Origin: Aquamicrobium zhengzhouense
GTDB taxonomy: Bacteria; Pseudomonadota; Alphaproteobacteria; Rhizobiales; Rhizobiaceae
Length of the DNA: 64,000 nucleotides
Direction of reading: 5' to 3'
NCBI RefSeq assembly: GCF_016124105.1
Contig: NZ_JADGMQ010000004.1
Span: 1 to 64,000 of the forward strand
The notes beneath the pieces were generated by a model. It was given only the letters and a program-made list of their open reading frames with translations, did not search any database and was not told the origin of the DNA. How positions within the stretch are numbered: the first letter of the stretch is position 1; every line of letters begins with the position of its first letter. Below, in pieces: positions 1 through 64,000 of this stretch. A program made the translations under genes and the position numbers.

Positions 1-113
1 TGACGACGATCTTCAAAGGCGTCCTGCCATTCTGGTTCGCCATGGCCGTATCCCTGTTGCTGATCGTCATCTTCCCGCAGATCGCAACATTCATCCCACG
101 TGCGATGTTCTAA
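1..113 (+). CDS. TRAP transporter large permease (DctM), C-terminal fragment
   Basis: Only the last 36 codons are in the window, in the frame whose codons start at base 3, ending with TAA at 111-113. The reading is a hydrophobic helix followed by a short tail ending PRAMF. The phrase IFKGVLPFWFAMAVSLLLIV followed by FPQIATFIP is characteristic of the C-terminus of DctM, the 12-14-helix permease subunit of tripartite ATP-independent periplasmic transporters. These import organic acids with a periplasmic binding protein and the small DctQ subunit. The partners would lie to the left, outside the window. It converges on the YeeE-like gene. The substrate cannot be inferred. Confidence 0.75.
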   Translation, partial: TTIFKGVLPFWFAMAVSLLLIVIFPQIATFIPRAMF

Positions 114-130
114 GGGAGCGTGGGTGCGAG

Positions 131-547
131 CTATGTCGGCTTTTCGCTCAGCATTCGTGCAGCGAACATGCCAAGGATCATGGCAGGAACGAAGGCGAGC
201 GTGCCTGGGGCGCCTAAGCCCAACGCCGCGATAGCAGGACCAGGGCAAAAACCACCGAGCCCCCAGCCAACGCCAAAGATGGCTGGGCCAACGAGGATAC
301 GGATATCGATGTCTTGTCGGGTTGGGAGATGGAACGCTCCACCCGCAAGCGGCCGCTCACGGCGCAGTACAAGACGATAGCCGATGAAGGCGACGATCAC
401 CGCACCGCCCATGACGAAGGCAAGCGATGGATCCCAGGTTCCGAACAGATCGAGAAAGTTCAAGACCTTGGCCGGGTCCGCCATGCCGGAGACGACCAGG
501 CCACCGCCAAACAGAAGACCCAACGCGAGATTGACGAGGAAAGACAC
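131..547 (-). CDS. YeeE/YedE-family half-transporter, DUF6691 type
   Basis: This is a 138-residue inner-membrane protein with about four hydrophobic segments. The conserved loop GFCPGPA (around residue 100) is the cysteine-containing signature of the YeeE/YedE (sulfur transport) family; Cys is the likely contact for thiosulfate or sulfane sulfur. It is the second of two half-length copies, four bases downstream of the first, and the pair together matches one full-length YeeE. In related operons these pairs (PmpA/PmpB-like) sit with a BigR-type repressor and a persulfide dioxygenase. The role is probably movement of a small sulfur species across the membrane; direction and substrate are not shown by the sequence. 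Confidence 0.85.
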   Translation of the reverse strand: MSFLVNLALGLLFGGGLVVSGMADPAKVLNFLDLFGTWDPSLAFVMGGAVIVAFIGYRLVLRRERPLAGGAFHLPTRQDIDIRILVGPAIFGVGWGLGGFCPGPAIAALGLGAPGTLAFVPAMILGMFAARMLSEKPT

Positions 548-551
548 CCGA

Positions 552-980
552 TCAGCCTCCCATCACGTGACGGACGATAAAGACGGTGACAAAGGCCGTC
601 ACCATGAAGGTCATGGTCGCAACAAGCGAGCGCGGCGACAGGCGGGACAAGCCGCACACGCCGTGACCTGAGGTACAACCATTGCCCCAGACCGCGCCAA
701 AGCCGACGATGAGGCCTGCTACGATCATCAGCGGCACGTTGGATGAAATGGTTTGCGAGATCGGCGCACCCTTCAACCATGACATCAAAAGTGGTGCGGC
801 AATGATGCCGGCGATAAAGCCGAACCGCGATGCAAACGCGCGGTCGCGATAGGGCGGCAGAAGGCGCGAGGCGATGCCTGAGATGCCAGCGATACGGCCT
901 TCCCACAACATAAGAAGGACCGCCGCAAGGCCGATCATGACCCCGCCGATCAGCGACGCCCACGGGGTGAACTCCGTCAT
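552..980 (-). CDS. YeeE/YedE-family half-transporter with NGCTSGHGVCG motif
   Basis: This is a 142-residue membrane protein. The motif GNGCTSGHGVCGLSR, about residues 99-113, is the hallmark of YeeE/YedE sulfur transporters and carries two cysteines. The rest is four hydrophobic helices. The start codon overlaps the stop of bigR in an ATGA, so translation is coupled. With the DUF6691 copy just downstream it should form a heteromeric transporter for thiosulfate or a related inorganic sulfur species. Its place behind blh and bigR argues for a role in sulfide/persulfide detoxification rather than assimilation. The family assignment is firm; the substrate is inferred from context. Confidence 0.9.
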   Translation of the reverse strand: MTEFTPWASLIGGVMIGLAAVLLMLWEGRIAGISGIASRLLPPYRDRAFASRFGFIAGIIAAPLLMSWLKGAPISQTISSNVPLMIVAGLIVGFGAVWGNGCTSGHGVCGLSRLSPRSLVATMTFMVTAFVTVFIVRHVMGG

Positions 981-1318
981 TTTACGTCTCCGGGATCAGA
1001 CGACTGCGACGTGCAGAACATCCGGTACATCAATTCAATGAAGTCGCGCACCCGCCCATCCGCGAGGCGATAGAACATGCTTTTTGACTCCCTGCGGCCG
1101 ACGATGAAGCCGGCGTCCCGCAATTCCGCGATCTGTTGCGACAGGCCAGGCTGGCGTATCCCGAGTGTATCTTCGAGATCGCGCACCGAGCGCTCTCCAT
1201 CAATGAGAGCGCAGACGATCATCAGCCGCGATGGATGAGCGAACTTCTTGAGAAAATCTGCGGCCTCCCCAGCATTGGCGACCAGGTCAGCCATGCCGGG
1301 TTCAAGTTCGAGTTTCAT
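977..1318 (-). CDS. bigR: ArsR-family thiol-switch repressor BigR
   Basis: This 113-residue winged-helix protein has the ArsR/SmtB layout: recognition helix near IRQPGLSQQIAELRDAGF (about 54-71) and beta-wing near GRRESKSMFYRL. It has only two cysteines, Cys36 and Cys102. Their 66-residue spacing equals that of the Cys42/Cys108 pair described for Xylella BigR, which forms a disulfide or polysulfide bridge on exposure to persulfide and then releases DNA. No metal-binding His/Cys cluster of classical ArsR is evident. It lies between blh and the YeeE pair, overlapping both by ATGA, so it is probably autoregulated with the whole operon. The name rests on the cysteine spacing and the neighbours. 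Confidence 0.9.
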   Translation of the reverse strand: MKLELEPGMADLVANAGEAADFLKKFAHPSRLMIVCALIDGERSVRDLEDTLGIRQPGLSQQIAELRDAGFIVGRRESKSMFYRLADGRVRDFIELMYRMFCTSQSSDPGDVK

Positions 1319-2205
1319 CGATCATCCCATGTCACTCCCTCGAGCGCATCGAGGGGGAATTTGAGGTATCGCTTGCCGTTGGCCTCCGGCTCAGGAAGAC
1401 GGCCACCATTCATGTTCACCTGCAGCGCATGCAGGATAAGCTTGGGCATGGCGAGCGTCTTGTCGCGCGCCTCGCGCACAGCGACAAACTCGGCTTCCGT
1501 CGCGCATTTCGACATATGCGTGTTAGTCGCGCGCTGCTCGGCAACCGTCGATTCCCATAGCGGCTCGCGGCCGCCGGGCTGATAATCGTGACCGGTAAAC
1601 ACACGGGTCTCATCCGGCAGCGACAGTATTTCCATGATGGACTTGTAGAGCCGCTTGGCACTGCCACCCGGAAAATCGCAACGCGCAGTGCCGGAATCCG
1701 GCATGAAGAGTGTGTCATGCACGAAGGCGGCATCTCCGATCACGTAGGTGATCGAAGCGAGCGTGTGACCGGGTGAAAAAAGGACACGCGCGGGAATATT
1801 GCCGACGCTGAACGTGTCGCCTGCAGCAAACAGACGATCCCATTGCGAGCCATCCACCTTGAAGTCGGGCCAGTTGTAGATGTCCATCCAGAGTTTCTGG
1901 ACCTCGACCACCTTTTCACCAATCGCGGTCGGTGCACCCGTCTTCACCTTCAGGTAAGGCGCTGCGGAAAAGTGGTCGGCATGCGGATGTGTGTCGAGGA
2001 TCCACTCCACTTCAAAACCTTGCGCTGCAACGTATGCCAGAAGTTCGTCAGCGCTCTTGGTGGCGGTTACCCCTGATTTCTCATCGAAATCCAGCACCGG
2101 ATCGATAATGGCGCATTTCTTGGTCTCAGGATCGGCCACAACGTACTGGATTGAAAACGTGCGGGGTTCAAAAAAGCCTTTCACAAGGAGTTTGGCGATG
2201 CTCAT
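1315..2205 (-). CDS. blh: Blh-type MBL-fold persulfide dioxygenase
   Basis: A 296-residue metallo-beta-lactamase-fold protein of the ETHE1/Blh group. The metal-binding signature THPHADH is at residues 72-78; further ligands are in SPGHT, in the DTLFMPDSG stretch and in FTGHDY. This set, with a single iron site, is the pattern of persulfide dioxygenases, which oxidise glutathione persulfide to sulfite with oxygen. No rhodanese domain is attached. It is the first gene of the blh-bigR-yeeE-yeeE operon and overlaps bigR by four bases. In Agrobacterium and Xylella the same pair protects against hydrogen sulfide under low oxygen. The product sulfite or thiosulfate may be handled by the two YeeE proteins. 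Confidence 0.9.
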   Translation of the reverse strand: MSIAKLLVKGFFEPRTFSIQYVVADPETKKCAIIDPVLDFDEKSGVTATKSADELLAYVAAQGFEVEWILDTHPHADHFSAAPYLKVKTGAPTAIGEKVVEVQKLWMDIYNWPDFKVDGSQWDRLFAAGDTFSVGNIPARVLFSPGHTLASITYVIGDAAFVHDTLFMPDSGTARCDFPGGSAKRLYKSIMEILSLPDETRVFTGHDYQPGGREPLWESTVAEQRATNTHMSKCATEAEFVAVREARDKTLAMPKLILHALQVNMNGGRLPEPEANGKRYLKFPLDALEGVTWDDR

Positions 2206-2570
2206 GAAAATACTCCGGATAATCGGTTTTCAGTTGGCGAATTTGCGTTCAGCAGGCAAGGCAACGCTCTCGGGTCCACCGGTGAACCGGGCCCCTTAGG
2301 TCCAGACGGTTTGGGATGATCTCCAAGCGGCACACCAATTTAATTAGCGCCGGGGACGACGGGTACGGGATGCCCCCGTCCCACAACTTCGCTTCATGCT
2401 TCACCCCATGCGCCCAGTGAAACTGTTCTCGTAGAAGTATATTGATTGCGAAAAAACGCAATAGTAAAATCGCAATCAACTAGCTGCGCGTGGTAGCCTA
2501 CCGAGCTTGTCGTCCCATGGCAGCGTTCTCGCCGCGCCTTCGCGATGCTGTCGCTGCTTCGAAAAGGCCG
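2206..2570. other. intergenic region between modC end and blh start
   Basis: A 365-base gap. Apart from the nested inverted repeats at 2442-2479 nothing convincing is seen. A minus-strand open frame (2249-2479) has no ribosome site and no recognisable protein character. The AT-rich run TTTAATTA near 2339-2346 might also belong to the blh control region. Confidence 0.5.
2436..2479 (-). promoter_or_regulatory. candidate BigR-regulated promoter/operator with nested inverted repeats
   Basis: TTGATTGCG at 2442-2450 and CGCAATCAA at 2471-2479 form a perfect 9-base inverted repeat. Inside it, ATTGCG (2445-2450) pairs with a nearer CGCAAT (2457-2462) across six A residues. On the minus strand the block runs into TATACT (2441-2436), a good -10 hexamer for leftward transcription toward blh. 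An operator overlapping the -10 is what is expected for a BigR-type repressor, but the binding motif was not checked. The leader to blh would be about 225 bases. A structural role in ending modC transcription is the alternative. Confidence 0.4.
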
Positions 2571-3665
2571 CTACCCTTTAGCTTCCCGCACAAGCGCGAC
2601 GCTTTTGATTTGCGCGTGGACGCCCATGCCGACTTGCAGCTGCAATTGGTCCCACGAGCGTTTGGTGACTCTGGCGAGGATCCGGCTGCCGGCACCTTCT
2701 GACCCGAGCCCCAGAAGAGCAATGACTTCATAGCCGGAGTGAGAGGCACTGAGGATCTTCGCGGGCAGGACATTAAGAACCGTCGTCGCATGCGGGACTT
2801 CGCGTGCCAGACTTACGTCCCCGGCCCTTACGGTAAGGCGGTGACGTCCCGCAGCAGCGCCAGCTGGCAGCGGCACGGTGAGCGTTGCGCCATTCGTAGT
2901 GAGGGTTGCGAGACCGTAAGTGTGATCGTATCCGGTAACGGCCGCATCAAGTGTTACACCTGCATCCCTGCGCGCCGCCAGCGGCAGACTTGGATCGCCC
3001 TGAAGCGCGTGAAGGGGCCCAGAGGCCAGAACTTTCCCGGATTGCAACAGGACAAGATGATCCGCCAGGCGCTCAACTTCATCAAGATCGTGCGTGACCA
3101 GCAGGATCGGGATTTTCAAGCTTGCGTGCAGCGCCTCAAAGTAGGGAAGGATCTCATCCCTGCTCAAACGATCGAGCGCCGAGAGGGGCTCATCCATCAA
3201 AAGCAGACGCGGTTGTGACAGGAGCGCTCGCCCCAAGGCGACGCGCTGGCGTTCACCTCCTGAAAGGTTCTCCGGCGAGCGATCAAGAAGTCTCACTAGC
3301 CCCAGCAGTTCGACGACGTCGTCAAACTGGACCTTCCCCGAACCATTCCCAGCGCGCCTATGGCCGTAATTGAGATTTTGCCTGACGTTGAGATGCGCAA
3401 AGAGGCTGGCTTCCTGGAAGACATATCCAAGAGATCGCTTATGAGTGGGAACGAAGTGCCCTTCCCGCTGCCACGCTTCGTTCCCGACGGCAATCTGTCC
3501 CGGAATACGGCTCAGGCCGGCAACCGAACGCAGGATAGACGTCTTTCCGCACCCCGATCGCCCGAAAAGGGCTGAGATACCACGCATCGGTAGTGACATA
3601 TCCACATTCAGGTGCAAGTCACCAATGTGACCATCCAGCGAAATCTCGATTGTCCCGGCCATCAT
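2571..3665 (-). CDS. modC: molybdate ABC transporter ATP-binding protein ModC
   Basis: The 364-residue ATPase energises molybdate import through ModB. Walker A GRSGCGKT is at 35-42, the Q-loop Gln at 84, the signature LSGGE at 134-138, and Walker B with LLLMDEP just after. After about residue 235 comes a TOBE/Mop region ([10 protein letters not shown] and on), typical of ModC and able to bind oxyanion. The start chosen is the ATG at 3665, which overlaps the modB stop as ATGA; the frame stays open further upstream but that would run deep into modB. It is the last gene of modE-modA-modB-modC. Confidence 0.95.
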
Positions 3666-4369
3666 AATGCTCGTCCTTTTGATTTCCGGGCGAGCAGGGA
3701 GACGAGCAGGATCACTACAAACGAGAAAACGAGCATTCCGACCGACAGAATATGCGCTTCTCGCCAACGCAGGGTCTCAACAAAGTCGTAGACTGCGATT
3801 GACAGCACCCGGGTCTCCCCGGGGATGTTTCCGCCGATCATCAAGATGACGCCAAATTCACCGATGGTGTGGGCGAAGGTCAGAACTGCGCCCGTAAGCA
3901 ATCCCGGCAGAGCGAGCGGCAGCGCAATGGTAACGAACCGGTCCCAGGGCGAAGCTCGCAGCGTCGCCGCGACTTCGAGCGGACGCCGCCCCATGGCTTC
4001 GAACGAATTTCGTACGGGCTGCACCATGAACGGCAACGAAGAGATGACTGAGCCGAGGATCAGCCCTTCGAAGGTGAAGGCAAAGCTGCGAACACCTGCG
4101 AGATGGCCAAACCATCCGCCGAGTCCCTGCGGCCCTAACGCAACGAGAATATAGAAGCCCAGAACCGTTGGCGGCAGCACCAGCGGCAGTGCCACGATGG
4201 CACCGACCACCTCACGCCAGCGAGAAGTCGACCACGCCAGCCACCACGCAATGGGGATGCCGACGATCAACAGTGTGAACGTCGTGATACCCGCGAGTTG
4301 GATCGTCAGCCAAATCGGCGACCAGAGCTCGTCAGACAGCGCCCTTCCTCCAATGCTGAACAGCGCCAA
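3662..4369 (-). CDS. modB: molybdate ABC transporter permease ModB
   Basis: A 235-residue inner-membrane permease with about five to six hydrophobic helices. The cytoplasmic EAA loop, [20 protein letters not shown] at about 132-151, is the coupling site for ModC. Length and the motif [20 protein letters not shown] match ModB. It follows modA by 24 bases and overlaps modC by four, giving the usual binding protein-permease-ATPase order. It forms the transmembrane path for molybdate or tungstate received from ModA. Confidence 0.95.
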
Positions 4370-4393
4370 AGCAAGGGCGGTAGCATCCCAACA

Positions 4394-5149
4394 TCACAGG
4401 CCAGCCTCGTAGCCGAATTTACGAATGATCGCGGTCGCTTCTTCGCTTTTCAGAAATTCGAGGAATGCTATGGCAGCCTCGTTATCCTCGCCTCTCTTCA
4501 GGAGGACCGCGTCTTGCTTGATTGGCCCGTAATATTCCTGCGGAACGATCCAGCGTGAACCGCTTCCCATCTGGGAAACCTGGCCAAGCGCCACGAAGCC
4601 AAGTTCTGCATTGCCTGTCTCAACAAACTGAAATGCTTGGGCAATACTCTGTCCGTGAACAATTTTCGTCTCTAGCGAGTCAAACGCACCAAGCGCCTTC
4701 ATCGCTTCGACGGCAGCCCTGCCGTATGGGGCTGTGGAGGGGTTAGCGATCGCAAGCTTCTGGAACGCGCCGGCTCTTAAGGTTTCCGCCCCAACTACCC
4801 CGCTGGCGTCGGCGGAATAAAGAACCAACTGACCAATGGCGTAGGTAAACACCGATCCATCGACGCCATAACCCTCAGACACCGCCAGCGCAGGGCGTTC
4901 ATCGTCGGCGGCAAGAAATACGTCGAATGGAGCACCCTGCGATATCTGGGTGTATAACTGCCCTGTCGCACCGAAGGACAAGACCGCTTCGTGTCCCGTC
5001 GATCGTGCGAAGACTGCCTGAATTTCATTCGCAGCATCGGTAAAGTTCGCGGCAACCGCCACATTGGCCTGCGCAGCATTCGCTGGCCGAGCTGCCATCG
5101 CCGGCGCAACCATTGCCAGAATTACCGCGACAATCTTGAGGTGGTGCAT
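4394..5149 (-). CDS. modA: molybdate-binding periplasmic protein ModA
   Basis: A 251-residue secreted binding protein. The first 25 or so residues are a signal peptide (MHHLKIVAVILAMVAPAMA, then an alanine-rich cleavage zone). The mature start NVAVAANFTDAANEIQAVF is the classical ModA opening, where Ser/Thr and backbone groups hold the tetrahedral oxyanion. The GATGQLYTQISQGAPFDVFLAAD stretch is equally typical. It delivers molybdate to ModB/ModC, feeding molybdenum-cofactor enzymes. It lies between modE (18-base gap) and modB. Confidence 0.95.
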   Translation of the reverse strand: MHHLKIVAVILAMVAPAMAARPANAAQANVAVAANFTDAANEIQAVFARSTGHEAVLSFGATGQLYTQISQGAPFDVFLAADDERPALAVSEGYGVDGSVFTYAIGQLVLYSADASGVVGAETLRAGAFQKLAIANPSTAPYGRAAVEAMKALGAFDSLETKIVHGQSIAQAFQFVETGNAELGFVALGQVSQMGSGSRWIVPQEYYGPIKQDAVLLKRGEDNEAAIAFLEFLKSEEATAIIRKFGYEAGL

Positions 5150-5167
5150 GTCTGCTCTCCGTGAAAA

Positions 5168-5959
5168 TCAGTCTGTTGCAACAAGGACGTGGGAGGCTTC
5201 GAACAGGGCGTAGACTTCCCTGCCCTCGGCAAGTTCGAGGTCTTTGGCGCTGTGCGCGCTGATACTGGCTGCAAGCGTCTTGCCCCCACCGATGTCGACG
5301 ACAACCTCGGCATTCACGGATGAAGTCTCACAGCGCAGAATCTTGCCGGCGAGACAATTTCGGGCAGAAACAGACGGCCGCTTCCCCCCGGGCGCGATCA
5401 TAACGAAGGGCGCCTTGATGAGGACAATGGCCTCGCGTCCAACCACCAGCCCAAGCTCGCGGACGCTCTCATTGGTAACGAGGGCATGGATCGTGGCCTC
5501 ATCGCCGATCACCACCGCGACCTCCGAATTCAGCGTATCGGCAAGGATCGTACTTATCGTTCCCCGCAGCACATTACGTGCACTCGTTCTCATGAGATAA
5601 CCCGTTACGAGCTGGAGTGGATGTATGCCAGAACCCGCCAGTTCCGGCTCAAGCTGAGCAAGGACGCGCGAAAGCTCTCCCTCCAGCCGATGATAGGAAC
5701 CGACTACGCGCAGACCCGCCTCTGTAAGCCTTGCTCCTCCGCCGGAACGCCCACCTGCTCGCGTCTCGAGCATTGGTTTTCCGAAGAAATTCGCCATCGC
5801 GTCCAGCGCGTCCCATGCAGCCTTGTAGCTGATGCCAGCAGCCCTGGCCCCAGCCGAGATACTTCCACAGCGTGCCACGGCTTCCAGCAGCCGGATCCTC
5901 TCTCGACCAATGGTCGGCGCCTCGTCGGCACGAAAACTGATTGAAGCTTCAATGGCCAA
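5168..5959 (-). CDS. modE: molybdate-responsive regulator ModE
   Basis: A 263-residue full-length ModE. The N-terminal LysR-like winged helix (about 20-85) contains the ISAGARAAGISYKAAWDALDAM recognition region. Two consecutive Mop/TOBE domains (about 130-195 and 200-262) bind molybdate. With molybdate bound, ModE dimers repress modABC. Here modE is the first gene of the mod operon, and a ModE box lies 17-42 bases upstream of its start, so the simplest reading is that ModE shuts off its own operon when molybdate is plentiful. In many bacteria modE is separate or divergent; leading the operon is a variant arrangement. Confidence 0.93.
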   Translation of the reverse strand: MAIEASISFRADEAPTIGRERIRLLEAVARCGSISAGARAAGISYKAAWDALDAMANFFGKPMLETRAGGRSGGGARLTEAGLRVVGSYHRLEGELSRVLAQLEPELAGSGIHPLQLVTGYLMRTSARNVLRGTISTILADTLNSEVAVVIGDEATIHALVTNESVRELGLVVGREAIVLIKAPFVMIAPGGKRPSVSARNCLAGKILRCETSSVNAEVVVDIGGGKTLAASISAHSAKDLELAEGREVYALFEASHVLVATD

Positions 5960-5975
5960 GCCGCCTCTCCCACAC

Positions 5976-6001
5976 CGCTATATAGTCAACTATATAACGA
6001 T
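5976..6001. promoter_or_regulatory. ModE operator (ModE box)
   Basis: The left arm CGCTATATA (5976-5984), six spacer bases GTCAAC, and the right arm TATATAACGAT (5991-6001) reproduce the known ModE consensus (ATCGCTATATA, 6-7 bases, TATATAACGAT) almost exactly. Only the first two bases of the left arm differ (AC for AT), and the spacer is within the allowed length. It is 17 bases upstream of the modE start and 180 bases from the divergent ABC transporter gene, so the mod operon is the likely target. Confidence 0.9.
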
Positions 6002-6180
6002 TCGCGTTTGACCGCAATTGGCAGCGCGCGGGGCGCATGTTGCGCGCATCCTGCGAAGGAAAGAAAAAACATTTCTATTCTTTCAGAGAGCGAGATCAGA
6101 TGTTCTTGTTCTAAGACGCCGCCGACCTAGATTGTTTAGCAGAAAAATGTTCCGCCCTCGCTATTCTCACGGAGACATCA

Positions 6181-6954
6181 ATGAACTGGCTGAAGACAAT
6201 TGCCTTGGCAGGCACGATTCAGGCACTGGCAATCTTTCCGGGCCACGCCGGGGATAACTTCGATGCCATCAAGGCCGCAGGGGTGATCAAGATCGGCACT
6301 GAAGGGACCTACGCTCCATTCACCTATCATGATGAGAGCGGGAAACTTGTCGGTTTCGATGTCGAGATTGGCGAGGCAGTCGCTGAACGTATCGGCGTGA
6401 AGGCCGAATTCGTCCAAGGGAAGTGGGATGGACTGATCGCAGGGCTGGACGCGACGCGCTATGACGCAGTGATCAACCAGGTCGGCATCACCGAGGAGCG
6501 GAAGGCGAAGTTCGATTTCTCGGACCCGTATGTTGCGTCCCAGGCGGCGCTGATTGTGCGCGAGGACAACAGCGATATCACCGCCGTTGGAGATCTTTCC
6601 GGCCGGAAAGCTGCGCAATCCATGACCAGCAATTACGGTCGCATGGCTCAGGAGGCCGGCGCTCAAATCGTGGCGACCGACGGGTTCGATCAGTCTATCG
6701 CCTTGGTGGTCCAAGGGCGCGCTGACGCCACGCTCAACGACAGTCTGTCCTTCTATGACTTTAAGAAGAAGCAGCCAAACGCACCGGTGAAGATCGTCGC
6801 GACCGTTGGCGACGCTTCTCATTCCGGAATTCTGGTCCGCAAGGGAGACCCCGAGCTGGTCGCGGCGATCAACAAGGCGCTTGAGGAGATCAAGTCCGAC
6901 GGAACCTACAAGGAGATTTCTGAAAAGTATTTCGGCGAAGACGTTTCCGAATAA
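6181..6954 (+). CDS. amino-acid (cystine-like) ABC transporter substrate-binding protein
   Basis: A 257-residue family-3 periplasmic binding protein. Residues 1-23 are a signal peptide ending GHA. The mature part begins with IKIGTEGTYAPFTYHD and carries LVGFDVEIGEAVAERIGVKAEF and WDGLIAGLDATRYDAVINQV, which define the FliY/TcyJ-like polar amino acid group. The lobe with SDPYVASQAALIVRED and the C-terminal DGTYKEISEKYFG complete the fold. Cystine is the best guess by resemblance to FliY; other polar amino acids are possible. A GGAG lies eight bases before the ATG. It is the first gene of a three-gene importer operon. Confidence 0.9.
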   Translation: MNWLKTIALAGTIQALAIFPGHAGDNFDAIKAAGVIKIGTEGTYAPFTYHDESGKLVGFDVEIGEAVAERIGVKAEFVQGKWDGLIAGLDATRYDAVINQVGITEERKAKFDFSDPYVASQAALIVREDNSDITAVGDLSGRKAAQSMTSNYGRMAQEAGAQIVATDGFDQSIALVVQGRADATLNDSLSFYDFKKKQPNAPVKIVATVGDASHSGILVRKGDPELVAAINKALEEIKSDGTYKEISEKYFGEDVSE

Positions 6955-7025
6955 CGACCACCGTTTATCGCGGCCTACCTTGCAGTTCTGCGAACGGCCC
7001 CGTTAGATTAGCTGACAACGGAGAT

Positions 7026-7712
7026 ATGGTCGTGCCGCACTGGCTCCAACTCATGATTGACTCGCTCGGCCCGCTTCTGTGGGCCGCGCTTGCATTCACC
7101 ATCCCGCTTACTCTTCTTTCCTTCATCTTTGGTCTGACGCTTGGACTGATCGTCGCATTGGTCCGATTGTTCGGCCCATGGCCGCTCGCGGCGATCGCCC
7201 GCTTTTACGTCTGGATCATCAGAGGAACGCCGCTTCTCGTGCAGCTTTTCCTGATCTTCTACGGCCTTCCGTCAGCCGGCATATTGCTCGACGCATTTCC
7301 TGCCGCCCTGATCGGCTTCACCCTTAATATCGGAGCTTACAGTTCAGAGATTGTTCGAGCTGCAATCACATCCGTCGCAAAGGGCCAGTGGGAGGCTTCA
7401 TTTTCCATCGGCATGTCCTGGACGCAGACGATGCGCAGGACCATCCTGCCACAGGCGGCGCGGGTTGCCGTGCCTCCCCTCTCCAACACCTTCATCTCGC
7501 TGGTAAAAGATACGTCTCTCGCGGCTGCGATCACGGTGCCGGAACTGTTTCAGGCTGCACAACGGGTGGTCGCCGTCACCTATGAGCCACTGATCCTCTA
7601 TATCGAAGCCGCGCTGATCTATCTGGCAATCAGTTCCGTCCTCTCGGCACTGCAGACCCGCCTCGAACATCGCCTCAATCGCTATGGCGGCTTCATGGAG
7701 GCACGGACATGA
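7026..7712 (+). CDS. amino-acid ABC transporter permease (YecS/TcyL-like)
   Basis: A 228-residue His/Glu/Gln/Arg-type permease with about five transmembrane helices. The N-terminal part contains WIIRGTPLLVQLFLIFYGLP, a near-invariant phrase of polar amino-acid permeases. The EAA coupling loop SVAKGQWEASFSIGMSWTQT and the following RRTILPQAARVAVPP are canonical. It is probably a homodimer with the downstream ATPase, since only one permease gene is present. It sits 71 bases behind the binding-protein gene, with GGAG before the ATG, and overlaps the ATPase start by four bases. Confidence 0.93.
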   Translation: MVVPHWLQLMIDSLGPLLWAALAFTIPLTLLSFIFGLTLGLIVALVRLFGPWPLAAIARFYVWIIRGTPLLVQLFLIFYGLPSAGILLDAFPAALIGFTLNIGAYSSEIVRAAITSVAKGQWEASFSIGMSWTQTMRRTILPQAARVAVPPLSNTFISLVKDTSLAAAITVPELFQAAQRVVAVTYEPLILYIEAALIYLAISSVLSALQTRLEHRLNRYGGFMEART

Positions 7713-8473
7713 TCGAGCTCAAGCAGATCGTGAAAAAGTTCGGTGAACACACTGTGCTCGATCATGTCGACGTAACGTTTGCCGAAGGAAGCGTTACCGC
7801 CCTCATCGGCCCTTCCGGTGGTGGGAAGTCGACCTTGCTGCGCTGCATCAACCTGCTGGAAATCCCAACATCGGGCTCGCTGCGGATCGGCGAAGAGTCG
7901 TTGGAGTTTCACCCCGGTGGCAAAGCGGGCTGGAAAGCGGTTCAGAAGCTGCGTCGCCAGACCGGCATGGTGTTTCAGAACTTTCAGCTCTTTCCGCACC
8001 GAAACGCGATGGACAACGTAGCGGAATCTCTGATCACCGTACTGAAGTGGCCAAAGGACAGGGCGCATCAGCGAGCCCGCGAACTTCTCGAAAAGGTTGG
8101 CCTGGGACATAAGGCCGATGCTTGGCCGTCTACCCTGTCCGGGGGGCAGCAGCAGCGCGTGGCAATCGCCCGCGCACTGGCGCCCTCGCCCAAGGTCCTC
8201 CTATGCGACGAGCCAACCTCAGCGCTCGATCCTGAACTTGCAAGCGAAGTCGTGGAGGTGCTGGCACAGCTTGCACGCGAGGGGACAACAATGGTCATAG
8301 CGACGCACGATCTTCGCCTCGCATCGACCATTGCGCAGGAGGCTGTATTTCTTGAGGTGGGAGTAATCGTGGAGAAGGGGCCGTCGCGCGAACTTTTTAC
8401 CGCTCCACAACGCCAGCGCACACAAAGGTTTATCTCTACATTGCTGCAGAGCTCTGATGTTCAAGCGCCTTGA
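7709..8473 (+). CDS. amino-acid ABC transporter ATP-binding protein (TcyN/GlnQ-like)
   Basis: A 254-residue ATPase. Walker A GPSGGGKST is near residue 34, signature [15 protein letters not shown] near 140, Walker B VLLCDEPTSALDPE near 165, and the switch histidine in VIATHDLRLA. It belongs to the polar amino-acid uptake group. It is unusual only in lacking the commonest Walker A spelling (GPSGSGKST), a harmless change. ATGA overlap with the permease shows translational coupling. It closes the importer operon; a possible cotranscribed DUF2946-like gene follows. Confidence 0.94.
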   Translation: MIELKQIVKKFGEHTVLDHVDVTFAEGSVTALIGPSGGGKSTLLRCINLLEIPTSGSLRIGEESLEFHPGGKAGWKAVQKLRRQTGMVFQNFQLFPHRNAMDNVAESLITVLKWPKDRAHQRARELLEKVGLGHKADAWPSTLSGGQQQRVAIARALAPSPKVLLCDEPTSALDPELASEVVEVLAQLAREGTTMVIATHDLRLASTIAQEAVFLEVGVIVEKGPSRELFTAPQRQRTQRFISTLLQSSDVQAP

Positions 8474-8541
8474 GCTCTGCACCCTGCGCCCCAAAAAGGT
8501 CCCCCAGCGTCATCATCGCACATTTCGCCACGCAGCGACGG

Positions 8542-8961
8542 ATGCTACCTGCTTGGGCAGATCAGAACTCACTGACGGGTAGTTCCGTGTTTCAGACGGG
8601 CAGCAACGGAAAAAAGCACATCGCCATCGCACTGGCTGCGAGTTGGTTGCTTGTGCTTCAGTTGGCGCTCGGAGCATTCACGATTGCTTCGGCAAGCACC
8701 GCCCCCACCCTCGACATCTTCGGCAATCCCCTCTGCATCACCAGCAGCGATACCCGAGATGCAAGCGATCAGGGCATGCCCGGGTGCTGCTTTGGTCCCT
8801 GCTCAATATGCGCCCCGCTACAGGCTGGTCCAGCACCGGATGTCGTTCTGGACCATCCATTTACGCAGACCACAAGCGTTCTGAAGCCCGCCGCTCAGGT
8901 AGACTCGCACCTTGCGAGCACCTATCGCCCGGGCAATCCCCGTGCTCCTCCGTCGAGTTGA
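8542..8961 (+). CDS. DUF2946-like cysteine-rich exported protein
   Basis: From this ATG the product is 139 residues. It has one hydrophobic signal-anchor (HIAIALAASWLLVLQLALGA) and then a periplasmic tail with LCITSSD and GCCFGPCSICAP. This spacing of Cys pairs resembles DUF2946 proteins, which are often encoded beside PCu(A)C copper chaperones; a copper-related role is inferred only from that. The start is uncertain: the frame opens at a TTG at 8470 overlapping the previous stop, and a GTG at 8587 just before the anchor is also possible. None has a strong ribosome site. Confidence 0.65.
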   Translation: MLPAWADQNSLTGSSVFQTGSNGKKHIAIALAASWLLVLQLALGAFTIASASTAPTLDIFGNPLCITSSDTRDASDQGMPGCCFGPCSICAPLQAGPAPDVVLDHPFTQTTSVLKPAAQVDSHLASTYRPGNPRAPPSS

Positions 8962-9031
8962 TAAGTTCGTGGCGCAATGCGCCCTACTTCTAATCAACTT
9001 ACAGCCTTGCTTGGCTTACGGAGCAATTTTT

Positions 9032-9589
9032 ATGGCCATCACTCCTCGCGCCTCGGCGCAGACAACCACTTTTCCATTCAACCTCGCGCGCGGTGGCATG
9101 ATCCGCCGCGGCGTAACCGCACTGGCGCTGATGCTCGCCGCGATGACGCTTCCCTCTGAAGCGCATGATTACAAGGCCGGTGACCTTCAGATCGATCACC
9201 CATGGTCCCGCGCAACCGTGCCGACCGCCAAGGTCGCTGCTGGCTACCTCTCCATAAAGAACGCGGGCGAGGAAGCCGACCGCCTGGTCTCGGTAGAGAG
9301 CGAGATTTCCGAACGGGCTGAAATTCACGAGATGGCGGTCAATGCGGAGGGCATCATGACGATGCGCCCGCTATCGCAAGGCGTAGAGATCCCGGCCGGG
9401 GGATCAGTCTCCCTTGAGCCCGGCTCTTACCACCTCATGTTCATGGAGCTTAACGCGCCGCCCAAGGAGGGCGAACGCTTCAGTGGCACGCTACACTTCG
9501 AGAAGGCCGGTTCGATCGACGTCGAGTTCGCGGTTGAGGCGATGGGCGCGAAGGCAAGCGAAGGTGACCATTCCGGCCACGGCCACTAG
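9032..9589 (+). CDS. periplasmic copper chaperone PCu(A)C (DUF461)
   Basis: A 185-residue product from the ATG at 9032, which has GGAG eight bases upstream; an ATG at 9098 would give a tighter signal peptide beginning MIRRGVTALALMLAAM. The mature domain has the PCu(A)C Cu(I) site: His in AEIHEM, Met in IMTMRP and the His-x-Met pair in SYHLMFM. The tail HSGHGH adds a His-rich segment. The protein carries Cu(I) to the binuclear CuA site or to Sco-like proteins during cytochrome oxidase assembly. Its DUF2946-like neighbour supports a copper role. Confidence 0.9.
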   Translation: MAITPRASAQTTTFPFNLARGGMIRRGVTALALMLAAMTLPSEAHDYKAGDLQIDHPWSRATVPTAKVAAGYLSIKNAGEEADRLVSVESEISERAEIHEMAVNAEGIMTMRPLSQGVEIPAGGSVSLEPGSYHLMFMELNAPPKEGERFSGTLHFEKAGSIDVEFAVEAMGAKASEGDHSGHGH

Positions 9590-9646
9590 TAGCTGAGGGT
9601 TCCGGCTCGCTCTGGACAGTTTTCTTGAGCAAAGGCACAAAGACGT

Positions 9647-11386
9647 ATGGAACGAGCCGGAACCAAACCCAACTTTTTTGCTCATCCAGTTTTCTCCTGG
9701 ATACGTCGCCGGATCGAGGCTCTTTCGGGCGTCGGCCTGGCGCTGGGAACTCTGCTTTTTGCGGCTTCCCTCACCCCGAGCCTCATCCCCCGCACTGCTG
9801 TTACCCAAGGCATACTAGGCGGGACCTGCTTCGCTGCTGGCTACGGCATCGGCGTCTTCTCACGCTGGCTTTGGTTCTACCTTGAATTGCGCGCACCCAG
9901 GGCGCGGCTACGCCTGATCACCAATTATTTGATCGGGATTTTTTGCCTATCGGTATTGCTGCTGTTTTTGTGGCGTGCCGGTGATTGGCAAAACTCCATC
10001 CGGCTTGCGATGGATATGAAGCCGCTGGAGAGCAGTCACCAAGTACGCGTCAGCCTATACGCACTTGCAACCTTCGTCGTCCTTCTCGCAATCGGACGCC
10101 TCTTTTCCTACGCGGCGTCGAGATTTGCTGCATGGATGAACGTTTACGTTCCAAGACGCATCGCAAACGTGGTCGGGGTCACTGCCACCATCATCTTGTT
10201 CTGGCTGCTGGCAAATGATGTGTTGCTGCGCACCGCATTTCGCCTGGCGGACTCCTCGTTTCGCGAATTCGACGCGCTCATCGAACCGGAGCGCCCACAA
10301 CCTAGCGACCCGATGAAGACGGGCAGCGAAGCATCTCTTGTCGCCTGGAAGCTTCTCGGCCGCACCGGGCGCGAGTTCATCGCCTCTGGCGCTAGCGCAG
10401 CCGACATATCGGCGATCTCTGACAAGGAAGCCCTGGAACCTATCCGGGTTTATGTCGGACTGGCAGCCGCCGAGACGGCGGAAGAGCGGGCAGCGCTCGC
10501 GCTGGAAGAGCTGTTGCGTGTCGGTGCCTTCGAACGGAAAGCGCTGGTTGTGGTCACTCCGACAGGGACAGGCTGGATTGATCCATCAGCCATGGACGCG
10601 GTCGAGTACCTCCATCACGGCGACATTGCGAGCGTGGCTCTCCAGTACTCTTACCTGTCGAGCCCGTTGTCGCTGCTGGTTCAGCCTGAATACGGCCGGG
10701 ACGCTGCACGCGCCATCTTCACGGCGGTCTATGACTACTGGCGCACGCTCCCTGCCGACCAGCGACCAAAGCTGTATCTGCACGGCCTCAGCCTCGGCGC
10801 CATGAATTCCGAGCGCTCGCTCGAACTCTTCGAGATCATCGCTGATCCTATTCAAGGTGCGCTCTGGAGTGGGCCGCCCTTCGAGAGCCGCATGTGGAGG
10901 CAGCTCACCAACGGAAGAAACCCCGGCACGCCCGCCTGGCTTCCCGCTTTCCGTGACGGAAGTTTTGCCCGTTTCATGAATCAGGACGGCACCAACGTCG
11001 AGCCTGGGGCACCATGGGGTCCGACCCGGATCGTCTACCTCCAATATGCCAGCGATGCCGTTACCTTTTTTGACTACCACAACCTCTACCGTCAGCCAGC
11101 ATGGATGGGGGAACCACGCGGCCCGGACGTGTCAAGAGAGCTAAGGTGGTACCCGCTGGTGACAATGCTTCAACTGGCAGTCGATATGGCCTTTGCTGCG
11201 GGAACGCCGATGGGGCACGGTCACGTCTACGCCCCGCAGCATTATGTCGACGCATGGCTGGAGGTTGCTGACATAAGTGACTGGTCGCTGCAAAAGCTTG
11301 ACGAGCTAAAGGCTCACCTCATCCAGCGTGTAGGCGCCACGGAAGACGCCGAAGATGACGCTGCGCAGCCAAATCGCGGCGGCTAA
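9647..11386 (+). CDS. membrane-anchored alpha/beta hydrolase (Abhydrolase_9 type)
   Basis: A 579-residue two-part protein. Residues about 15-190 contain four or five hydrophobic helices and match the N-terminal membrane domain of this family. The rest is a hydrolase domain with nucleophile motif HGLSLGAMNS, serine at residue 382. The signatures LVVVTPTGTGWIDP and DAVEYLHHGDIASVALQYSYL are typical of the PF10081 group. Active-site His is probably in GHGHVYAP near 528. The substrate is unknown; a lipid or polymer ester near the membrane is only a guess. It stands alone between the copper pair and a convergent small gene. Confidence 0.85.
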   Translation: MERAGTKPNFFAHPVFSWIRRRIEALSGVGLALGTLLFAASLTPSLIPRTAVTQGILGGTCFAAGYGIGVFSRWLWFYLELRAPRARLRLITNYLIGIFCLSVLLLFLWRAGDWQNSIRLAMDMKPLESSHQVRVSLYALATFVVLLAIGRLFSYAASRFAAWMNVYVPRRIANVVGVTATIILFWLLANDVLLRTAFRLADSSFREFDALIEPERPQPSDPMKTGSEASLVAWKLLGRTGREFIASGASAADISAISDKEALEPIRVYVGLAAAETAEERAALALEELLRVGAFERKALVVVTPTGTGWIDPSAMDAVEYLHHGDIASVALQYSYLSSPLSLLVQPEYGRDAARAIFTAVYDYWRTLPADQRPKLYLHGLSLGAMNSERSLELFEIIADPIQGALWSGPPFESRMWRQLTNGRNPGTPAWLPAFRDGSFARFMNQDGTNVEPGAPWGPTRIVYLQYASDAVTFFDYHNLYRQPAWMGEPRGPDVSRELRWYPLVTMLQLAVDMAFAAGTPMGHGHVYAPQHYVDAWLEVADISDWSLQKLDELKAHLIQRVGATEDAEDDAAQPNRGG

Positions 11387-11413
11387 CTCACGTCTCTTTA
11401 AGGGGAAGTTCCC

Positions 11414-11506
11414 TCAGGCAATGAACAAAGCGTAAGTCGTAGCGAATGCCAACAGCCCCAAAATTGCGAGCACAATCATCTCGCCTGCGTAATCCGTGAA
11501 CTTCAT
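11414..11506 (-). CDS. 30-residue single-helix membrane protein
   Basis: A small gene read directly from the minus strand. The ATG at 11506-11504 is preceded by GGGAGG with an eight-base spacer, an excellent ribosome site, and the frame closes at TGA (11416-11414). The product begins MKFTDYAGEM and then has about twenty hydrophobic residues rich in Leu, Ile, Ala and Phe, ending in LFIA with no further tail, so it is a single transmembrane helix with a short N-terminal segment. No family is recognised. It may be a small subunit of a membrane complex, but no partner is adjacent. Strength rests on the ribosome site and the clean amphipathic/hydrophobic pattern. Confidence 0.65.
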   Translation of the reverse strand: MKFTDYAGEMIVLAILGLLAFATTYALFIA

Positions 11507-11827
11507 GTACCGTCCTCCCATGCGACAAATTGCTACGGTTTTTGCAATCTGGCAACGGAAATTGTGACGGTTGGCCGCAGCAAGTGCGACATTTAGCAGT
11601 CATGAGAGACGGCGCGCGCACCAGTGGTCTGCACGTGCGCTGAGCTCCGCTCGCCAAAACCAGCACGAACACGCACGGAACTTGCGACTCACATTTGCTG
11701 TCAGCATCAGCGATGCGCGGCGTTTTCTATGGCGTGACTAAGAAGACCGGCAGAGAAAGGACGCCCTTTAGGACACTCGTGCAGACCGTGCTAGCCGGTA
11801 GGTATAGAAGTAAGTCATTGATTTTTA
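11507..11827. other. intergenic region between small membrane-protein gene and tRNA-Thr
   Basis: About 320 bases. It should hold the promoter of the small gene (leftward). No open frame with a ribosome site, no terminator with a T run and no repeat was found. Confidence 0.5.
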
Positions 11828-11903
<76 letters not shown>

Positions 11904-12042
11904 ACGGCGCACGGATTAGCATATTTGTAGCCGGTGTAAAGGGGAATGAACGTCCTCAGCTTCCCGCGCTATCTTCCCGAGGTCCGCCATGCTAACTCCT
12001 ATGCTGCGTGGAGCATGGCCGCGCCTGCCGCACGGAATATCA

Positions 12043-12816
12043 ATGACTACAGAACGCCCTGCCCTGACATTCATCTGCGCCGAGAATCGCGATGCTCGCG
12101 AAGCTGCTGCGCGACTTGCTACACTCTATGGTCAGACACCTCTTGATCAGGCAGATGTCGTTGTTGCGCTTGGCGGCGATGGCTTCATGCTGCAGGCGAT
12201 TCAGGAAAACATGGATTCCGGGCGCTCCATCTACGGCATGAACCGCGGCACGATCGGCTTTCTGATGAATGAGTACCGCGAAGAAGACCTTCACGAACGC
12301 ATCATCGCCGCTGAATCGGAGACGATCCGACCGCTGGTCATGACGGCGGAGACGGCGGAAGGTAATCTGCTTACGGGGCGTGCCATCAACGAGGTCTCGC
12401 TGTTTCGCCAGTCTGCGCAGGCAGCTAAGGTCCGCATCACCATCGATGGAAAAGTCCGGCTCGATGAATTGATCTGCGACGGAATCATGGTTGCGACACC
12501 TGCAGGCTCAACGGCCTACAACCTGTCGGCCCATGGCCCCATTCTGCCGCTCGATGCTCCCCTGCTTGCTCTCACGCCCGTAAGCCCCTTTCGGCCCAGA
12601 CGATGGCGCGGCGCGTTGCTGCCCAACCGCTCGGTGGTACGTTTTGATATTCTTGAAGCCGATAAGCGCCCGGTAAATGCCGTTGCCGACCATTCCGAAG
12701 TCAGATCGGTCACCTCCGTTACCGTAAGGGAATCGCGCCGCTCGACTGTCACGCTTCTGTTTGATCAAAGCCATTCATGGGATGAACGCATTCTCGCCGA
12801 ACAGTTCCGCTATTGA
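12043..12816 (+). CDS. nadK: NAD kinase
   Basis: A 257-residue cytosolic enzyme that phosphorylates NAD to NADP with ATP. The GGDG motif is in VVALGGDGFMLQAIQ (about 46-60), followed by MNRGTIGFLMNEY. The second signature ICDGIMVATPAGSTAYNLSAHGPILP is in the middle. The ATG at 12043 was chosen because GGA lies upstream and the N-terminus then aligns with the known rhizobial length; the frame extends 18 codons further with no family resemblance. It stands alone, 140 bases right of the divergent tRNA-Thr gene. Confidence 0.94.
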   Translation: MTTERPALTFICAENRDAREAAARLATLYGQTPLDQADVVVALGGDGFMLQAIQENMDSGRSIYGMNRGTIGFLMNEYREEDLHERIIAAESETIRPLVMTAETAEGNLLTGRAINEVSLFRQSAQAAKVRITIDGKVRLDELICDGIMVATPAGSTAYNLSAHGPILPLDAPLLALTPVSPFRPRRWRGALLPNRSVVRFDILEADKRPVNAVADHSEVRSVTSVTVRESRRSTVTLLFDQSHSWDERILAEQFRY

Positions 12817-12927
12817 AAATACCTGTCTGCTTAATCATATATTGATCAAAGCAGCGTAAATTCGTGGTTTCGCGGCCCTTGCCGTTGACATCACCGACAT
12901 CATTCCTTATCGCCAACAGCGACGATC

Positions 12928-14556
12928 GTGCGGATTTTTCCGTATCGGGGTGTGGGCGGCGTATCGCCGTCGGGCAAACCAGCAAAGACAAACATCACAG
13001 TGTCAGCAGACAATCAGACTGAAATCCTGCCTGAAACCGAGGTAGCATCAGAAGCGCCATCCGTAACTTTCGCGGATCTTGGCCTCTCGCAGAAGGTTCT
13101 GTCCGCCGTGACCGATGCCGGTTACGTCAATCCGACTCCGATCCAGGCTGGCGCCATTCCGCATGCCCTTCAGGGCAAAGACATTCTTGGCATTGCCCAG
13201 ACAGGCACCGGCAAGACGGCGGCGTTTGTCCTGCCGATGATCACGCGGCTTGAGAAGGGCCGCGCCCGCGCTCGCATGCCACGCACGCTCATCCTTGAAC
13301 CGACGCGCGAACTCGCGGCGCAGGTAGAGGAGAACTTCGTCAAATACGGCAAGAACCACCGTCTGACCGTGGCGCTTCTGATTGGCGGCGTGTCGTTCGA
13401 CGAGCAGGAAAAGAAGTTGGAGCGCGGCGCTGACGTTTTGATCGCGACGCCCGGTCGCCTGCTGGACCATTTCGAACGCGGCAAGCTGCTGCTGACCGGC
13501 GTCGAAATCCTCGTCATCGACGAGGCAGATCGCATGCTCGACATGGGCTTCATCCCCGATATCGAACGCATCTGCAAACTGATCCCATTCACCCGTCAGA
13601 CCCTGTTCTTCTCCGCGACAATGCCGCCGGAAATCACGAAGCTGACGGAGCAGTTCCTGCAGGCGCCTGTCCGCATCGAAGTGGCCAAAGCATCGTCGAC
13701 CGGCGTCAACATCGAACAGAAGCTGGTCAAGTCCAGATCGAAGCCATGGGACAAGCGCGCGGTTTTACGCGATCTGATCCGGGCCGAGGATGCGGAGCTC
13801 AAGAACGCGATCATCTTCTGCAACCGCAAGTCGGATGTCTCAGAACTCTTCCGCTCGCTGGTCAAATACGAGTTCGATGCAGGTGCTCTGCACGGTGACA
13901 TGGATCAGCGTGCCCGCATGGCCATGCTCTCGGCGTTCCGCGACGGGAAGCTCAAGCTGCTGGTAGCGTCAGATGTCGCCGCACGCGGCCTGGATATCCC
14001 TGATGTCAGCCACGTCTTCAATTTCGACGTACCGATCCATGCAGAGGACTATGTCCACCGCATTGGTCGTACCGGCCGCGCTGGCCGCTCAGGCAAGGCT
14101 TTCACGATCGTCACCAAAGCCGATGTGAAGGCGCTTGGCGCGATTGAGAAGATGATCGGCAACAATGTTGACTGGTTGGATGGCGACCTGTCCACGCTCG
14201 GTGACGAGCCGGAGCAGGAAGAGCGTCCACGCCGCGCACGTGGCGACAAGCGCGAACGTGGCCGGGCCACCGGCAAAGACAAGCGATCTGTGGCCAAGCA
14301 GGACAAGACAACAGAAAGCGCCGTCGCTGCTGTTGCCGAACACGATGTACAGCCAGAGGTAAAGCCGGTGTTGTCGCAGGAATCTCGCCGCGAGGCCATT
14401 CGTCATGATAATGCCGAGCGCAAGTCACGCAGCGACCATCATGGTGATCGCCGCGAACGCGGACGTCGGTACCATGACGATCTGGGCCCCGCCCCTGTCG
14501 GTTTCGGCGATGACATTCCTGCATTCATGCTGATCGGAATGCCGATTTCAGCCTGA
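12928..14556 (+). CDS. DEAD-box ATP-dependent RNA helicase (RhlE-like)
   Basis: Up to 542 residues. Helicase motifs in order: Q motif (VNPTPIQAGAIP), Walker A AQTGTGKT, PTRELAAQ, DEAD (VIDEADRMLDMGF), SAT (FFSATMPPE), then in domain 2 ARGLDIPDV and HRIGRTGRAGR. After about residue 430 comes a basic, low-complexity tail rich in Arg, Lys and Glu, typical of RhlE-type helicases that remodel ribosomal RNA or assist RNase E. rne is encoded elsewhere in this window. The start is uncertain: the frame opens with GTG at 12928, and a GTG at 13000 just before SADNQTE would suit the conserved part better. Neither has a clear ribosome site. Confidence 0.92.
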   Translation: MRIFPYRGVGGVSPSGKPAKTNITVSADNQTEILPETEVASEAPSVTFADLGLSQKVLSAVTDAGYVNPTPIQAGAIPHALQGKDILGIAQTGTGKTAAFVLPMITRLEKGRARARMPRTLILEPTRELAAQVEENFVKYGKNHRLTVALLIGGVSFDEQEKKLERGADVLIATPGRLLDHFERGKLLLTGVEILVIDEADRMLDMGFIPDIERICKLIPFTRQTLFFSATMPPEITKLTEQFLQAPVRIEVAKASSTGVNIEQKLVKSRSKPWDKRAVLRDLIRAEDAELKNAIIFCNRKSDVSELFRSLVKYEFDAGALHGDMDQRARMAMLSAFRDGKLKLLVASDVAARGLDIPDVSHVFNFDVPIHAEDYVHRIGRTGRAGRSGKAFTIVTKADVKALGAIEKMIGNNVDWLDGDLSTLGDEPEQEERPRRARGDKRERGRATGKDKRSVAKQDKTTESAVAAVAEHDVQPEVKPVLSQESRREAIRHDNAERKSRSDHHGDRRERGRRYHDDLGPAPVGFGDDIPAFMLIGMPISA

Positions 14557-14576
14557 CCGTTTCGGCCGAGATATCT

Positions 14577-14900
14577 TCACTTTAATGAACGCAGCGAGGC
14601 CTCATAGGCCTTGCGGGCCCAGATGAGGAACTTATCCGGGTCATCCGCTGCTTCGCTTGGTACAGTCCAGTATGGCATTGAGGCTTTGGTCTTCCGAGCA
14701 CTGCCCTCATAGACCCACTGCTGAGACCCGGCCGCCGCGAAATCTGCGGCGGACACATGGTCAGCTTTCAGCAGCAATTCGCCGCCAACTTCAAGCGCGA
14801 CGATAGGACCGTCGAAATAGACGCCCTTCCCGCCAAACATTTTCCTGATTTTAATCGGCCCCAGACGCGCGAACAGATCTCTGATCGCGTCGTCGTCCAA
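14577..14900 (-). CDS. TfoX N-terminal-domain protein
   Basis: A 107-residue protein made only of the TfoX N-terminal fold: IRDLFARLGPIKIRKMFGGKGVYFDG is the family signature, followed by LLLKAD and WARKAYEASL. In Gammaproteobacteria full-length TfoX controls competence; stand-alone N-domain proteins are common in Alphaproteobacteria and their role is not established. It directly follows sufA with a four-base gap and may be the last gene of the suf transcript. It converges on the helicase gene. Confidence 0.87.
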   Translation of the reverse strand: MDDDAIRDLFARLGPIKIRKMFGGKGVYFDGPIVALEVGGELLLKADHVSAADFAAAGSQQWVYEGSARKTKASMPYWTVPSEAADDPDKFLIWARKAYEASLRSLK

Positions 14901-14904
14901 GCGC

Positions 14905-15291
14905 TCAGACGCCTGCGGCGGCGCGTGCTTCGGCCAGCGCCTTCAAGTCAGCCGGCTTGAGCTCGACAGACTCGCCGCATCCACACGCCGAAGACTGGTT
15001 CGGGTTATGGAAGGTAAAGCCGGTGCGCAGTGTCGTCCGCTCAAAATCCATCTCGGTGCCGAGGAGGTAAAGCGTCGCTTCCGGAGCCACCCAGACCTGC
15101 GCGCCCGCATGCTCGATATGATCGTCCTTGGGATTGGGTTCTTCGACAAGATCGATTGTGTATTCCATTCCCGCGCACCCGCCTTTCTTTATGCCGATGC
15201 GGATGCCCTGCGCATTGTCGCGCGAGGTCACGATTTCCCGGACACGCTCAGCGGCTGCGTCCGTAATCGTCATGATCTGAAACCTGCCCAT
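14905..15291 (-). CDS. sufA: A-type iron-sulfur carrier SufA
   Basis: A 128-residue A-type carrier. The three ligand cysteines are in KKGGCAGMEY (about residue 44) and in the C-terminal SSACGCGESV. It receives Fe-S clusters from SufBCD and passes them to apoproteins. The ATG at 15291 was chosen because GGAG precedes it by six bases; an in-frame GTG lies four codons upstream. The gap of about 90 bases to sufT has no separate signal, so it probably belongs to the suf operon. Confidence 0.93.
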   Translation of the reverse strand: MGRFQIMTITDAAAERVREIVTSRDNAQGIRIGIKKGGCAGMEYTIDLVEEPNPKDDHIEHAGAQVWVAPEATLYLLGTEMDFERTTLRTGFTFHNPNQSSACGCGESVELKPADLKALAEARAAAGV

Positions 15292-15378
15292 AGTCGTCTC
15301 CACTCAGTACCGGTTCAAGGCCGGTAGAATGATGCGTTCATCTCAAGATGGGGAAGATTTGCCGTCGGCGCAAGCGGA

Positions 15379-15762
15379 TCAGTACCAGCCGACTGCGACC
15401 TGCGCTTCTTCCGACATGCGATCCGGCGTCCATGGCGGATCAAATACCATCCTTACGTCGACCCCGGACACGCCCTCGACAGCTCCAACCGCGTTCTCGA
15501 CCCAGCCAGGCATTTCGCCCGCTACTGGGCAGCCAGGCGCGGTCAGCGTCATGTCAATCTTGACCGAGCGATCGTCTTCGATGTCGATCCGGTAGATCAA
15601 GCCGAGTTCGTAAATGTCAGACGGGATTTCCGGATCGTAAACGGTCTTCAGCGCAGCGACGATATCGTCAGTCAGCCGCGCCAGCTCGTCAGCAGGGATC
15701 GCCGAAGTCTGCGCTACAGCATCCGCCTGCGGATTTTTTTCCATATCGGTCATATCTGTCAT
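15379..15762 (-). CDS. sufT: SufT-type DUF59 (MIP18) iron-sulfur assembly protein
   Basis: A 127-residue protein with one MIP18/DUF59 domain. The key features are YDPEIPSDIYELGLIYRI, with the conserved DPE, and the cysteine in LTAPGCPVAGEMPGW. The first 30 residues are a variable polar extension. SufT helps mature Fe-S enzymes, especially under high demand. Its start overlaps the sufS stop as ATGA, so translation is coupled. Confidence 0.92.
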   Translation of the reverse strand: MTDMTDMEKNPQADAVAQTSAIPADELARLTDDIVAALKTVYDPEIPSDIYELGLIYRIDIEDDRSVKIDMTLTAPGCPVAGEMPGWVENAVGAVEGVSGVDVRMVFDPPWTPDRMSEEAQVAVGWY

Positions 15763-17000
15763 CCGAAGAACCTCCGCGCCTTTTCCAGCGCTTCTGCGAG
15801 CACGTCAATCTCGGCCTTCGTATTGTACATGCCGAATGATGCTCGGCAGGTCGAAGTCACACCGAAGCGTTTGAGCAACGGTTGTGCGCAATGCGTGCCC
15901 GCGCGCACAGCCACGCCTGAGCGATCGATTACCATCGATACATCGTGGGCGTGGATACCGTCCAGTTCGAAAGAGACGATTGCCCCCTTCCCTGGCGCAT
16001 TGCCAAAGATGCGCAGTGAGTTGATCGCACCTAGCCGCTCATGAGCATAAGACGTCAGAACGCCTTCGTGCGCGGCGATACGCTCGCGACCTACGCTGTC
16101 CATATAGTCCACAGCGGCGCCGAGTCCGATTGCCTGGACGATGGGCGGCGTTCCAGCCTCAAAGCGGTGCGGCGGGTGATTGTAGGTCACGTTGTCTTCT
16201 GTGACATTCTCAATCATCTCGCCGCCGCCCATAAACGGGCGCATCGCTTCAAGCCGCTCTTTGCGGCCATAGAGAACACCGATGCCAGACGGGCCATAAA
16301 CTTTGTGACCCGTAAAGATGTACCAGTCACACCCCAGATCCTGCACATCCACCGGCATGTGAACCGCGGCTTGGCTACCATCTACCAGCACTGGGATATT
16401 TCGCGCATGTGCCAGACGGACGATCTCCTTGATCGGAGTCACAGTGCCCAGGGCGTTCGACATATGCGTGATGGCGACGAGCTTCGTACGCTCTGTCAGG
16501 CGCTTTTCGAATTCCTCAATATGGAACTCGCCATCCTCATCGACCGGCGCCCAGACGAGCTTCGCCCCTTGCCGCTCCCGGATGAAGTGCCATGGCACAA
16601 TATTGGAGTGATGCTCCATGATCGAGAGAACTATCTCATCGCCCTCGCCGAGGTTGGGCATACCCCAGCCATATGCAACGGTATTGATCGCCTCAGTCGC
16701 CGACTTAGTGAAGATGATCTCTTCCGAGCTGCCGGCGTTCAAAAAGCGACGGACCGATTCTCTTGCCTTTTCATAAGCATCCGTCGCGGCATTCGACAGG
16801 AAGTGAAGGCCGCGATGGACGTTTGCATATTCATTCGAATAGGCATGCGTGATGGCATCGATTACCGCTCGGGGCTTTTGAGCCGACGCGCCGTTATCGA
16901 GATACACCAAAGGCTTACCGTAAACGGTGCGCGAAAGGATCGGGAAATCTCGGCGGATTGCCTCGACATCATAGGTCATGTTTTCGACTTTCAGATCCAT
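15759..17000 (-). CDS. sufS: cysteine desulfurase SufS
   Basis: A 413-residue class-V PLP enzyme of the SufS (group II) type. The PLP lysine is in FTGHKVYGPSGIGVLYG (about residue 233) and the catalytic cysteine in VAVRAGTHCAQPLLKRF (about 371), on the short group-II loop. It extracts sulfur from cysteine as a persulfide and hands it to SufBCD. No SufE or SufU gene is present in this operon. The start at 17000 has GGAG upstream and lies 20 bases after the sufD stop; the frame extends further but would overlap sufD. Confidence 0.95.
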   Translation of the reverse strand: MDLKVENMTYDVEAIRRDFPILSRTVYGKPLVYLDNGASAQKPRAVIDAITHAYSNEYANVHRGLHFLSNAATDAYEKARESVRRFLNAGSSEEIIFTKSATEAINTVAYGWGMPNLGEGDEIVLSIMEHHSNIVPWHFIRERQGAKLVWAPVDEDGEFHIEEFEKRLTERTKLVAITHMSNALGTVTPIKEIVRLAHARNIPVLVDGSQAAVHMPVDVQDLGCDWYIFTGHKVYGPSGIGVLYGRKERLEAMRPFMGGGEMIENVTEDNVTYNHPPHRFEAGTPPIVQAIGLGAAVDYMDSVGRERIAAHEGVLTSYAHERLGAINSLRIFGNAPGKGAIVSFELDGIHAHDVSMVIDRSGVAVRAGTHCAQPLLKRFGVTSTCRASFGMYNTKAEIDVLAEALEKARRFFG

Positions 17001-17019
17001 CGCGCCACCGCTCCGGTCG

Positions 17020-18288
17020 TTATGCGTGCCGGACGAACCAGTCGTCCAACATTTCTTCGAGCCGGGCGACCAGCTCTTCATTTTCCAACTCTTCGACCAC
17101 TTCGGCGAGGAACGCCTTGATCAGCAGTGACCGAGCGATTTTCTCTTCGACGCCACGGGCCATCAAATAGAACAGATGATCCGGATGAATTTCGGTCACC
17201 GTGGCACCATGGCCGCAGGCGACGTCATCAGCGAAGATTTCCAGCTCCGGCTTGGTCGAAATTTCCGCCTCATCGGAGAGAAGCAGCGTGTTGCAAGCCA
17301 TCTTGGCATCGGTCTTCTGCGCCGGACGTGCGACACGGATCTGACCCTGAAAAACGGCGTGAGCCCTATCGGTGACCACGTTCCGCACCAGCTCGGTCGA
17401 GGTGGTGTGCGGCGCGAGGTGACCAAGGTTCATCGTCACGTCACAGTGGGTCTCACCGCCGAGCAGGTTGATGCCACGCAGACGGAAGTCAGCGTGATCA
17501 CCTTCCACATCGACGAAGATTTCCTGTCGCACGAGTTTACCGCCGACGTTCATGACGAACAGGCTCAGCTTTGCATCCTTAGCGAGCTTTGCCTTGAACT
17601 GTCCGAAATGCGTCGCAGTCTCGGCCTGATCCTGAACGATCACCCACAGGATGTCTGCGCCTTCGCCCAGCTCCAGCGTCGAGACCGAGCTGACGAAGGC
17701 CGCACCGTCGCCCGACTGCCGTTCGACAATCGTTGCGCTTGAACGTGCACCAGCCTTCAAGCTGAAACGCGCATGGACCTGCCCGCCGGCCTGAATGTTC
17801 TGCAATTCGATCGGGTTGGAGACCGTCGCACCCTCGGCAACTGAAAGCACGTAACCATCAGCAACGAAAGCGGAGTTGATCGCGCCAATCGCATCGTCAG
17901 CGGCATCCGGCGCGAGATTTACGCGCGCGTCGCCTGCCTGCAGCAGGTCTGCAAGCCGGTCGACGGTGACGCCGTCGAGTGCAGGCCTTGCCGTATCTGC
18001 AACCCCATCAAGCACTGCCAGAACCGTCGAGCCCGACAGCACCGTCGAGAGCTTCTGGGGAGCTGCACCAGCTTCAAATGATGGCACCTGCGTCAGCAGA
18101 CGGCGCAGATCGGTGTAGTGCCAGCTTTCGACGCGGCGCGTCGGAAGCCCGGCCTTGATCTGCTCAATTGCGTTGTCGCGGCTATGAGCCACGTTCGGGT
18201 CGCCGGGGAAGGTAGAAAACCGCTCGGCGAATGTGTCAACGAGGGCCTTTTCGGCCGTTGTCAACGTTGGGTTTGCGTGGACGTTCAT
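17020..18288 (-). CDS. sufD: SufD, Fe-S scaffold complex subunit
   Basis: A 422-residue SufB/SufD-family protein. The C-terminal beta-helix contains ACNTLLLSDEAEISTKPELEI and CGHGATVTEIHPDHLFYLMARG; the His in CGHGATV corresponds to the histidine of SufD that lies at the SufB-SufD cluster interface. It forms the SufBC2D scaffold. The ATG at 18288 has AAGGTGG upstream and was preferred over a TTG five codons earlier. It lies between sufC and sufS. Confidence 0.94.
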   Translation of the reverse strand: MNVHANPTLTTAEKALVDTFAERFSTFPGDPNVAHSRDNAIEQIKAGLPTRRVESWHYTDLRRLLTQVPSFEAGAAPQKLSTVLSGSTVLAVLDGVADTARPALDGVTVDRLADLLQAGDARVNLAPDAADDAIGAINSAFVADGYVLSVAEGATVSNPIELQNIQAGGQVHARFSLKAGARSSATIVERQSGDGAAFVSSVSTLELGEGADILWVIVQDQAETATHFGQFKAKLAKDAKLSLFVMNVGGKLVRQEIFVDVEGDHADFRLRGINLLGGETHCDVTMNLGHLAPHTTSTELVRNVVTDRAHAVFQGQIRVARPAQKTDAKMACNTLLLSDEAEISTKPELEIFADDVACGHGATVTEIHPDHLFYLMARGVEEKIARSLLIKAFLAEVVEELENEELVARLEEMLDDWFVRHA

Positions 18289-18299
18289 ATCGACCACCT

Positions 18300-19055
18300 T
18301 CAAGCTGCTTCGTCGATGATGCCGGCGTAACCGTTCTGCTCCAGTTCCATCGCCAGGCTCTTGTCACCCGACTTGATGATCTGGCCGCGATAGAGAACGT
18401 GGACGGTGTCCGGAACGATGTGATCCAGGAGGCGCTGATAGTGAGTGATCACCAGAAACGCGCGATCCGGCGAACGCAGTGCATTGACGCCATCCGACAC
18501 GATCTTCAGCGCATCGATGTCGAGGCCGGAGTCTGTCTCATCGAGAACGCAGAGCTTCGGCTGGAGAAGCTTCATCTGCAGGATCTCTGCGCGCTTCTTC
18601 TCACCACCGGAGAAGCCAACGTTCAGCGGACGCTTCAGCATGTCCATATTGATATTGAGCGCGCCGGCAGCTTCCTTCACCCGCTTCAAGAGCTCCGGGA
18701 TCTTCAGCTCTTCCTCACCACGCGCCTTGCGCTGCGAGTTCATCGCTACCTTGAGGAACTCCATGGTCGCAACGCCCGGGATTTCCATCGGATACTGGAA
18801 AGCGAGGAACACGCCGGATGCTGCGCGCTCGGCTGGGTCCATCTCCAGGATCGACTCGCCATTGTAGAGGATGTCGCCTTCGGTCACTTCGTAGTCCGGA
18901 CGCCCGGCGAGAATGTAGGACAGGGTCGACTTGCCGGAACCGTTAGGTCCCATGATCGCTGCAACTTCGCCCGCCTGAACGGTCAGGTTCAGGCCGCGAA
19001 TGATCTCGGTGCCGTCTTCGGCGATGCGGGCGTGCAGGTTCTTAATCTCGAGCAT
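18300..19055 (-). CDS. sufC: SufC, ATPase of the Fe-S scaffold complex
   Basis: A 251-residue soluble ABC-type ATPase. Walker A is GPNGSGKST near residue 36, the signature FSGGEKKRAEILQM near 150, Walker B LCVLDETDSGLDIDAL, and the switch His in LVITHYQRLL. The DETDSGLD form is the SufC version of Walker B. Its ATP hydrolysis drives opening of the SufB-SufD interface. GGAAG lies before the ATG. It is 41 bases after sufB and 11 before sufD. Confidence 0.96.
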   Translation of the reverse strand: MLEIKNLHARIAEDGTEIIRGLNLTVQAGEVAAIMGPNGSGKSTLSYILAGRPDYEVTEGDILYNGESILEMDPAERAASGVFLAFQYPMEIPGVATMEFLKVAMNSQRKARGEEELKIPELLKRVKEAAGALNINMDMLKRPLNVGFSGGEKKRAEILQMKLLQPKLCVLDETDSGLDIDALKIVSDGVNALRSPDRAFLVITHYQRLLDHIVPDTVHVLYRGQIIKSGDKSLAMELEQNGYAGIIDEAA

Positions 19056-19096
19056 ATTGTTCTTCCTGAATATCGTATGGCGGTTCGGGCGAAAGA

Positions 19097-20602
19097 TCAG
19101 CCAACCGAGCCTTCAAGTGAGATGTTGATCAGCTTCTGCGCTTCGACGGCAAATTCCATCGGCAGTTCCTGAATGACTTCCTTGACGAAGCCGTTGACGA
19201 TCAGCGCGATGGCTTCCTCTTCCGGCACGCCACGCTGCATCACGTAGAACAGCTGGTCCTCGGAAATCTTGGAGGTTGTCGCCTCGTGCTCGACCTTGGC
19301 CGTCGAGTTCTTCGCCTCGATGTACGGAACGGTATGCGCACCGCAGCGATCGCCGATCAAAAGCGAGTCGCAATTGGTGAAATTGCGCGCGTTCTCGGCC
19401 TTGCGGTGCATCGACACCTGCCCGCGGTAGGTGTTCTGCGAATTGCCGGCAGAGATACCCTTCGAGATGATGCGGCTGCGCGTGTTCTTGCCCAGATGGA
19501 TCATCTTGGTGCCGGAATCGATCTGCTGGTGGCCATTCGACACCGCGATCGAATAGAACTCGCCCTGGGAGCCATCGCCGCGAAGGATGCAGGACGGATA
19601 TTTCCAGGTGATTGCCGAGCCGGTTTCGACCTGCGTCCACGAGATCTTCGAGTTCTTGCCACGGCAATCGCCGCGCTTCGTCACGAAGTTGTAGATGCCG
19701 CCCTTGCCCTGGGCGTCGCCGGGGTACCAGTTCTGTACGGTCGAGTATTTGATCTCGGCATCATCAAGCGCAACAAGCTCAACGACGGCCGCGTGCAGCT
19801 GGTTCTCGTCGCGCTGTGGCGCAGTGCAGCCTTCCAGGTAAGACACGTACCCGCCGTCTTCGACGATGATCAGCGTGCGCTCGAACTGGCCCGTGTTCTT
19901 CTCATTGATACGGAAATAGGTCGACAGTTCCATTGGGCAGCGGACGCCCTTTGGCACGTAGACGAACGAGCCGTCCGTAAAGACCGCCGAGTTTAGCGTG
20001 GCGTAGTAATTGTCGGTCGCCGGGACCACCGAGCCAAGATACTTCTTCACAAGCTCCGGATGCTCGCGAATGGCTTCCGAGATCGAGCAGAAAATCACGC
20101 CGGCCTTCGCCAGCTCTTCCTTGAAAGTCGTGACGACGGATACCGAGTCGAACACGGCATCAACAGCGACGCGGCCGGATGCGTAAACGTTGTCGCTAAC
20201 CTCGTCCGGGTCCTTCTGCACGCCGGCAAGGATCTCCTGCTCGCGCAGCGGAATGCCAAGCTTCTCGTAGACGCGCAGCAGTTCCGGGTCCACTTCGTCC
20301 AGCGACTTGGGACCGGTCTGGTTCTTCGGAGCTGCATAATAATGCAAGTCCTGGAAATCGATCTTCGGGTAGTCGACACGAGCCCAGGTCGGCTCGACCA
20401 TCGTCAACCAACGACGATAGGCTTCCAGACGCCACTCCAGCATCCACTGGGGCTCGTCCTTCTTGTTCGAGATGAAGCGGATGATGTCTTCGTTAAGGCC
20501 CTTCGGAGCCTTGTCGACTTCGATCTCGGTCTCGAATCCGTACTTGTACTGGTCCACATCAATCATACGGACCGTGTCGATAGTCTCCTGCACAGCAGGC
20601 AT
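19097..20602 (-). CDS. sufB: SufB, Fe-S scaffold subunit
   Basis: A 501-residue SufB. The cysteine of [20 protein letters not shown] (about residue 421) corresponds to E. coli Cys405, the acceptor of sulfur from SufS/SufE. The preceding beta-helix repeats and the final [24 protein letters not shown] are standard. The N-terminus has the usual helical region ([18 protein letters not shown]). GGAGAGC precedes the ATG. Between it and the first desulfurase gene are 176 bases with no recognised control site. Confidence 0.96.
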
Positions 20603-20778
20603 CGGCGCTCTCCATCCTCGCCGGGTTCAAGGTCCGGCAGTTGTCGATATCGCATGGCGGCGCATTCTCGGCGCGGCATGCGGCTTATGTAATGCATGCG
20701 ACTCAGATTTGCACCGGTAAGGGATGCATATCTGCCCCGCATGGGCTCTTGGGTTTCCCCGTCGAGCCGATTTCCTCC

Positions 20779-21933
20779 TCAGGCAGCGCTGACGCGCCTG
20801 CTGACGAATTCGCGCAACGCAATCGCGAAGCGATCTATATCTTCGTCAGCTGTCTGGTGACCTACGGAAACCCGGAGACCACTGATTGATTCGCCAAAGC
20901 CCATCGCCTTGAGAACTCGACTGGCACCTACCTTGCCCGACGAACAGGCCGATCCCGCGGAGATCGAAACCCCTGCAAGGTCGAATGCGATGAGCGCCGT
21001 CTCGGCTTTGACGCCTGGAATGGCGAAAAAGACCGTGTTGGGAAGACGTGCTTCCCCCTCACCGAAGATAATCGCGTCGGGAACAGCTTCGCGAATGATC
21101 TTTTCGATACGGTCGCGACGCTGCTTCAACTCCCCCGATCGCGACAGATTGAGCAATGCTTCGCGTGCCGCCGCTCCAAAGCCGGCAAGCGCGGCGTAAT
21201 TTTCCGTTCCGGCGCGATGACCTTTCTCCTGGCCGCCGCCCACTGAGATCGGCGAAGGCATGAGAACATCGCTGGTTCCCACCAGAGCGCCAGCCCCCTT
21301 CGGCCCGCCAATCTTGTGAGCCGCGAGAATCAGAAAGTCTGCCTTCAACGCCGCAATATCGAGCGACACACGCCCCCCGGCCTGAACCGAATCGAGAACA
21401 AAAAGTCCGCCAGCCGCATGGACAATCGCAGCTATCTCGGCGGCGGGTTGGATGACGCCACTTTCATTGTTGGCAAGATGAACCGCGACCAGCGGCAATC
21501 CTACCGTCATGTCATGTGCATCAAGCGCAGACTTCAGCGCCTCAAGGTCCAGGATGCCGCTGCCCGTAACCGGGAGCTGCTGCACCTGATCCAGAGAAAA
21601 TCTTCCGCCCCCGACCACGATCGAATGATCCGTCTCGGCAACGTAGAGCCTTGAGTAGATGAGCGGCGACCTGCCCATTTTCCAGTTGGGCGTCAGGACA
21701 AGGGTGATCGCTTCACTGGCACCAGATGTAAAAACAACGTGCTCGGGCTTGGCGTTGCAAAGCGCAGCAACATCGCGACGCGCGGCCTCGACGAGGCGAC
21801 GCGCCTCCCGGCCCTCATGATGAACCGAAGAGGGATTCGCCGTAAGGTCGAGAGCCGCAATCATCGCCTCACGCGCCGCTGGAAGCAGTGGCGCACTTGC
21901 GTTATGATCAAGGTAGACGCGGCTGTTCGCCAT
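20779..21933 (-). CDS. NifS/IscS-like cysteine desulfurase heading the suf operon
   Basis: A 384-residue PLP enzyme of the group-I type. It has VYLDHNASAPLLPAAREAM at the start, the PLP lysine in LILAAHKIGGPKGAGALVG (about 203) and the catalytic Cys in the longer loop SISAGSACSSGKVGASRVL (about 325). This differs from SufS, so the operon encodes one desulfurase of each group. This pairing is common in Rhizobiales suf operons. It probably supplies sulfur for Fe-S assembly or tRNA thiolation. It is the operon's first gene, downstream of a candidate Irr site. Confidence 0.92.
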   Translation of the reverse strand: MANSRVYLDHNASAPLLPAAREAMIAALDLTANPSSVHHEGREARRLVEAARRDVAALCNAKPEHVVFTSGASEAITLVLTPNWKMGRSPLIYSRLYVAETDHSIVVGGGRFSLDQVQQLPVTGSGILDLEALKSALDAHDMTVGLPLVAVHLANNESGVIQPAAEIAAIVHAAGGLFVLDSVQAGGRVSLDIAALKADFLILAAHKIGGPKGAGALVGTSDVLMPSPISVGGGQEKGHRAGTENYAALAGFGAAAREALLNLSRSGELKQRRDRIEKIIREAVPDAIIFGEGEARLPNTVFFAIPGVKAETALIAFDLAGVSISAGSACSSGKVGASRVLKAMGFGESISGLRVSVGHQTADEDIDRFAIALREFVSRRVSAA

Positions 21934-22044
21934 GTTGCAACTTCGCCCTTTCCCTGCACCAGCGTCAGTGCAGCGTTTTTCCTTGAAATTCAGGGCTCAG
22001 ACGTCCTATCTACACCCGAGCTGCCAGAGGGACCCGCCCTCTAG

Positions 22045-22061
22045 TTTTGAACAGTTCTAAA
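22045..22061. promoter_or_regulatory. candidate Irr iron-control element (ICE)
   Basis: TTTTGAACAGTTCTAAA is an imperfect palindrome that fits the Rhizobiales ICE pattern TTTRGAAYNRTTCYAAA, recalled from memory, with one mismatch (fourth base). It lies 112 bases upstream of the first suf gene and 100 bases from the divergent hydrolase gene. Irr is the haem-responsive iron regulator of this group, and suf genes are known Irr targets. The match is by eye only. Confidence 0.5.
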
Positions 22062-22160
22062 GTGTTTTAAGGTCGCGACTGCCCGCCGTCAAGGGCGAGA
22101 GGCGGCGCGTCCAGTACATATGCCGATTGGCATCCCTGTATCGCGCAAAGTGGAGTCAGT

Positions 22161-22835
22161 ATGCCCGAAGTGATTTTCGCAGGTCCGGCAGGCCGTCTTG
22201 AAGGACGATACCAGCCTTCCAAGGAGAAGAACGCGCCCATCGCGATTGTGCTGCATCCTCATCCACAGTTTGGTGGAACGATGAACAACAAGATCGTCTA
22301 CGATCTGTTCTACATGTTCCAGAAGCGTGGGTTCACAACTCTTCGCTTCAACTTCCGCTCTATTGGCCGCAGCCAGGGTGAATTCGATCACGGAACGGGT
22401 GAGCTGTCGGACGCCGCAGCAGCGCTTGACTGGGTGCAGTCCCTGCACCCGGACTCCAAGAACTGCTGGGTTGCCGGTTACTCGTTTGGAGCCTGGATCG
22501 GCATGCAGTTGTTGATGCGCCGTCCCGAAATAGAGGGCTTCATCTCGGTTGCACCACAGCCGAATATCTACGACTTCTCGTTCCTCGCGCCCTGCCCTTC
22601 GTCTGGCTTGATCATCCATGGCGATGCAGACAAGGTTGCGCCGCCGAAGGATGTTCAGGTGCTTGTGGACAAGCTTCACACGCAGAAGGGCATTACCATC
22701 ACCCAGAAGATCCTGCCGGGCGCAAATCACTTTTTCTCGGACGACACAGATCTGCTCATCGATGAATGCGCGGATTACCTCGACCGCCGTCTTGCCGGTG
22801 AACTGGCAGAGCCGAAGCCGAAGCGCCTCCGCTAA
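22161..22835 (+). CDS. alpha/beta hydrolase (serine hydrolase, DUF-type small family)
   Basis: A 224-residue cytosolic alpha/beta hydrolase. The strand-turn [17 protein letters not shown] gives the oxyanion region, the nucleophile elbow is [13 protein letters not shown] with Ser near residue 111, and the acid-histidine part is [13 protein letters not shown] and PGANHFF. This is the common stand-alone hydrolase often annotated as an esterase or dienelactone-hydrolase-like protein; no substrate is known. It is divergent from the suf operon and its end overlaps that of anmK by four bases. Confidence 0.85.
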
Positions 22836-23941
22836 GGTTCGATCAGAACTCCCCCGACGACCGGCTCGCGGCAGCCGGTCGTCGTCGGGAAGGTTAGAGG
22901 CAACTGCCTCAACGACCTGATGGCGAAGTACGCCCACGCCTCCGCTTCCATCGCATCACCATCAAAGCCGACCTCTTCAGCGAGCAGAACCCTGGCGCTC
23001 TGTACTCCCAATCGCATGTCGGCTACGATGTGGGGGTTCTTTCGACCGCCGCCACACAGCACCCAAAGCTTCGGCACCTCCGGAAAATGATCTACCGAGC
23101 GCAATATTGCAGCGGCCGTGACCGCCGCAAGCGTGCGAGCGCCGTCGGACAATTCCAGTCCGGCAGTATGATCAAGCGTGAAATCGTTTCGATCGAGGGA
23201 CTTGGGGGCTGGCCGCTCAAAAAACGCGCTCCCGAGGTAGCGGCCGACGATTTCACCGATCACTTCGCCCTCGCGAGCAATCATGCCATCCGCGTCATAT
23301 GGGACCCCGCCCTGAGCGAACACCCACTGATCAATCAGAGTGTTGCCCGGACCACTGTCGAACGCCACCGGGTCACCTTCGCGCGGCACATAAGTGACGT
23401 TAGAGATGCCGCCTATATTGACGAAGCACACGGGAAAATCGCTCGTTTCCGACGGAAGCGATCTGGCGAGAGCGGCGTGATATGCAGGCACAAGCGGAGC
23501 GCCCTGCCCGCCATGTGCCATGTCGTTGGCACGCATGTCATAGACAACCGGGATGCCGGTTGCAGTTGCCAGCGCCGCTCCGTCCCCCAGTTGGACAGTG
23601 TAGCCCTCGTCAGGCCGATGGAGGACAGTCTGGCCGTGAAAGCCGACAATATCGGGTGTCAGGAGCGGATGTTCCTTTAGAAATGCCTGAACTGCACCAG
23701 CGTGCCGACGCGTAATTTCGCGCTCAAGTTCACCAAGATCACCAGGGCGATCCGCTCGCGCCTTGATGGCCTTCGCGTCGGTAAGGGCAGCCCCAATGCG
23801 CTGACGAAAGTCGGCTTCATAAGGCACGAAGCCACTTGGTCCCCGCCTTACAATTTGCTCTCCATCGGATATTACCGCGGCGATATCGATGCCATCCATC
23901 GAGGTCCCGCTCATGAGTCCGAGAGCGCATTTCAGCGTCAT
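22832..23941 (-). CDS. anmK: anhydro-N-acetylmuramic acid kinase
   Basis: A 369-residue kinase that opens and phosphorylates 1,6-anhydro-MurNAc from recycled peptidoglycan, giving MurNAc-6-phosphate. The ATP-binding start [16 protein letters not shown] and the later [24 protein letters not shown] and [11 protein letters not shown] are diagnostic. The ATG at 23941 was chosen because the protein then starts five residues before the GLMSGTS motif; the frame continues 15 codons further. It is divergent from tyrS (74-base gap). Confidence 0.94.
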
Positions 23942-24015
23942 GGCTGCATTTCCTTGTGATTCTTGCCTCGAGGATGCTAAAGCCACCCGCAGACTTCCGC
24001 ACGAAAGAACCGACT

Positions 24016-25269
24016 ATGTCTGCCTTCAAATCAGAGTTCCTGCGCACGCTTTCCGAGCGCGGCTTCATCCATCAGATTTCGGATGAGACCGGCCTCGACG
24101 ATCTGTTCGCCAGAGAGATCGTGACGGCCTATATCGGTTTCGATCCGACCGCACCTAGCCTTCACGCCGGCGGCCTCATCCAGATCATGATGTTGCACTG
24201 GATGCAGAAAACCGGCCACCGCCCGATCGCCCTCATGGGCGGCGGAACCGGCATGGTCGGCGACCCTTCATTCAAGGACGAAGCGCGTCAGCTGATGACG
24301 CTCGACACGATCGCGTCCAATATCGCTTCGATCAAGAAGGTGTTCTCGAATTACCTGACTTTCGGCGATGGCCCGCAAGATGCGATCATGGTCGACAATG
24401 GCGACTGGCTACGCGAAATCAATTACCTTGAATTCCTGCGCGACGTTGGCCGTCACTTCTCGGTCAACCGCATGCTGTCGTTCGACTCGGTGAAGCTGCG
24501 CCTTGATCGCCAGCAGTCGCTGTCGTTCCTCGAATTCAACTACATGATCCTGCAGGCCTACGACTTCGTCGAGCTTAACAAGCGCCACGACGTGCGCATG
24601 CAGATGGGCGGCTCGGATCAGTGGGGCAACATCATCAACGGTATCGAGCTTGGCCACCGCATGGGTACGCCGCAGCTCTACGCGCTGACCTCGCCGCTGC
24701 TGACCACCGCGTCGGGCGCCAAAATGGGCAAGTCACTGTCGGGCGCCGTCTGGCTCAACCCCGACATGCTGTCGGCCTATGACTTCTGGCAGTACTGGCG
24801 CAACACTGAAGACGCAGACGTCGAGCGATTCCTGAAGCTCTACACCACGATGCCGCTCGACGCGATCGCGCGTCTCGCGGCACTCGGGGGATCAGAAATC
24901 AACGAGGCGAAAAAGATCCTCGCGACGGAAGTGACCGCGATGCTCCACGGTCGCGAGAATGCGGAGCAGGCAGCGGAAACGGCACGCAAGACCTTCGAAG
25001 AAGGCGCGCTTTCAGAAAGCTTGCCCACGGTTGAGATCCCGGCATCCGAAATTGAAGCTGGAATTGGTGTGCTCGCACTTTTCGTCAAAGCAGGCCTGGC
25101 GAGCACGAATGGCGAAGCACGACGCCATGTTCAGGGCGGAGCTGTGCGCATCAACGACCAGCCTGTCTCAGATGAGCGCAGGACGATTGGCAGCGCCGAA
25201 GTCTCGCCCGAGGGCGTCATCAAGCTCTCGCTTGGCAAGAAGAAGCACGTGCTGGTGCGTCCAGCCTGA
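24016..25269 (+). CDS. tyrS: tyrosyl-tRNA synthetase
   Basis: A 417-residue class-I synthetase. The HIGH-equivalent is in [16 protein letters not shown] and the KMSKS-equivalent is [16 protein letters not shown], the usual alphaproteobacterial spelling. [11 protein letters not shown] contacts the substrate. The last 60 or so residues form an S4 RNA-binding domain ([20 protein letters not shown]). The ATG at 24016 gives the family length; the frame opens 20 codons earlier. A clear terminator follows the stop at 25290. Confidence 0.96.
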
Positions 25270-25289
25270 CTGGAAAGATCCAAAAGTTT

Positions 25290-25316
25290 GGGCCGCTTCT
25301 GCGGCCCATTCTTTTT
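25290..25316 (+). terminator. rho-independent terminator after tyrS
   Basis: Stem GGGCCGC (25290-25296) and GCGGCCC (25301-25307) with loop TTCT, followed by ATTCTTTTT. It ends tyrS transcription just before the convergent AsmA-like gene. Confidence 0.9.
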
Positions 25317-25321
25317 GAGCC

Positions 25322-28300
25322 TTACCTGAACTCGAAGACTGATCTGAAAATTCCCGGTGCCACCACGGAAAGGGGATTGATCGCTAGCTGCGGATTATCC
25401 TTCGCACCCAACAGCCGAAAGGTGATGCCGATAAGACCGCGGTCTCGACCGTTCCCGAGGATCTGACCAATCAGCGGTATCTCGCCGAAGATCCGGTTGA
25501 GGCCATAGGCTGGCATGAAGGTACCCGTTAGTGCGACATTTCCCTGAGCATCTGACAGCATGCCTTGAAAGCTCATGCCGATCAGGGGGCCCCGCAGGAT
25601 ACCTCCCTCAAGGCTGATGCCGTTGTCGCCTTTCACGATTCGGGAGTATCCACGCTCGAACTCCACACTTTGCGTATCGATTTCACGTCTCACAGCCTGG
25701 CTTAGTGAGCGGTTGTCGCCTGGCGGCGTGCTGGATACCAGAGAGGAAAGCCGCGGCTCATTGACGATCCAGAAATTGCGCGCGTCAATGCTGCCGGATA
25801 GTGCACCTCCACGAGGCCCGGAAAGGGCGAGAGAAATCTCCCCGCCCCGCATGTATTCATAGAAGTTCAGGAAGCGTAACACTGCACCGGCATCCGTGGA
25901 CGTCATGTCGATCCGTCGGCTGCCACCTTGGTCTGTATCCACAAATGCAACGGGACGTCCGCTCGCAGTAATAGCGGAAAACTCCACCCGATCTGCTCGC
26001 GAGCCATTTCCGGAGTAGCTTAAGCGCACGTTGCGCAGCTCTTCTGAATGGAAACCGGTCATCTGATCGAGTTGCAAGTCGAGGCTAAGGGCAGGTGCTG
26101 CTTCCTTTGCAGCATTGCCGCCGCCCATCGCCGTGTAAATCTTGATTATCGAGCGAGCATCCGCCCTCTTGCCGCGGATGCTGACATTGTAGCCATTCCC
26201 CTTGGCCGTAACATTCACCGAGAAATCATCGCTACGGTTAAGCCGGACGGAGCTCAAGCGCGCGCTTTGCAGAGCGCCATTTGACAGGGTGAGAGAGCCG
26301 CTTGCGCCGAAGCTATCGCCTTGCAGCTTGAAGTCTGTGAGGGACAGCTTCCCGCCCTCGGAGTTCATCTTGAAGCTGGCTGAGCCGGGAACGCCCGCCC
26401 CCTTGCTCCACCCTACCCAGGGCAAACTCAGCGCCGACCGGTCCAGCGAAACGTTCAGTTCGCGTCCGTCGCTCGCCGCGGCATCGAACTTAACGCCAAC
26501 CGATCCGCTCAAGATCTGACGGAGTCCCGGCGCCAGGCGACGTAGCGCGTCATCATCAAGCTGTAGCTCGACGAGGCGGCGGCGCTTGGATTTATCGGTA
26601 CCGAGCGGCTCGAGAAGGTCGATCGACGCGGGTGCGCCATTCAACTGGGCCTTGGCCTTTATCTGCGCAGAGCCGGGATCAACCACCATACTCCCGCTGG
26701 CATTCGTGATCTTCTGACCGTCAAATTCGCGGCTCAGTGACACGCCTTCGTAATCGAGTGACACCTGCCAGCCGAGCGTCTCGACCGGAATTCCCCGATG
26801 GAGAGGAATATCTGCGGTGACTGAACCGATGACGTTCCCGGAAAATTCCTCAGGCTTAAAGTCGATATAGCGCCCAACATTGATTGGATCATAGCCAGCG
26901 AGTTCCAAGACCGCGTCAGCCTCGCCGGAGATGCCAATCTTCAGCTTTCCAATTGTCGGACGGATATGGGCGTTGTCGATGGTCAACGTGCCGCTCTGGC
27001 CTGTCACGGTCCTGCCGGTCGGCATGTAGGCGGTGCCGCTCTCCAAAGAGATATCGACGTCTGTTCCCCTAAAGCTGACCTGGCCGATGGCGTCGCGTAC
27101 CGGAGGCAGGCGTCCCGCGACATCAAACCGGGTGTTGCGAATGCTGAAGGAGCCGAAAACCTCATCAGCGCCTAAAGGTACGCCATTGCCGAGGCGCCCG
27201 GGCGGAACGTTGAGCTCGACCTGACCGGCTTCGACCACCCCGCCAAAAACATTATTCAGCACCCATGTCCGAGCGGGCGTAGCAGCGAACCACGGCCAGA
27301 GCTGTTTGGAGTAGCTGACCGGCATCTCCTGAACACCGATCCGGAACTGGACCCCCGGGCTTTTTCCAGGTTGAAACCGCATCGAAGCCCGTCCCGCGAG
27401 TTCTCCGATCGGCGCCCGCCCGACGATCTCCTCGACATCAATCTGTTGGAAGTCACGATCCATCCGCCCGGAAATTCGCGCAAGTATCGGCGCTGCCGCT
27501 TCCGGGGAATCGGCAGGTGCCGACTCGGAACCATCGCTTACGAGCTCAAAGCGGTAGCCGCGGTTCGCGCTGTCCGCCGGTTCCGGGCCCAATGCTCCAT
27601 GGAAATCCCAGCTATAGCGGCCATCTTCGACTAAAACCCGGTTCAACTCGAGCTTGCCGGTACCGGCTGCAGCTGTCGCATCAACCGAAATGTCGGTGAC
27701 GAGCTCATGTCGCCCAACCGAAAAGTTCAGTCCCGCAACCTGGGCCGAAACTGTAATACTCTCGGCTTCGAGCAGTTGCGACCCGCCGAGTGTCACGTTG
27801 GCCGACGCGAACTTTCCGGCCCACCCCGCCAACTCGGCATTGTCAGGCACTTCGGGAATATCGACCGCCAGCGAAACTCCACGAAGACGCTTTGATGACG
27901 GGTCGATGGTTACGCTGCCTTCAACCGCCGCCAAACGTCGGCCAACCGAGAATTCGCCTGATAAGGAAAGCCGCCCCCGCCTGTTGCGCTCTATATCAGC
28001 TGACGAGATCTGAACCCGACCGTTGTCTGTGGCTCCAGCCGGGTCAATGGCTACATTCCTAAGCGATATCCGCTCCATGTCGCGAAGGTCGAACACGTCC
28101 AGAAGCTGATGCACCGAACTGAACACAGCGTTGATCACCACATCTGGATCAACGAGCCCGTCCTCATCAAAGAGATCAAGTTGCGCCCCGGCGTCCGCCT
28201 GCGGCAAGGCTGCCAGATCGATTGTCGCGTCGGCAACGCGAACGCTTTTTACGCGTATGTCCCCCCTCGCAAGCGGGAGCGCTCTGAGTCCAAGATCCAG

Positions 28301-28669
28301 CCTTGCGACCTGCAAGGCGTGGTCGATGCGCAGGTCTTGCGCGCGAAGCACTATGGTTCCCGCGCCGTTGATCGACACACTCGTCGCTCCGATGGTCGCC
28401 GGGTATTGGTCACCAGCGAGGCGCTGCAATGAACGCTGAACTTCATCGCGAAGGCGCAGGTCTCCCACACCACCCACAATAGCCGCGATACTAACGCAGG
28501 CGAGCAGGGTCAAACCAGCTATGGTGAAGAGCGCGAATCTGTAGAGGCTGCGTAACCGCGAGCGCTTGCGCGGGTGCACTCCAGCAACCGCGGAAGGCAA
28601 CTCGTCCAGTCGCATTGCATCGCTGCGTCGAAAACGGATTTTCTCGTGGGGCAGGATCTCGCTATGCAC
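25322..28669 (-). CDS. very large AsmA/DUF3971-type envelope protein
   Basis: A 1115-residue protein with one transmembrane helix at about 45-68 (LYRFALFTIAGLTLLACVSIAAI) after a basic N-terminus, then a huge beta-rich periplasmic part with repeated AsmA/TamB-like strands. The C-terminal end, with ALTGTFMPAYGLNRIFGEIPLIGQIL and GITFRLLGAKDNPQLAINPLSVVAPGIFR, is the AsmA-like C-terminal signature also seen in YhdP-type proteins. These long grooves are thought to carry phospholipids between membranes. The start is a GTG at 28669; an ATG at 28615 is an alternative. It stands between tyrS and bcp. Confidence 0.87.
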   Translation of the reverse strand: MHSEILPHEKIRFRRSDAMRLDELPSAVAGVHPRKRSRLRSLYRFALFTIAGLTLLACVSIAAIVGGVGDLRLRDEVQRSLQRLAGDQYPATIGATSVSINGAGTIVLRAQDLRIDHALQVARLDLGLRALPLARGDIRVKSVRVADATIDLAALPQADAGAQLDLFDEDGLVDPDVVINAVFSSVHQLLDVFDLRDMERISLRNVAIDPAGATDNGRVQISSADIERNRRGRLSLSGEFSVGRRLAAVEGSVTIDPSSKRLRGVSLAVDIPEVPDNAELAGWAGKFASANVTLGGSQLLEAESITVSAQVAGLNFSVGRHELVTDISVDATAAAGTGKLELNRVLVEDGRYSWDFHGALGPEPADSANRGYRFELVSDGSESAPADSPEAAAPILARISGRMDRDFQQIDVEEIVGRAPIGELAGRASMRFQPGKSPGVQFRIGVQEMPVSYSKQLWPWFAATPARTWVLNNVFGGVVEAGQVELNVPPGRLGNGVPLGADEVFGSFSIRNTRFDVAGRLPPVRDAIGQVSFRGTDVDISLESGTAYMPTGRTVTGQSGTLTIDNAHIRPTIGKLKIGISGEADAVLELAGYDPINVGRYIDFKPEEFSGNVIGSVTADIPLHRGIPVETLGWQVSLDYEGVSLSREFDGQKITNASGSMVVDPGSAQIKAKAQLNGAPASIDLLEPLGTDKSKRRRLVELQLDDDALRRLAPGLRQILSGSVGVKFDAAASDGRELNVSLDRSALSLPWVGWSKGAGVPGSASFKMNSEGGKLSLTDFKLQGDSFGASGSLTLSNGALQSARLSSVRLNRSDDFSVNVTAKGNGYNVSIRGKRADARSIIKIYTAMGGGNAAKEAAPALSLDLQLDQMTGFHSEELRNVRLSYSGNGSRADRVEFSAITASGRPVAFVDTDQGGSRRIDMTSTDAGAVLRFLNFYEYMRGGEISLALSGPRGGALSGSIDARNFWIVNEPRLSSLVSSTPPGDNRSLSQAVRREIDTQSVEFERGYSRIVKGDNGISLEGGILRGPLIGMSFQGMLSDAQGNVALTGTFMPAYGLNRIFGEIPLIGQILGNGRDRGLIGITFRLLGAKDNPQLAINPLSVVAPGIFRSVFEFR

Positions 28670-28760
28670 GCCGCGATGGTCCGTTCCTTCGGTTGGACGA
28701 ATCTGTGTGGCTCACTATAACTGCCGAGCGCTAGAGCGGAACCTTTATTGGAGCACGAAC

Positions 28761-29228
28761 ATGGACCAGATCAAAATTGGACAGGAAGCGCCAGATTTCG
28801 ATCTGCCCGGCAGCGGTGCGGAGCGTATATCGCTATCGGCCTTTCGCGGCAGTAATGTGGTGCTGTTCTTCTACCCGAAAGATGACACGGCCGGCTGCAC
28901 CGCGGAGGCTCTCGATTTCACTGCGCTCAAGGCAGACTTCGCCGAGCTTGACACGATTCTGATTGGCATTTCTCCGGATAGCGTTGTGAAGCACGACAAA
29001 TTTCGTACCAAGCATGCGCTCGACGTGATCCTCGCTTCTGACGAGGATCTTTCCGTTCTCAACGCCTATGGGGTGTGGAAGGAAAAGAGCATGTATGGCC
29101 GAAAATATATGGGCGTAGAGCGTACGACGCTTCTCATCGACAGAGAGGGAAAGATCTCTCAGGTCTGGCCGAAGGTGAAGGTACGCGGTCACGCCGAGCA
29201 GGTGCTGGAAGCGGTGCGCGCGCTCTAA
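28761..29228 (+). CDS. bcp: peroxiredoxin, Bcp/PrxQ type, with a single cysteine
   Basis: A 155-residue thiol peroxidase that reduces hydrogen peroxide and organic hydroperoxides. The peroxidatic cysteine is Cys46 in DTAGCTAEALDF. Most PrxQ proteins have a resolving cysteine five residues later; here that position is Leu and the protein has no other cysteine at all, so it must work as a one-Cys enzyme resolved by an outside thiol. The Pro usually before GCT is Ala. The ATG at 28761 was chosen since the family start is KIGQEAPDFDLPG. Confidence 0.93.
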   Translation: MDQIKIGQEAPDFDLPGSGAERISLSAFRGSNVVLFFYPKDDTAGCTAEALDFTALKADFAELDTILIGISPDSVVKHDKFRTKHALDVILASDEDLSVLNAYGVWKEKSMYGRKYMGVERTTLLIDREGKISQVWPKVKVRGHAEQVLEAVRAL

Positions 29229-29318
29229 CTGTTAATCCGGCATCGCTAAATGCCGCCGCGCTCAAGCTTTGTTAACCCTAATTATGTGTAATCACCCTCG
29301 CAATCTTCCTGCGATCGG

Positions 29319-30566
29319 GTGTGTACAGTGGCAAGGAATCGGCAGGCTTCCGTCTTCGGCAGGCGTAAGGAACCGCATACGATAATTATCGCGCGCGGCG
29401 ACGAAATCCGGCATTTCATCGTTCGGCCATGGCTCGCTGCATTCTGCGGGACATTGGTTGTCGTGGCTGCGATCGGCTATCTGCTCGGAACCACGTATCT
29501 GGTGTTGCGCGACGACATCATAGGCGCTGCGGCAGCGCGTCAGGCCCGCATTCAACAAGCCTATGAAGATCGCATCTCAATGCTTCGCGGCCAAGTTGAC
29601 CGCATCACAAGCCGTCAACTTCTGGACCAGCAATTGGTGGTGAACAAGGTTTCTCAGCTGCTTGCGCGCCAGAACCAGCTGTCAGAGCGGCACGGCCAGA
29701 TCACGCCGATCCTGGAGCGCGCACGAGAAGTTGGTGCAGCTCAGGATAGCGCGCCTGTGCCCAGCAAACGTCCCGAACTACGCGCGGCGCGATCCGAACC
29801 GGTATTTGCGGCTGCACCCGCGCTGTCCTGGCCAGGCGAGACAGTTGCGCAAACCGAAACCGAAGCAGACGGTGCCGACCGGCTGTTCGTCTCCATCAAT
29901 CGCTCGCTTCGTGCAATCGAGGAGGAGCAGCTCGAAGGCCTCGACAAGCTTGCAGAGACCGCGTTCCAGACCGCCGATCAAATCGCTGAGGCGCTTGCAA
30001 GTGCAGGCTTGAGCGCTGACATTACCAAGGACGAGACAGCAAGCGGTGGACCGCTTATGCCGTTGGACGGCAGCACGCTGTTCGACACGCGGGTACGCGA
30101 ACTGGACGAAGCGCTGGCAAAACTTGAAAGCGCGAAAGCAGTTGCATTGCAGCTGCCGATCCACAACCCGGCTCCCGGGAAAGCTGTCACGAGCAGCTTC
30201 GGGGTGCGGCGCGATCCGTTTGTCCGCCGTCAGGCGATGCATACAGGCATCGACTTTCGGACACCCACGGGCACGCCTATCCACAGCACCGGCGCTGGCA
30301 AGGTCGTCAAGGCAGGCTGGAACGGGGGATATGGGCGCATGGTCGAGATCGAACACGGCCACGGCCTGTCGACCCGCTACGCACATCTGAGCCGGATCGA
30401 TGTATCAGTCGGCCAAAAAGTCAGCACCGGAGACTTGGTTGGCAAAGCAGGCTCAACCGGGAGATCTACCGGTCCGCACCTGCACTACGAGATTCGGCGA
30501 AACGGAACCGCGATCGATCCAGTTCGCTTCCTTAAGGCTGGCCGAAAGATCCAAAATCTTCTCTAA
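29319..30566 (+). CDS. M23 (LytM) peptidoglycan endopeptidase with coiled coil
   Basis: A 415-residue inner-membrane-anchored protein. The order is a short cytoplasmic head, one helix at about 38-62 (WLAAFCGTLVVVAAIGYLLG), a coiled-coil periplasmic region (about 70-260) and a C-terminal M23 domain. Zinc ligands appear in HTGIDFRTPTGTPIHS (His-x3-Asp) and in PHLHYEIRRNG (His-x-His), so the domain looks catalytically competent. It should cut peptide crosslinks during growth or division. The start is a GTG at 29319 with other GTGs nearby. A bidirectional terminator follows. Confidence 0.92.
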   Translation: MCTVARNRQASVFGRRKEPHTIIIARGDEIRHFIVRPWLAAFCGTLVVVAAIGYLLGTTYLVLRDDIIGAAAARQARIQQAYEDRISMLRGQVDRITSRQLLDQQLVVNKVSQLLARQNQLSERHGQITPILERAREVGAAQDSAPVPSKRPELRAARSEPVFAAAPALSWPGETVAQTETEADGADRLFVSINRSLRAIEEEQLEGLDKLAETAFQTADQIAEALASAGLSADITKDETASGGPLMPLDGSTLFDTRVRELDEALAKLESAKAVALQLPIHNPAPGKAVTSSFGVRRDPFVRRQAMHTGIDFRTPTGTPIHSTGAGKVVKAGWNGGYGRMVEIEHGHGLSTRYAHLSRIDVSVGQKVSTGDLVGKAGSTGRSTGPHLHYEIRRNGTAIDPVRFLKAGRKIQNLL

Positions 30567-30576
30567 ATCTTGCTAA

Positions 30577-30615
30577 CAACAAAAAAGGCAGCGGTCATCC
30601 CACTGCCTTTTGTTG
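30577..30615. terminator. bidirectional terminator between the M23 gene and prfB
   Basis: CAACAAAAAAGGCAG (from 30577) pairs with CTGCCTTTTGTTG (ending 30615) around a short loop. There are T runs on both strands, suiting both convergent genes. Confidence 0.88.
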
Positions 30616-30633
30616 ATAGAGACCTGAAAAAGA

Positions 30634-31765
30634 TCAGGCCAGATCTTCGATCACCTGCCCCGCGCCGCCCTCGATGCGGTTGGACAGCGCTGCCTCCATG
30701 AACTCGTCGAGTTCGCCGTCGAGAACGTCGGACGGGCTTGTGCTCTCGACTCCCGTCCGCAAATCCTTGACCAGCTGATAGGGCTGCAGCACGTATGACC
30801 GGATCTGGTGTCCCCAGCCAATATCAGTCTTCGAAGCTTCCGATGCGTTTGCTACCGCTTCTCGCTTCTTCAGCTCGTCCTCGTAGAGGCGTGAACGCAG
30901 CATCTCCCACGCCTTGGCGCGGTTCTTGTGCTGCGAGCGCTCTGCCTGACACGCGACCACGATGCCGGTCGCGATGTGAGTGATGCGCACGGCGGAGTCC
31001 GTCGTGTTGACGTGCTGACCGCCGGCACCGGATGCACGATAGGTGTCGATACGAACATCCGATTCCGATACCGCGACTTCGATCGAGTCATCGATGACCG
31101 GATACACCCAGATGCTGGCAAATGAGGTGTGGCGACGAGCGTTGGAGTCGTACGGCGAGATGCGTACAAGGCGATGCACCCCAGACTCGGTCTTCATCCA
31201 ACCATAAGCGTTCGCACCCTTGACGTGGATGGTCGCCGATTTGATGCCAGCCTCTTCGCCGTCGTGGACTTCAAGCACCTCGACCTTGAAGCCCCGGCGT
31301 TCAGCCCAGCGCGTATACATGCGCAGCAGCATCGACGCCCAATCCTGGCTTTCCGTGCCGCCTGCGCCTGCGTGAACTTCCAGATAGGTGTCGTTGCCGT
31401 CAGCCTCACCGGACAGAAGCGTCTCGATCTGACGTGCCTTCACCTCACCCCGCAGGGCGCGGATTGCGTCCTCCGCGTCGGTGATGATCGACTGGTCGTC
31501 CTCTTCCTCACCCATCTGGATGAGTTCGATGTTGTCGTGGAGGGCCTGCGTGATCGTCTTTACGGCATTGATGCCGTCATCAAGCGACTGTCGCTCACGC
31601 ATCATCTTCTGCGCTTCCTGCGGATCATCCCAGAGAGACGAATCCTCGGCACGCATATTCAGGTAATCAAGCCGTTTTAGTGCCTGATCCCAGTCAAAGA
31701 TGCCTCCTCAGCAGGGTTATCGCCTGCTTGATTTCGTCGACAATATTCTCGATTTCCGCGCGCAT
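30634..31765 (-). CDS. prfB: peptide chain release factor 2 with programmed +1 frameshift
   Basis: RF2, 376 residues, releases peptides at UGA and UAA. The gene is in two frames: 23 codons from the ATG at 31765 ([23 protein letters not shown]), then an in-frame TGA at 31696-31694. The site reads AGGAGG, CAT, CTT, TGA, C: an internal Shine-Dalgarno-like element (31708-31703) placed before CTT-TGA-C. Slipping +1 gives [18 protein letters not shown] and the rest. The GGQ motif is in SGAGGQHVN; the anticodon-like tripeptide region reads SPY rather than SPF, which is usual for Alphaproteobacteria. Automatic annotation may miss the first 36 residues. Confidence 0.97.
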
Positions 31766-31860
31766 GAAGCGGTAATTCCCTTCGAATTTGCTGAATCGGC
31801 GCGGAACATAGGTGCCTGTTCCGCGGGTGTAAAGGTGTGATGGCCAGGGCGTATTGGCCC

Positions 31861-34326
31861 TTAGTAGAGGCCCCCACCGCCCTGCAGGATCGCCTCGCTG
31901 GCGCCCGGCGACAGTTCCTTGGCCCGTTCAGCCGCCTGGAAATCATCCATACCGATGACCCAATAGCTGTCAGCTGGGCCAGTACCAGGCTTGAATGCCT
32001 CGACGATCGAGCCTTCACCGTCCGAGCGCATTCCGGTTTTGCGGTCGACCGAAATCATCGTCATGCCGTCTGGGACGCGGAAGTTGACGGGGCGCTTGTC
32101 CTTGAGAACTTCGGCCATCAGCTCCTTGAAGATCGGCACCGCCAAGCCGCTACCGGTCGACCCCTTGCCCATCGGGCGCGGGCGGTCGTAACCGAGATAG
32201 AGGCCCACAACGAGGTCTGGCGTATAGCCGATGAACCAGGCGTCACGTTCGTCGTTCGTCGTTCCCGTCTTGCCGGCAATCGGATGACCGAGTTCGGCAA
32301 GCGATGTTGCGGTACCGCGTCTCACCACGCCTTCCATCATCGACGTGATCTGATACGCGGTCATCGGGTCAAGGATCTGCTCCGCATTGTCTACCAGCTC
32401 AGGCTCTGGAAGAGACACGCTCCACTCCGGAGCGTTACATCCCTCGCAGCCTCGCTGGTCATGGCGGAAGACTGTCTTGCCGTAACGGTCCTGGATGCGG
32501 TCGACCAGCGATGGCTGAATATACTTGCCGCCATTCGCCATGATGGCAAAGGCAGAGACCATTCGCATAACGGTGGTTTCACCAGAGCCAAGCGACATTG
32601 CCAACACGGGCAGCATCTTGTCGTAGACCCCGAACCGTTCGGCATATTCCGCGACGAGGTTCATACCCATGTCGTTGGCAAGACGCACAGTCATGAGGTT
32701 ACGCGACCGTTCAATACCGGCGCGCAGTGTCGATGGACCAGCAGAACCACCGCCGTAGTTCTTGGGCTCCCAGACCTGGTTACCAACGCGGATGGAAATG
32801 GGTGCGTCCATGACGACGGATGCCGGCGTATAGCCATTGTCGAGCGCAGCCGCATAAAGAATCGGCTTGAAGGCCGAGCCTGGCTGGCGCATCGCCTGGG
32901 TGGCACGGTTGAATTCGGACTGCGAGAAAGAGAAGCCGCCAACCATCGCAAGAACACGGCCCGTATGCGGGTCCATGGCGACCAGACCACCGGCGACCTC
33001 CGGGACCTGTCGAAGCCGGTAGCCGTCCCCCTCGCCCTTCGTCTCGACGTAGACAACATCGCCGGGCTGGACGACTTCCGCAGGCGAATTCACCTTCACC
33101 ATGCGTCCATCACGAGCAAGACGCATTGCCCAGTTCATATCACCGGCCGCGACGGTTGCGGTCTCGCGCTCCGCAACAAGTTCGCCTGATGCCTGGCGAG
33201 CGGGCTGTAGACCCACTTTCAGCCCATCTCGAGAAGCTTCAAGAACGACAGCGAGCTTCCATTCGGGAACATCGGACAGACGCGAAACCTTGCTGAGCTC
33301 AACACCCCAATCGCTGCCCAGCTCGATCTGAGAAACTGGCCCACGATAACCGCGAAGCGTGTCGTACTTGATCAGCCCGTTCTGCATCGCCTTGCGTGCC
33401 TGGCGCTGCATGACCGGATCAATGGTCGTGCGGACTGAAAGGCCACCTTCGTAAAGTGCGTTCTCGCCATAGCGCGCGATGATCTGACGGCGCACTTCTT
33501 CAGTGAAATATTCACCGGCGAACAGGTAGTTTCCACCACGTCGCGGGTTGACACCAAGCGGAAGCGCCTTCTGCCTCTCACCTTCTTCGACATCTACGTA
33601 GCCATTGGCCACCATCTGATCGATGACCCAGTTGCGGCGCTCGAGCGCTCGCTCTGTGTGTCGGTAAGGATGATAGTTGGTCGGCCCCTTCGGCAGCGCG
33701 GCAAGATATGCGGCCTCAGCAACGGTGAGTTCGTTGACCGATTTATCGAAGTAGACGAGAGCCGCCGCAGCGACGCCATAAGCGCCATAACCAGGGATGA
33801 CGAAGCCCAGATAAATCTCGTTCAGGTAAAGCTCGAGGATCCGGTCTTTCGAATAGGCCTGCTCGATACGGAACGACAAAATCATCTCGCGGACCTTTCG
33901 GTCATACGAGACGCTGGAATCGAGAAGGAAGTTCTTCGCTACCTGCTGGGTGATTGTCGAAGCGCCCACCGGGCGGCGTCCACTACCGAAATTCTGGACG
34001 TTGGTAACGACGGCCCGCATCAACCCCATCACGTCGATGCCGGGATGGGTATAAAAATTCTTGTCTTCAGCTGAAAGGAAAGCTGCTTTGACGCGGTCCG
34101 GGATCGCTTGGATCGGCAAGAACAGGCGTTGCTCGCGAGCGAACTCGCCCATCAGATCGCCGTCGGCTGCATGAACGCGGGTGGTAACCGGCGGTTCGTA
34201 GCGCGCAAGCACTTCGTAATCGGGCAAATCCTTGGTGACAGTGGTCAGGTAGATCGCAATGGCTGCAGCTACAGCGAGCGCCAGCGCGACACCTACACCA
34301 AAGAAATATCCAATAAGCCTAATCAT
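31861..34326 (-). CDS. mrcA: penicillin-binding protein 1A (bifunctional)
   Basis: An 821-residue class-A PBP. N-terminal membrane anchor (about 5-27), glycosyltransferase domain with AEDKNFYTHPGID and ASTITQQVAKNFLL, an OB-like insert, then the transpeptidase with SAFK (GSAFKPILYAAAL), SRN (ERSRNLMTV) and KTGT (GKTGTTNDERDAWF). It polymerises and crosslinks peptidoglycan. It is followed by prfB and preceded by the amidase gene (243-base gap), a placing commonly seen in Rhizobiales. Confidence 0.96.
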   Translation of the reverse strand: MIRLIGYFFGVGVALALAVAAAIAIYLTTVTKDLPDYEVLARYEPPVTTRVHAADGDLMGEFAREQRLFLPIQAIPDRVKAAFLSAEDKNFYTHPGIDVMGLMRAVVTNVQNFGSGRRPVGASTITQQVAKNFLLDSSVSYDRKVREMILSFRIEQAYSKDRILELYLNEIYLGFVIPGYGAYGVAAAALVYFDKSVNELTVAEAAYLAALPKGPTNYHPYRHTERALERRNWVIDQMVANGYVDVEEGERQKALPLGVNPRRGGNYLFAGEYFTEEVRRQIIARYGENALYEGGLSVRTTIDPVMQRQARKAMQNGLIKYDTLRGYRGPVSQIELGSDWGVELSKVSRLSDVPEWKLAVVLEASRDGLKVGLQPARQASGELVAERETATVAAGDMNWAMRLARDGRMVKVNSPAEVVQPGDVVYVETKGEGDGYRLRQVPEVAGGLVAMDPHTGRVLAMVGGFSFSQSEFNRATQAMRQPGSAFKPILYAAALDNGYTPASVVMDAPISIRVGNQVWEPKNYGGGSAGPSTLRAGIERSRNLMTVRLANDMGMNLVAEYAERFGVYDKMLPVLAMSLGSGETTVMRMVSAFAIMANGGKYIQPSLVDRIQDRYGKTVFRHDQRGCEGCNAPEWSVSLPEPELVDNAEQILDPMTAYQITSMMEGVVRRGTATSLAELGHPIAGKTGTTNDERDAWFIGYTPDLVVGLYLGYDRPRPMGKGSTGSGLAVPIFKELMAEVLKDKRPVNFRVPDGMTMISVDRKTGMRSDGEGSIVEAFKPGTGPADSYWVIGMDDFQAAERAKELSPGASEAILQGGGGLY

Positions 34327-34569
34327 ACCCGCTCCACCTGGAGGACCAATTGGGCCCTCGCATCATGACCAGAACCAACGGCTCGGATCATGCGTCGCTT
34401 AAAAGACCCCTGATGCTCCGCCCTTGTGGGCAAAATGCGGCGATAGAAAAGGCCTGTTTTGCGATTCCCGTAATAGATAGCACCGTGTTGTTCCGCTGCA
34501 ACACACTCTAAAGCGGCATCCCCTGCGAAGAAATCGCCCGGAAAGCCAGGAATCGCTGGGGCAAATGGC

Positions 34570-35793
34570 TCAGCCGCCAGCACCTTGTCGAGCCTGAGCA
34601 AAATACCCGATCGCCGCCGCGATACCGCTCGCTGCTTTTGCGCGCCACTCAGGATCCCTCATCAACGCCTCGTCTTGCGCATTGGAGAGATAACCCAGCT
34701 CCAGAAGGACAGACGGAACATCCGGCGCGCGAAGGACCCGGAAGCCGGCGAAGCGATGTGGATTGGTCTGGATCATCGAGATCGCCGACGAAAGCTCTTC
34801 AACAAGCGAACGAGCAAAGCGGATCGAAAAGCCCTGCGTCTCGCGCCGGATCAGATCAGCCAGGATGTCAGCTACCTCCTGATGCTCTTCCTCAACGACC
34901 ACCCCTGCAATTTCGTCTGCGAGGTTTTCGCGGATAGCCTTGGCCGCTGCCTCCGGGTCGGAGGCCTTGTCGGAAACGGTGTAGACCGTCGCACCGCGCA
35001 CAGATTTCTGACGAATGGAATCTGCGTGGATCGAAATGAAGAGATCAGCCTCGTGCTGACGTGCAATCTTCACCCGTTCATCGAGCCGCAAAAAGAGGTC
35101 GCGGTCTCTGGTGAGAAACACATCGAGACCACCAACTTCTCCCAGCTTCTTTTTAAGCTCCAGCGAGAAGGCGAGCGTGATGGTCTTTTCAACCGTTCCG
35201 CTAACGCCAGCGGCACCCGTATCAATGCCGCCATGCCCTGGATCTATCACAACGCGGAATGGCCGGGTCTGCCGTTCCACCTGCTTATGCAAGCGATCGC
35301 TTTTGGCAGCGACGGTGGCACCGGTGATTTCGATCTGCTCCGCCATTGCTGACTGAAAGGCCTCTTCGGAGGCTGCTCCAATGTCAGCGACCATTCGGAA
35401 GCCCGGCTCGGTCTCATTCTTGAGGATTTCGAACTTTTCGACCGCGAACGGACCATCGAAGGACAGGATCAGCCGCGAGTGCCCCGGACCTGCATTGCCG
35501 TAAAACACCGCAGTTACCATGCTGCGCGGCGAAAGATCTTCGCCCTCAAACCGGAATTCCGCTTCCGGCATCTCGATCGCCAGCCTGTGCGGGTCGCGCA
35601 AAAGGAACCAGCGAAGATCTGGCTCCTTGTCAAAATGCACAACCAACCGCATGCGCGCGGCATCTCCAGCCATCTTGTAGCTGTGCGCAACCAGCGCATC
35701 GGATGCTGCGGCAGCCTGAGCAAGACCGATTACTGCCACGATGGCCGCAATCAGCCGCATGAGCACGCGAGAGATGGAGACAGCCTGCGGCAT
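34570..35793 (-). CDS. amiC: N-acetylmuramoyl-L-alanine amidase, AMIN + Amidase_3
   Basis: A 407-residue exported amidase. A signal peptide (about 1-31: VLMRLIAAIVAVIGLAQAAAA) is followed by an AMIN domain (about 35-140), which localises the enzyme to septal peptidoglycan, and by the Amidase_3 domain from VVIDPGHGGIDTGAAG. Zinc ligands are in PGHGG and SIHADS; the catalytic Glu is in LLELGYLSN. It cleaves the bond between MurNAc and L-Ala. The ATG at 35793 has AGGG upstream; the frame extends to 35874, but that region looks like promoter sequence. Confidence 0.92.
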   Translation of the reverse strand: MPQAVSISRVLMRLIAAIVAVIGLAQAAAASDALVAHSYKMAGDAARMRLVVHFDKEPDLRWFLLRDPHRLAIEMPEAEFRFEGEDLSPRSMVTAVFYGNAGPGHSRLILSFDGPFAVEKFEILKNETEPGFRMVADIGAASEEAFQSAMAEQIEITGATVAAKSDRLHKQVERQTRPFRVVIDPGHGGIDTGAAGVSGTVEKTITLAFSLELKKKLGEVGGLDVFLTRDRDLFLRLDERVKIARQHEADLFISIHADSIRQKSVRGATVYTVSDKASDPEAAAKAIRENLADEIAGVVVEEEHQEVADILADLIRRETQGFSIRFARSLVEELSSAISMIQTNPHRFAGFRVLRAPDVPSVLLELGYLSNAQDEALMRDPEWRAKAASGIAAAIGYFAQARQGAGG

Positions 35794-36407
35794 GGCACCC
35801 TGTACGATATTAAGCGGAACGCCCGAGTTAATGAGTGGTAATGGCCTATGGTTAAGCAAAACTTTAAGCACCATATGACCTGCGTCCCCAACTTTCCGTC
35901 GGCATGCCGCTGCCGAATGTGGGTTGCCATGATCTTCAGCAAATCATAAAAGCAAGATCGGATCACCGCAATGTCGTGATCGTTCGAGCCTGCCGCGTAT
36001 CATTGCTTTGGCAGCAACGGTGCCCCCGCGGAGAAAGGCACGGCGAAACAGACATGGTGTTTCCAAGGAATTTTCTTGCAGGCGGCACCCGCGAGTTCGG
36101 GTCCCCTGGCGTGAGGAAAGACGGCCGGGAGCATCCCAGCCGGCTCTGTACGAGCAAAAATCGGCGGGTCCGTTTGAAAACGGACCTTAGTTTAAAAATG
36201 GTATCGCATGTAGCGCAATGAACGTTAGCCAGACCCTGCCCCGGACCGAAGGAAACCGCGCCGTAATGGCCGCGGTCGGTATGGCAGGTCGGCTTCTGCG
36301 AATGCGTGCGACCCCTCAATATTCCGGCGTGCAGGCAAGAACAGCGCATTCATTCCGCGCGATCCTGCGGTTGCGTCCGTCTGCCCTCGCCGGGGAGACA
36401 AATCATA
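35794..36407 (+). other. divergent control region and long structured leader of rne
   Basis: About 610 bases without a gene. The part near the amidase contains several TTAA half-sites (35827-35868). The rne side holds hairpins such as GGTCCGT-TTGAAA-ACGGACC (36167-36186) and GGCCGG...CCGGCT (36123-36145). RNase E genes often have long leaders through which RNase E cuts its own message, and this region may serve that role. Confidence 0.45.
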
Positions 36408-39400
36408 ATGCCCAACAAAATGCTCATCGATGCCTCCCACCCGGAGGAGACGCGGGTAGTCGTTGTTCGCGGTAACCGCATCGAAGAATTTGACTTCGAG
36501 TCTGAGAATAAAAAGCAGCTTAAGGGTAACATCTACCTCGCCCGTGTAACCCGGGTCGAACCGTCACTTCAGGCCGCCTTCGTGGAATATGGAGGCAATC
36601 GGCACGGCTTCCTCGCATTCTCAGAAATCCACCCGGACTATTACCAGATCCCCGTTGCTGATCGGCAGGCACTGCTGCGCGCAGAGGCGGAAGACGCTGA
36701 AGCCGATGAAGATGAAGATGACGGCGAGGAGCGCAACGGTCGCCATCGCCGCCGTCGGCGTGGCCGCAGCCGCGATCGCAATGGTGAAACTGCTCACCCT
36801 GATGGCGAAAGCGAGAACGTTTCTGACGACGATGGCGCTCACGACGAAACCGCTGCCAGCGAAGATGCCGGCAGCGATGACGCGGACAGCAATGACGCAG
36901 GCGTAACGGTCATTGCAGAGACGGCGGAAGCCGATGTCATCTCGGAAGCTGCACCCGAAACAATTGAAACCGAAGCCGCTCAGGCCGACGAAGATCCAAG
37001 CGTCGATACTTCGCCAGTAGAATCGGAAGCTGCCTCTGATGAGCCTGCTGCGTCTGACGACGAGCAGCAGCAGGATGACGAGTCGGGTGATGACAGCCAC
37101 GACGACGACAGCCACGACAATGGCGATGGCGCCGATGAAGTCGTTTCGGTAGGTGCGGAAGACGCTTTCGAGGAAGTGCACGAAGAGCGCCGCCGCCCGT
37201 CGCGCCGCCAGTACAAGATCCAGGAAGTCATCAAGCGCCGCCAGATCCTTTTGGTCCAGGTCGTCAAGGAAGAGCGCGGCAACAAGGGCGCGGCTCTGAC
37301 GACCTACCTGTCGCTAGCCGGCCGCTATTCCGTCTTGATGCCGAACACGGCTCGCGGTGGCGGAATTTCCCGCAAGATCACGAATGCCCAGGATCGCAAG
37401 CGCCTCAAGGATATCGTCAAGGAGCTTGAAGTCCCGCAGGGCATGGGCGTGATCCTGCGTACCGCTGGCGAAAGCCGCACCAAGACCGAGATCAAGCGCG
37501 ACTACGAATATCTGATGCGCCTGTGGGACAACGTCCGTGAACTGACATTGAAGTCCACCGCGCCTGCCCTCGTCTATGAAGAGGGCTCGCTCATCAAGCG
37601 GTCGGTTCGCGACCTGTATAACAAGGACATCAACGAGATCCTGGTTGCTGGCGAAGCGGGCTACCGCGAGGCGAAGGATTTCATGCGCATGTTGATGCCG
37701 AGCCACGCAAAGGTGGTGCAGCCATATCGGGACACCTTACCAATCTTTGCTCGCAACGGCATCGAGGCACAGCTGGACAAGATGGTTCAGCCGCAGGTGA
37801 CCCTGAAGTCCGGCGGCTACATCATCCTTAACCAGACCGAAGCCCTCGTGGCGATCGACGTTAACTCCGGTCGGTCGACGAAGGAACACTCGATCGAAGA
37901 CACCGCGCTTCAGACCAATCTGGAAGCAGCGGAAGAAGTCGCGCGCCAACTGCGCCTTCGCGACCTTGCCGGCCTCATCGTCATTGACTTCATCGACATG
38001 GAGGAGAGCCGCAACAATCGTGCGGTCGAGAAGCGCCTCAAGGAATGCCTGAAGAACGACCGTGCCCGCATTCAGGTCGGTCGCATCTCGCATTTCGGCC
38101 TGCTGGAAATGTCGCGCCAGCGCATTCGCGCTTCGGTCCTTGAGTCGACGATGCAGATCTGCCCGCATTGCGGCGGTGCGGGCCATGTCCGTTCGGAATC
38201 TTCGGTCGGCCTCATGGTTATCCGGGCAATCGAGGACTTCCTGCTGAAGGATTCGCGCTGCCACATCACCGTTCGCACGCCAACCGCGACGGCCCTCTAC
38301 ATCCTGAATCACAAGCGTTCGACGATTACAGATCTCGAGAACCGCTTCGGCCTCTCGATCACGATCGAAGCGGATGAATCAGTTCGCTCGCAGCACTATG
38401 CGATCATGAAGGGCGCTGCCGCCGAACGCCCCGAGGGCTTCGTCCCGATCATGCCGGCCCTCAACTATGAGGAATACCCGGAAGACGACATCATCGATTT
38501 CGAAATCGAGGAAGAGGACGAGGAAGAAACCACCACTGAGGTTGCTGCCGCTCCGGCGCAGGAAGAGAATGGTGGTCAGCAAAAGCGCAAGCGTCGCCGC
38601 CGCCGTCGCGGTGGTCGCGATCGTGAAAACGGTGATTCGCCAAGATCCGGCGCATCGGACGCGTCTGATGACAGCAATGATGATGCTGCCTCCGATGAGG
38701 CTTCGGCTGATGGCGAAGGGGAAGCCGCTGCGGCCTCCGAAAATGGTGCAGAAGACGGATCCGAGCCAAAGAAGCGCCGTCGTGGCAAGCGTGGCGGACG
38801 CCGCAATCGCCGCGAAGACGAAGAAGCCGCTGCAGCCTCGACCGAGGATGAAGCAGCCGAGGCAGGAGAAGCGACTGCTGAAACTTCGGCCAGCGAAGAC
38901 GACGCTCAGGTTGCTGACAAAGTCGTCCAGCTGGAAGAACCCTCGGCTCCAGCCTTCGAGGTGGAGACACCCGTTAACGCCACTGATGCCCCGGTAGTGG
39001 ACGCAGACGTCGCAGCTATGGAAACTGTCGAAGGTGCGACCGAAGAGACGGCACCCGAGGCGGCATCTTCCGAGGAGACTGCTCCTGTAGCGGAAGAAGC
39101 ACCAAAGAAGCGGACGACGCGACGCCGGACCAAGAAGGTTGAGCCCGCCGCAGCTGAGGTAAGCGAGGCCGTTGCGGACCTTGCTGCCCCCGCCGAACCT
39201 TCCGAAGTGGTTGCTGAAAAGCCGAAGCCGCGCCGGACCACGCGCCGCAAGAAGGTCACCGAAGAGGCAGCTGCAGATGCGCCCGAGGCTGTTGTTGCAG
39301 AAGAAGCTGTGGCTGCAGTTCCGACGGAAGCGGTGAGCGCTATTGTTGAGGCAGAGCCGGTCGCTGAAACACCTAAGGGTGAGGTAGAACCGTCACCGGC

Positions 39401-39572
39401 TACCGAGACTGAGGTCGAAGCTGCTGCAGCTGCAGACGCGACGGCGGAACCAGCAGCAGATCAGCCTGCAGCGGCACCAATCGCATCTGAACCCGTGGTT
39501 ACGTCATCGGCACCCGAGGGCGAAGAGACACAACCTCGCAAGGGTTGGTGGCAACGCCGCGGCTTCTTCTAA
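36408..39572 (+). CDS. rne: ribonuclease E
   Basis: A 1054-residue endoribonuclease, core of the degradosome. The S1 domain begins at VKGNIYLARVTRV-like residues 38-75 and is interrupted by an insert of about 165 residues (about 95-262) made of Asp/Glu/Ala/Ser with an Arg-rich patch. The catalytic domain resumes at YKIQEVIKRRQILLVQVVKEE and has ALVAIDVNSGR and LIVIDFIDM (magnesium Asp residues), and the zinc-link CPHCGGAGHV. After about 677 comes a long disordered tail with Arg-rich blocks (RKRRRRRRGGRDRE) in acidic/alanine repeats, where partner proteins and RNA bind. GGGGAG precedes the ATG. Confidence 0.96.
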   Translation: MPNKMLIDASHPEETRVVVVRGNRIEEFDFESENKKQLKGNIYLARVTRVEPSLQAAFVEYGGNRHGFLAFSEIHPDYYQIPVADRQALLRAEAEDAEADEDEDDGEERNGRHRRRRRGRSRDRNGETAHPDGESENVSDDDGAHDETAASEDAGSDDADSNDAGVTVIAETAEADVISEAAPETIETEAAQADEDPSVDTSPVESEAASDEPAASDDEQQQDDESGDDSHDDDSHDNGDGADEVVSVGAEDAFEEVHEERRRPSRRQYKIQEVIKRRQILLVQVVKEERGNKGAALTTYLSLAGRYSVLMPNTARGGGISRKITNAQDRKRLKDIVKELEVPQGMGVILRTAGESRTKTEIKRDYEYLMRLWDNVRELTLKSTAPALVYEEGSLIKRSVRDLYNKDINEILVAGEAGYREAKDFMRMLMPSHAKVVQPYRDTLPIFARNGIEAQLDKMVQPQVTLKSGGYIILNQTEALVAIDVNSGRSTKEHSIEDTALQTNLEAAEEVARQLRLRDLAGLIVIDFIDMEESRNNRAVEKRLKECLKNDRARIQVGRISHFGLLEMSRQRIRASVLESTMQICPHCGGAGHVRSESSVGLMVIRAIEDFLLKDSRCHITVRTPTATALYILNHKRSTITDLENRFGLSITIEADESVRSQHYAIMKGAAAERPEGFVPIMPALNYEEYPEDDIIDFEIEEEDEEETTTEVAAAPAQEENGGQQKRKRRRRRRGGRDRENGDSPRSGASDASDDSNDDAASDEASADGEGEAAAASENGAEDGSEPKKRRRGKRGGRRNRREDEEAAAASTEDEAAEAGEATAETSASEDDAQVADKVVQLEEPSAPAFEVETPVNATDAPVVDADVAAMETVEGATEETAPEAASSEETAPVAEEAPKKRTTRRRTKKVEPAAAEVSEAVADLAAPAEPSEVVAEKPKPRRTTRRKKVTEEAAADAPEAVVAEEAVAAVPTEAVSAIVEAEPVAETPKGEVEPSPATETEVEAAAAADATAEPAADQPAAAPIASEPVVTSSAPEGEETQPRKGWWQRRGFF

Positions 39573-39591
39573 AAGCTTGATGTCATGAATA

Positions 39592-39619
39592 AAGAAACCG
39601 GCGCATGCGCCGGTTTCTT
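39592..39619. terminator. perfect 28-base palindromic terminator between rne and the aminotransferase gene
   Basis: AAGAAACCGGCGCA and TGCGCCGGTTTCTT are exact reverse complements, with A and T runs at the ends, so it can act for both convergent genes. Confidence 0.92.
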
Positions 39620-39647
39620 CGTTTCATAAGCCACCTGAAAGCGGCTA

Positions 39648-40793
39648 CTAGAGCCAGCGCGTCAGACGTTTGATCGCCTCTGCAACGTCCTCACCGCTTC
39701 CGGCATAGGAAAAGCGCAGGTAGCGGTTCCCTTCATTAATATCGAAGTCGATGCCCGGTGTTGCTGCGACATGCGCCTCGGCAAGCAGCCTCTTTGCGAA
39801 GTCCATGCTGTCATTTGTGTGACGCGAGACATCGCAATAAGCGTAGAACGCCCCGTCCATTGGCGCCGCCAGCGGCAAGCCAAGCCTTGGAAGAGCTTCG
39901 GCCAGCAGTTTGCGGTTTTCGATGTAGCGCTGTCGGACGATGTCGAGTTCCGCGCTCCCTCCGAATGCCTTTACCGCGCCGATTTGAGACATTTCAGGCG
40001 CAGAAATGTAAAGGCTCTGCGCGATCCGCTCCACGGGACGCACCAGTTCCTCCGGCAGTATCATCCAGCCGATCCGCCAGCCGGTCATGCAATAATATTT
40101 GGAAAATGAGTTGATGACCGTCACGTCGTCACCGTACGCAAGCGCGCTGACATCGCCGCCTGTGTAGGACAGGCGGTGGTAAATCTCGTCTGAGATCACC
40201 GAAATTCCCATGTCGCGCGCAGCCTCAACGAGTTGCTTCAGCGCTTCTGCTGGGATCAGCGCGCCCGTCGGATTGCCCGGGCTGGCGAATAGTACGCCCT
40301 TCAATGGCTTTTCACGATGAGCCCGCTCCAGCATCTCTGCCGTGAGGTACCCCTCCTCAGTGAGACGAATTTCGACGACCTCAAGCCCAAGCGCGGCAAG
40401 GATGTTTCGATACGCAGGATAACCAGGCGTCGTGATCGCGACGCGATCGCCAGGATCGAACATCGCCAGGAAGGCCAAATTGAAGCCCGCTGACGATCCG
40501 GTCGTGACCGCAACCCGGGCAGCAGGCACATCCAATCCGTAGGCATCAGCGTAGTGACGCGAGATTGCCTGGCGCAACTCCATCAGACCGAGAGAATCGG
40601 TATAACCTATCTTGCCATTGCGTACTGCAAGCGCCGCAGCTTCACGCACTGCGAGAGGTGCAGGATCAGAAGGCTGACCAACCGCCAGCGAGACCACTGA
40701 ATGACCTTCCGCACGAAGGCGGTTGGCCTCAGCGAGAATGTCCATTGCGTGAAACGGCTCAACCGCGCCGCGTCTGGAGATAGCGACCGCCAT
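39648..40793 (-). CDS. class I/II PLP-dependent aminotransferase
   Basis: A 381-residue fold-type-I aminotransferase. Substrate and cofactor motifs include SLGLMELRQAISRHYADAYG, ASPGNPTGALIP, VISDEIYHRLSY and the PLP lysine in INSFSKYYCMTGWRIGWM (about residue 234). The C-terminal RFSYAGSGEDVAEAIKRL carries the substrate Arg. It resembles aspartate or aromatic aminotransferases; the exact amino acid cannot be fixed. It converges on rne and is divergent from the M48 protease gene. Confidence 0.9.
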   Translation of the reverse strand: MAVAISRRGAVEPFHAMDILAEANRLRAEGHSVVSLAVGQPSDPAPLAVREAAALAVRNGKIGYTDSLGLMELRQAISRHYADAYGLDVPAARVAVTTGSSAGFNLAFLAMFDPGDRVAITTPGYPAYRNILAALGLEVVEIRLTEEGYLTAEMLERAHREKPLKGVLFASPGNPTGALIPAEALKQLVEAARDMGISVISDEIYHRLSYTGGDVSALAYGDDVTVINSFSKYYCMTGWRIGWMILPEELVRPVERIAQSLYISAPEMSQIGAVKAFGGSAELDIVRQRYIENRKLLAEALPRLGLPLAAPMDGAFYAYCDVSRHTNDSMDFAKRLLAEAHVAATPGIDFDINEGNRYLRFSYAGSGEDVAEAIKRLTRWL

Positions 40794-40917
40794 GTATAAC
40801 CTCGGTAACCAGATGGGAATGGTCGCACAAATGCCTGAAAGATGTGGACTTCACAAGTTCATGAAAATTGTGGTCTCTGCTTTTCATTTCCGCGACAGTT
40901 TGGCAGCCTTCAGATCC

Positions 40918-42291
40918 ATGCGTGCTATTTCCGCCTTTTCACGCGCTTCGCGCCAGCTCCTTTTGGCAATTCTTTCGCTGGCCTTCATCTTGCCGGCCCA
41001 TGCGCAGCGGGGAATCTCGCTTGTACGCGACGCCGAGATCGAGGCGTTGGTAGCCGAATATGCGAGGCCGATTCTCGAGGCGGCCGGGCTGAGCAGATCC
41101 GGCATCGAGATCATTCTGGTCAATGACAATTCATTCAACGCATTCGTCGCGGGCCGGCGCATATTCATCAACACAGGTGCTCTGTTGATGGCTGAAAGCC
41201 CTAATGAGATCATCGGGGTTCTGGCTCACGAAGCAGGCCACATCGCCGGCGGACACCAGCAGCGCCTTCGCGATCAGCTCGCTCGCGCGCAAACCATGGC
41301 CATTCTCTCCACGATCCTCGGCGCTGGCGCAATGGTTGCCGGCGCTCAGTCGGGCTCGGACGGCCTTGGTCGCTCCGGTACGGGCCTCTTGATGGGTGGC
41401 TCCGAATTGGCACGGCGCACCCTCCTCAGCTACCAGCGCACGGAGGAAGCCACTGCCGATCGCTCTGCCATCACATATCTGGAACGCACCGGGCAATCGG
41501 CAAAGGGCATGCTGAAAACCTTCGAGCGGCTGGGTCGCGCCATGTCTCTCGCCGGTGTCCGTGTCGATCCGTACCAGATCAGCCACCCAACGCCGCAAGA
41601 ACGGATCGCAACGCTTGAAACGCTGGCGCGCCAGAGCCGGCATTTCGAGCGTAAAGATCCTCCTGCCCTGCAATTGCGTCATGACCTGATGCGCGCGAAA
41701 ATTGCGGCCTATACCCAGGGCCACACAGCCGCAAAGCGCATGTTCCGCGACAATCCGCGTAGCCTACCCGCCCTGTACGCCGATGCCATCGCGACATTCA
41801 CATCCGGGAGCGCGCGCGGAGCCATTTCCAAGATCGACGCGATCGTGAAGGCGAACCCGAACAACCCATACTTCCATGAAATGCGCGGCGAGATACTGAT
41901 GAAGGCTGGCAGGCCCGTGGAGGCCGCCCAAGCATTCGCTCGCGCCAAAAGCCTCGACAAGACACGCTCCGGCCTGATCCAGATAGGATATGGCCAGGCG
42001 CTCCTTGCAACGGGCCGACCGGAAAACGTCCGAAAAGCCGTCGGAGAGCTTCAGGCAGGCCTTTCGCGGACCAAGGACTTCTCCGCTGGATATCGCTATC
42101 TTGCGCAGGCTCACGCCCAACTCGGCAATGTGGGCGATGCCGAGCTTGCAACCGCAGAAGGTCACTTCTATTCGGGTAAATATAACGACGCGAGGTTGTT
42201 CGCTGCGCGCGCGCAACAGAAGCTACCCAAAGGCTCTCCTTCCTGGCTCAGAGCACAGGACATCATCAATTTCAAAGTGCCGAAGCGCTAG
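40918..42291 (+). CDS. M48 family zinc metalloprotease with TPR tail (BepA-like)
   Basis: A 457-residue periplasmic protease. From the ATG at 40918 there is a clean signal peptide ending PAHA; an ATG at 40861 would add 19 residues. The catalytic HExxH is in GVLAHEAGHIAGGHQQR (about 96-112) with the downstream Glu in RTEEATADRSAI. The C-terminal half holds TPR-like helices (YFHEMRGEILMKAGRPVEAAQAFARAKSLD). This layout matches BepA, which clears stalled outer-membrane proteins. It is followed within 23 bases by a DsbA-like gene. Confidence 0.92.
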   Translation: MRAISAFSRASRQLLLAILSLAFILPAHAQRGISLVRDAEIEALVAEYARPILEAAGLSRSGIEIILVNDNSFNAFVAGRRIFINTGALLMAESPNEIIGVLAHEAGHIAGGHQQRLRDQLARAQTMAILSTILGAGAMVAGAQSGSDGLGRSGTGLLMGGSELARRTLLSYQRTEEATADRSAITYLERTGQSAKGMLKTFERLGRAMSLAGVRVDPYQISHPTPQERIATLETLARQSRHFERKDPPALQLRHDLMRAKIAAYTQGHTAAKRMFRDNPRSLPALYADAIATFTSGSARGAISKIDAIVKANPNNPYFHEMRGEILMKAGRPVEAAQAFARAKSLDKTRSGLIQIGYGQALLATGRPENVRKAVGELQAGLSRTKDFSAGYRYLAQAHAQLGNVGDAELATAEGHFYSGKYNDARLFAARAQQKLPKGSPSWLRAQDIINFKVPKR

Positions 42292-42314
42292 GCACACCAT
42301 ACGGGCTATTGGCT

Positions 42315-43097
42315 ATGAGCACTAAATCCATTTCATTCACCGTTGCTGGCCTGGTTGCAGGAGCCCTCGCAATTGGCGCTGGCTACTATGCTGGTACCTA
42401 TAGTGCCGTGGCGAACGCCAGCGCGGCGGGTGCGGGTTCAGACCAGAAGATCGAGCAGGTGGTTCGGAACTATCTGCTGCAGAACCCGGAAATCCTCGCT
42501 GAGATGCAGATTGCGCTTGAGCAGCGCCAAGAGGACATGCAGGCCGAGTTGCAGCAGGAGACAATTGCCCAATCCGCAGACCTGATCTTCAACGCCTCGT
42601 ATGACGGTGTCATCGGCAACCCCAACGGGTCAACCACCATCGTCGAATTCTTCGATTACAATTGCGGCTTCTGCAAGCGCGCCTTTGAAGACATGAAGAT
42701 GATGGTCCAGTCGGATCCAGACCTGCGCTTCGTCCTAAAGGAATTTCCCATCCTTGGACCGGATTCTCAGAAGGCTCACATCGTCTCCATGGCGTTCCGG
42801 GCCCTCGCTCCTGAGAAGTATGGCGAGTTCCATGAGCGACTGCTCGTAAACGGCGCACGCGCGACCGAAGGCGCAGCGATCCTCGCCGCAGTATCCTTAG
42901 GCGTGGATGAAGACGCACTTCGCAAGGAAATGAATAATCCGACCATCATGCAGGCGTTCAACGAGACCTACGAACTCGCCAATCGCCTCGCCATCACCGG
43001 CACACCATCCTACGTCATCGGCGACGAGGTGGTTTTTGGCGCACTTGGACACTCAGTCCTGTCGGAAAAGGTTGATCAGGCGCGCGCGACGAACTAA
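42315..43097 (+). CDS. DsbA-family thiol oxidoreductase
   Basis: A 260-residue secreted protein. Residues about 7-30 form a signal anchor (SFTVAGLVAGALAIGAGYYAG). A helical region with QNPEILAEMQIALEQRQ (the ScsC-type N-domain) precedes the thioredoxin fold with active site CGFC in FFDYNCGFCKRAF and cis-Pro in TGTPSYVIGDEVV. It probably makes or isomerises disulfides in the periplasm. Two codons upstream is a TTG; the ATG was preferred. Paired here with the M48 protease, both serve periplasmic protein quality. Confidence 0.92.
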   Translation: MSTKSISFTVAGLVAGALAIGAGYYAGTYSAVANASAAGAGSDQKIEQVVRNYLLQNPEILAEMQIALEQRQEDMQAELQQETIAQSADLIFNASYDGVIGNPNGSTTIVEFFDYNCGFCKRAFEDMKMMVQSDPDLRFVLKEFPILGPDSQKAHIVSMAFRALAPEKYGEFHERLLVNGARATEGAAILAAVSLGVDEDALRKEMNNPTIMQAFNETYELANRLAITGTPSYVIGDEVVFGALGHSVLSEKVDQARATN

Positions 43098-43207
43098 CCC
43101 TGCTTGATGCGCGCCATGCGCTGTGGACATGGCAAAGAACGCACTTGCGCTCTTTGCCTCCCGGACTAAGCCCTTTATAGATGCCGGCGCGCAGGAACCG
43201 TCTACCC

Positions 43208-43645
43208 ATGTCAAACATCATTTTTGTTCTGAATGGCCCCAACCTGAACATGCTCGGCATTCGAGAGCCCGGCATTTATGGTGGCAAGACTCTCGACCAG
43301 ATTGGCGAGGATTGCCGGGAGGCGGGGACAAAGCTCGGATTTGACGTTGATTTTCGTCAGTCAAACCATGAGGGGGTTCTGGTTGACTGGATCCAGGAGG
43401 CCGGTTCCAAGGCCAAGGGGCTGATCATCAATCCCGGAGCCTACAGTCATACTTCCATCGCTATCCACGACGCGATCCGGGCTGTGCAGCCCCTGCCCGT
43501 CGCTGAGGTGCATTTGTCCAACATTCACGCGCGCGAACAATTCAGGCACCATTCGTGGGTGTCTCCGGTAGCCACCGGCATGATCTGCGGTTTCGGACCG
43601 TATGGTTACATCATGGCGCTTCACGCGCTCGCAGCCCGGTCATGA
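43208..43645 (+). CDS. aroQ: type II 3-dehydroquinate dehydratase
   Basis: A 145-residue dodecamer-forming enzyme of the shikimate pathway. The tyrosine lid is IREPGIYGG, the substrate loop [17 protein letters not shown], and the catalytic His is in [11 protein letters not shown]. The ATG at 43208 gives the standard opening [14 protein letters not shown]; the frame starts nine codons earlier. It is followed 36 bases later by accB, the usual aroQ-accB-accC arrangement of Proteobacteria. Confidence 0.96.
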
Positions 43646-43681
43646 CCGGCGCCAAGAAACACGATTAAGGGACCCAACTCG

Positions 43682-44152
43682 ATGTCGACCAAGAAATACG
43701 GCGTTGACCAGCAGCTGATCCGCGACCTAGCCAGCATCCTGGATGAGACAAACCTGACAGAAATCGAGGTCGAGCAAGACGATCTGCGCATTCGCGTGTC
43801 GCGGACGCCGGCAGCTGTTCAGGCCTATGCCGGACCGGCTTATGCCGCACCTGCGCAGGCTGCCCCAGCGCCACAGGCTGCTCCTGCGCCTACCGCTCCC
43901 ACCGCAGCCGAGCCGTCGAAGAACGCGGTTCCGTCACCAATGGTTGGCACGGCCTACCTTGCCGCGGCACCAGGTGCTGCTCCGTTCATCACCGTGGGGC
44001 AGACCGTCAAGGAAGGTCAGACCCTCCTTATCATCGAAGCCATGAAGACGATGAACCAGATCCCTTCGCCGCGTTCGGGCACCGTTACCGCCATCCTGTG
44101 CGAAGATGCACAGCCGGTGGAATACGGCGAGCCGCTCGTCGTCATCGAATAG
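43682..44152 (+). CDS. accB: biotin carboxyl carrier protein AccB
   Basis: A 156-residue carrier of acetyl-CoA carboxylase. The N-terminal helix region ([24 protein letters not shown]) leads to an Ala/Pro-rich linker and the C-terminal biotinyl domain (about 78-156), with the biotinylated lysine in [11 protein letters not shown]. BirA, encoded at 59682-60512, should attach biotin. It is translated just before accC, eight bases apart. Confidence 0.96.
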
Positions 44153-44160
44153 GCGTGTCG

Positions 44161-45510
44161 ATGTTCCAGAAAATCCTCATTGCCAATCGCGGTGAAATTG
44201 CGCTTCGCGTCCTGCGTGCCTGCAAGGAATTGGGCATCAAGACCGTTGCGGTTCACTCCACCGCGGATGCCGACGCGATGCATGTGCGCCTGGCCGACGA
44301 AAGCGTCTGCATTGGCCCACCGCCATCGCGCGATTCCTATCTGAACATCCATCAGATCGTCGCCGCCTGTGAAATTACTGGCGCCGACGCTATCCATCCG
44401 GGTTACGGCTTCCTGTCGGAGAACGCCAAGTTCTCGGACATTCTCGCCGCGCATGACATCACCTTCATCGGTCCGAAGGGCGACCATATCCGGGTGATGG
44501 GCGACAAGATCGAGGCAAAGCGCACGGCCAAGCGCCTGGGCATCCCGGTCGTTCCCGGATCTGAAGGAGCAGTTACGGACGAGAAGGAAGCAAAGCGCAT
44601 TGCTGCCGAGATCGGCTATCCGGTCATTATCAAGGCATCCGCTGGCGGCGGTGGCCGCGGTATGAAGGTCGCGCGCACAGAGGAAGACCTTGAGGTCGCG
44701 CTTGCGACCGCACGCTCCGAGGCTGGCGCAGCTTTCGGTGACGACGCCGTGTACATCGAGAAGTACCTCGAAAAGCCACGTCATATCGAAGTGCAGATCG
44801 TCGGCGACGGTGCCGGAAATGCAATTCACCTTGGCGAGCGCGATTGTTCGCTCCAGCGCCGCCACCAGAAGGTATGGGAAGAAGCCAACTCCCCTGCCCT
44901 CAACGCGGAAGAGCGTGAGCGCATAGGCATGATCTGCGCGAACGCGGTGGCAGATCTCGGTTATTCGGGCGCCGGGACGATCGAGTTCCTGTACGAGAAT
45001 GGCGAGTTCTATTTCATCGAGATGAACACCCGCCTGCAGGTCGAACATCCGATTACGGAAGCCATCACGGGTATCGACCTCGTCCACGAGCAGATTCGCG
45101 TCGCCTCCGGCGGTGGCCTTTCTGTGCGCCAGGAAGACATTCGCTTCCAGGGTCATGCGATCGAGTGCCGTATAAATGCGGAAGACGCACGCACCTTCGT
45201 TCCCTCCCCGGGCACGATCACGCACTTCCACACTCCGGGCGGCCTCGGTATCCGTGTCGATTCGGGCGTCTACAGCGGCTATAAAATCCCACCTTATTAC
45301 GACAGCCTGATCGGCAAGCTGATCGTCCACGGTCGCAATCGCGTCGAGTGCATGATGCGCCTGCGCCGTGCCCTGGATGAGTTCGTGGTCGACGGCATCA
45401 ACACGACACTGCCACTGTTCCGTGATCTCGTCGGCAACATCGACATTGCAAACGGTGACTACGACATCCACTGGCTGGAAAAGCATCTGGCCAAGACGTC
45501 GGCCAACTGA
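44161..45510 (+). CDS. accC: biotin carboxylase AccC
   Basis: A 449-residue ATP-grasp enzyme that carboxylates biotin on AccB, the first step of fatty-acid synthesis. [20 protein letters not shown] is the family start; the glycine-rich ATP loop is [14 protein letters not shown], and [22 protein letters not shown] holds catalytic residues. The ATG at 44161 was chosen on this basis, giving the usual length. It lies between accB and aat. Confidence 0.97.
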
Positions 45511-45528
45511 CCGTCAACGGCAGGCAAA

Positions 45529-46146
45529 ATGAGCCGCCCAATCGCACCAGGACGTCGAATACCCGTCGACCTCCTGTTGCGTGCCTACGCGTCAGGCGTC
45601 TTTCCCATGGCGGAAGGCGCCGACGACCCCGAGATATTTTGGGTACGACCCGAGTCGCGCGGGATCATTCCGCTCGACAGTTTCCACGTCCCCCGCAGCC
45701 TCGCAAAAAAGATCAGGCAGAACCCCTTCGAGGTTCGGTTCAACACCGATTTCGAAGGCGTTATCAACGGCTGCGCTGAAGCAAGAGAGGGACGTGAGAC
45801 TACCTGGATCAACGAACCGATACGCGAATCGTACACGGCCCTCTACGAGCGTGGCTATTGCCACACGGTCGAGTGCTGGCGCGATGGGCTACTCGTTGGT
45901 GGCCTATATGGCGTCAGCCTCGGCCGCGTTTTCTTTGGTGAGAGTATGTTCTCTCGCGAGACAGATGCCTCGAAGATTGCACTGGTCCACCTGGTGGAGC
46001 GCCTCAAGGAACGCGGATACACGCTCCTCGACACACAGTTCACCACAGAGCATCTGAAGCGTTTCGGCGCGATCGATGTGCCCAGGAAGAGATACGAGCA
46101 GCTGCTGGCGGAGGCGCTATCGGCGCGCGCCAGCTTCGCGCCCTAG
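45529..46146 (+). CDS. aat: leucyl/phenylalanyl-tRNA-protein transferase
   Basis: A 205-residue N-degron enzyme that adds Leu or Phe to proteins beginning with Lys or Arg, marking them for ClpS/ClpAP. Motifs are [31 protein letters not shown] and [29 protein letters not shown], then [14 protein letters not shown]. It follows accC by 18 bases and is often found there in Rhizobiales. It converges on the DUF2155 gene. Confidence 0.96.
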
Positions 46147-46152
46147 GTACCG

Positions 46153-46587
46153 TCAATTGGTCTTTGGAGCCTCTGGAGCGGGCACGTCCGACTCCTGCTT
46201 GCAGGTCTTCAACCAGACGTCATAAACAGGATGCTCGACGGCGTTCAGGCCCGGACTCTCAGCGAACATCCAGCCATTGAAGATGCGGCGGATCTTACGA
46301 TCAAGGGTGATCTCATCCACCTCGACGAATGTGTCCGTCTTCGGCTCTTCCGTTTCTGGCGATGAATAGCAGACGCGCGGCGTCACCTGCAGGGCACCGA
46401 ACTGCACCGTCTCGTTGATGTAGACATCGAAGCTGATGATCCGGCCCGTAATCTTGTCGACGCCGGTGAACTCAGCCACCTTGTTGCTGATCCGCTCGGC
46501 GGATGCGGAGGCGGTGCCAAGTGCGAGGCACCCTACAGCAACCAGGAAACTACGACGCAGACTTATCTTCGAATTACGGGTGCGCAT
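46153..46587 (-). CDS. DUF2155 exported protein
   Basis: A 144-residue secreted protein. A signal peptide (about 1-30, ending ASASA) precedes the DUF2155 domain, with FTGVDKITGRIISFDVYINETVQFGALQVTPRVCY and RRIFNGWMFAESPGLNAVEHPVYDVWL. Cysteines in RVCYSS and LKTCKQ may pair. Function unknown. The family is limited to Alphaproteobacteria and is typically encoded beside aat and the NDUFA12-like gene, as here. Confidence 0.9.
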   Translation of the reverse strand: MRTRNSKISLRRSFLVAVGCLALGTASASAERISNKVAEFTGVDKITGRIISFDVYINETVQFGALQVTPRVCYSSPETEEPKTDTFVEVDEITLDRKIRRIFNGWMFAESPGLNAVEHPVYDVWLKTCKQESDVPAPEAPKTN

Positions 46588-46679
46588 ACGGCGGTACGAT
46601 CCGGTGCTTCAGAAAGGAACTGCGTCTGCGTACAAGACGATTGTGGCGAGAAAACCTCGCCACAAATTTCGTTTTGCAC

Positions 46680-47078
46680 TCAGGAGCCGGGTGTCCAGGC
46701 GTCGTAATCGCCTGTAACGCGAGGACGCTCGCCGGCATTCAGGAGCGAGCCCTGCGGCCTGTATGCAGCAGGCGTTCCAGTCAGGTTCGGCTGGTGCGGC
46801 TTCTGCCACTCACGCGCCTGGTAGTTTTCGCTTACCGGCGGAGTGTCGACACGGTGATGCATCCAGCCGTGCCAGCCGGGAGGGATCGAAGATGCCTCCG
46901 AGTACCCTTTATAGATGACCCAGCGGCGTGTACGCCCCTCCGAATCCTTGCCGCCCTCGTAGTAGACGTTGCCGAATTCGTCAGTGCCGACGCGGGTGCC
47001 GTGACGCCACGTATGGAAGCGGGTTCCAAGCGTCTGGCCATTCCACCAAGTGAAGAACTGTTTCAAAAAGGTCGTCAT
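46680..47078 (-). CDS. NDUFA12-like complex I accessory subunit
   Basis: A 132-residue homologue of the mitochondrial 17.2-kDa subunit of NADH:ubiquinone oxidoreductase. The diagnostic stretch is VGTDEFGNVYYEGGKD followed by RRWVIYKGYSEASSIPPGWHGWMHH. It is a supernumerary subunit that stabilises complex I and is shared by Alphaproteobacteria and mitochondria. The nuo genes themselves lie at the right end of the window. The ATG at 47078 has GAGGAA upstream; an in-frame ATG five codons earlier is less likely. Confidence 0.93.
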   Translation of the reverse strand: MTTFLKQFFTWWNGQTLGTRFHTWRHGTRVGTDEFGNVYYEGGKDSEGRTRRWVIYKGYSEASSIPPGWHGWMHHRVDTPPVSENYQAREWQKPHQPNLTGTPAAYRPQGSLLNAGERPRVTGDYDAWTPGS

Positions 47079-47224
47079 GGATTCCTCGGGCAAAGTAGCG
47101 CCGTAGCCCCGCTTATGGCCCCCCGCGCGTGCAAATACAAGGGTTGAGAAGCCGCAGCGATCTGTTTGACAACGTCATTCTCAAGCCATGTGAACTGATT
47201 GCCGCACCAGCGGCGACACAAGAT

Positions 47225-47725
47225 CTAGTCGGCCCAGATGATCGGCCGCTCGAAGATCACCGTCTTGATCTCGGACGCGGGAGCGGCGCTCGCGAGGCCC
47301 TCGCCAACCTTCGCGAACCCCTGCCCCAGACAGTAGCGGATTGCAGCTGTATTCGCTTCCTCGATCTCCAACCGCACCTTGTCAGCGTCCGGAAAGCAAC
47401 TCTCCGCCTCCACAAGCAGCATCGTGCCTACGCCCTCGCCTTGGCGCGAGTTTCGGACATGCAGGAGGTCAAGTACAACGGTCTTGTCGTCGTCAGCCGT
47501 ACTCGCGAAAGTGACGCCTGCAAGCTCGGTGCCATCATCGGCGACAAGAAATTCCGACTGAGGCAGATCGAGACGGCGACGTAGCAATTCCGACGAGTGC
47601 CTCGACTCGAGCATACTATCGACGCGATCGGATCCATAGATCGCGTCGTAGGTGTGATGAAAGCTCTCGGCAAGCAGTCGTCGCACCGCATCCAGATCGC
47701 GGTCTGATACGGTGCGTACGAACAT
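47225..47725 (-). CDS. GNAT-family N-acetyltransferase
   Basis: A 166-residue acetyltransferase. The acetyl-CoA loop is in VRNSRQGEGVGTMLLVEAE (about 90-108), after a beta strand with TVVLDLLHV. The start, MFVRTVSDRDLDAVRRLLAESFH, is typical of GNAT enzymes. The acceptor is unknown. It is encoded two bases downstream of the gatB stop and is probably cotranscribed with it. Confidence 0.9.
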   Translation of the reverse strand: MFVRTVSDRDLDAVRRLLAESFHHTYDAIYGSDRVDSMLESRHSSELLRRRLDLPQSEFLVADDGTELAGVTFASTADDDKTVVLDLLHVRNSRQGEGVGTMLLVEAESCFPDADKVRLEIEEANTAAIRYCLGQGFAKVGEGLASAAPASEIKTVIFERPIIWAD

Positions 47726-47727
47726 CG

Positions 47728-49227
47728 TTACTCGATCCCGAGGCGCGACTTGACGAGATCATTCACAGCCTGCGGGTTGGCCTTGCCACCCGTCGCCTTC
47801 ATGACCTGCCCGACGAACCAGCCTGCCATTGTCGGCTTCGCCTTGGCCTGCTCTACCTTGTCGGGATTAGCCGCGATGATCTCATCAACGGCTTTCTCGA
47901 TGGCGCCGGTGTCTGTCACCTGCTTCATGCCGCGGGCTTCGACGATCTCGCGCGGATCACCACCCTCATTCCAGACAATTTCAAACAGGTCCTTGGCGAT
48001 CTTGCCCGAAATAGTGCCTTCCTTGATGAGGTCGATGATCGCACCGAGCTGATCCGGTGAAACCGGAGTCGCTTCAATGTCTTTACCGGACTTGTTCAGC
48101 GCGCCGAGCAGGTCGTTGATGACCCAATTCGCCACAGCCTTGCCATCGCGACCGGCGGCAGCCTTTTCGAAATAATCAGCGATCGCCTTTTCGGAAACGA
48201 GCACAGAGGCATCGTAGGCAGACAGCCCCAACTCCGAAACGAGACGAGCCTTCTTGTCATCCGGCAACTCGGGAAGATCCGCAGCCAGCGCGTCGACATA
48301 GGCCTGGTCAAATTCGAGGGGCAGCAGATCCGGGTCCGGGAAGTAGCGGTAATCGTGCGCCTCTTCCTTCGAACGCATCGAGCGGGTTTCGCCCTTCACA
48401 GCATCAAACAGGCGCGTTTCCTGATCGATGGAGCCACCATCTTCAAGAATCGCAATCTGACGACGCGCTTCGTACTCGATGGACTGGCCCACGAAACGAA
48501 TCGAGTTGACGTTCTTAATCTCGCAACGCGTGCCGAATGGCTCTCCTGGACGGCGCACGGAGACGTTGACGTCGGCGCGCATCGAGCCTTCGTCCATGTT
48601 GCCGTCGCAAGTGCCCAGGTAGCGCACTATGGTGCGGAGCTTCGTCAGAAATGCCTTCGCCTCATCGGCCGAACGCATGTCAGGCTTGGACACGATCTCC
48701 ATCAGCGCCACGCCGGAGCGGTTCAGGTCCACGTAGGACATCGTCGGATGCTGGTCGTGAATCGACTTGCCCGCGTCCTGCTCGAGATGCAGGCGCTCAA
48801 TGCCAACCTCGATGTCCTCGAAATTGCCCTGGCGGTCAGGTCCGACCGAAACGATGATCGTGCCCTCGCCGACAATCGGCTGCTTGAACTGGGAGATCTG
48901 ATAGCCCTGCGGCAGGTCCGGGTAGAAATAGTTCTTCCGATCGAAGACCGATTTCAGGTTGACCTGTGCCTTCAAGCCGAGACCGGTGCGGATTGCCTGC
49001 CGGACGCATTCCTCGTTGATCACGGGAAGCATACCGGGCATTGCCGCGTCCACCAGGCTGACATTCGCATTCGGCTCTGCACCGAATGCGGTCGATGCGC
49101 CGGAGAACAGCTTGGCTTCTGATTTGACCTGGGCATGCACCTCCATGCCGATGATCACTTCCCAATCGCCGGTGGCACCGGGAATAAGGCGCTTGGGGTC
49201 AGGTGTGCGCGTATCGATGAGGGTCAT
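47728..49227 (-). CDS. gatB: Asp-tRNA(Asn)/Glu-tRNA(Gln) amidotransferase subunit B
   Basis: A 499-residue subunit of GatCAB, which turns Glu-tRNA(Gln) into Gln-tRNA(Gln). The N-terminal [22 protein letters not shown], then [22 protein letters not shown] and [12 protein letters not shown] are the family's kinase-like cradle. The C-terminal YqeY-like helical domain ends [15 protein letters not shown]. gatA and gatC are not adjacent. It is followed by a GNAT gene and preceded by a 220-base gap containing nothing recognised. Confidence 0.96.
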
Positions 49228-49447
49228 GGAAGTCCGTTCGTCGCTGCAGGGTCCAGAGGCGCGAGCGCGCCATAAATATAGGGTTTCGCTAGATCAAAGC
49301 GCGCTCGCATGCAAGCGCTTCAGACTTTTTGGACCGTGCTTGCAAGGTCGCAGGGCCATTCGGCCACTGGTTTCACCAGATGACGCAGCAGTCGAGCGGG
49401 ATGCGCGAGCCGGCTTGCGAGGTTCCGACTCGCCGGATGCGAGATCG

Positions 49448-49879
49448 TTATGCCGTCGCTATGTATTCGCGAATCTGCTCGGCTTCCCGCTCCACATCCT
49501 CGATGCGCCGCTTCACAACGTCACCAATTGACACAATCCCGTCCAGGCGCCCTTCCTTCTCGACAGGGAGGTGGCGGAAACGGCCACGTGTCATTAGCTC
49601 CATGACCTCATTGATGGTGTTGCCTTCGCGGCAGGTGCTGACCTTGGAGGTCATCGCGTCCTGAACCCGCATTTCAAGTGCACCGGCCCCATGTTCACCT
49701 AGAACGCGAACGATGTCGCGCTCGGAGAGAATTCCCAGGATCGTCTTGTCTGCCCGAACGACCACGGCCGCACCGATGCGACGCAAGCCAAGCAGGCGCG
49801 CAGCCTCATGCAGGGAGGCTTCGGGCTCTATTGTAATGACTTCACGGCCCTTCGCATCGAGGATCGATTTCACGGTCAT
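49448..49879 (-). CDS. stand-alone CBS-domain-pair protein
   Basis: A 143-residue protein made of two CBS domains (about 8-65 and 75-130), forming one Bateman module. The phrases VVRADKTILGILSERDIVRVL and RFRHLPVEKEGRLDGIVSIGDVVK are standard. Such proteins bind adenine nucleotides and are thought to act as energy sensors; no partner is indicated here. GGAGGAGAAACAG precedes the ATG at 49879. It lies downstream of the rhomboid gene. Confidence 0.92.
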   Translation of the reverse strand: MTVKSILDAKGREVITIEPEASLHEAARLLGLRRIGAAVVVRADKTILGILSERDIVRVLGEHGAGALEMRVQDAMTSKVSTCREGNTINEVMELMTRGRFRHLPVEKEGRLDGIVSIGDVVKRRIEDVEREAEQIREYIATA

Positions 49880-49968
49880 CTGTTTCTCCTCCGCTGGCAA
49901 AGCCCTCTTCCCGCCCCGGTGTGGAGACCATGGTGCGCCGAGACGCGTGGGAATTCAAGCAGCTGAGC

Positions 49969-50712
49969 CTAGCGGAAGCGGCTGGGCCGGCGATCGAACA
50001 ACCGGATGGCCAGGAAGCCCGCCAGAAAGCCACCGATATGCGCTTCCCAAGCAACGCTGCCACCATCCGAAGGCGCACCAAATCCGAAAGCCATCAGGAA
50101 ATTGACGGCAAGCCATACACCCAGGAAGGTCAGCGCGGAACGCGAACGGAAGACATCCGGGACCGACCTTATGGCACCGCTGAAGGCGGGCCGCCTGAGG
50201 CGCCGGTCGACCTGAAACAGATAGCGCGCTGCCGCTCCCATCATGCCCGAAATCGCTCCCGAAGCACCGACCAGCGGAGTGACGTCCTCAGCGTGAAGTA
50301 CGTAATGCAGACCCACCGCAGCAACGGACGTGGCAACCCAGAACAGGATAAAGCGGACTGTGCCAATTCGGTTCGCCAACGGAGAACCAAAGGCCGCCAG
50401 CCAGATCATGTTGACGATAAGGTGCGGGGCATTGCCGTGGAGCAGCGAATAGGTCACCGGAGCCATAAAGGCATAGACGTCAAGTTCGTAGCCGCCCGAG
50501 TAGCGCAACGGGATGAAAGCGAAATGGAGCACGACCCAAAAATCGCCAGCACTGGTAAGGAAATAGGTGCGTCCTAGATGGATCAGCGCACATAGGGCAA
50601 TCAGCGCGACGATGATGCCGGGAAGGTTCAGCATCGGCTCGCGTCGCTGCGGCCGTGCCTCTTCCATCGGTTGCTCTGCCGCCGGGGCGGGAAATTGTTG
50701 CTCAGCGGTCAT
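49969..50712 (-). CDS. rhomboid-family intramembrane serine protease
   Basis: A 247-residue membrane protein with six predicted helices. The catalytic serine is in VGASGAISGMMGAAARY, and the catalytic His in AWEAHIGGFLAGFLAIRLF; NMIWLAAFG supplies the conserved Asn. A proline/acidic cytoplasmic head (1-30) precedes the first helix. Rhomboids cut within membrane helices; natural substrates in Rhizobiales are unknown. It reads toward the CBS gene. Confidence 0.93.
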   Translation of the reverse strand: MTAEQQFPAPAAEQPMEEARPQRREPMLNLPGIIVALIALCALIHLGRTYFLTSAGDFWVVLHFAFIPLRYSGGYELDVYAFMAPVTYSLLHGNAPHLIVNMIWLAAFGSPLANRIGTVRFILFWVATSVAAVGLHYVLHAEDVTPLVGASGAISGMMGAAARYLFQVDRRLRRPAFSGAIRSVPDVFRSRSALTFLGVWLAVNFLMAFGFGAPSDGGSVAWEAHIGGFLAGFLAIRLFDRRPSRFR

Positions 50713-50844
50713 GCGATTTGTTTCAGCTCTCGGGAGGGGGATGTTTCAGCGCATATATGACGGATGAAGGACCATGTAAGAGCCTGGACCAGATTTCCCG
50801 GCGTCGCCCGTCCAGCACAGCACCGACCCTGCCAGACCTGCACC

Positions 50845-50878
50845 AAAATTAAAAGCCGTCCGGTTATCCCCGAACGGC
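50845..50878 (-). terminator. minus-strand hairpin with T-rich tail upstream of the rhomboid gene
   Basis: On the minus strand, GCCGTTCGG and CCGGACGGC pair at eight of nine positions around GGATAA, then TTTTAATTTT follows. It points left, but the only feature upstream of it on that strand is the possible small ORF, so it suggests a short transcript from this gap. Confidence 0.5.
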
Positions 50879-50910
50879 CTGTAGTGCCAGACGGCCTTCA
50901 TCCAGAGTGT

Positions 50911-50991
50911 TCAATTCGAGTCCCCACCCAACCCGCCCCTCAGGTCATCGAGAGGTTCCCATACCTCGTGTTCGTCGGCAACGTAAACCAT
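50911..50991 (-). CDS. possible 26-residue acidic peptide gene
   Basis: The ATG at 50991-50989 has an in-frame TAA two codons before it and a weak TAGGG ribosome-like site. The peptide begins MVYVADEHEVWEPLDDL and ends in a Gly-rich tail GGLGGDSN. A terminator-like hairpin lies 33 bases downstream. Acidic, with no membrane segment; no family recognised. The evidence is thin: length is short and it may be a chance frame. Confidence 0.25.
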   Translation of the reverse strand: MVYVADEHEVWEPLDDLRGGLGGDSN

Positions 50992-51000
50992 TCGTTAACC
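50984..51000. promoter_or_regulatory. candidate CtrA binding site
   Basis: TAAACCATTCGTTAACC matches the CtrA pattern TTAA, seven bases, TTAA with one mismatch, and has the extended ACCAT and TTAACC flanks. It lies 140 bases upstream of the PAS_5 gene and overlaps the start of the possible minus ORF. Confidence 0.45.
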
Positions 51001-51139
51001 CTACCGGACCCGAAGCGCGTGAACAACGGTTAACGGGACTGGCATGGCTCCTGCTTGTAGGGGCATGACTCTCATGGGAATCAAAAAGTTTCTGTTCGCC
51101 CGTGGGACAAGTGCAAGAGGAACAGGGCGGTAGGAGTCC

Positions 51140-51781
51140 ATGAAGCACGAAGGAACGATCGCGTTGTTCCATTATTGGAACAGGTTGCGAGGCGAACGGC
51201 CCGCGCCTCGACGCACGGAGATCGAACCGGCGGACATCAAGTCCTTGCTGGCGGATACATTTATCCTTGAAAATGATTCCCGGGGCGAGGCCGTTTTCCG
51301 GCTGGCCGGCACGCGTTTATGCGCGACATACGGGCGAGAAATGAAGGGATATTCCTTCATATCCCTGTGGGGGCACCGCGATCAGCGTGTCATTGCGCGC
51401 TTCACCTACGCAGCGTTCCATAACAAATCGGTGGTTACCGTCGCCCTGGAAGGCGCAAGCCTGTCGGGGCGCATTAACAAGTTTGAAATGATCCTGCTGC
51501 CTCTGGAAGGCGGCATGGGCAGCCCACGCATATTAGGTGCGATCACGCCGCTGGCACGCCCTTATTGGTTGGGTGCAGACCCGATCATTGAAAGCCGAAT
51601 CGATACGCTGCGTGTGATTGACGCTGATCGTGAGCCCGAATTGCTGGCGGCACGCACCTCGGTATCAGTTCCGCCAATCGATCCCGCCGAAGCGCAGATG
51701 CTTCCGATCCAGCCCGAACCGTCAAAACCAGGGCGCAGAGTTCGCCACCTCGTGGTTATCGACGGGGGGCGCGAGGGATAG
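51140..51781 (+). CDS. PAS_5 domain protein
   Basis: A 213-residue cytosolic protein. The single PAS-like domain (about 5-150) has IALFHYWNRLRGERPAPRRTEIEPADIKSLLADTFILE and FRLAGTRLCATYGREMKGYSFISLW, the PF07310 signature of Alphaproteobacteria. No kinase or GGDEF part is attached, and the C-terminus is basic and disordered. Its function is not known; it is usually followed by a PilZ protein, as here. GGAG precedes the ATG by four bases, and a candidate CtrA site lies upstream. Confidence 0.9.
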   Translation: MKHEGTIALFHYWNRLRGERPAPRRTEIEPADIKSLLADTFILENDSRGEAVFRLAGTRLCATYGREMKGYSFISLWGHRDQRVIARFTYAAFHNKSVVTVALEGASLSGRINKFEMILLPLEGGMGSPRILGAITPLARPYWLGADPIIESRIDTLRVIDADREPELLAARTSVSVPPIDPAEAQMLPIQPEPSKPGRRVRHLVVIDGGREG

Positions 51782-51906
51782 CTTCTCAAATCATCCGCCG
51801 AGTATTACCCCTTTTTAACTTGCCTGCCTCTAATGTGCCGACGATCTTCTTGTGCTTTTACAAGAGATGAAGGAATTGGCATGACTGTTCCAATGCGGCG
51901 GTGCAG

Positions 51907-52494
51907 ATGAATATCGCCTCCGGCAGACCCGAACGACGCAGATTCCAGCGCGTACGCGTGAAGGTGTACGGCCGCTATATGCTCGAAGATCGCTCGGAAT
52001 ATCCCTGCCAGGTTCTGGACATGTCACCCGGCGATGTTGCCCTGCGCGCGGACAGACGCGGCGCACTTGGGGAGCGTGTCATCACATACCTTGATCACTT
52101 AGGCAGAATCGAGGGCGTCGTTACCCGCATGCTTGATGGCGGCTTCGCCATGACCATCATCGCATCCGAGCGCAAACGCGACAAACTCGCAGCCCAGCTT
52201 ACCTGGCTTGCCAATCGCCATGAACTGGATCTGCCGGAAGATCGCCGTCACGAGCGCATCTCTCCGCGAAACCCGATCACCCTGCTGGAGCTTCCCGACG
52301 GGACCCAGCACCCGTGCCGCATTATCGACCTATCGCTGTCAGGCGCTGCAATCGAGGTGAACGCACGGCCAGCTATCGGCCTCCAGGTCATGCTTGGCAA
52401 TATGCGGGGCCGCGTGGTCCGGCACTTCGCTGAAGGAATAGCAGTCGAATTCGCCATCGTGCAGCGAGAAGAGGCGCTGACCGCCGAGTTCTAG
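51907..52494 (+). CDS. tandem PilZ-domain protein
   Basis: A 195-residue protein with two PilZ domains. The second (about 112-190) is canonical for cyclic di-GMP: RRHERI (RxxxR) and DLSLSGAAI (DxSxxG). The first (about 9-95) has RRFQRVRV but its second motif is DMSPGDVAL, with Asp where Gly is expected, so it may not bind. A GTG two codons earlier is the alternative start. It follows the PAS_5 gene by 125 bases. It may be a c-di-GMP effector for motility or envelope functions. Confidence 0.92.
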   Translation: MNIASGRPERRRFQRVRVKVYGRYMLEDRSEYPCQVLDMSPGDVALRADRRGALGERVITYLDHLGRIEGVVTRMLDGGFAMTIIASERKRDKLAAQLTWLANRHELDLPEDRRHERISPRNPITLLELPDGTQHPCRIIDLSLSGAAIEVNARPAIGLQVMLGNMRGRVVRHFAEGIAVEFAIVQREEALTAEF

Positions 52495-52522
52495 TACTTC
52501 TCAATTTGCTGACGATCATTTC

Positions 52523-52555
52523 AAGGGCCCGTCCATCGCGGGCCCTTTTAATTTT
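52523..52555 (+). terminator. terminator after the PilZ gene
   Basis: AAGGGCCCG (52523-52531) pairs with CGGGCCCTT (52539-52547) around TCCATCG, followed by TTAATTTT. Confidence 0.9.
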
Positions 52556-52753
52556 GTATTTACCCTAAAGAAGCGGACCAACTGAAATGATCCGCCCTTT
52601 ACGCTATGTAAAAACATCCTTCGCGTTCAGCTTTGTAATCGTTAATGTTTATTGCCATGCCAAATGCTCAATTTGATCTAATTTGTACTACACGCTTTTG
52701 CGTGGAATAAATCTGCGTCTGCCATTGTTCTCTCGTCACAGGGGAGACGCCAA

Positions 52754-53362
52754 ATGGCGACAACAACAAAAACGCTGATCGCAGCCATGGTCATTGCCAT
52801 CGCAAGCGCCACTGCTGCCGCATCAGCACAGCCCTTCATGCCGACCGGGAACTTGTCCACGCAGCCCGTCGGACACTACGAATTTTGCAAGCGCGAGGCA
52901 CAAGAGTGCCAGCGGATTAGGGAAGCCGCACCTGTTAAGCTCAGCCGCGAGCTATGGGCGACGATCATCGAAGTCAACAACCTCGTGAATACGATGATCA
53001 CCCCTCGCACCGACTATGAGATGTGGGGCATCGAGGAACATTGGTCCTATCCGGTTCACGGGCTTGGGGACTGTGAGGACTATGTTCTTGAAAAGCGTCG
53101 TCGTTTAATCGCGGCGGGTATCCCGGAATCAAATTTGCCGATCACGGTCGTTCGTCAGCCAAATGGGGACGGCCACGCAGTTCTGACCGTGCGAACCAAT
53201 ATGGGCGACTTCATCCTCGACAATCTCGAGGCGCGCGTATTGGCCTGGCAGGAAACCGACTATCGCTATCTTAAGCGCCAATCACCCAAACATGCGGGCA
53301 TGTGGGTGGCAATTGACGACGGCCGCAACGTTCTCGTCGGCAGTGTGAGTGGACGCCGCTGA
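52754..53362 (+). CDS. transglutaminase-like cysteine peptidase (BTLCP)
   Basis: A 202-residue exported protein. The signal peptide covers about 1-26 (ending ASA). The catalytic triad of the bacterial transglutaminase-like fold is visible: Cys107 in GLGDCEDYVLEKRR, His141 in GDGHAVLTV and Asp156 in FILDNLEARV. The family is widespread in Alphaproteobacteria and related to LapG, which trims a surface adhesin under c-di-GMP control; no LapD-like gene is seen here. The ribosome site GGGGAG is strong. A small hairpin CACGC-TTTT-GCGTG lies in the leader at 52691-52704. Confidence 0.92.
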   Translation: MATTTKTLIAAMVIAIASATAAASAQPFMPTGNLSTQPVGHYEFCKREAQECQRIREAAPVKLSRELWATIIEVNNLVNTMITPRTDYEMWGIEEHWSYPVHGLGDCEDYVLEKRRRLIAAGIPESNLPITVVRQPNGDGHAVLTVRTNMGDFILDNLEARVLAWQETDYRYLKRQSPKHAGMWVAIDDGRNVLVGSVSGRR

Positions 53363-53390
53363 TCGCCTATCTCTAACACGAGGGCATGTG

Positions 53391-53503
53391 TCAGTTCGAC
53401 GAGACCATGCCTGAGAATACGGAACGCCCGGTCGAGTCCCCACCCTCCCCGTCCCCAAGACCGGGTCAGGAGCCGGCCCTTACCAGAGGGTCGGCTCTTT
53501 CCG
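53391..53503 (+). ncRNA. candidate three-hairpin small RNA with C-rich anti-SD-like loop
   Basis: Three stems in series follow the BTLCP stop. GGCATG/CATGCC spans 53393-53411. CCCGGTC/GACCGGG spans 53427-53465 and encloses a 25-base loop very rich in C, including CCACCCTCCCC. The last, GAGCCGGCCCT/AGGGTCGGCTC (53470-53497), is a strong terminator with a short T tail. This layout resembles the rhizobial sRNAs that carry anti-Shine-Dalgarno loops (the alpha-r14 type). It could also be just the 3' end of the BTLCP message. Confidence 0.35.
53470..53500 (+). terminator. terminator downstream of BTLCP gene
   Basis: An 11-base stem with one G-T pair and a short loop, then CTCTTT. It closes the BTLCP transcript and may also serve the convergent side weakly. 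Confidence 0.85.
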
Positions 53504-53513
53504 TGAGAGGAAC

Positions 53514-54197
53514 TCAGAAGCTGACGATCTTGCCTTGAGACAGCGTCACGCGCCGGTCCATGCGGGCGGCAAGCTCGTGATTGTGGGTAGCGATCAGCGC
53601 GGAAAGCCCCGACTGGCGGACAAGCGCCTCCAGCGCATCAAACACATAGGACGCTGTCGTCGGATCGAGGTTGCCCGTAGGCTCGTCGGCAAGAAGCAGA
53701 AGTGGCGCATTCGCGACTGCACGAGCGATCGCGACACGCTGCTGTTCGCCACCCGACAGCTCCGCCGGACGATGATCAGCCCTATGACCGATCTTCATAT
53801 AGTCCAACAGCTGGAGCGCGCGCTCCTTCGCCTGCTTTGGCGAGAGGCCTGCCACCATTTGCGGCATCATCACGTTTTCGAGCGCCGAGAATTCCGGCAA
53901 GAGATGATGAAACTGGTAAACGAAACCAATATCGTTGCGGCGGATGGCTGTTCGATCATCGTCCGACAGGGGGCCGCAAGGGACACCGGAGAGGATGACA
54001 TCGCCGCCATCGGCACGCTCCAGCAGGCCAGCTGTGTGTAGCAGAGTCGATTTTCCCGCGCCCGAAGGCGCGACCAGCGCGACCATCTCGCCGTGCTTCA
54101 GCGAAAAGTCTGCCTTGTCGAGGATGACCAGCTTGCGGTCACCCTCGTTGTAGCGACGATCTACTGCCTTGAGTTCCAGCAAAAGCTTGGATGCCAT
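53514..54197 (-). CDS. lolD: lipoprotein-releasing ABC transporter ATPase LolD
   Basis: A 227-residue ATPase. Walker A reads APSGAGKST, with Ala in place of the first Gly; this form is common in alphaproteobacterial LolD. The signature is [15 protein letters not shown] and Walker [15 protein letters not shown]. It powers extraction of lipoproteins from the inner membrane for transfer to LolA. Its start overlaps the lolC stop as TAATG. Confidence 0.95.
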
Positions 54198-55483
54198 TAT
54201 TCGTACCGCAGCGCTTCAACAGGATCGAGTTTGGCAGCACGCCAAGCGGGAAAGAGCGTCGCAAGGAACGATAGTATCATCGCCATGAGTACCACGGACA
54301 CCGTTTCACTGACATCCATCTTCGCCGGCAATGTCGACAGGAAGTAGAGCTCCGGATTGAACAATGTGGTGCCCGAGAGCCAGGAGAAGAACTGCCTGAT
54401 CGACTCAACATTGAGACAGACCACGATTCCCAGCACCACGCCTGCCAGCGTTCCCAGAACGCCGATGGCGGCACCGGTCATCATGAATATCCGCATGACC
54501 GAACTGCTGGTTGCACCCATCGTTCGTAAAATGGCGATGTCCCTGCCCTTGTCCTTCACGAGCATGATGAGGCCAGAAATGATGTTCAAAGCCGCCACAA
54601 GCACGATCAGGGTCAGGATCATGAACATGACATTCCGCTCAACCTGTAGAGCAGAGAAGAATGTCTGATTTCGTTGACGCCAATCGGTAATCAGAATCTG
54701 CCGCTGCGCTGCGACTTCGATCGGCGTGCGTAACTCATCAACTGCATCGGGGTTATCGACGAACACCTCGATGCTCTGAACGACGCCCTCGCTGTTGAAG
54801 AACATCTGCGCTTCCGCGAGCGGGAGATAGATGATCGACGCATCGTACTCGGACATCCCGACTTCGAATATTGCGACGATCGGGTAGGTCTTCTGGCGCG
54901 GGGTCGTGCCGAACGGCGTGACGTCTCCCTCGGGAGCAACCAGTTGCAGGCCATCCCCTAACGCAAGGCCAAGATTGTCGGCCATGCGCTTGCCGATCGC
55001 GATACCTTCGCTTGCGGCAAAGCCCGCGAGCGAGCCCTGCCTCACATTGCTGGAGACCAGCTCCAGCTTCATCATGTCCTCGTCGGAGACACCACGAACC
55101 AACGCGCCGCTACCTGGCCCCATCCGTCCAGTTGCGAGGACCTGCCCCTCAACCAGCGGAATCGCATAACGCACCCCGGGCACGCCCTCGATGCGTCCGG
55201 CCACCGGAACGTAGTCATCAAATGCCCGATCCAAAGGTTGAACGATCACATGTCCGTTGACACCCAGGATGCGGGTAAGCAGCTCGGCGCGGAAACCGTT
55301 CATCACCGCCATCACGATGATGAGCGTCGCGACGCCGAGCATGATGCCGAGAAACGAGATCAGCGAAATCGCAGATATGACCGTATCCTTGCGGCGCGAG
55401 CGCAGGTAGCGCCACGCCACCATACGTTCAAACGCTGAGAACGGCCCTGCCCCCGCAGGCCTCTTCACGGCAGCTTCACTCAT
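54197..55483 (-). CDS. lolC: lipoprotein-releasing ABC transporter permease (LolC/LolE)
   Basis: A 428-residue membrane protein with an N-terminal helix (about 35-60), a large periplasmic domain (about 65-285) and three C-terminal helices, the FtsX/MacB layout. [49 protein letters not shown] is split here into its parts: the WRYLRSRR head and the helix that follows. [18 protein letters not shown] is the second helix. Only one LolC/E gene is present, so the complex is likely a homodimer (LolF-like). It overlaps the proS stop by ATGA. Confidence 0.94.
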
Positions 55484-56808
55484 GCGGCCATCCCGAAGCG
55501 GGCGGCCACGGCCGTCAGCGGCATGGTCTCGCGCTCGCCGGTCTTGCGGTTCTTCACCTCGACTTCACCGGCAGCAATGCCGCGAGGTCCCACGATCACC
55601 TGCCAGGGCAGACCGATCAGGTCTGCGGTTGCGAACTTGCCGCCGGCACGCTGGTCGGTATCGTCGTAAAGCACGTCCTTGCCTGCGGCAGTCAGGGCTG
55701 CATAGAGTTCGTCGCAAGCTTGGTCGCATGCCGCATCGCCAACTTTCATGTTGATCAGCGCGATATCGAACGGTGCAACCGCTTCAGGCCAGATGATGCC
55801 ATTCTCGTCGTGGCTGGCTTCAATAATTGCTGCGATCAAACGCGAAGGGCCAATGCCATAGGAGCCCATCGAAACCGGGTGCTCCTTGCCATCCGGTCCC
55901 GTCACAGAGGCACCCATCGGCTTCGAATATTTGTCGCCGAAATGGAAGATGTGACCGACTTCGATACCGCGGGCAGCCACCTGCTTGTCGGCAGCCACCG
56001 CCGACCAGGCGGCTTCGTCATGCATCTCCTCGGTCGCTGCGTACGGGGTCGTCCACGCGTTGACGATGTCAGCAACGGCTGCATCATTCGCATAATCGAC
56101 GTCAGCCCCCGGAACCTGAAGGTTCAGGAAATCGCCATGGCAGAACACGGCGCTCTCGCCGGTGTCAGCGAGGATAATGAATTCGTGGCTGAGATCGCCG
56201 CCGATCGGACCCGTATCCGCGCGCATTGGAATGGACTTCATGCCCACGCGGTCAAAGGTGCGCAGGTAGGAAACAAACATCCGGTTGTAAGCCGCCTTCG
56301 ATGCCTCGTAGTCGAGATCGAACGAATAGGCGTCCTTCATCAGAAACTCGCGCGAGCGCATCACACCAAAGCGAGGACGCACCTCATCGCGGAACTTCCA
56401 CTGAATGTGATACAAATTCAGCGGCAGATCCTTGTATGATTTAACGAATGACCGGAAGATGTCGGTCACCATCTCCTCGTTCGTCGGGCCATAGAGCATG
56501 TCGCGCTCATGGCGATCCTGGATCCGCAGCATCTCCTTGCCATAGTCATCGTAGCGACCGCTCTCACGCCACAGCTCGGCGGACTGGATGGTCGGCATGA
56601 GCAATTCCTGCGCGCCGGCACGGTTCTGCTCTTCGCGGATGATGTTGCAAATCTTGTCGAGAACGCGCTTGCCAAGCGGCAGCCACGAGAAGGAGCCGGC
56701 AGCCTGCTGGCGGATCATACCCGCGCGCAGCATCAAGCGATGAGATACAATCTCGGCCTCGCGAGGGTTCTCCTTGAGGATCGGCAGAAAATAACGCGTA
56801 AGACGCAT
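55480..56808 (-). CDS. proS: prolyl-tRNA synthetase (short alphaproteobacterial type)
   Basis: A 442-residue class-II synthetase. Motif 2 is around [32 protein letters not shown] split by loops, and motif 3 is [25 protein letters not shown]. The anticodon-binding domain follows from about 345. The large INS editing domain of E. coli ProRS is absent, as expected for this group and for mitochondria, so misacylated Ala-tRNA(Pro) must be cleared by a separate protein. The ATG at 56808 gives the usual length; another lies four codons upstream. Confidence 0.95.
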
Positions 56809-57009
56809 CGGCAAGTCCATGAAAAGGCCGCGCCAGGAATCAGCGCGCGCTGGGCTGAATAGTCGTGCGCTTCATAGCGATTTCATGGCGGCTTGGAAAC
56901 CCGGCGCCGTAATCGCCGAATTGATCACTCGTTGGGCAGCTTCTGCCCCTCTATTGTGCAATGCAGCACAACAGCCAAGCATCCAGCGAAAGATTCTTGA
57001 TGACATCTG

Positions 57010-57181
57010 CGTGACGCTTGGTCTATTGTACCTCCATAACCGAGAGGACGGAGAAAGAACCGTTCTCCTGCGCGGTCAAAGTCTTGGGAGGATGCGATCT
57101 TGGCGCGATAACCCGCAGCCGCCGGTAACGGAACAGATCGGACGCGTTTAAATTGCAAGGCTTCGGCCTTGCTTTTTTTTT
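57010..57181 (+). ncRNA. possible plus-strand small transcript ending at an orphan terminator
   Basis: The gap between proS and the DUF1467 gene is 427 bases, and both neighbours read left. Within it lies a strong plus-strand terminator with a nine-T tail (57155-57181). Upstream is a hairpin GGAGAA/TTCTCC (57050-57070). A plus-strand frame (56819-57151) closes three bases before the stem but shows no protein features. The best explanation is a small RNA of about 130-170 bases; its start is a guess. Confidence 0.3.
57155..57181 (+). terminator. strong orphan rho-independent terminator
   Basis: GCAAGGC (57155-57161), TTCG loop, GCCTTGC (57166-57172), then nine T residues. On the minus strand the tail is only AATTTAAA, so the element clearly faces right. 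No plus-strand gene is recognised upstream of it. Confidence 0.9.
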
Positions 57182-57235
57182 GCTCAACAATGCTGCTGAA
57201 ATAAGGCTGCGCCTCGTGCTGCCCTACGCGCCCGA

Positions 57236-57505
57236 TTATTTGGCGTACGGACCAATGCGAGGAATATCGTTGAACGAGAAGTCGAAATAAACTGCGGCAA
57301 AGTAGCCGGCAGCGAATATCAGCGTCGTCGATATGGTGGTTCGGATAAAGGCTCCGCGCATGTGTGAACCCTTAGGCGCACTTGAGACGGTGCCGAGTGT
57401 CACCTCCCCGTCATCATCCTGAGTGCGAAGCCCAAAGGGCAGCATCGCGAACAGCACGACCCACCAAAGAATGAAATAGCTCGCAGCAATGGAAAGCCAA
57501 TTCAT
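57236..57505 (-). CDS. DUF1467 membrane protein
   Basis: An 89-residue protein with two transmembrane helices (about 5-24 and 59-77). The family phrase YFILWWVVLFAMLPFGLRTQDDDGEVTLGT is present, and the loop then GSHMRGAFIRTT. The function is unknown. It is found in Alphaproteobacteria next to mce, rnj and the nuo genes, as here, and is probably cotranscribed with them. GGGAG precedes the ATG. Confidence 0.93.
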   Translation of the reverse strand: MNWLSIAASYFILWWVVLFAMLPFGLRTQDDDGEVTLGTVSSAPKGSHMRGAFIRTTISTTLIFAAGYFAAVYFDFSFNDIPRIGPYAK

Positions 57506-57515
57506 GTGCTGCTCC

Positions 57516-57929
57516 CTAAACCTGTTCGAGCTCTATGAGGGCCCCCATGAAGTCCTTCGGGTGAAGGAACAGTACGGGCTTACCATGGGCACCGATACGG
57601 GGCTGGCCGTCTCCCAGTACGCGCGCGCCTGACGCCGTCAGACGGTCACGAGCGGCGATGATATCATCGACCTCATAGCAGACGTGATGCATGCCCCCGG
57701 AAGGGTTCTTTTCGAGAAACGGACGAATCGTCGACCCTTCGCCCAACGGCTCGAGGAGTTCGATCTTCGTATTCCCGACATCAATGAACACCACAGTAAC
57801 GCCATGCTCGGGCAGCGCCTGGGGAGCTGAGACGTCAGCCCCCAAGGTATCCCGATAAAGCGTCACCGCGGCCGCAAGGTCCGGAACTGCCAGTGCAACG
57901 TGGTTCAGGCGTCCAATCACAATCTTCAC
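57516..57929 (-). CDS. mce: methylmalonyl-CoA epimerase
   Basis: A 137-residue VOC-fold enzyme that interconverts (S)- and (R)-methylmalonyl-CoA in propionate breakdown. GRLNHVALAVPDLAAAVTLYRDTLGA, VVFIDVGNTKIELLEPLGE and GGMHHVCYEVDDI hold the metal-binding His and Glu residues. The start is a GTG at 57929; a second GTG three codons later is possible. It lies ten bases before the DUF1467 gene. Confidence 0.93.
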   Translation of the reverse strand: MKIVIGRLNHVALAVPDLAAAVTLYRDTLGADVSAPQALPEHGVTVVFIDVGNTKIELLEPLGEGSTIRPFLEKNPSGGMHHVCYEVDDIIAARDRLTASGARVLGDGQPRIGAHGKPVLFLHPKDFMGALIELEQV

Positions 57930-57996
57930 TCACTGATTCATCACGTTGCCAGAACGATTCCGCTCAGCGACATAAGTTGCTGAAACCTTATGCCTT

Positions 57997-59664
57997 TTAG
58001 CGCGTAACAAAAACGGTAACTATGGGCTTTTTGCCCCAGGCATCGTTTGCCGCACCCCGAACCGCTCTGCGCGCCGCCTCTGCAACGAGATCCAGATCTT
58101 TACGCCGCGCGCGCGGAATGCTTTCGATCGCGCCGATAGCAGCGCTCAGCATCACATCTTCCATCAGCTCACCCGAGCGATTAGCCTTCGCGACGCCGAT
58201 CGCCACCAGGTCGGGATCGCCCGCGAGATCGTACCGATCATCCAGCACCACGTTGACGGCGACATGGCCCACATAACTGAGCTTGCGGCGATCCCGGATA
58301 CCGACTTCTTCTTCGGAACCGATGAGTTTGCCGTCCTTAAAGACCCGGCCGAAGGGAACCTGATCGATGATCTCCGCCGGTCCAGGCGCCAGACGGATCA
58401 TGTCTCCGTTTCGGATCTGGGCGACGTGAGGGATACCTGACATCGCCCCTAAAGCGCCCTGAGCGACAAGATGAGCCGCCTCGCCGTGAACCGGAACCAG
58501 GATCTGCGGTCGTACCCATTCATACATCCGCTTCAATTCGTTCCGTCGGGGATGCCCGGAGACGTGTACCAGTGCATCTCCGTCTTCAATGATCTTGATA
58601 CCCTGCTCGATGAGCTGGTTCTTAATCTCAAGGATAGCCTTCTCGTTTCCTGGGATCACGCGCGACGAGTAGACCACCGTGTCGCCGGGCGTCAGTGCGA
58701 GATTTTTCATCTCGTCACGGGCAAGTTTGGCGAGTGCAGCGCGCGGCTCACCCTGACTGCCCGTGCAAAGGATCACCAGATTTTCACGCGGTATGTAGGC
58801 GTAATCCTGTTCTTCAACGAATTCGGGAAGGCCTTCAAGGTAACCCAGCTCTGTCGCGACATTGATCACGCGCTTCAATGACGAACCAAGCACCAACACC
58901 TGGCGCCCTGCATCACGCGCCGCCTCAGCGATTGAGCGGATGCGACCAACATTTGACGAGAAGGTTGTTACGGCAACACGCCCCGATGCTCGCTCAATGA
59001 CTTCCCGCAGCCCCTGCCCCACAGCTTGCTCGGATGGCGATTCTCCATCCCGCAACGCGTTGGTGGAATCGCAGATCAGCGCCGCGACACCCTCGTCGCC
59101 TATCGCACGAAAGCGATCTTCGTCCGTGACCGGCCCAATAGTCGGTGCCGGATCAATCTTCCAGTCACCCGTATGAATGACGGTGCCAACTGGAGTCCGA
59201 ATGGCGAGCGATACCGGCTCAGGGATCGAGTGGGTGACTGCGATGGCTTCAATCTCAAAGGGCCCGATCTCGAAGCGCTCACCGGCGCGGTAGATCTCGA
59301 CATCTACCTCTGTCCCACCTTCATAGCGGCGTTTGGCTTCCAGGAGCCCTGCGGTGAACGGCGTCATCCAAACCCGCTTCTTCAGGCGGGGCCACAAATC
59401 CAGAAGCGCGCCATAATGGTCTTCATGCGCGTGGGTGATGATGATGCCAACGACATTGTCGAGCTGGCTCTCAACGAAACGCGTATCCGGCAGCACCAGA
59501 TCGACACCTGGAAGTTGAGCGTCCGGGAAGGTGACGCCGACGTCAACGATCAGCCATTTGCGAGCGCGCTCCGGCCCGTAGCCGTAAAGCGCAAAGTTCA
59601 TGCCAATTTCGCCTACGCCACCTAGCGGGCAGAAAACGAGCTCGTTGCCGTTCTTTACAGCCAT
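57997..59664 (-). CDS. rnj: ribonuclease J
   Basis: A 555-residue beta-CASP metallo-beta-lactamase nuclease with 5'-3' exonuclease activity, needed for rRNA and mRNA maturation in Rhizobiales alongside RNase E. The catalytic motif is IITHAHEDHYGAL (about 74-86); VVYSSRVIPGNE and VHVSGHPRRNELKRM complete the beta-CASP site. The ATG at 59664 has AAAGGTG upstream; an ATG at 59685 overlaps the birA stop and is the alternative. Confidence 0.94.
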   Translation of the reverse strand: MAVKNGNELVFCPLGGVGEIGMNFALYGYGPERARKWLIVDVGVTFPDAQLPGVDLVLPDTRFVESQLDNVVGIIITHAHEDHYGALLDLWPRLKKRVWMTPFTAGLLEAKRRYEGGTEVDVEIYRAGERFEIGPFEIEAIAVTHSIPEPVSLAIRTPVGTVIHTGDWKIDPAPTIGPVTDEDRFRAIGDEGVAALICDSTNALRDGESPSEQAVGQGLREVIERASGRVAVTTFSSNVGRIRSIAEAARDAGRQVLVLGSSLKRVINVATELGYLEGLPEFVEEQDYAYIPRENLVILCTGSQGEPRAALAKLARDEMKNLALTPGDTVVYSSRVIPGNEKAILEIKNQLIEQGIKIIEDGDALVHVSGHPRRNELKRMYEWVRPQILVPVHGEAAHLVAQGALGAMSGIPHVAQIRNGDMIRLAPGPAEIIDQVPFGRVFKDGKLIGSEEEVGIRDRRKLSYVGHVAVNVVLDDRYDLAGDPDLVAIGVAKANRSGELMEDVMLSAAIGAIESIPRARRKDLDLVAEAARRAVRGAANDAWGKKPIVTVFVTR

Positions 59665-59681
59665 CCCGGCACCTTTCAATG

Positions 59682-60512
59682 TCATGCAGATGCAGCCGAT
59701 GCGACCGCGCCAAAATGTACGTCACCGGCGGCGACCGTAATAACGCCTCCATCCGGCTCCCGGATAACGAACCGACATTCGTCATCAATCGTTTCAAAGA
59801 TACCGCGCACAACGCGGCCTTCAATCTGAACCGCGACTTCGGACCCTACGCCCGCTGCGCTCTCCAGCCAACGCCGTCTGATGTGAGACAGCCCACGGCC
59901 ATTGTCCCATAAGCGTTCGTTTTCAATCCACGCATCGGATATCGCCAGAAACAGGGCTTCGGCATCACAATCCACACTGAGATCCTTTAACGAGGATGCC
60001 GGATACGGCAACCCCTCAGGAAACGCCACCACATTCACACCGATCCCCAAAGCCATAGCGAAACGTTGGTCGGGCAGCAGCGTCGTTTCCAGCAATATAC
60101 CTGCGAGCTTCGCTCCGTCCGCCAGAACGTCATTAGGCCATTTGAGCGCAAACCGACCGCCGTTCAACGGCGTCCCACCGTCAACGCCCACGTGGAACCG
60201 GGAAGCAGGAGAAACGGCCTTGAGAGCATCCGACAGCGTTAACCCCGCTACAAAACCCAGGGTTGCAGCATGTTTGAGCTCAAAATCGGGCACCAGAAGT
60301 AGCGTCGCGGCAAGATTGCCATCCGGGGTTTCCCAAGCCCTTCCGCGACGACCCCGCCCGGACGTCTGTCGCTTGGTAACGAGCCAAAGCCGCCCCGGAT
60401 CCCCCGCACGGGCGCGCTCAAGCGCCAGTGCATTCGTGGAACCGATCTCTGAAAATGCTTCGAGGCGAAACCCGTTCGCCTCGGCAATTGGTGATATACG
60501 AAAACCTGACAA
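59682..60512 (-). CDS. birA: biotin-[acetyl-CoA-carboxylase] ligase BirA
   Basis: A 276-residue group-I ligase without the N-terminal DNA-binding domain. It activates biotin as biotinoyl-AMP and attaches it to AccB, encoded in this window. The substrate loop is TSGRGRRGRAWETPDGNLAATLL and the catalytic lysine region ALKWPNDVLADGAKLAGILLET. The C-terminal SH3-like domain is about 228-270. It is nested between nuoN and rnj, typical for the order. Confidence 0.94.
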   Translation of the reverse strand: MSGFRISPIAEANGFRLEAFSEIGSTNALALERARAGDPGRLWLVTKRQTSGRGRRGRAWETPDGNLAATLLLVPDFELKHAATLGFVAGLTLSDALKAVSPASRFHVGVDGGTPLNGGRFALKWPNDVLADGAKLAGILLETTLLPDQRFAMALGIGVNVVAFPEGLPYPASSLKDLSVDCDAEALFLAISDAWIENERLWDNGRGLSHIRRRWLESAAGVGSEVAVQIEGRVVRGIFETIDDECRFVIREPDGGVITVAAGDVHFGAVASAASA

Positions 60513-60516
60513 AGGA

Positions 60517-61953
60517 TCAGAAGAACGTCTTCGCTGCCGCCTCTGCCATGCGACCGATCGGTGCTCCGATCAGGACATAGAAGAGAACGAAAGCACCCGA
60601 CGCTCCAAGGACGACCCGAAGATCACCTGCCAGCGGGTCGAGTGCACCAGCCGGCTCATCGAACCACATGATCTTGATGATCCGCAGGTAGTAGAACGCG
60701 CCGACGACCGATGCGAGCATGCCGATCACGGCAAGCGCATAGAGATCCGCATTGATCGCAGCCAGGAACACGTACCACTTGGCCCAAAAGCCTGCCATCG
60801 GCGGAATACCGGCGAGCGAGAACATCATCACGGTCATGATGGTAGCAACGACCGGGTTGGTGGACGCCAGACCTGCCACATCATTGATCTGCTCAATGTT
60901 GCGACCGCCACGACGCATTCCGAGAATGAACGCAAAGGTTCCAAGCGTCATCACCAGATAGATCAGCATGTAAATCGCGACACCGCGAATACCTGCTTCC
61001 GTACCGGCTGACAGACCGACAAGCGCAAAGCCCATGTGGCCGATAGAGGAATAAGCCATCAGGCGCTTGAAGTTGCGCTGGCCGATAGCCGCGAAGGATC
61101 CCAGTACCATCGAAGCGATCGCCACGAAGACAATGATTTGACGCCAATCCGTGGTGATCGGCTCGAACGCACCCATCGTGGTACGGATGAGCAACGCCAT
61201 TGCAGCCATCTTGGGAGCTGCGGCGAAGAAGGCCGTAATCGGAGTTGGAGCACCTTCATAAACGTCCGGCGTCCACATGTGGAATGGCACGGCGGAAATC
61301 TTGAACGCGAGACCCGCGAGCACGAACACCAGGCCGAAGACAAGACCAAGCTGACGCTCTGAACCGGCAAGAACCGTCGCAATCTCAGTAAAGTTGGTAT
61401 GACCGGTAAAGCCATAGACCAGCGAGATACCGTAGAGCATCATGCCCGACGACAAAGCGCCCAAGACGAAATACTTGAGGCCAGCCTCGGTCGCCCGAAC
61501 ATTTTCGCGGCTCATTGCTGCAACGACGTAGAGCGCGAAGGACTGCAGCTCAAGCCCCATGAAAAGCGTGAGCATGTCATTGGCCGAGACCATCAGCAGC
61601 ATGCCGACAGTCGACAGAATTACCAGCACCGGAAATTCGAAGCGGTCAAATCCTTCACGGCGTGCAAAGCCCACCGACATGGCAAGCGCAACCAGTGAGC
61701 CGGTCAGGGTCAGCACCTTCATGAAGCGCGTGAAGGAATCGTTGACGAACGCACCTTCAAAGCCGACCCCATCCCCAGTGAACAGGACCAGCCAAGCACC
61801 CGATGCCAGGAGCAGGGCGATGCCCAGACCCGTGACTGTCGAAAACGCCCGCTCCCCGGAAAAGACACCGATCATGAGCAGCGCCATTGCGCCAACGGCC
61901 AGGATCAGTTCCGGCGTAGCGAGGCTCAGGCTCGAAAAGAGTTCTGCCGTCAT
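60517..61953 (-). CDS. nuoN: NADH-quinone oxidoreductase subunit N
   Basis: A 478-residue antiporter-like subunit of complex I with about 14 helices. The proton-path residues include Glu in [18 protein letters not shown] and Lys in [32 protein letters not shown] is the next conserved helix. It pumps protons as NADH is oxidised. It follows nuoM by nine bases. Confidence 0.97.
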
Positions 61954-61962
61954 CTTACTACC

Positions 61963-63471
61963 TTAGCGGCTCGCCATCGCGGCCTGAGCGGCCTCGATCG
62001 ACAGGGTTACATTGTTGACGAGTGCATCCACAGACGCGGTCGTCACGTCAAATACGGGCGACGGATAGACACCGAAGAAGATCACCAGCAGCACCAGCGG
62101 ATAGATGATCACCTTTTCCCGGGTCGACATGTCCAGCAGGCCCTTGAGGTTTTCCTTGGTCAGCGCCCCGAACACCACGCGACGGTAAAGCCACAGAGCG
62201 TACGCGGCGGACAGGATCACACCGGTCGCCGCGAAGAGAGCAACCCATGTGTTGACCTTGAACACACCAACCAGTGTGAGGAATTCGCCAACGAAGCCAG
62301 ACGTACCCGGCAGGCCGACATTCGCCATCGTCAGGATCAGGAACACGACCGCATATTTCGGCATGTTGTTCACGAGCCCGCCATAGGCATCAATGTCACG
62401 CGTGTGCATCCGGTCGTAGACAACGCCGACGCAAAGGAACAGTGCGCCCGAAATCAGACCGTGCGACAGCATCTGGAAGATCGCACCCTGAACACCTTCC
62501 ACGTTCATCGCGAAGATGCCCATCGTCACGTAACCCATATGCGCGACGGAGGAATAAGCGATCAGCTTCTTGATGTCCTCCTGCATCAGCGCAACCAGCG
62601 ACGTGTAGACGATAGCGATTACCGACAGGACGAAAACCAGCGGCTGGAAATAAAGGGACGCATCCGGGAACATCGGAACCGAGAAGCGCAGGAACCCGTA
62701 TCCACCCATCTTCAGCAGGATTGCTGCAAGGATAACAGAGCCAGCAGTCGGTGCTTCAACGTGTGCGTCAGGCAGCCAGGTGTGAACCGGCCACATCGGC
62801 ATCTTCACTGCGAAGGAAGCGAAGAACGCCAGCCAGAGCCAGGTCTGCATCGAGGCCGGGAAGTCATGCGCGAGCAGCGTCGGAATGTCGGTCGTGCCGG
62901 CATTCCAGAACATCGCCATCATCGCGAGCAGCATCAGCAACGAGCCAAGCAGCGTGTAAAGAAAGAACTTGAACGACGCATAGACGCGGCGCGCACCACC
63001 CCACACACCGATGATGATGAACATCGGTACGAGGCTCGCCTCGAAGAATACATAGAAGAGGACGAGATCAAGCGCACAGAAGACGCCGATCATGATCGTT
63101 TCCAGGATGAGGAACGCGATCATGTACTCCTTGACGCGCTTCTCCACCGACTCCCACGATGCCAGGATGCACAGCGGCATCAGGAACGTGGTCAGGATGA
63201 CGAACAGCATCGAAATGCCGTCGACACCCATATGGTAGGAGATACCGGCGTCGAGCCACGGTGCCTTCTCCACGAACTGGAAGCCGGCATATGAGTTGTC
63301 GAAGCCCGTCCAGATAAAGAGCGACAGGATGAAGGTGAAAACCGTCGTCAGCAGCGCGATATTACGAATGTTTCTGCGCGCAGCAGTACCCTCGTCCCTG
63401 ATCAGAAGGATCAGGAACACGCCTACCAGAGGCAGAAAGGTAACGGTCGAGAGGAGCGGCCAGCCGGTCAT
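61963..63471 (-). CDS. nuoM: NADH-quinone oxidoreductase subunit M
   Basis: A 502-residue antiporter-like subunit. Conserved signatures include [18 protein letters not shown] (key Glu), [35 protein letters not shown] (key Lys) and [17 protein letters not shown]. Its start shares one base with the nuoL stop (TGATG). Together with NuoL and NuoN it forms the proton-pumping membrane arm. Confidence 0.97.
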
Positions 63472-64000
63472 CAGAGGGAGCCTCCCAGCATCATCCAGGT
63501 GACAAGGGCAGCGACACCGATGAGCATTGCGAATGCGTAGTGATAGAGATAGCCCGTCTGCATTTTCACGACGCGGTCGGTGATATCGACAACGCGCGCG
63601 GCGATGCCATTTGGCCCGAAGCCGTCGATGACAACGCCATCACCCTTCTTCCAAAGGAAGTGGCCGAGCCGCTTTGCAGGACGAACAAAGATGAAGTCGT
63701 AGAGCTCGTCGAAATACCACTTGTTCAGCAGGAACTGGTACAGGCCAGAATGCTGCGCAGCGAGGCGCTTGGGTGTTTCCGGCGAGCGGATGTAGAACTG
63801 GTAAGCCAGCAAGAAGCCCAGGATCATTGCAGCGAACGGCGAAGCCTTCACCCAGAACGGCACCGAGTGGTAGTCGTGCAGGATGTGATTGTCCTCGAGC
63901 GTGAAGAGTGCGCCCTGCCAGAAGCCGTCGTAATTGTCGCCAAGGAAATAACCGTAGAAGACAAAGCCCGAGAAGAGCGCGCCGACCGCAAGGAGGTAGA
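63471..64000 (-). CDS. nuoL: NADH-quinone oxidoreductase subunit L, C-terminal part
   Basis: About 176 C-terminal residues are in the window and the gene continues beyond the right edge. It begins here with [20 protein letters not shown], and continues through [32 protein letters not shown] and the end helix [19 protein letters not shown]. These belong to the long amphipathic helix and last helices of NuoL. It is read just before nuoM. Confidence 0.95.

Follow-up and report, generated by a model that had tools for sequence, protein, structure and literature searches.

Directly downstream of a gene for a BTLCP cysteine protease of secreted type in Aquamicrobium zhengzhouense we identified a real, conserved structured RNA on the forward strand, for which covariation is strong, and which lies in or just after the BTLCP 3' UTR. 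The window analysed was a stretch of 64,000 nt from contig NZ_JADGMQ010000004.1, and the unit coordinates given below refer to this window. Judging from the sequence comparisons, the C-rich loop of this RNA probably binds to ribosome sites on mRNAs, possibly with that of its own message among them. The reading we prefer, and in which we have moderate confidence, is that the RNA would derive from the end of the BTLCP message and that its loop would pair with ribosome-binding sites, the site on its own message being one target.

Anatomy of the conserved unit

The conserved RNA unit spans positions 53426-53503 on the forward strand and consists of two hairpins, the first with a C-rich loop of 25 nt and the second a terminator hairpin. 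Both hairpins are located between the BTLCP stop codon (53362) and a convergent lolD-like gene. The features of the locus are as follows.

51901-52494, forward strand: PilZ-domain gene, upstream of BTLCP (Pfam)
52740-52746, forward strand: BTLCP ribosome-binding site AGGGGAG (sequence)
52754-53362, forward strand: BTLCP gene (Peptidase_C93, PF06035; Pfam 218 bits), upstream partner of the unit
53391-53425, forward strand: 5' hairpin region of an earlier annotation, judged to be outside the conserved unit and absent from the consensus structure
53426-53466, forward strand: hairpin 1, stem 53426-53433/53459-53466 with a 25-nt loop (fold, inverted repeat, covariation)
53434-53458, forward strand: C-rich loop GAGTCCCCACCCTCCCCGTCCCCAA, which contains ACCCTCCCCGTCCCC, with the CTCCCCGT core at 53445-53452
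53468-53499, forward strand: hairpin 2, terminator-like, stem 53468-53481/53486-53499 (fold, covariation)
53514-54197, reverse strand: convergent lolD-like ABC ATPase gene (Pfam ABC_tran; LolD was the best NCBIfam model, with a score under the cut-off)

Folding of the 82-nt segment 53422-53503 gave -39.8 kcal/mol (z -4.06) and none of 200 shuffled sequences folded as well, while the longer 113-nt segment 53391-53503 gave a fold of -44 (z -2.71) which was equalled by 3 of 200 shuffles. Among ten sequences (the window and nine relatives) conservation was 0.95-1.00 at 53430-53479, 0.58-0.75 over the final 70 nt of the BTLCP gene and 0.49-0.55 at 53390-53419. The first-pass annotation of this DNA had described three hairpins in series, the middle one with a long C-rich loop. 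The C-rich hairpin was borne out as hairpin 1, and only two conserved hairpins were found. The 5' hairpin (53398-53438 in the 113-nt minimum-energy fold) competes with hairpin 1, which is missing from that minimum-energy fold and is formed in its centroid. The 5' hairpin was rejected as a part of the unit on account of its low conservation and its absence from the consensus structure.

A terminator had also been proposed at the end of the structure. The hairpin itself is strong, but in the window it is followed by a T run of TTT only (53498-53500) and then CCG, which makes it a weak terminator here, and a terminator pattern scan of the window locus did not call hairpin 2. The T run reached at least four residues in 87 of 122 aligned copies and at least three in 104 of the 122. 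Two unusual arrangements were seen in other genomes: tandem copies of the unit (164-247 and 256-340, reverse strand of locus L115) follow one BTLCP gene in genome G050, and an element in genome G015 (locus L086, 1501-1621, reverse strand) holds an internal duplication that begins at the end of loop 1 and reaches as far as the start of the terminator hairpin.

Over 109 loops the letters were 59% C and 10% G. This composition would suit an account in which the partner of the loop is a protein (Hfq, a DUF1127 protein of the CcaF1 type, or Rho) and not a message, and in Rhodobacter CcaF1 takes part in the maturation of the CcsR RNAs according to the available part of the source (PMC10253847). The match between loop and BTLCP leader reported below is not predicted by protein binding, which we regard as very unlikely.

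Covariation and strand

Covariation was assessed on two alignments. In a MAFFT alignment which was not fitted to any covariance model, double changes were observed in 15 of the 19 base pairs (6 of 8 in hairpin 1) and the covariation score was 0.362 compared with 0.216 in shuffles, none of 500 shuffles being as high. The second was a model-aligned set of 100 rows (96 distinct, including one antisense side match), an alignment that leans to the model; here 18 of 19 pairs had double changes (8/8 in hairpin 1 and 10/11 in hairpin 2), the score was 0.508 against 0.218, and 96.1% of cells were paired (96.5% for helix 2 alone). When the partner was shifted by one column pairing fell to about 50%. Covariation, the absence of which the first-pass annotation had itself named as evidence against its proposal, is present in both alignments.

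There were 123 G-U cells compared with 21 A-C cells, which indicates that the forward strand is the RNA. Two side matches (L168:1477 and L233:220) are present in the model-aligned sets and were omitted from the loop, G-U and T-run counts. The loop in the window has four C runs, equivalent to four G runs on the reverse strand, and the signal might thus belong to that strand as a G-quadruplex in the 3' end of lolD or in the DNA. The four runs are kept in only 42 of 109 loops, the G-U excess points to the forward strand, and only 8 of 53 loci have a lolD-like gene after the unit, each of them from the window's own genus. These counts led us to reject an opposite-strand signal as a general account, for which we hold the chance to be extremely small; it could hold in the window's genus. 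The count of 8 in 53 loci likewise led us to reject lolD as a functional partner.

Distribution and linkage to BTLCP

A DNA search of 60 relatives returned 18 rows with E <1e-4 in 17 genomes, own genome included, and by coordinates all 18 sit just downstream of BTLCP matches. A new covariance model was made from 22 sequences, all taken just after BTLCP, with a match threshold of E 3e-4 or better. The order sample comprised 199 genomes, of which 99, the own genome included, had model matches and 177 had BTLCP; about half of the sample had no unit match at the threshold. From a class sample of 190 genomes three matched, namely the own genome, a second member of the order and a genome from elsewhere in the class. 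The last is thus the only match among 187 class genomes outside the order (the 190 less the own genome and two listed as of the same order), with E 3e-4 and no BTLCP in the stretch examined (G237).

A BTLCP stop codon on the same strand lies 1-314 nt ahead of the start of 95 of the 103 model matches, with a median gap of 22 nt and a gap of 30 nt or less in 63 of the 95. No member of such an RNA class had been known to the earlier annotator in this position, which now proves to be the rule. The same annotation had left two alternatives, an RNA transcribed alone or a structured 3' end of the protease message. The second fits the anatomy better because the model starts a median of only 22 nt after the BTLCP stop, but four genomes described below have the RNA without an adjacent BTLCP.

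As an independent check of the linkage, the exact 20-mer of the loop was used as a query that holds no gene. It was found in at least 120 public stretches and, among the matches listed, BTLCP lay within 500 nt upstream on the same strand in 113 of 120. Four of the listed exceptions had no BTLCP and had a PilZ gene in the stretch (L267, L333, L349 and L351), two had no BTLCP in the 411 and 1006 nt examined upstream (L296 and L316), and one was from Streptomyces (L309). Holders of the exact loop include Mesorhizobium, Aminobacter, Aquamicrobium, Nitratireductor, Rhodobium, Pseudolabrys, Prosthecomicrobium and Salinarimonas; Mesorhizobium, like Pinisolibacter, belongs to the order Hyphomicrobiales. 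The genome of the window has a second BTLCP gene (L050, G000:C16:37564-38527), which has a different leader and no model match near it.

Units without an adjacent BTLCP gene

Four genomes of a single family (G062, G172, G200 and G223) carry the unit after a PilZ homologue, 59-62% identical to the PilZ gene of the window, with no BTLCP in the stretch examined. The exact loop 20-mer was kept in three of these loci and had diverged in G223. The four genomes carry 1, 1, 3 and 3 BTLCP-family genes elsewhere, respectively, and therefore only the local copy is missing. Since the unit occurs in them with no BTLCP alongside, the RNA can stand apart from the BTLCP message, and it may pair in trans with the BTLCP-family genes elsewhere.

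These loci, together with gaps of up to 314 nt in some genomes, would be accommodated by an independent trans-acting sRNA with its own promoter at the end of BTLCP or in the gap, for which BTLCP would be a mere neighbour and other messages the targets. We consider such an RNA unlikely, though it carries some weight. The tie to BTLCP is order-wide, and the gap, with its median of 22 nt and 63 of 95 values at or below 30 nt, leaves little room for a promoter. A simple sigma-70-like promoter scan of 52450-53600 found no site; other promoter types, or promoters within the ORF, are possible. Upstream of the BTLCP leader we noted TTTTGCG-N3-AATAAA (52696-52711, forward strand), a possible promoter of the message, and by eye the pattern TTTGCR-N3-AATAAA is common to 9 of 10 close relatives at this place.

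Similar units, with a C-rich-loop hairpin and a terminator, were seen after other genes in relatives (L106-L114 and L229). Judged by eye from their translations, these genes are FlgH-like, L,D-transpeptidase-like, GlpD-like, GlpK-like, small heat-shock-like and outer-membrane-protein-like. One of the units (L107) is a weak match to CcsR1, at 28.7 bits compared with a cut-off of 65.3. There may be a wider class of C-rich-loop message ends in relatives.

Possible pairing of the loop with ribosome-binding sites

In the window, GGGGAG (52741-52746) in the BTLCP ribosome-binding site can form 6 bp with CTCCCC (53445-53450) of the loop. GGGGAG occurred in 20 of 21 BTLCP leaders marked as having the unit and ACGGGGAG in 11 of the 21; the latter is the exact complement, over 8 bp, of the loop core CUCCCCGU, which was present in 40 of 109 loops. 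Other families differ on both sides and nevertheless match (leader/loop): GGACGGGAG/CUCCCGUCC, CGGGAGUUGG/CCAACUCCCG and GGGGAGGG/CCCUCCCC, and further GGGAGGGU/ACCCUCCC, ACAGGGA/UCCCUGU and AGGGGGA/UCCCCCU. In this list of motifs by lineage one locus (L097) was replaced and five others were added by hand. The earlier suggestion that a C-rich loop could pair with purine-rich ribosome sites is supported.

The match was tested on 109 leader-loop pairs from 64 genera, scored by the length of the perfect run and also by energy. These are 109 of 111 pairs, L222 (no leader) and L228 (N in the loop) being omitted and the loop of L086 cut to its first part; matches known only from short loci are outside this set. 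Start codons for the leaders were chosen by program, and a few that are clearly wrong (e.g., L195, L065 and L227) were kept. Over all pairs the mean run was 6.06 for own and 5.65 for permuted partners, and none of 20000 permutations was as good. With one pair per genus the runs were 5.94-6.03 compared with 5.54-5.62 for swapped partners, equalled in 0 to 19 of 20000 permutations (6 to 60 by energy), and with one pair per family in three draws they were 5.70-5.95 compared with 5.39-5.46, equalled in 43 to 884 of 20000 (50 to 856 by energy). Loops with shuffled letters reached 5.01 against 6.00 for own loops, none of 1000 shuffles being as good, and the terminator loop, used as a control in the leader pairing test, gave no signal.

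Shuffles within families gave p 0.02 by run length and p 0.14 by energy. Within a single genus (g65) p was 0.03 and 0.04 using 11 of 13 genomes; one was omitted as no start codon was found (G426) and another as its leader and loop are the same as those of G428 (G427). When partners were swapped with the three nearest other genera, own pairs were not significantly better (32 of 64, p 0.13). The leader-loop signal weakens once ancestry is controlled, and the nearest-genus swap cannot separate it from ancestry.

Within the window the 6-nt BTLCP run is within chance, being reached by 467 of 2000 shuffled loops, and in a ranking of 49 genes by their energy of pairing with the loop BTLCP came 14th. 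For the leaders of the 48 other genes in the window the loop did no better than shuffled loops (run 4.44 vs 4.38), and on this result a broad anti-Shine-Dalgarno action on all genes was rejected. As a weak lead, a perfect run of 9 nt was noted in the leader of an N-acetylmuramoyl-L-alanine amidase-like gene (34570-35874, reverse strand), and the divergent RNase E gene (36408-39572, forward strand) had a perfect run of 7 nt in its leader; both are within chance, a run of at least 9 being found in 50 of 500 shuffles. A link of the loop to RNase E would be of interest. The pattern CGGGGAG-N3-12-ATG was found 66 times in the own genome compared with 20 for the reversed pattern, an excess that is uninformative because any word resembling a ribosome site would be enriched.

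The chance-level match in the window, together with the position at the 3' end and the terminator that follows, is what would be expected of a plain structured message end, in which hairpin 1 protects the BTLCP 3' end or aids termination and the loop has no partner. Mere protection, however, requires no conservation of the loop, and in close relatives loop and stems are equally well conserved. Shuffled loops match the BTLCP leader less well than the real loops do across genera, and the unit is also found beside PilZ with no BTLCP, so that we judge a plain message end to be quite unlikely. Taking the cross-genus signal together with the limits set by ancestry and by the window, we therefore regard pairing of the loop with the BTLCP leader as the best single hypothesis, although unproven.

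Proposed function and significance

On our preferred reading, of a message-end RNA that pairs with ribosome-binding sites, transcription would start at the BTLCP promoter and the transcript would end at the hairpin 2 terminator. The RNA might be used in place or, after cleavage, as a small RNA of roughly 80-90 nt. Hairpin 1 would hold the long C-rich loop open for base pairing, and by covering ribosome-binding sites the loop would block translation. The BTLCP ribosome site, in its commonest form ACGGGGAG against CUCCCCGU, would be among the targets, which would make for negative feedback, and further messages could be targeted as well. At the four loci that have no BTLCP alongside, feedback could act only in trans on BTLCP-family genes elsewhere, or not at all.

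A wider evolutionary reading is possible but doubtful. The RNA may have arisen as a protease-message tail in an ancestor of the Hyphomicrobiales and kept two roles, one in self-silencing, with co-change of loop and leader, and the other in trans. It would have outlived the adjacent protease gene in the Pinisolibacter and Siculibacillus lineage and become a free-standing sRNA there. We lowered our estimate for this two-role reading slightly because the four genomes keep BTLCP-family genes elsewhere.

If the preferred reading is true, the unit would represent an RNA family that is deeply conserved in the rhizobium order and absent from Rfam, with a concrete target hypothesis and a tie to a single gene family across dozens of genera (64 in the leader-loop set). 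It would also link alphaproteobacterial RNAs with C-rich loops to message 3' ends and to feedback. Lineages that have the RNA and no adjacent protease gene would offer a natural experiment in the passage from message tail to free sRNA, and the unit would provide a handle on the control of BTLCP proteases.

Comparison with known systems

The first-pass annotation had likened the structure to the alpha-r14-type RNAs and had proposed a covariance-model search with the Rfam families, counting the lack of a hit against its proposal. At gathering score, Rfam matched only tRNA and ar9, which we take to be SmelC289, in the whole window, and no family in 20 related loci. With the limit set at E 10, the locus itself (53300-53600) gave four matches, all at chance level, and neither ar14 nor CcsR1 (RF02791) was among them. 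The alpha-r14 model works in the own genome, where it found six matches elsewhere, three of them over the cut-off by covariance model:

G000:C7:91113-91230: alpha-r14 RNA
G000:C20:249718-249834: alpha-r14 RNA
G000:C12:179992-180105: alpha-r14 RNA

The motif CCUCCUCCC was present in none of 109 hairpin-1 loops. With no ar14 match, no such motif and two conserved hairpins where three had been assumed, membership of alpha-r14 was rejected. An alpha-r14 RNA would also be transcribed by itself from a conserved sigma-70 promoter, and the simple scan described above found no sigma-70-like site at the locus. In the available parts of the sources, alpha-r14, SmelA075 and SmelA099 are described as having a CCUCCUCCC-type anti-Shine-Dalgarno motif in every loop, with three hairpins in alpha-r14 and SmelA075 and four in SmelA099, and several copies per genome (PMC7143759, PMC3927594). 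The alpha-r14/NfeR1/cuckoo RNAs (RF02344 ar14; SmelA075, SmelA099) resemble the unit in being alphaproteobacterial and in combining variable stems with C-rich loops that suit ribosome sites. The unit, in contrast, has one C-rich loop and a terminator and is tied to BTLCP.

The CcsR1-4 RNAs of Rhodobacter are cut by RNase E from the 3' part of the ccaF1 protein transcript, according to the part of the source available (PMC10253847), and CcsR1 belongs to RNAs with the CCUCCUCCC motif in its Rfam description. Their partner gene is a DUF1127 gene, whereas that of the unit is BTLCP, and their motif is one the unit lacks.

The layout of a 3'-UTR-derived sRNA is present in the unit, which lies directly downstream of an ORF on the same strand (95/103) and has a terminator (T run of at least 3 in 104/122, and of only 3 in the window). 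For a self-complementary 3'-UTR motif of the icaR or OppZ type, the order-wide statistics are positive, the nearest-genus swap does not separate them from ancestry, and the 6-nt match in the window is within chance. In icaR mRNA a UCCCCUG motif of the 3' UTR reportedly pairs with the Shine-Dalgarno site of its own message, and this motif is said to sit in a long 3' UTR and not in a conserved hairpin-plus-terminator unit. For OppZ and CarZ, cleavage and repression have reportedly been shown. As far as the available parts of the sources go, icaR is a self-pairing 3' UTR of Staphylococcus aureus (PMC3868564), a different phylum from the hosts of the unit, and OppZ and CarZ are 3'-UTR-derived sRNAs of Vibrio cholerae which repress their own message (PMC7398697). 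The latter differ from the unit in sequence and organism, and in the unit cleavage and repression are only inferred.

SmelC671/sm84 of Sinorhizobium meliloti has a terminator together with the motif CUCCCUGU, which differs from CUCCCCGU by one letter, and its relatives are spread over several families of the order (PMC3927594, in the part available). It is placed between SMc03988 and SMc03989, where a conserved sigma-70 promoter is predicted for it (PMC2573895, likewise in part). Its motif is described as single-stranded between hairpins, whereas that of the unit is in a hairpin loop; SmelC671/sm84 may still be identical with the unit. The unannotated sRNA candidates MH_s11, MH_s16 and MH_s22 of Mesorhizobium huakuii, which the available part of the source places between convergent genes (PMC5596092), may also be the unit RNA; mapping the unit by way of the RNase P position in two complete Mesorhizobium genomes singled out none of the three. 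In the parts covered of the literature on such RNAs, their motifs, BTLCP and the mechanisms, chiefly outside subscription journals, no paper names an RNA next to BTLCP, and in view of SmelC671/sm84 and the M. huakuii candidates the transcript may already have been listed without a name. Set beside these systems, the unit falls within no Rfam family and appears to be a C-rich-loop regulatory RNA that is fixed to the end of a protease message.
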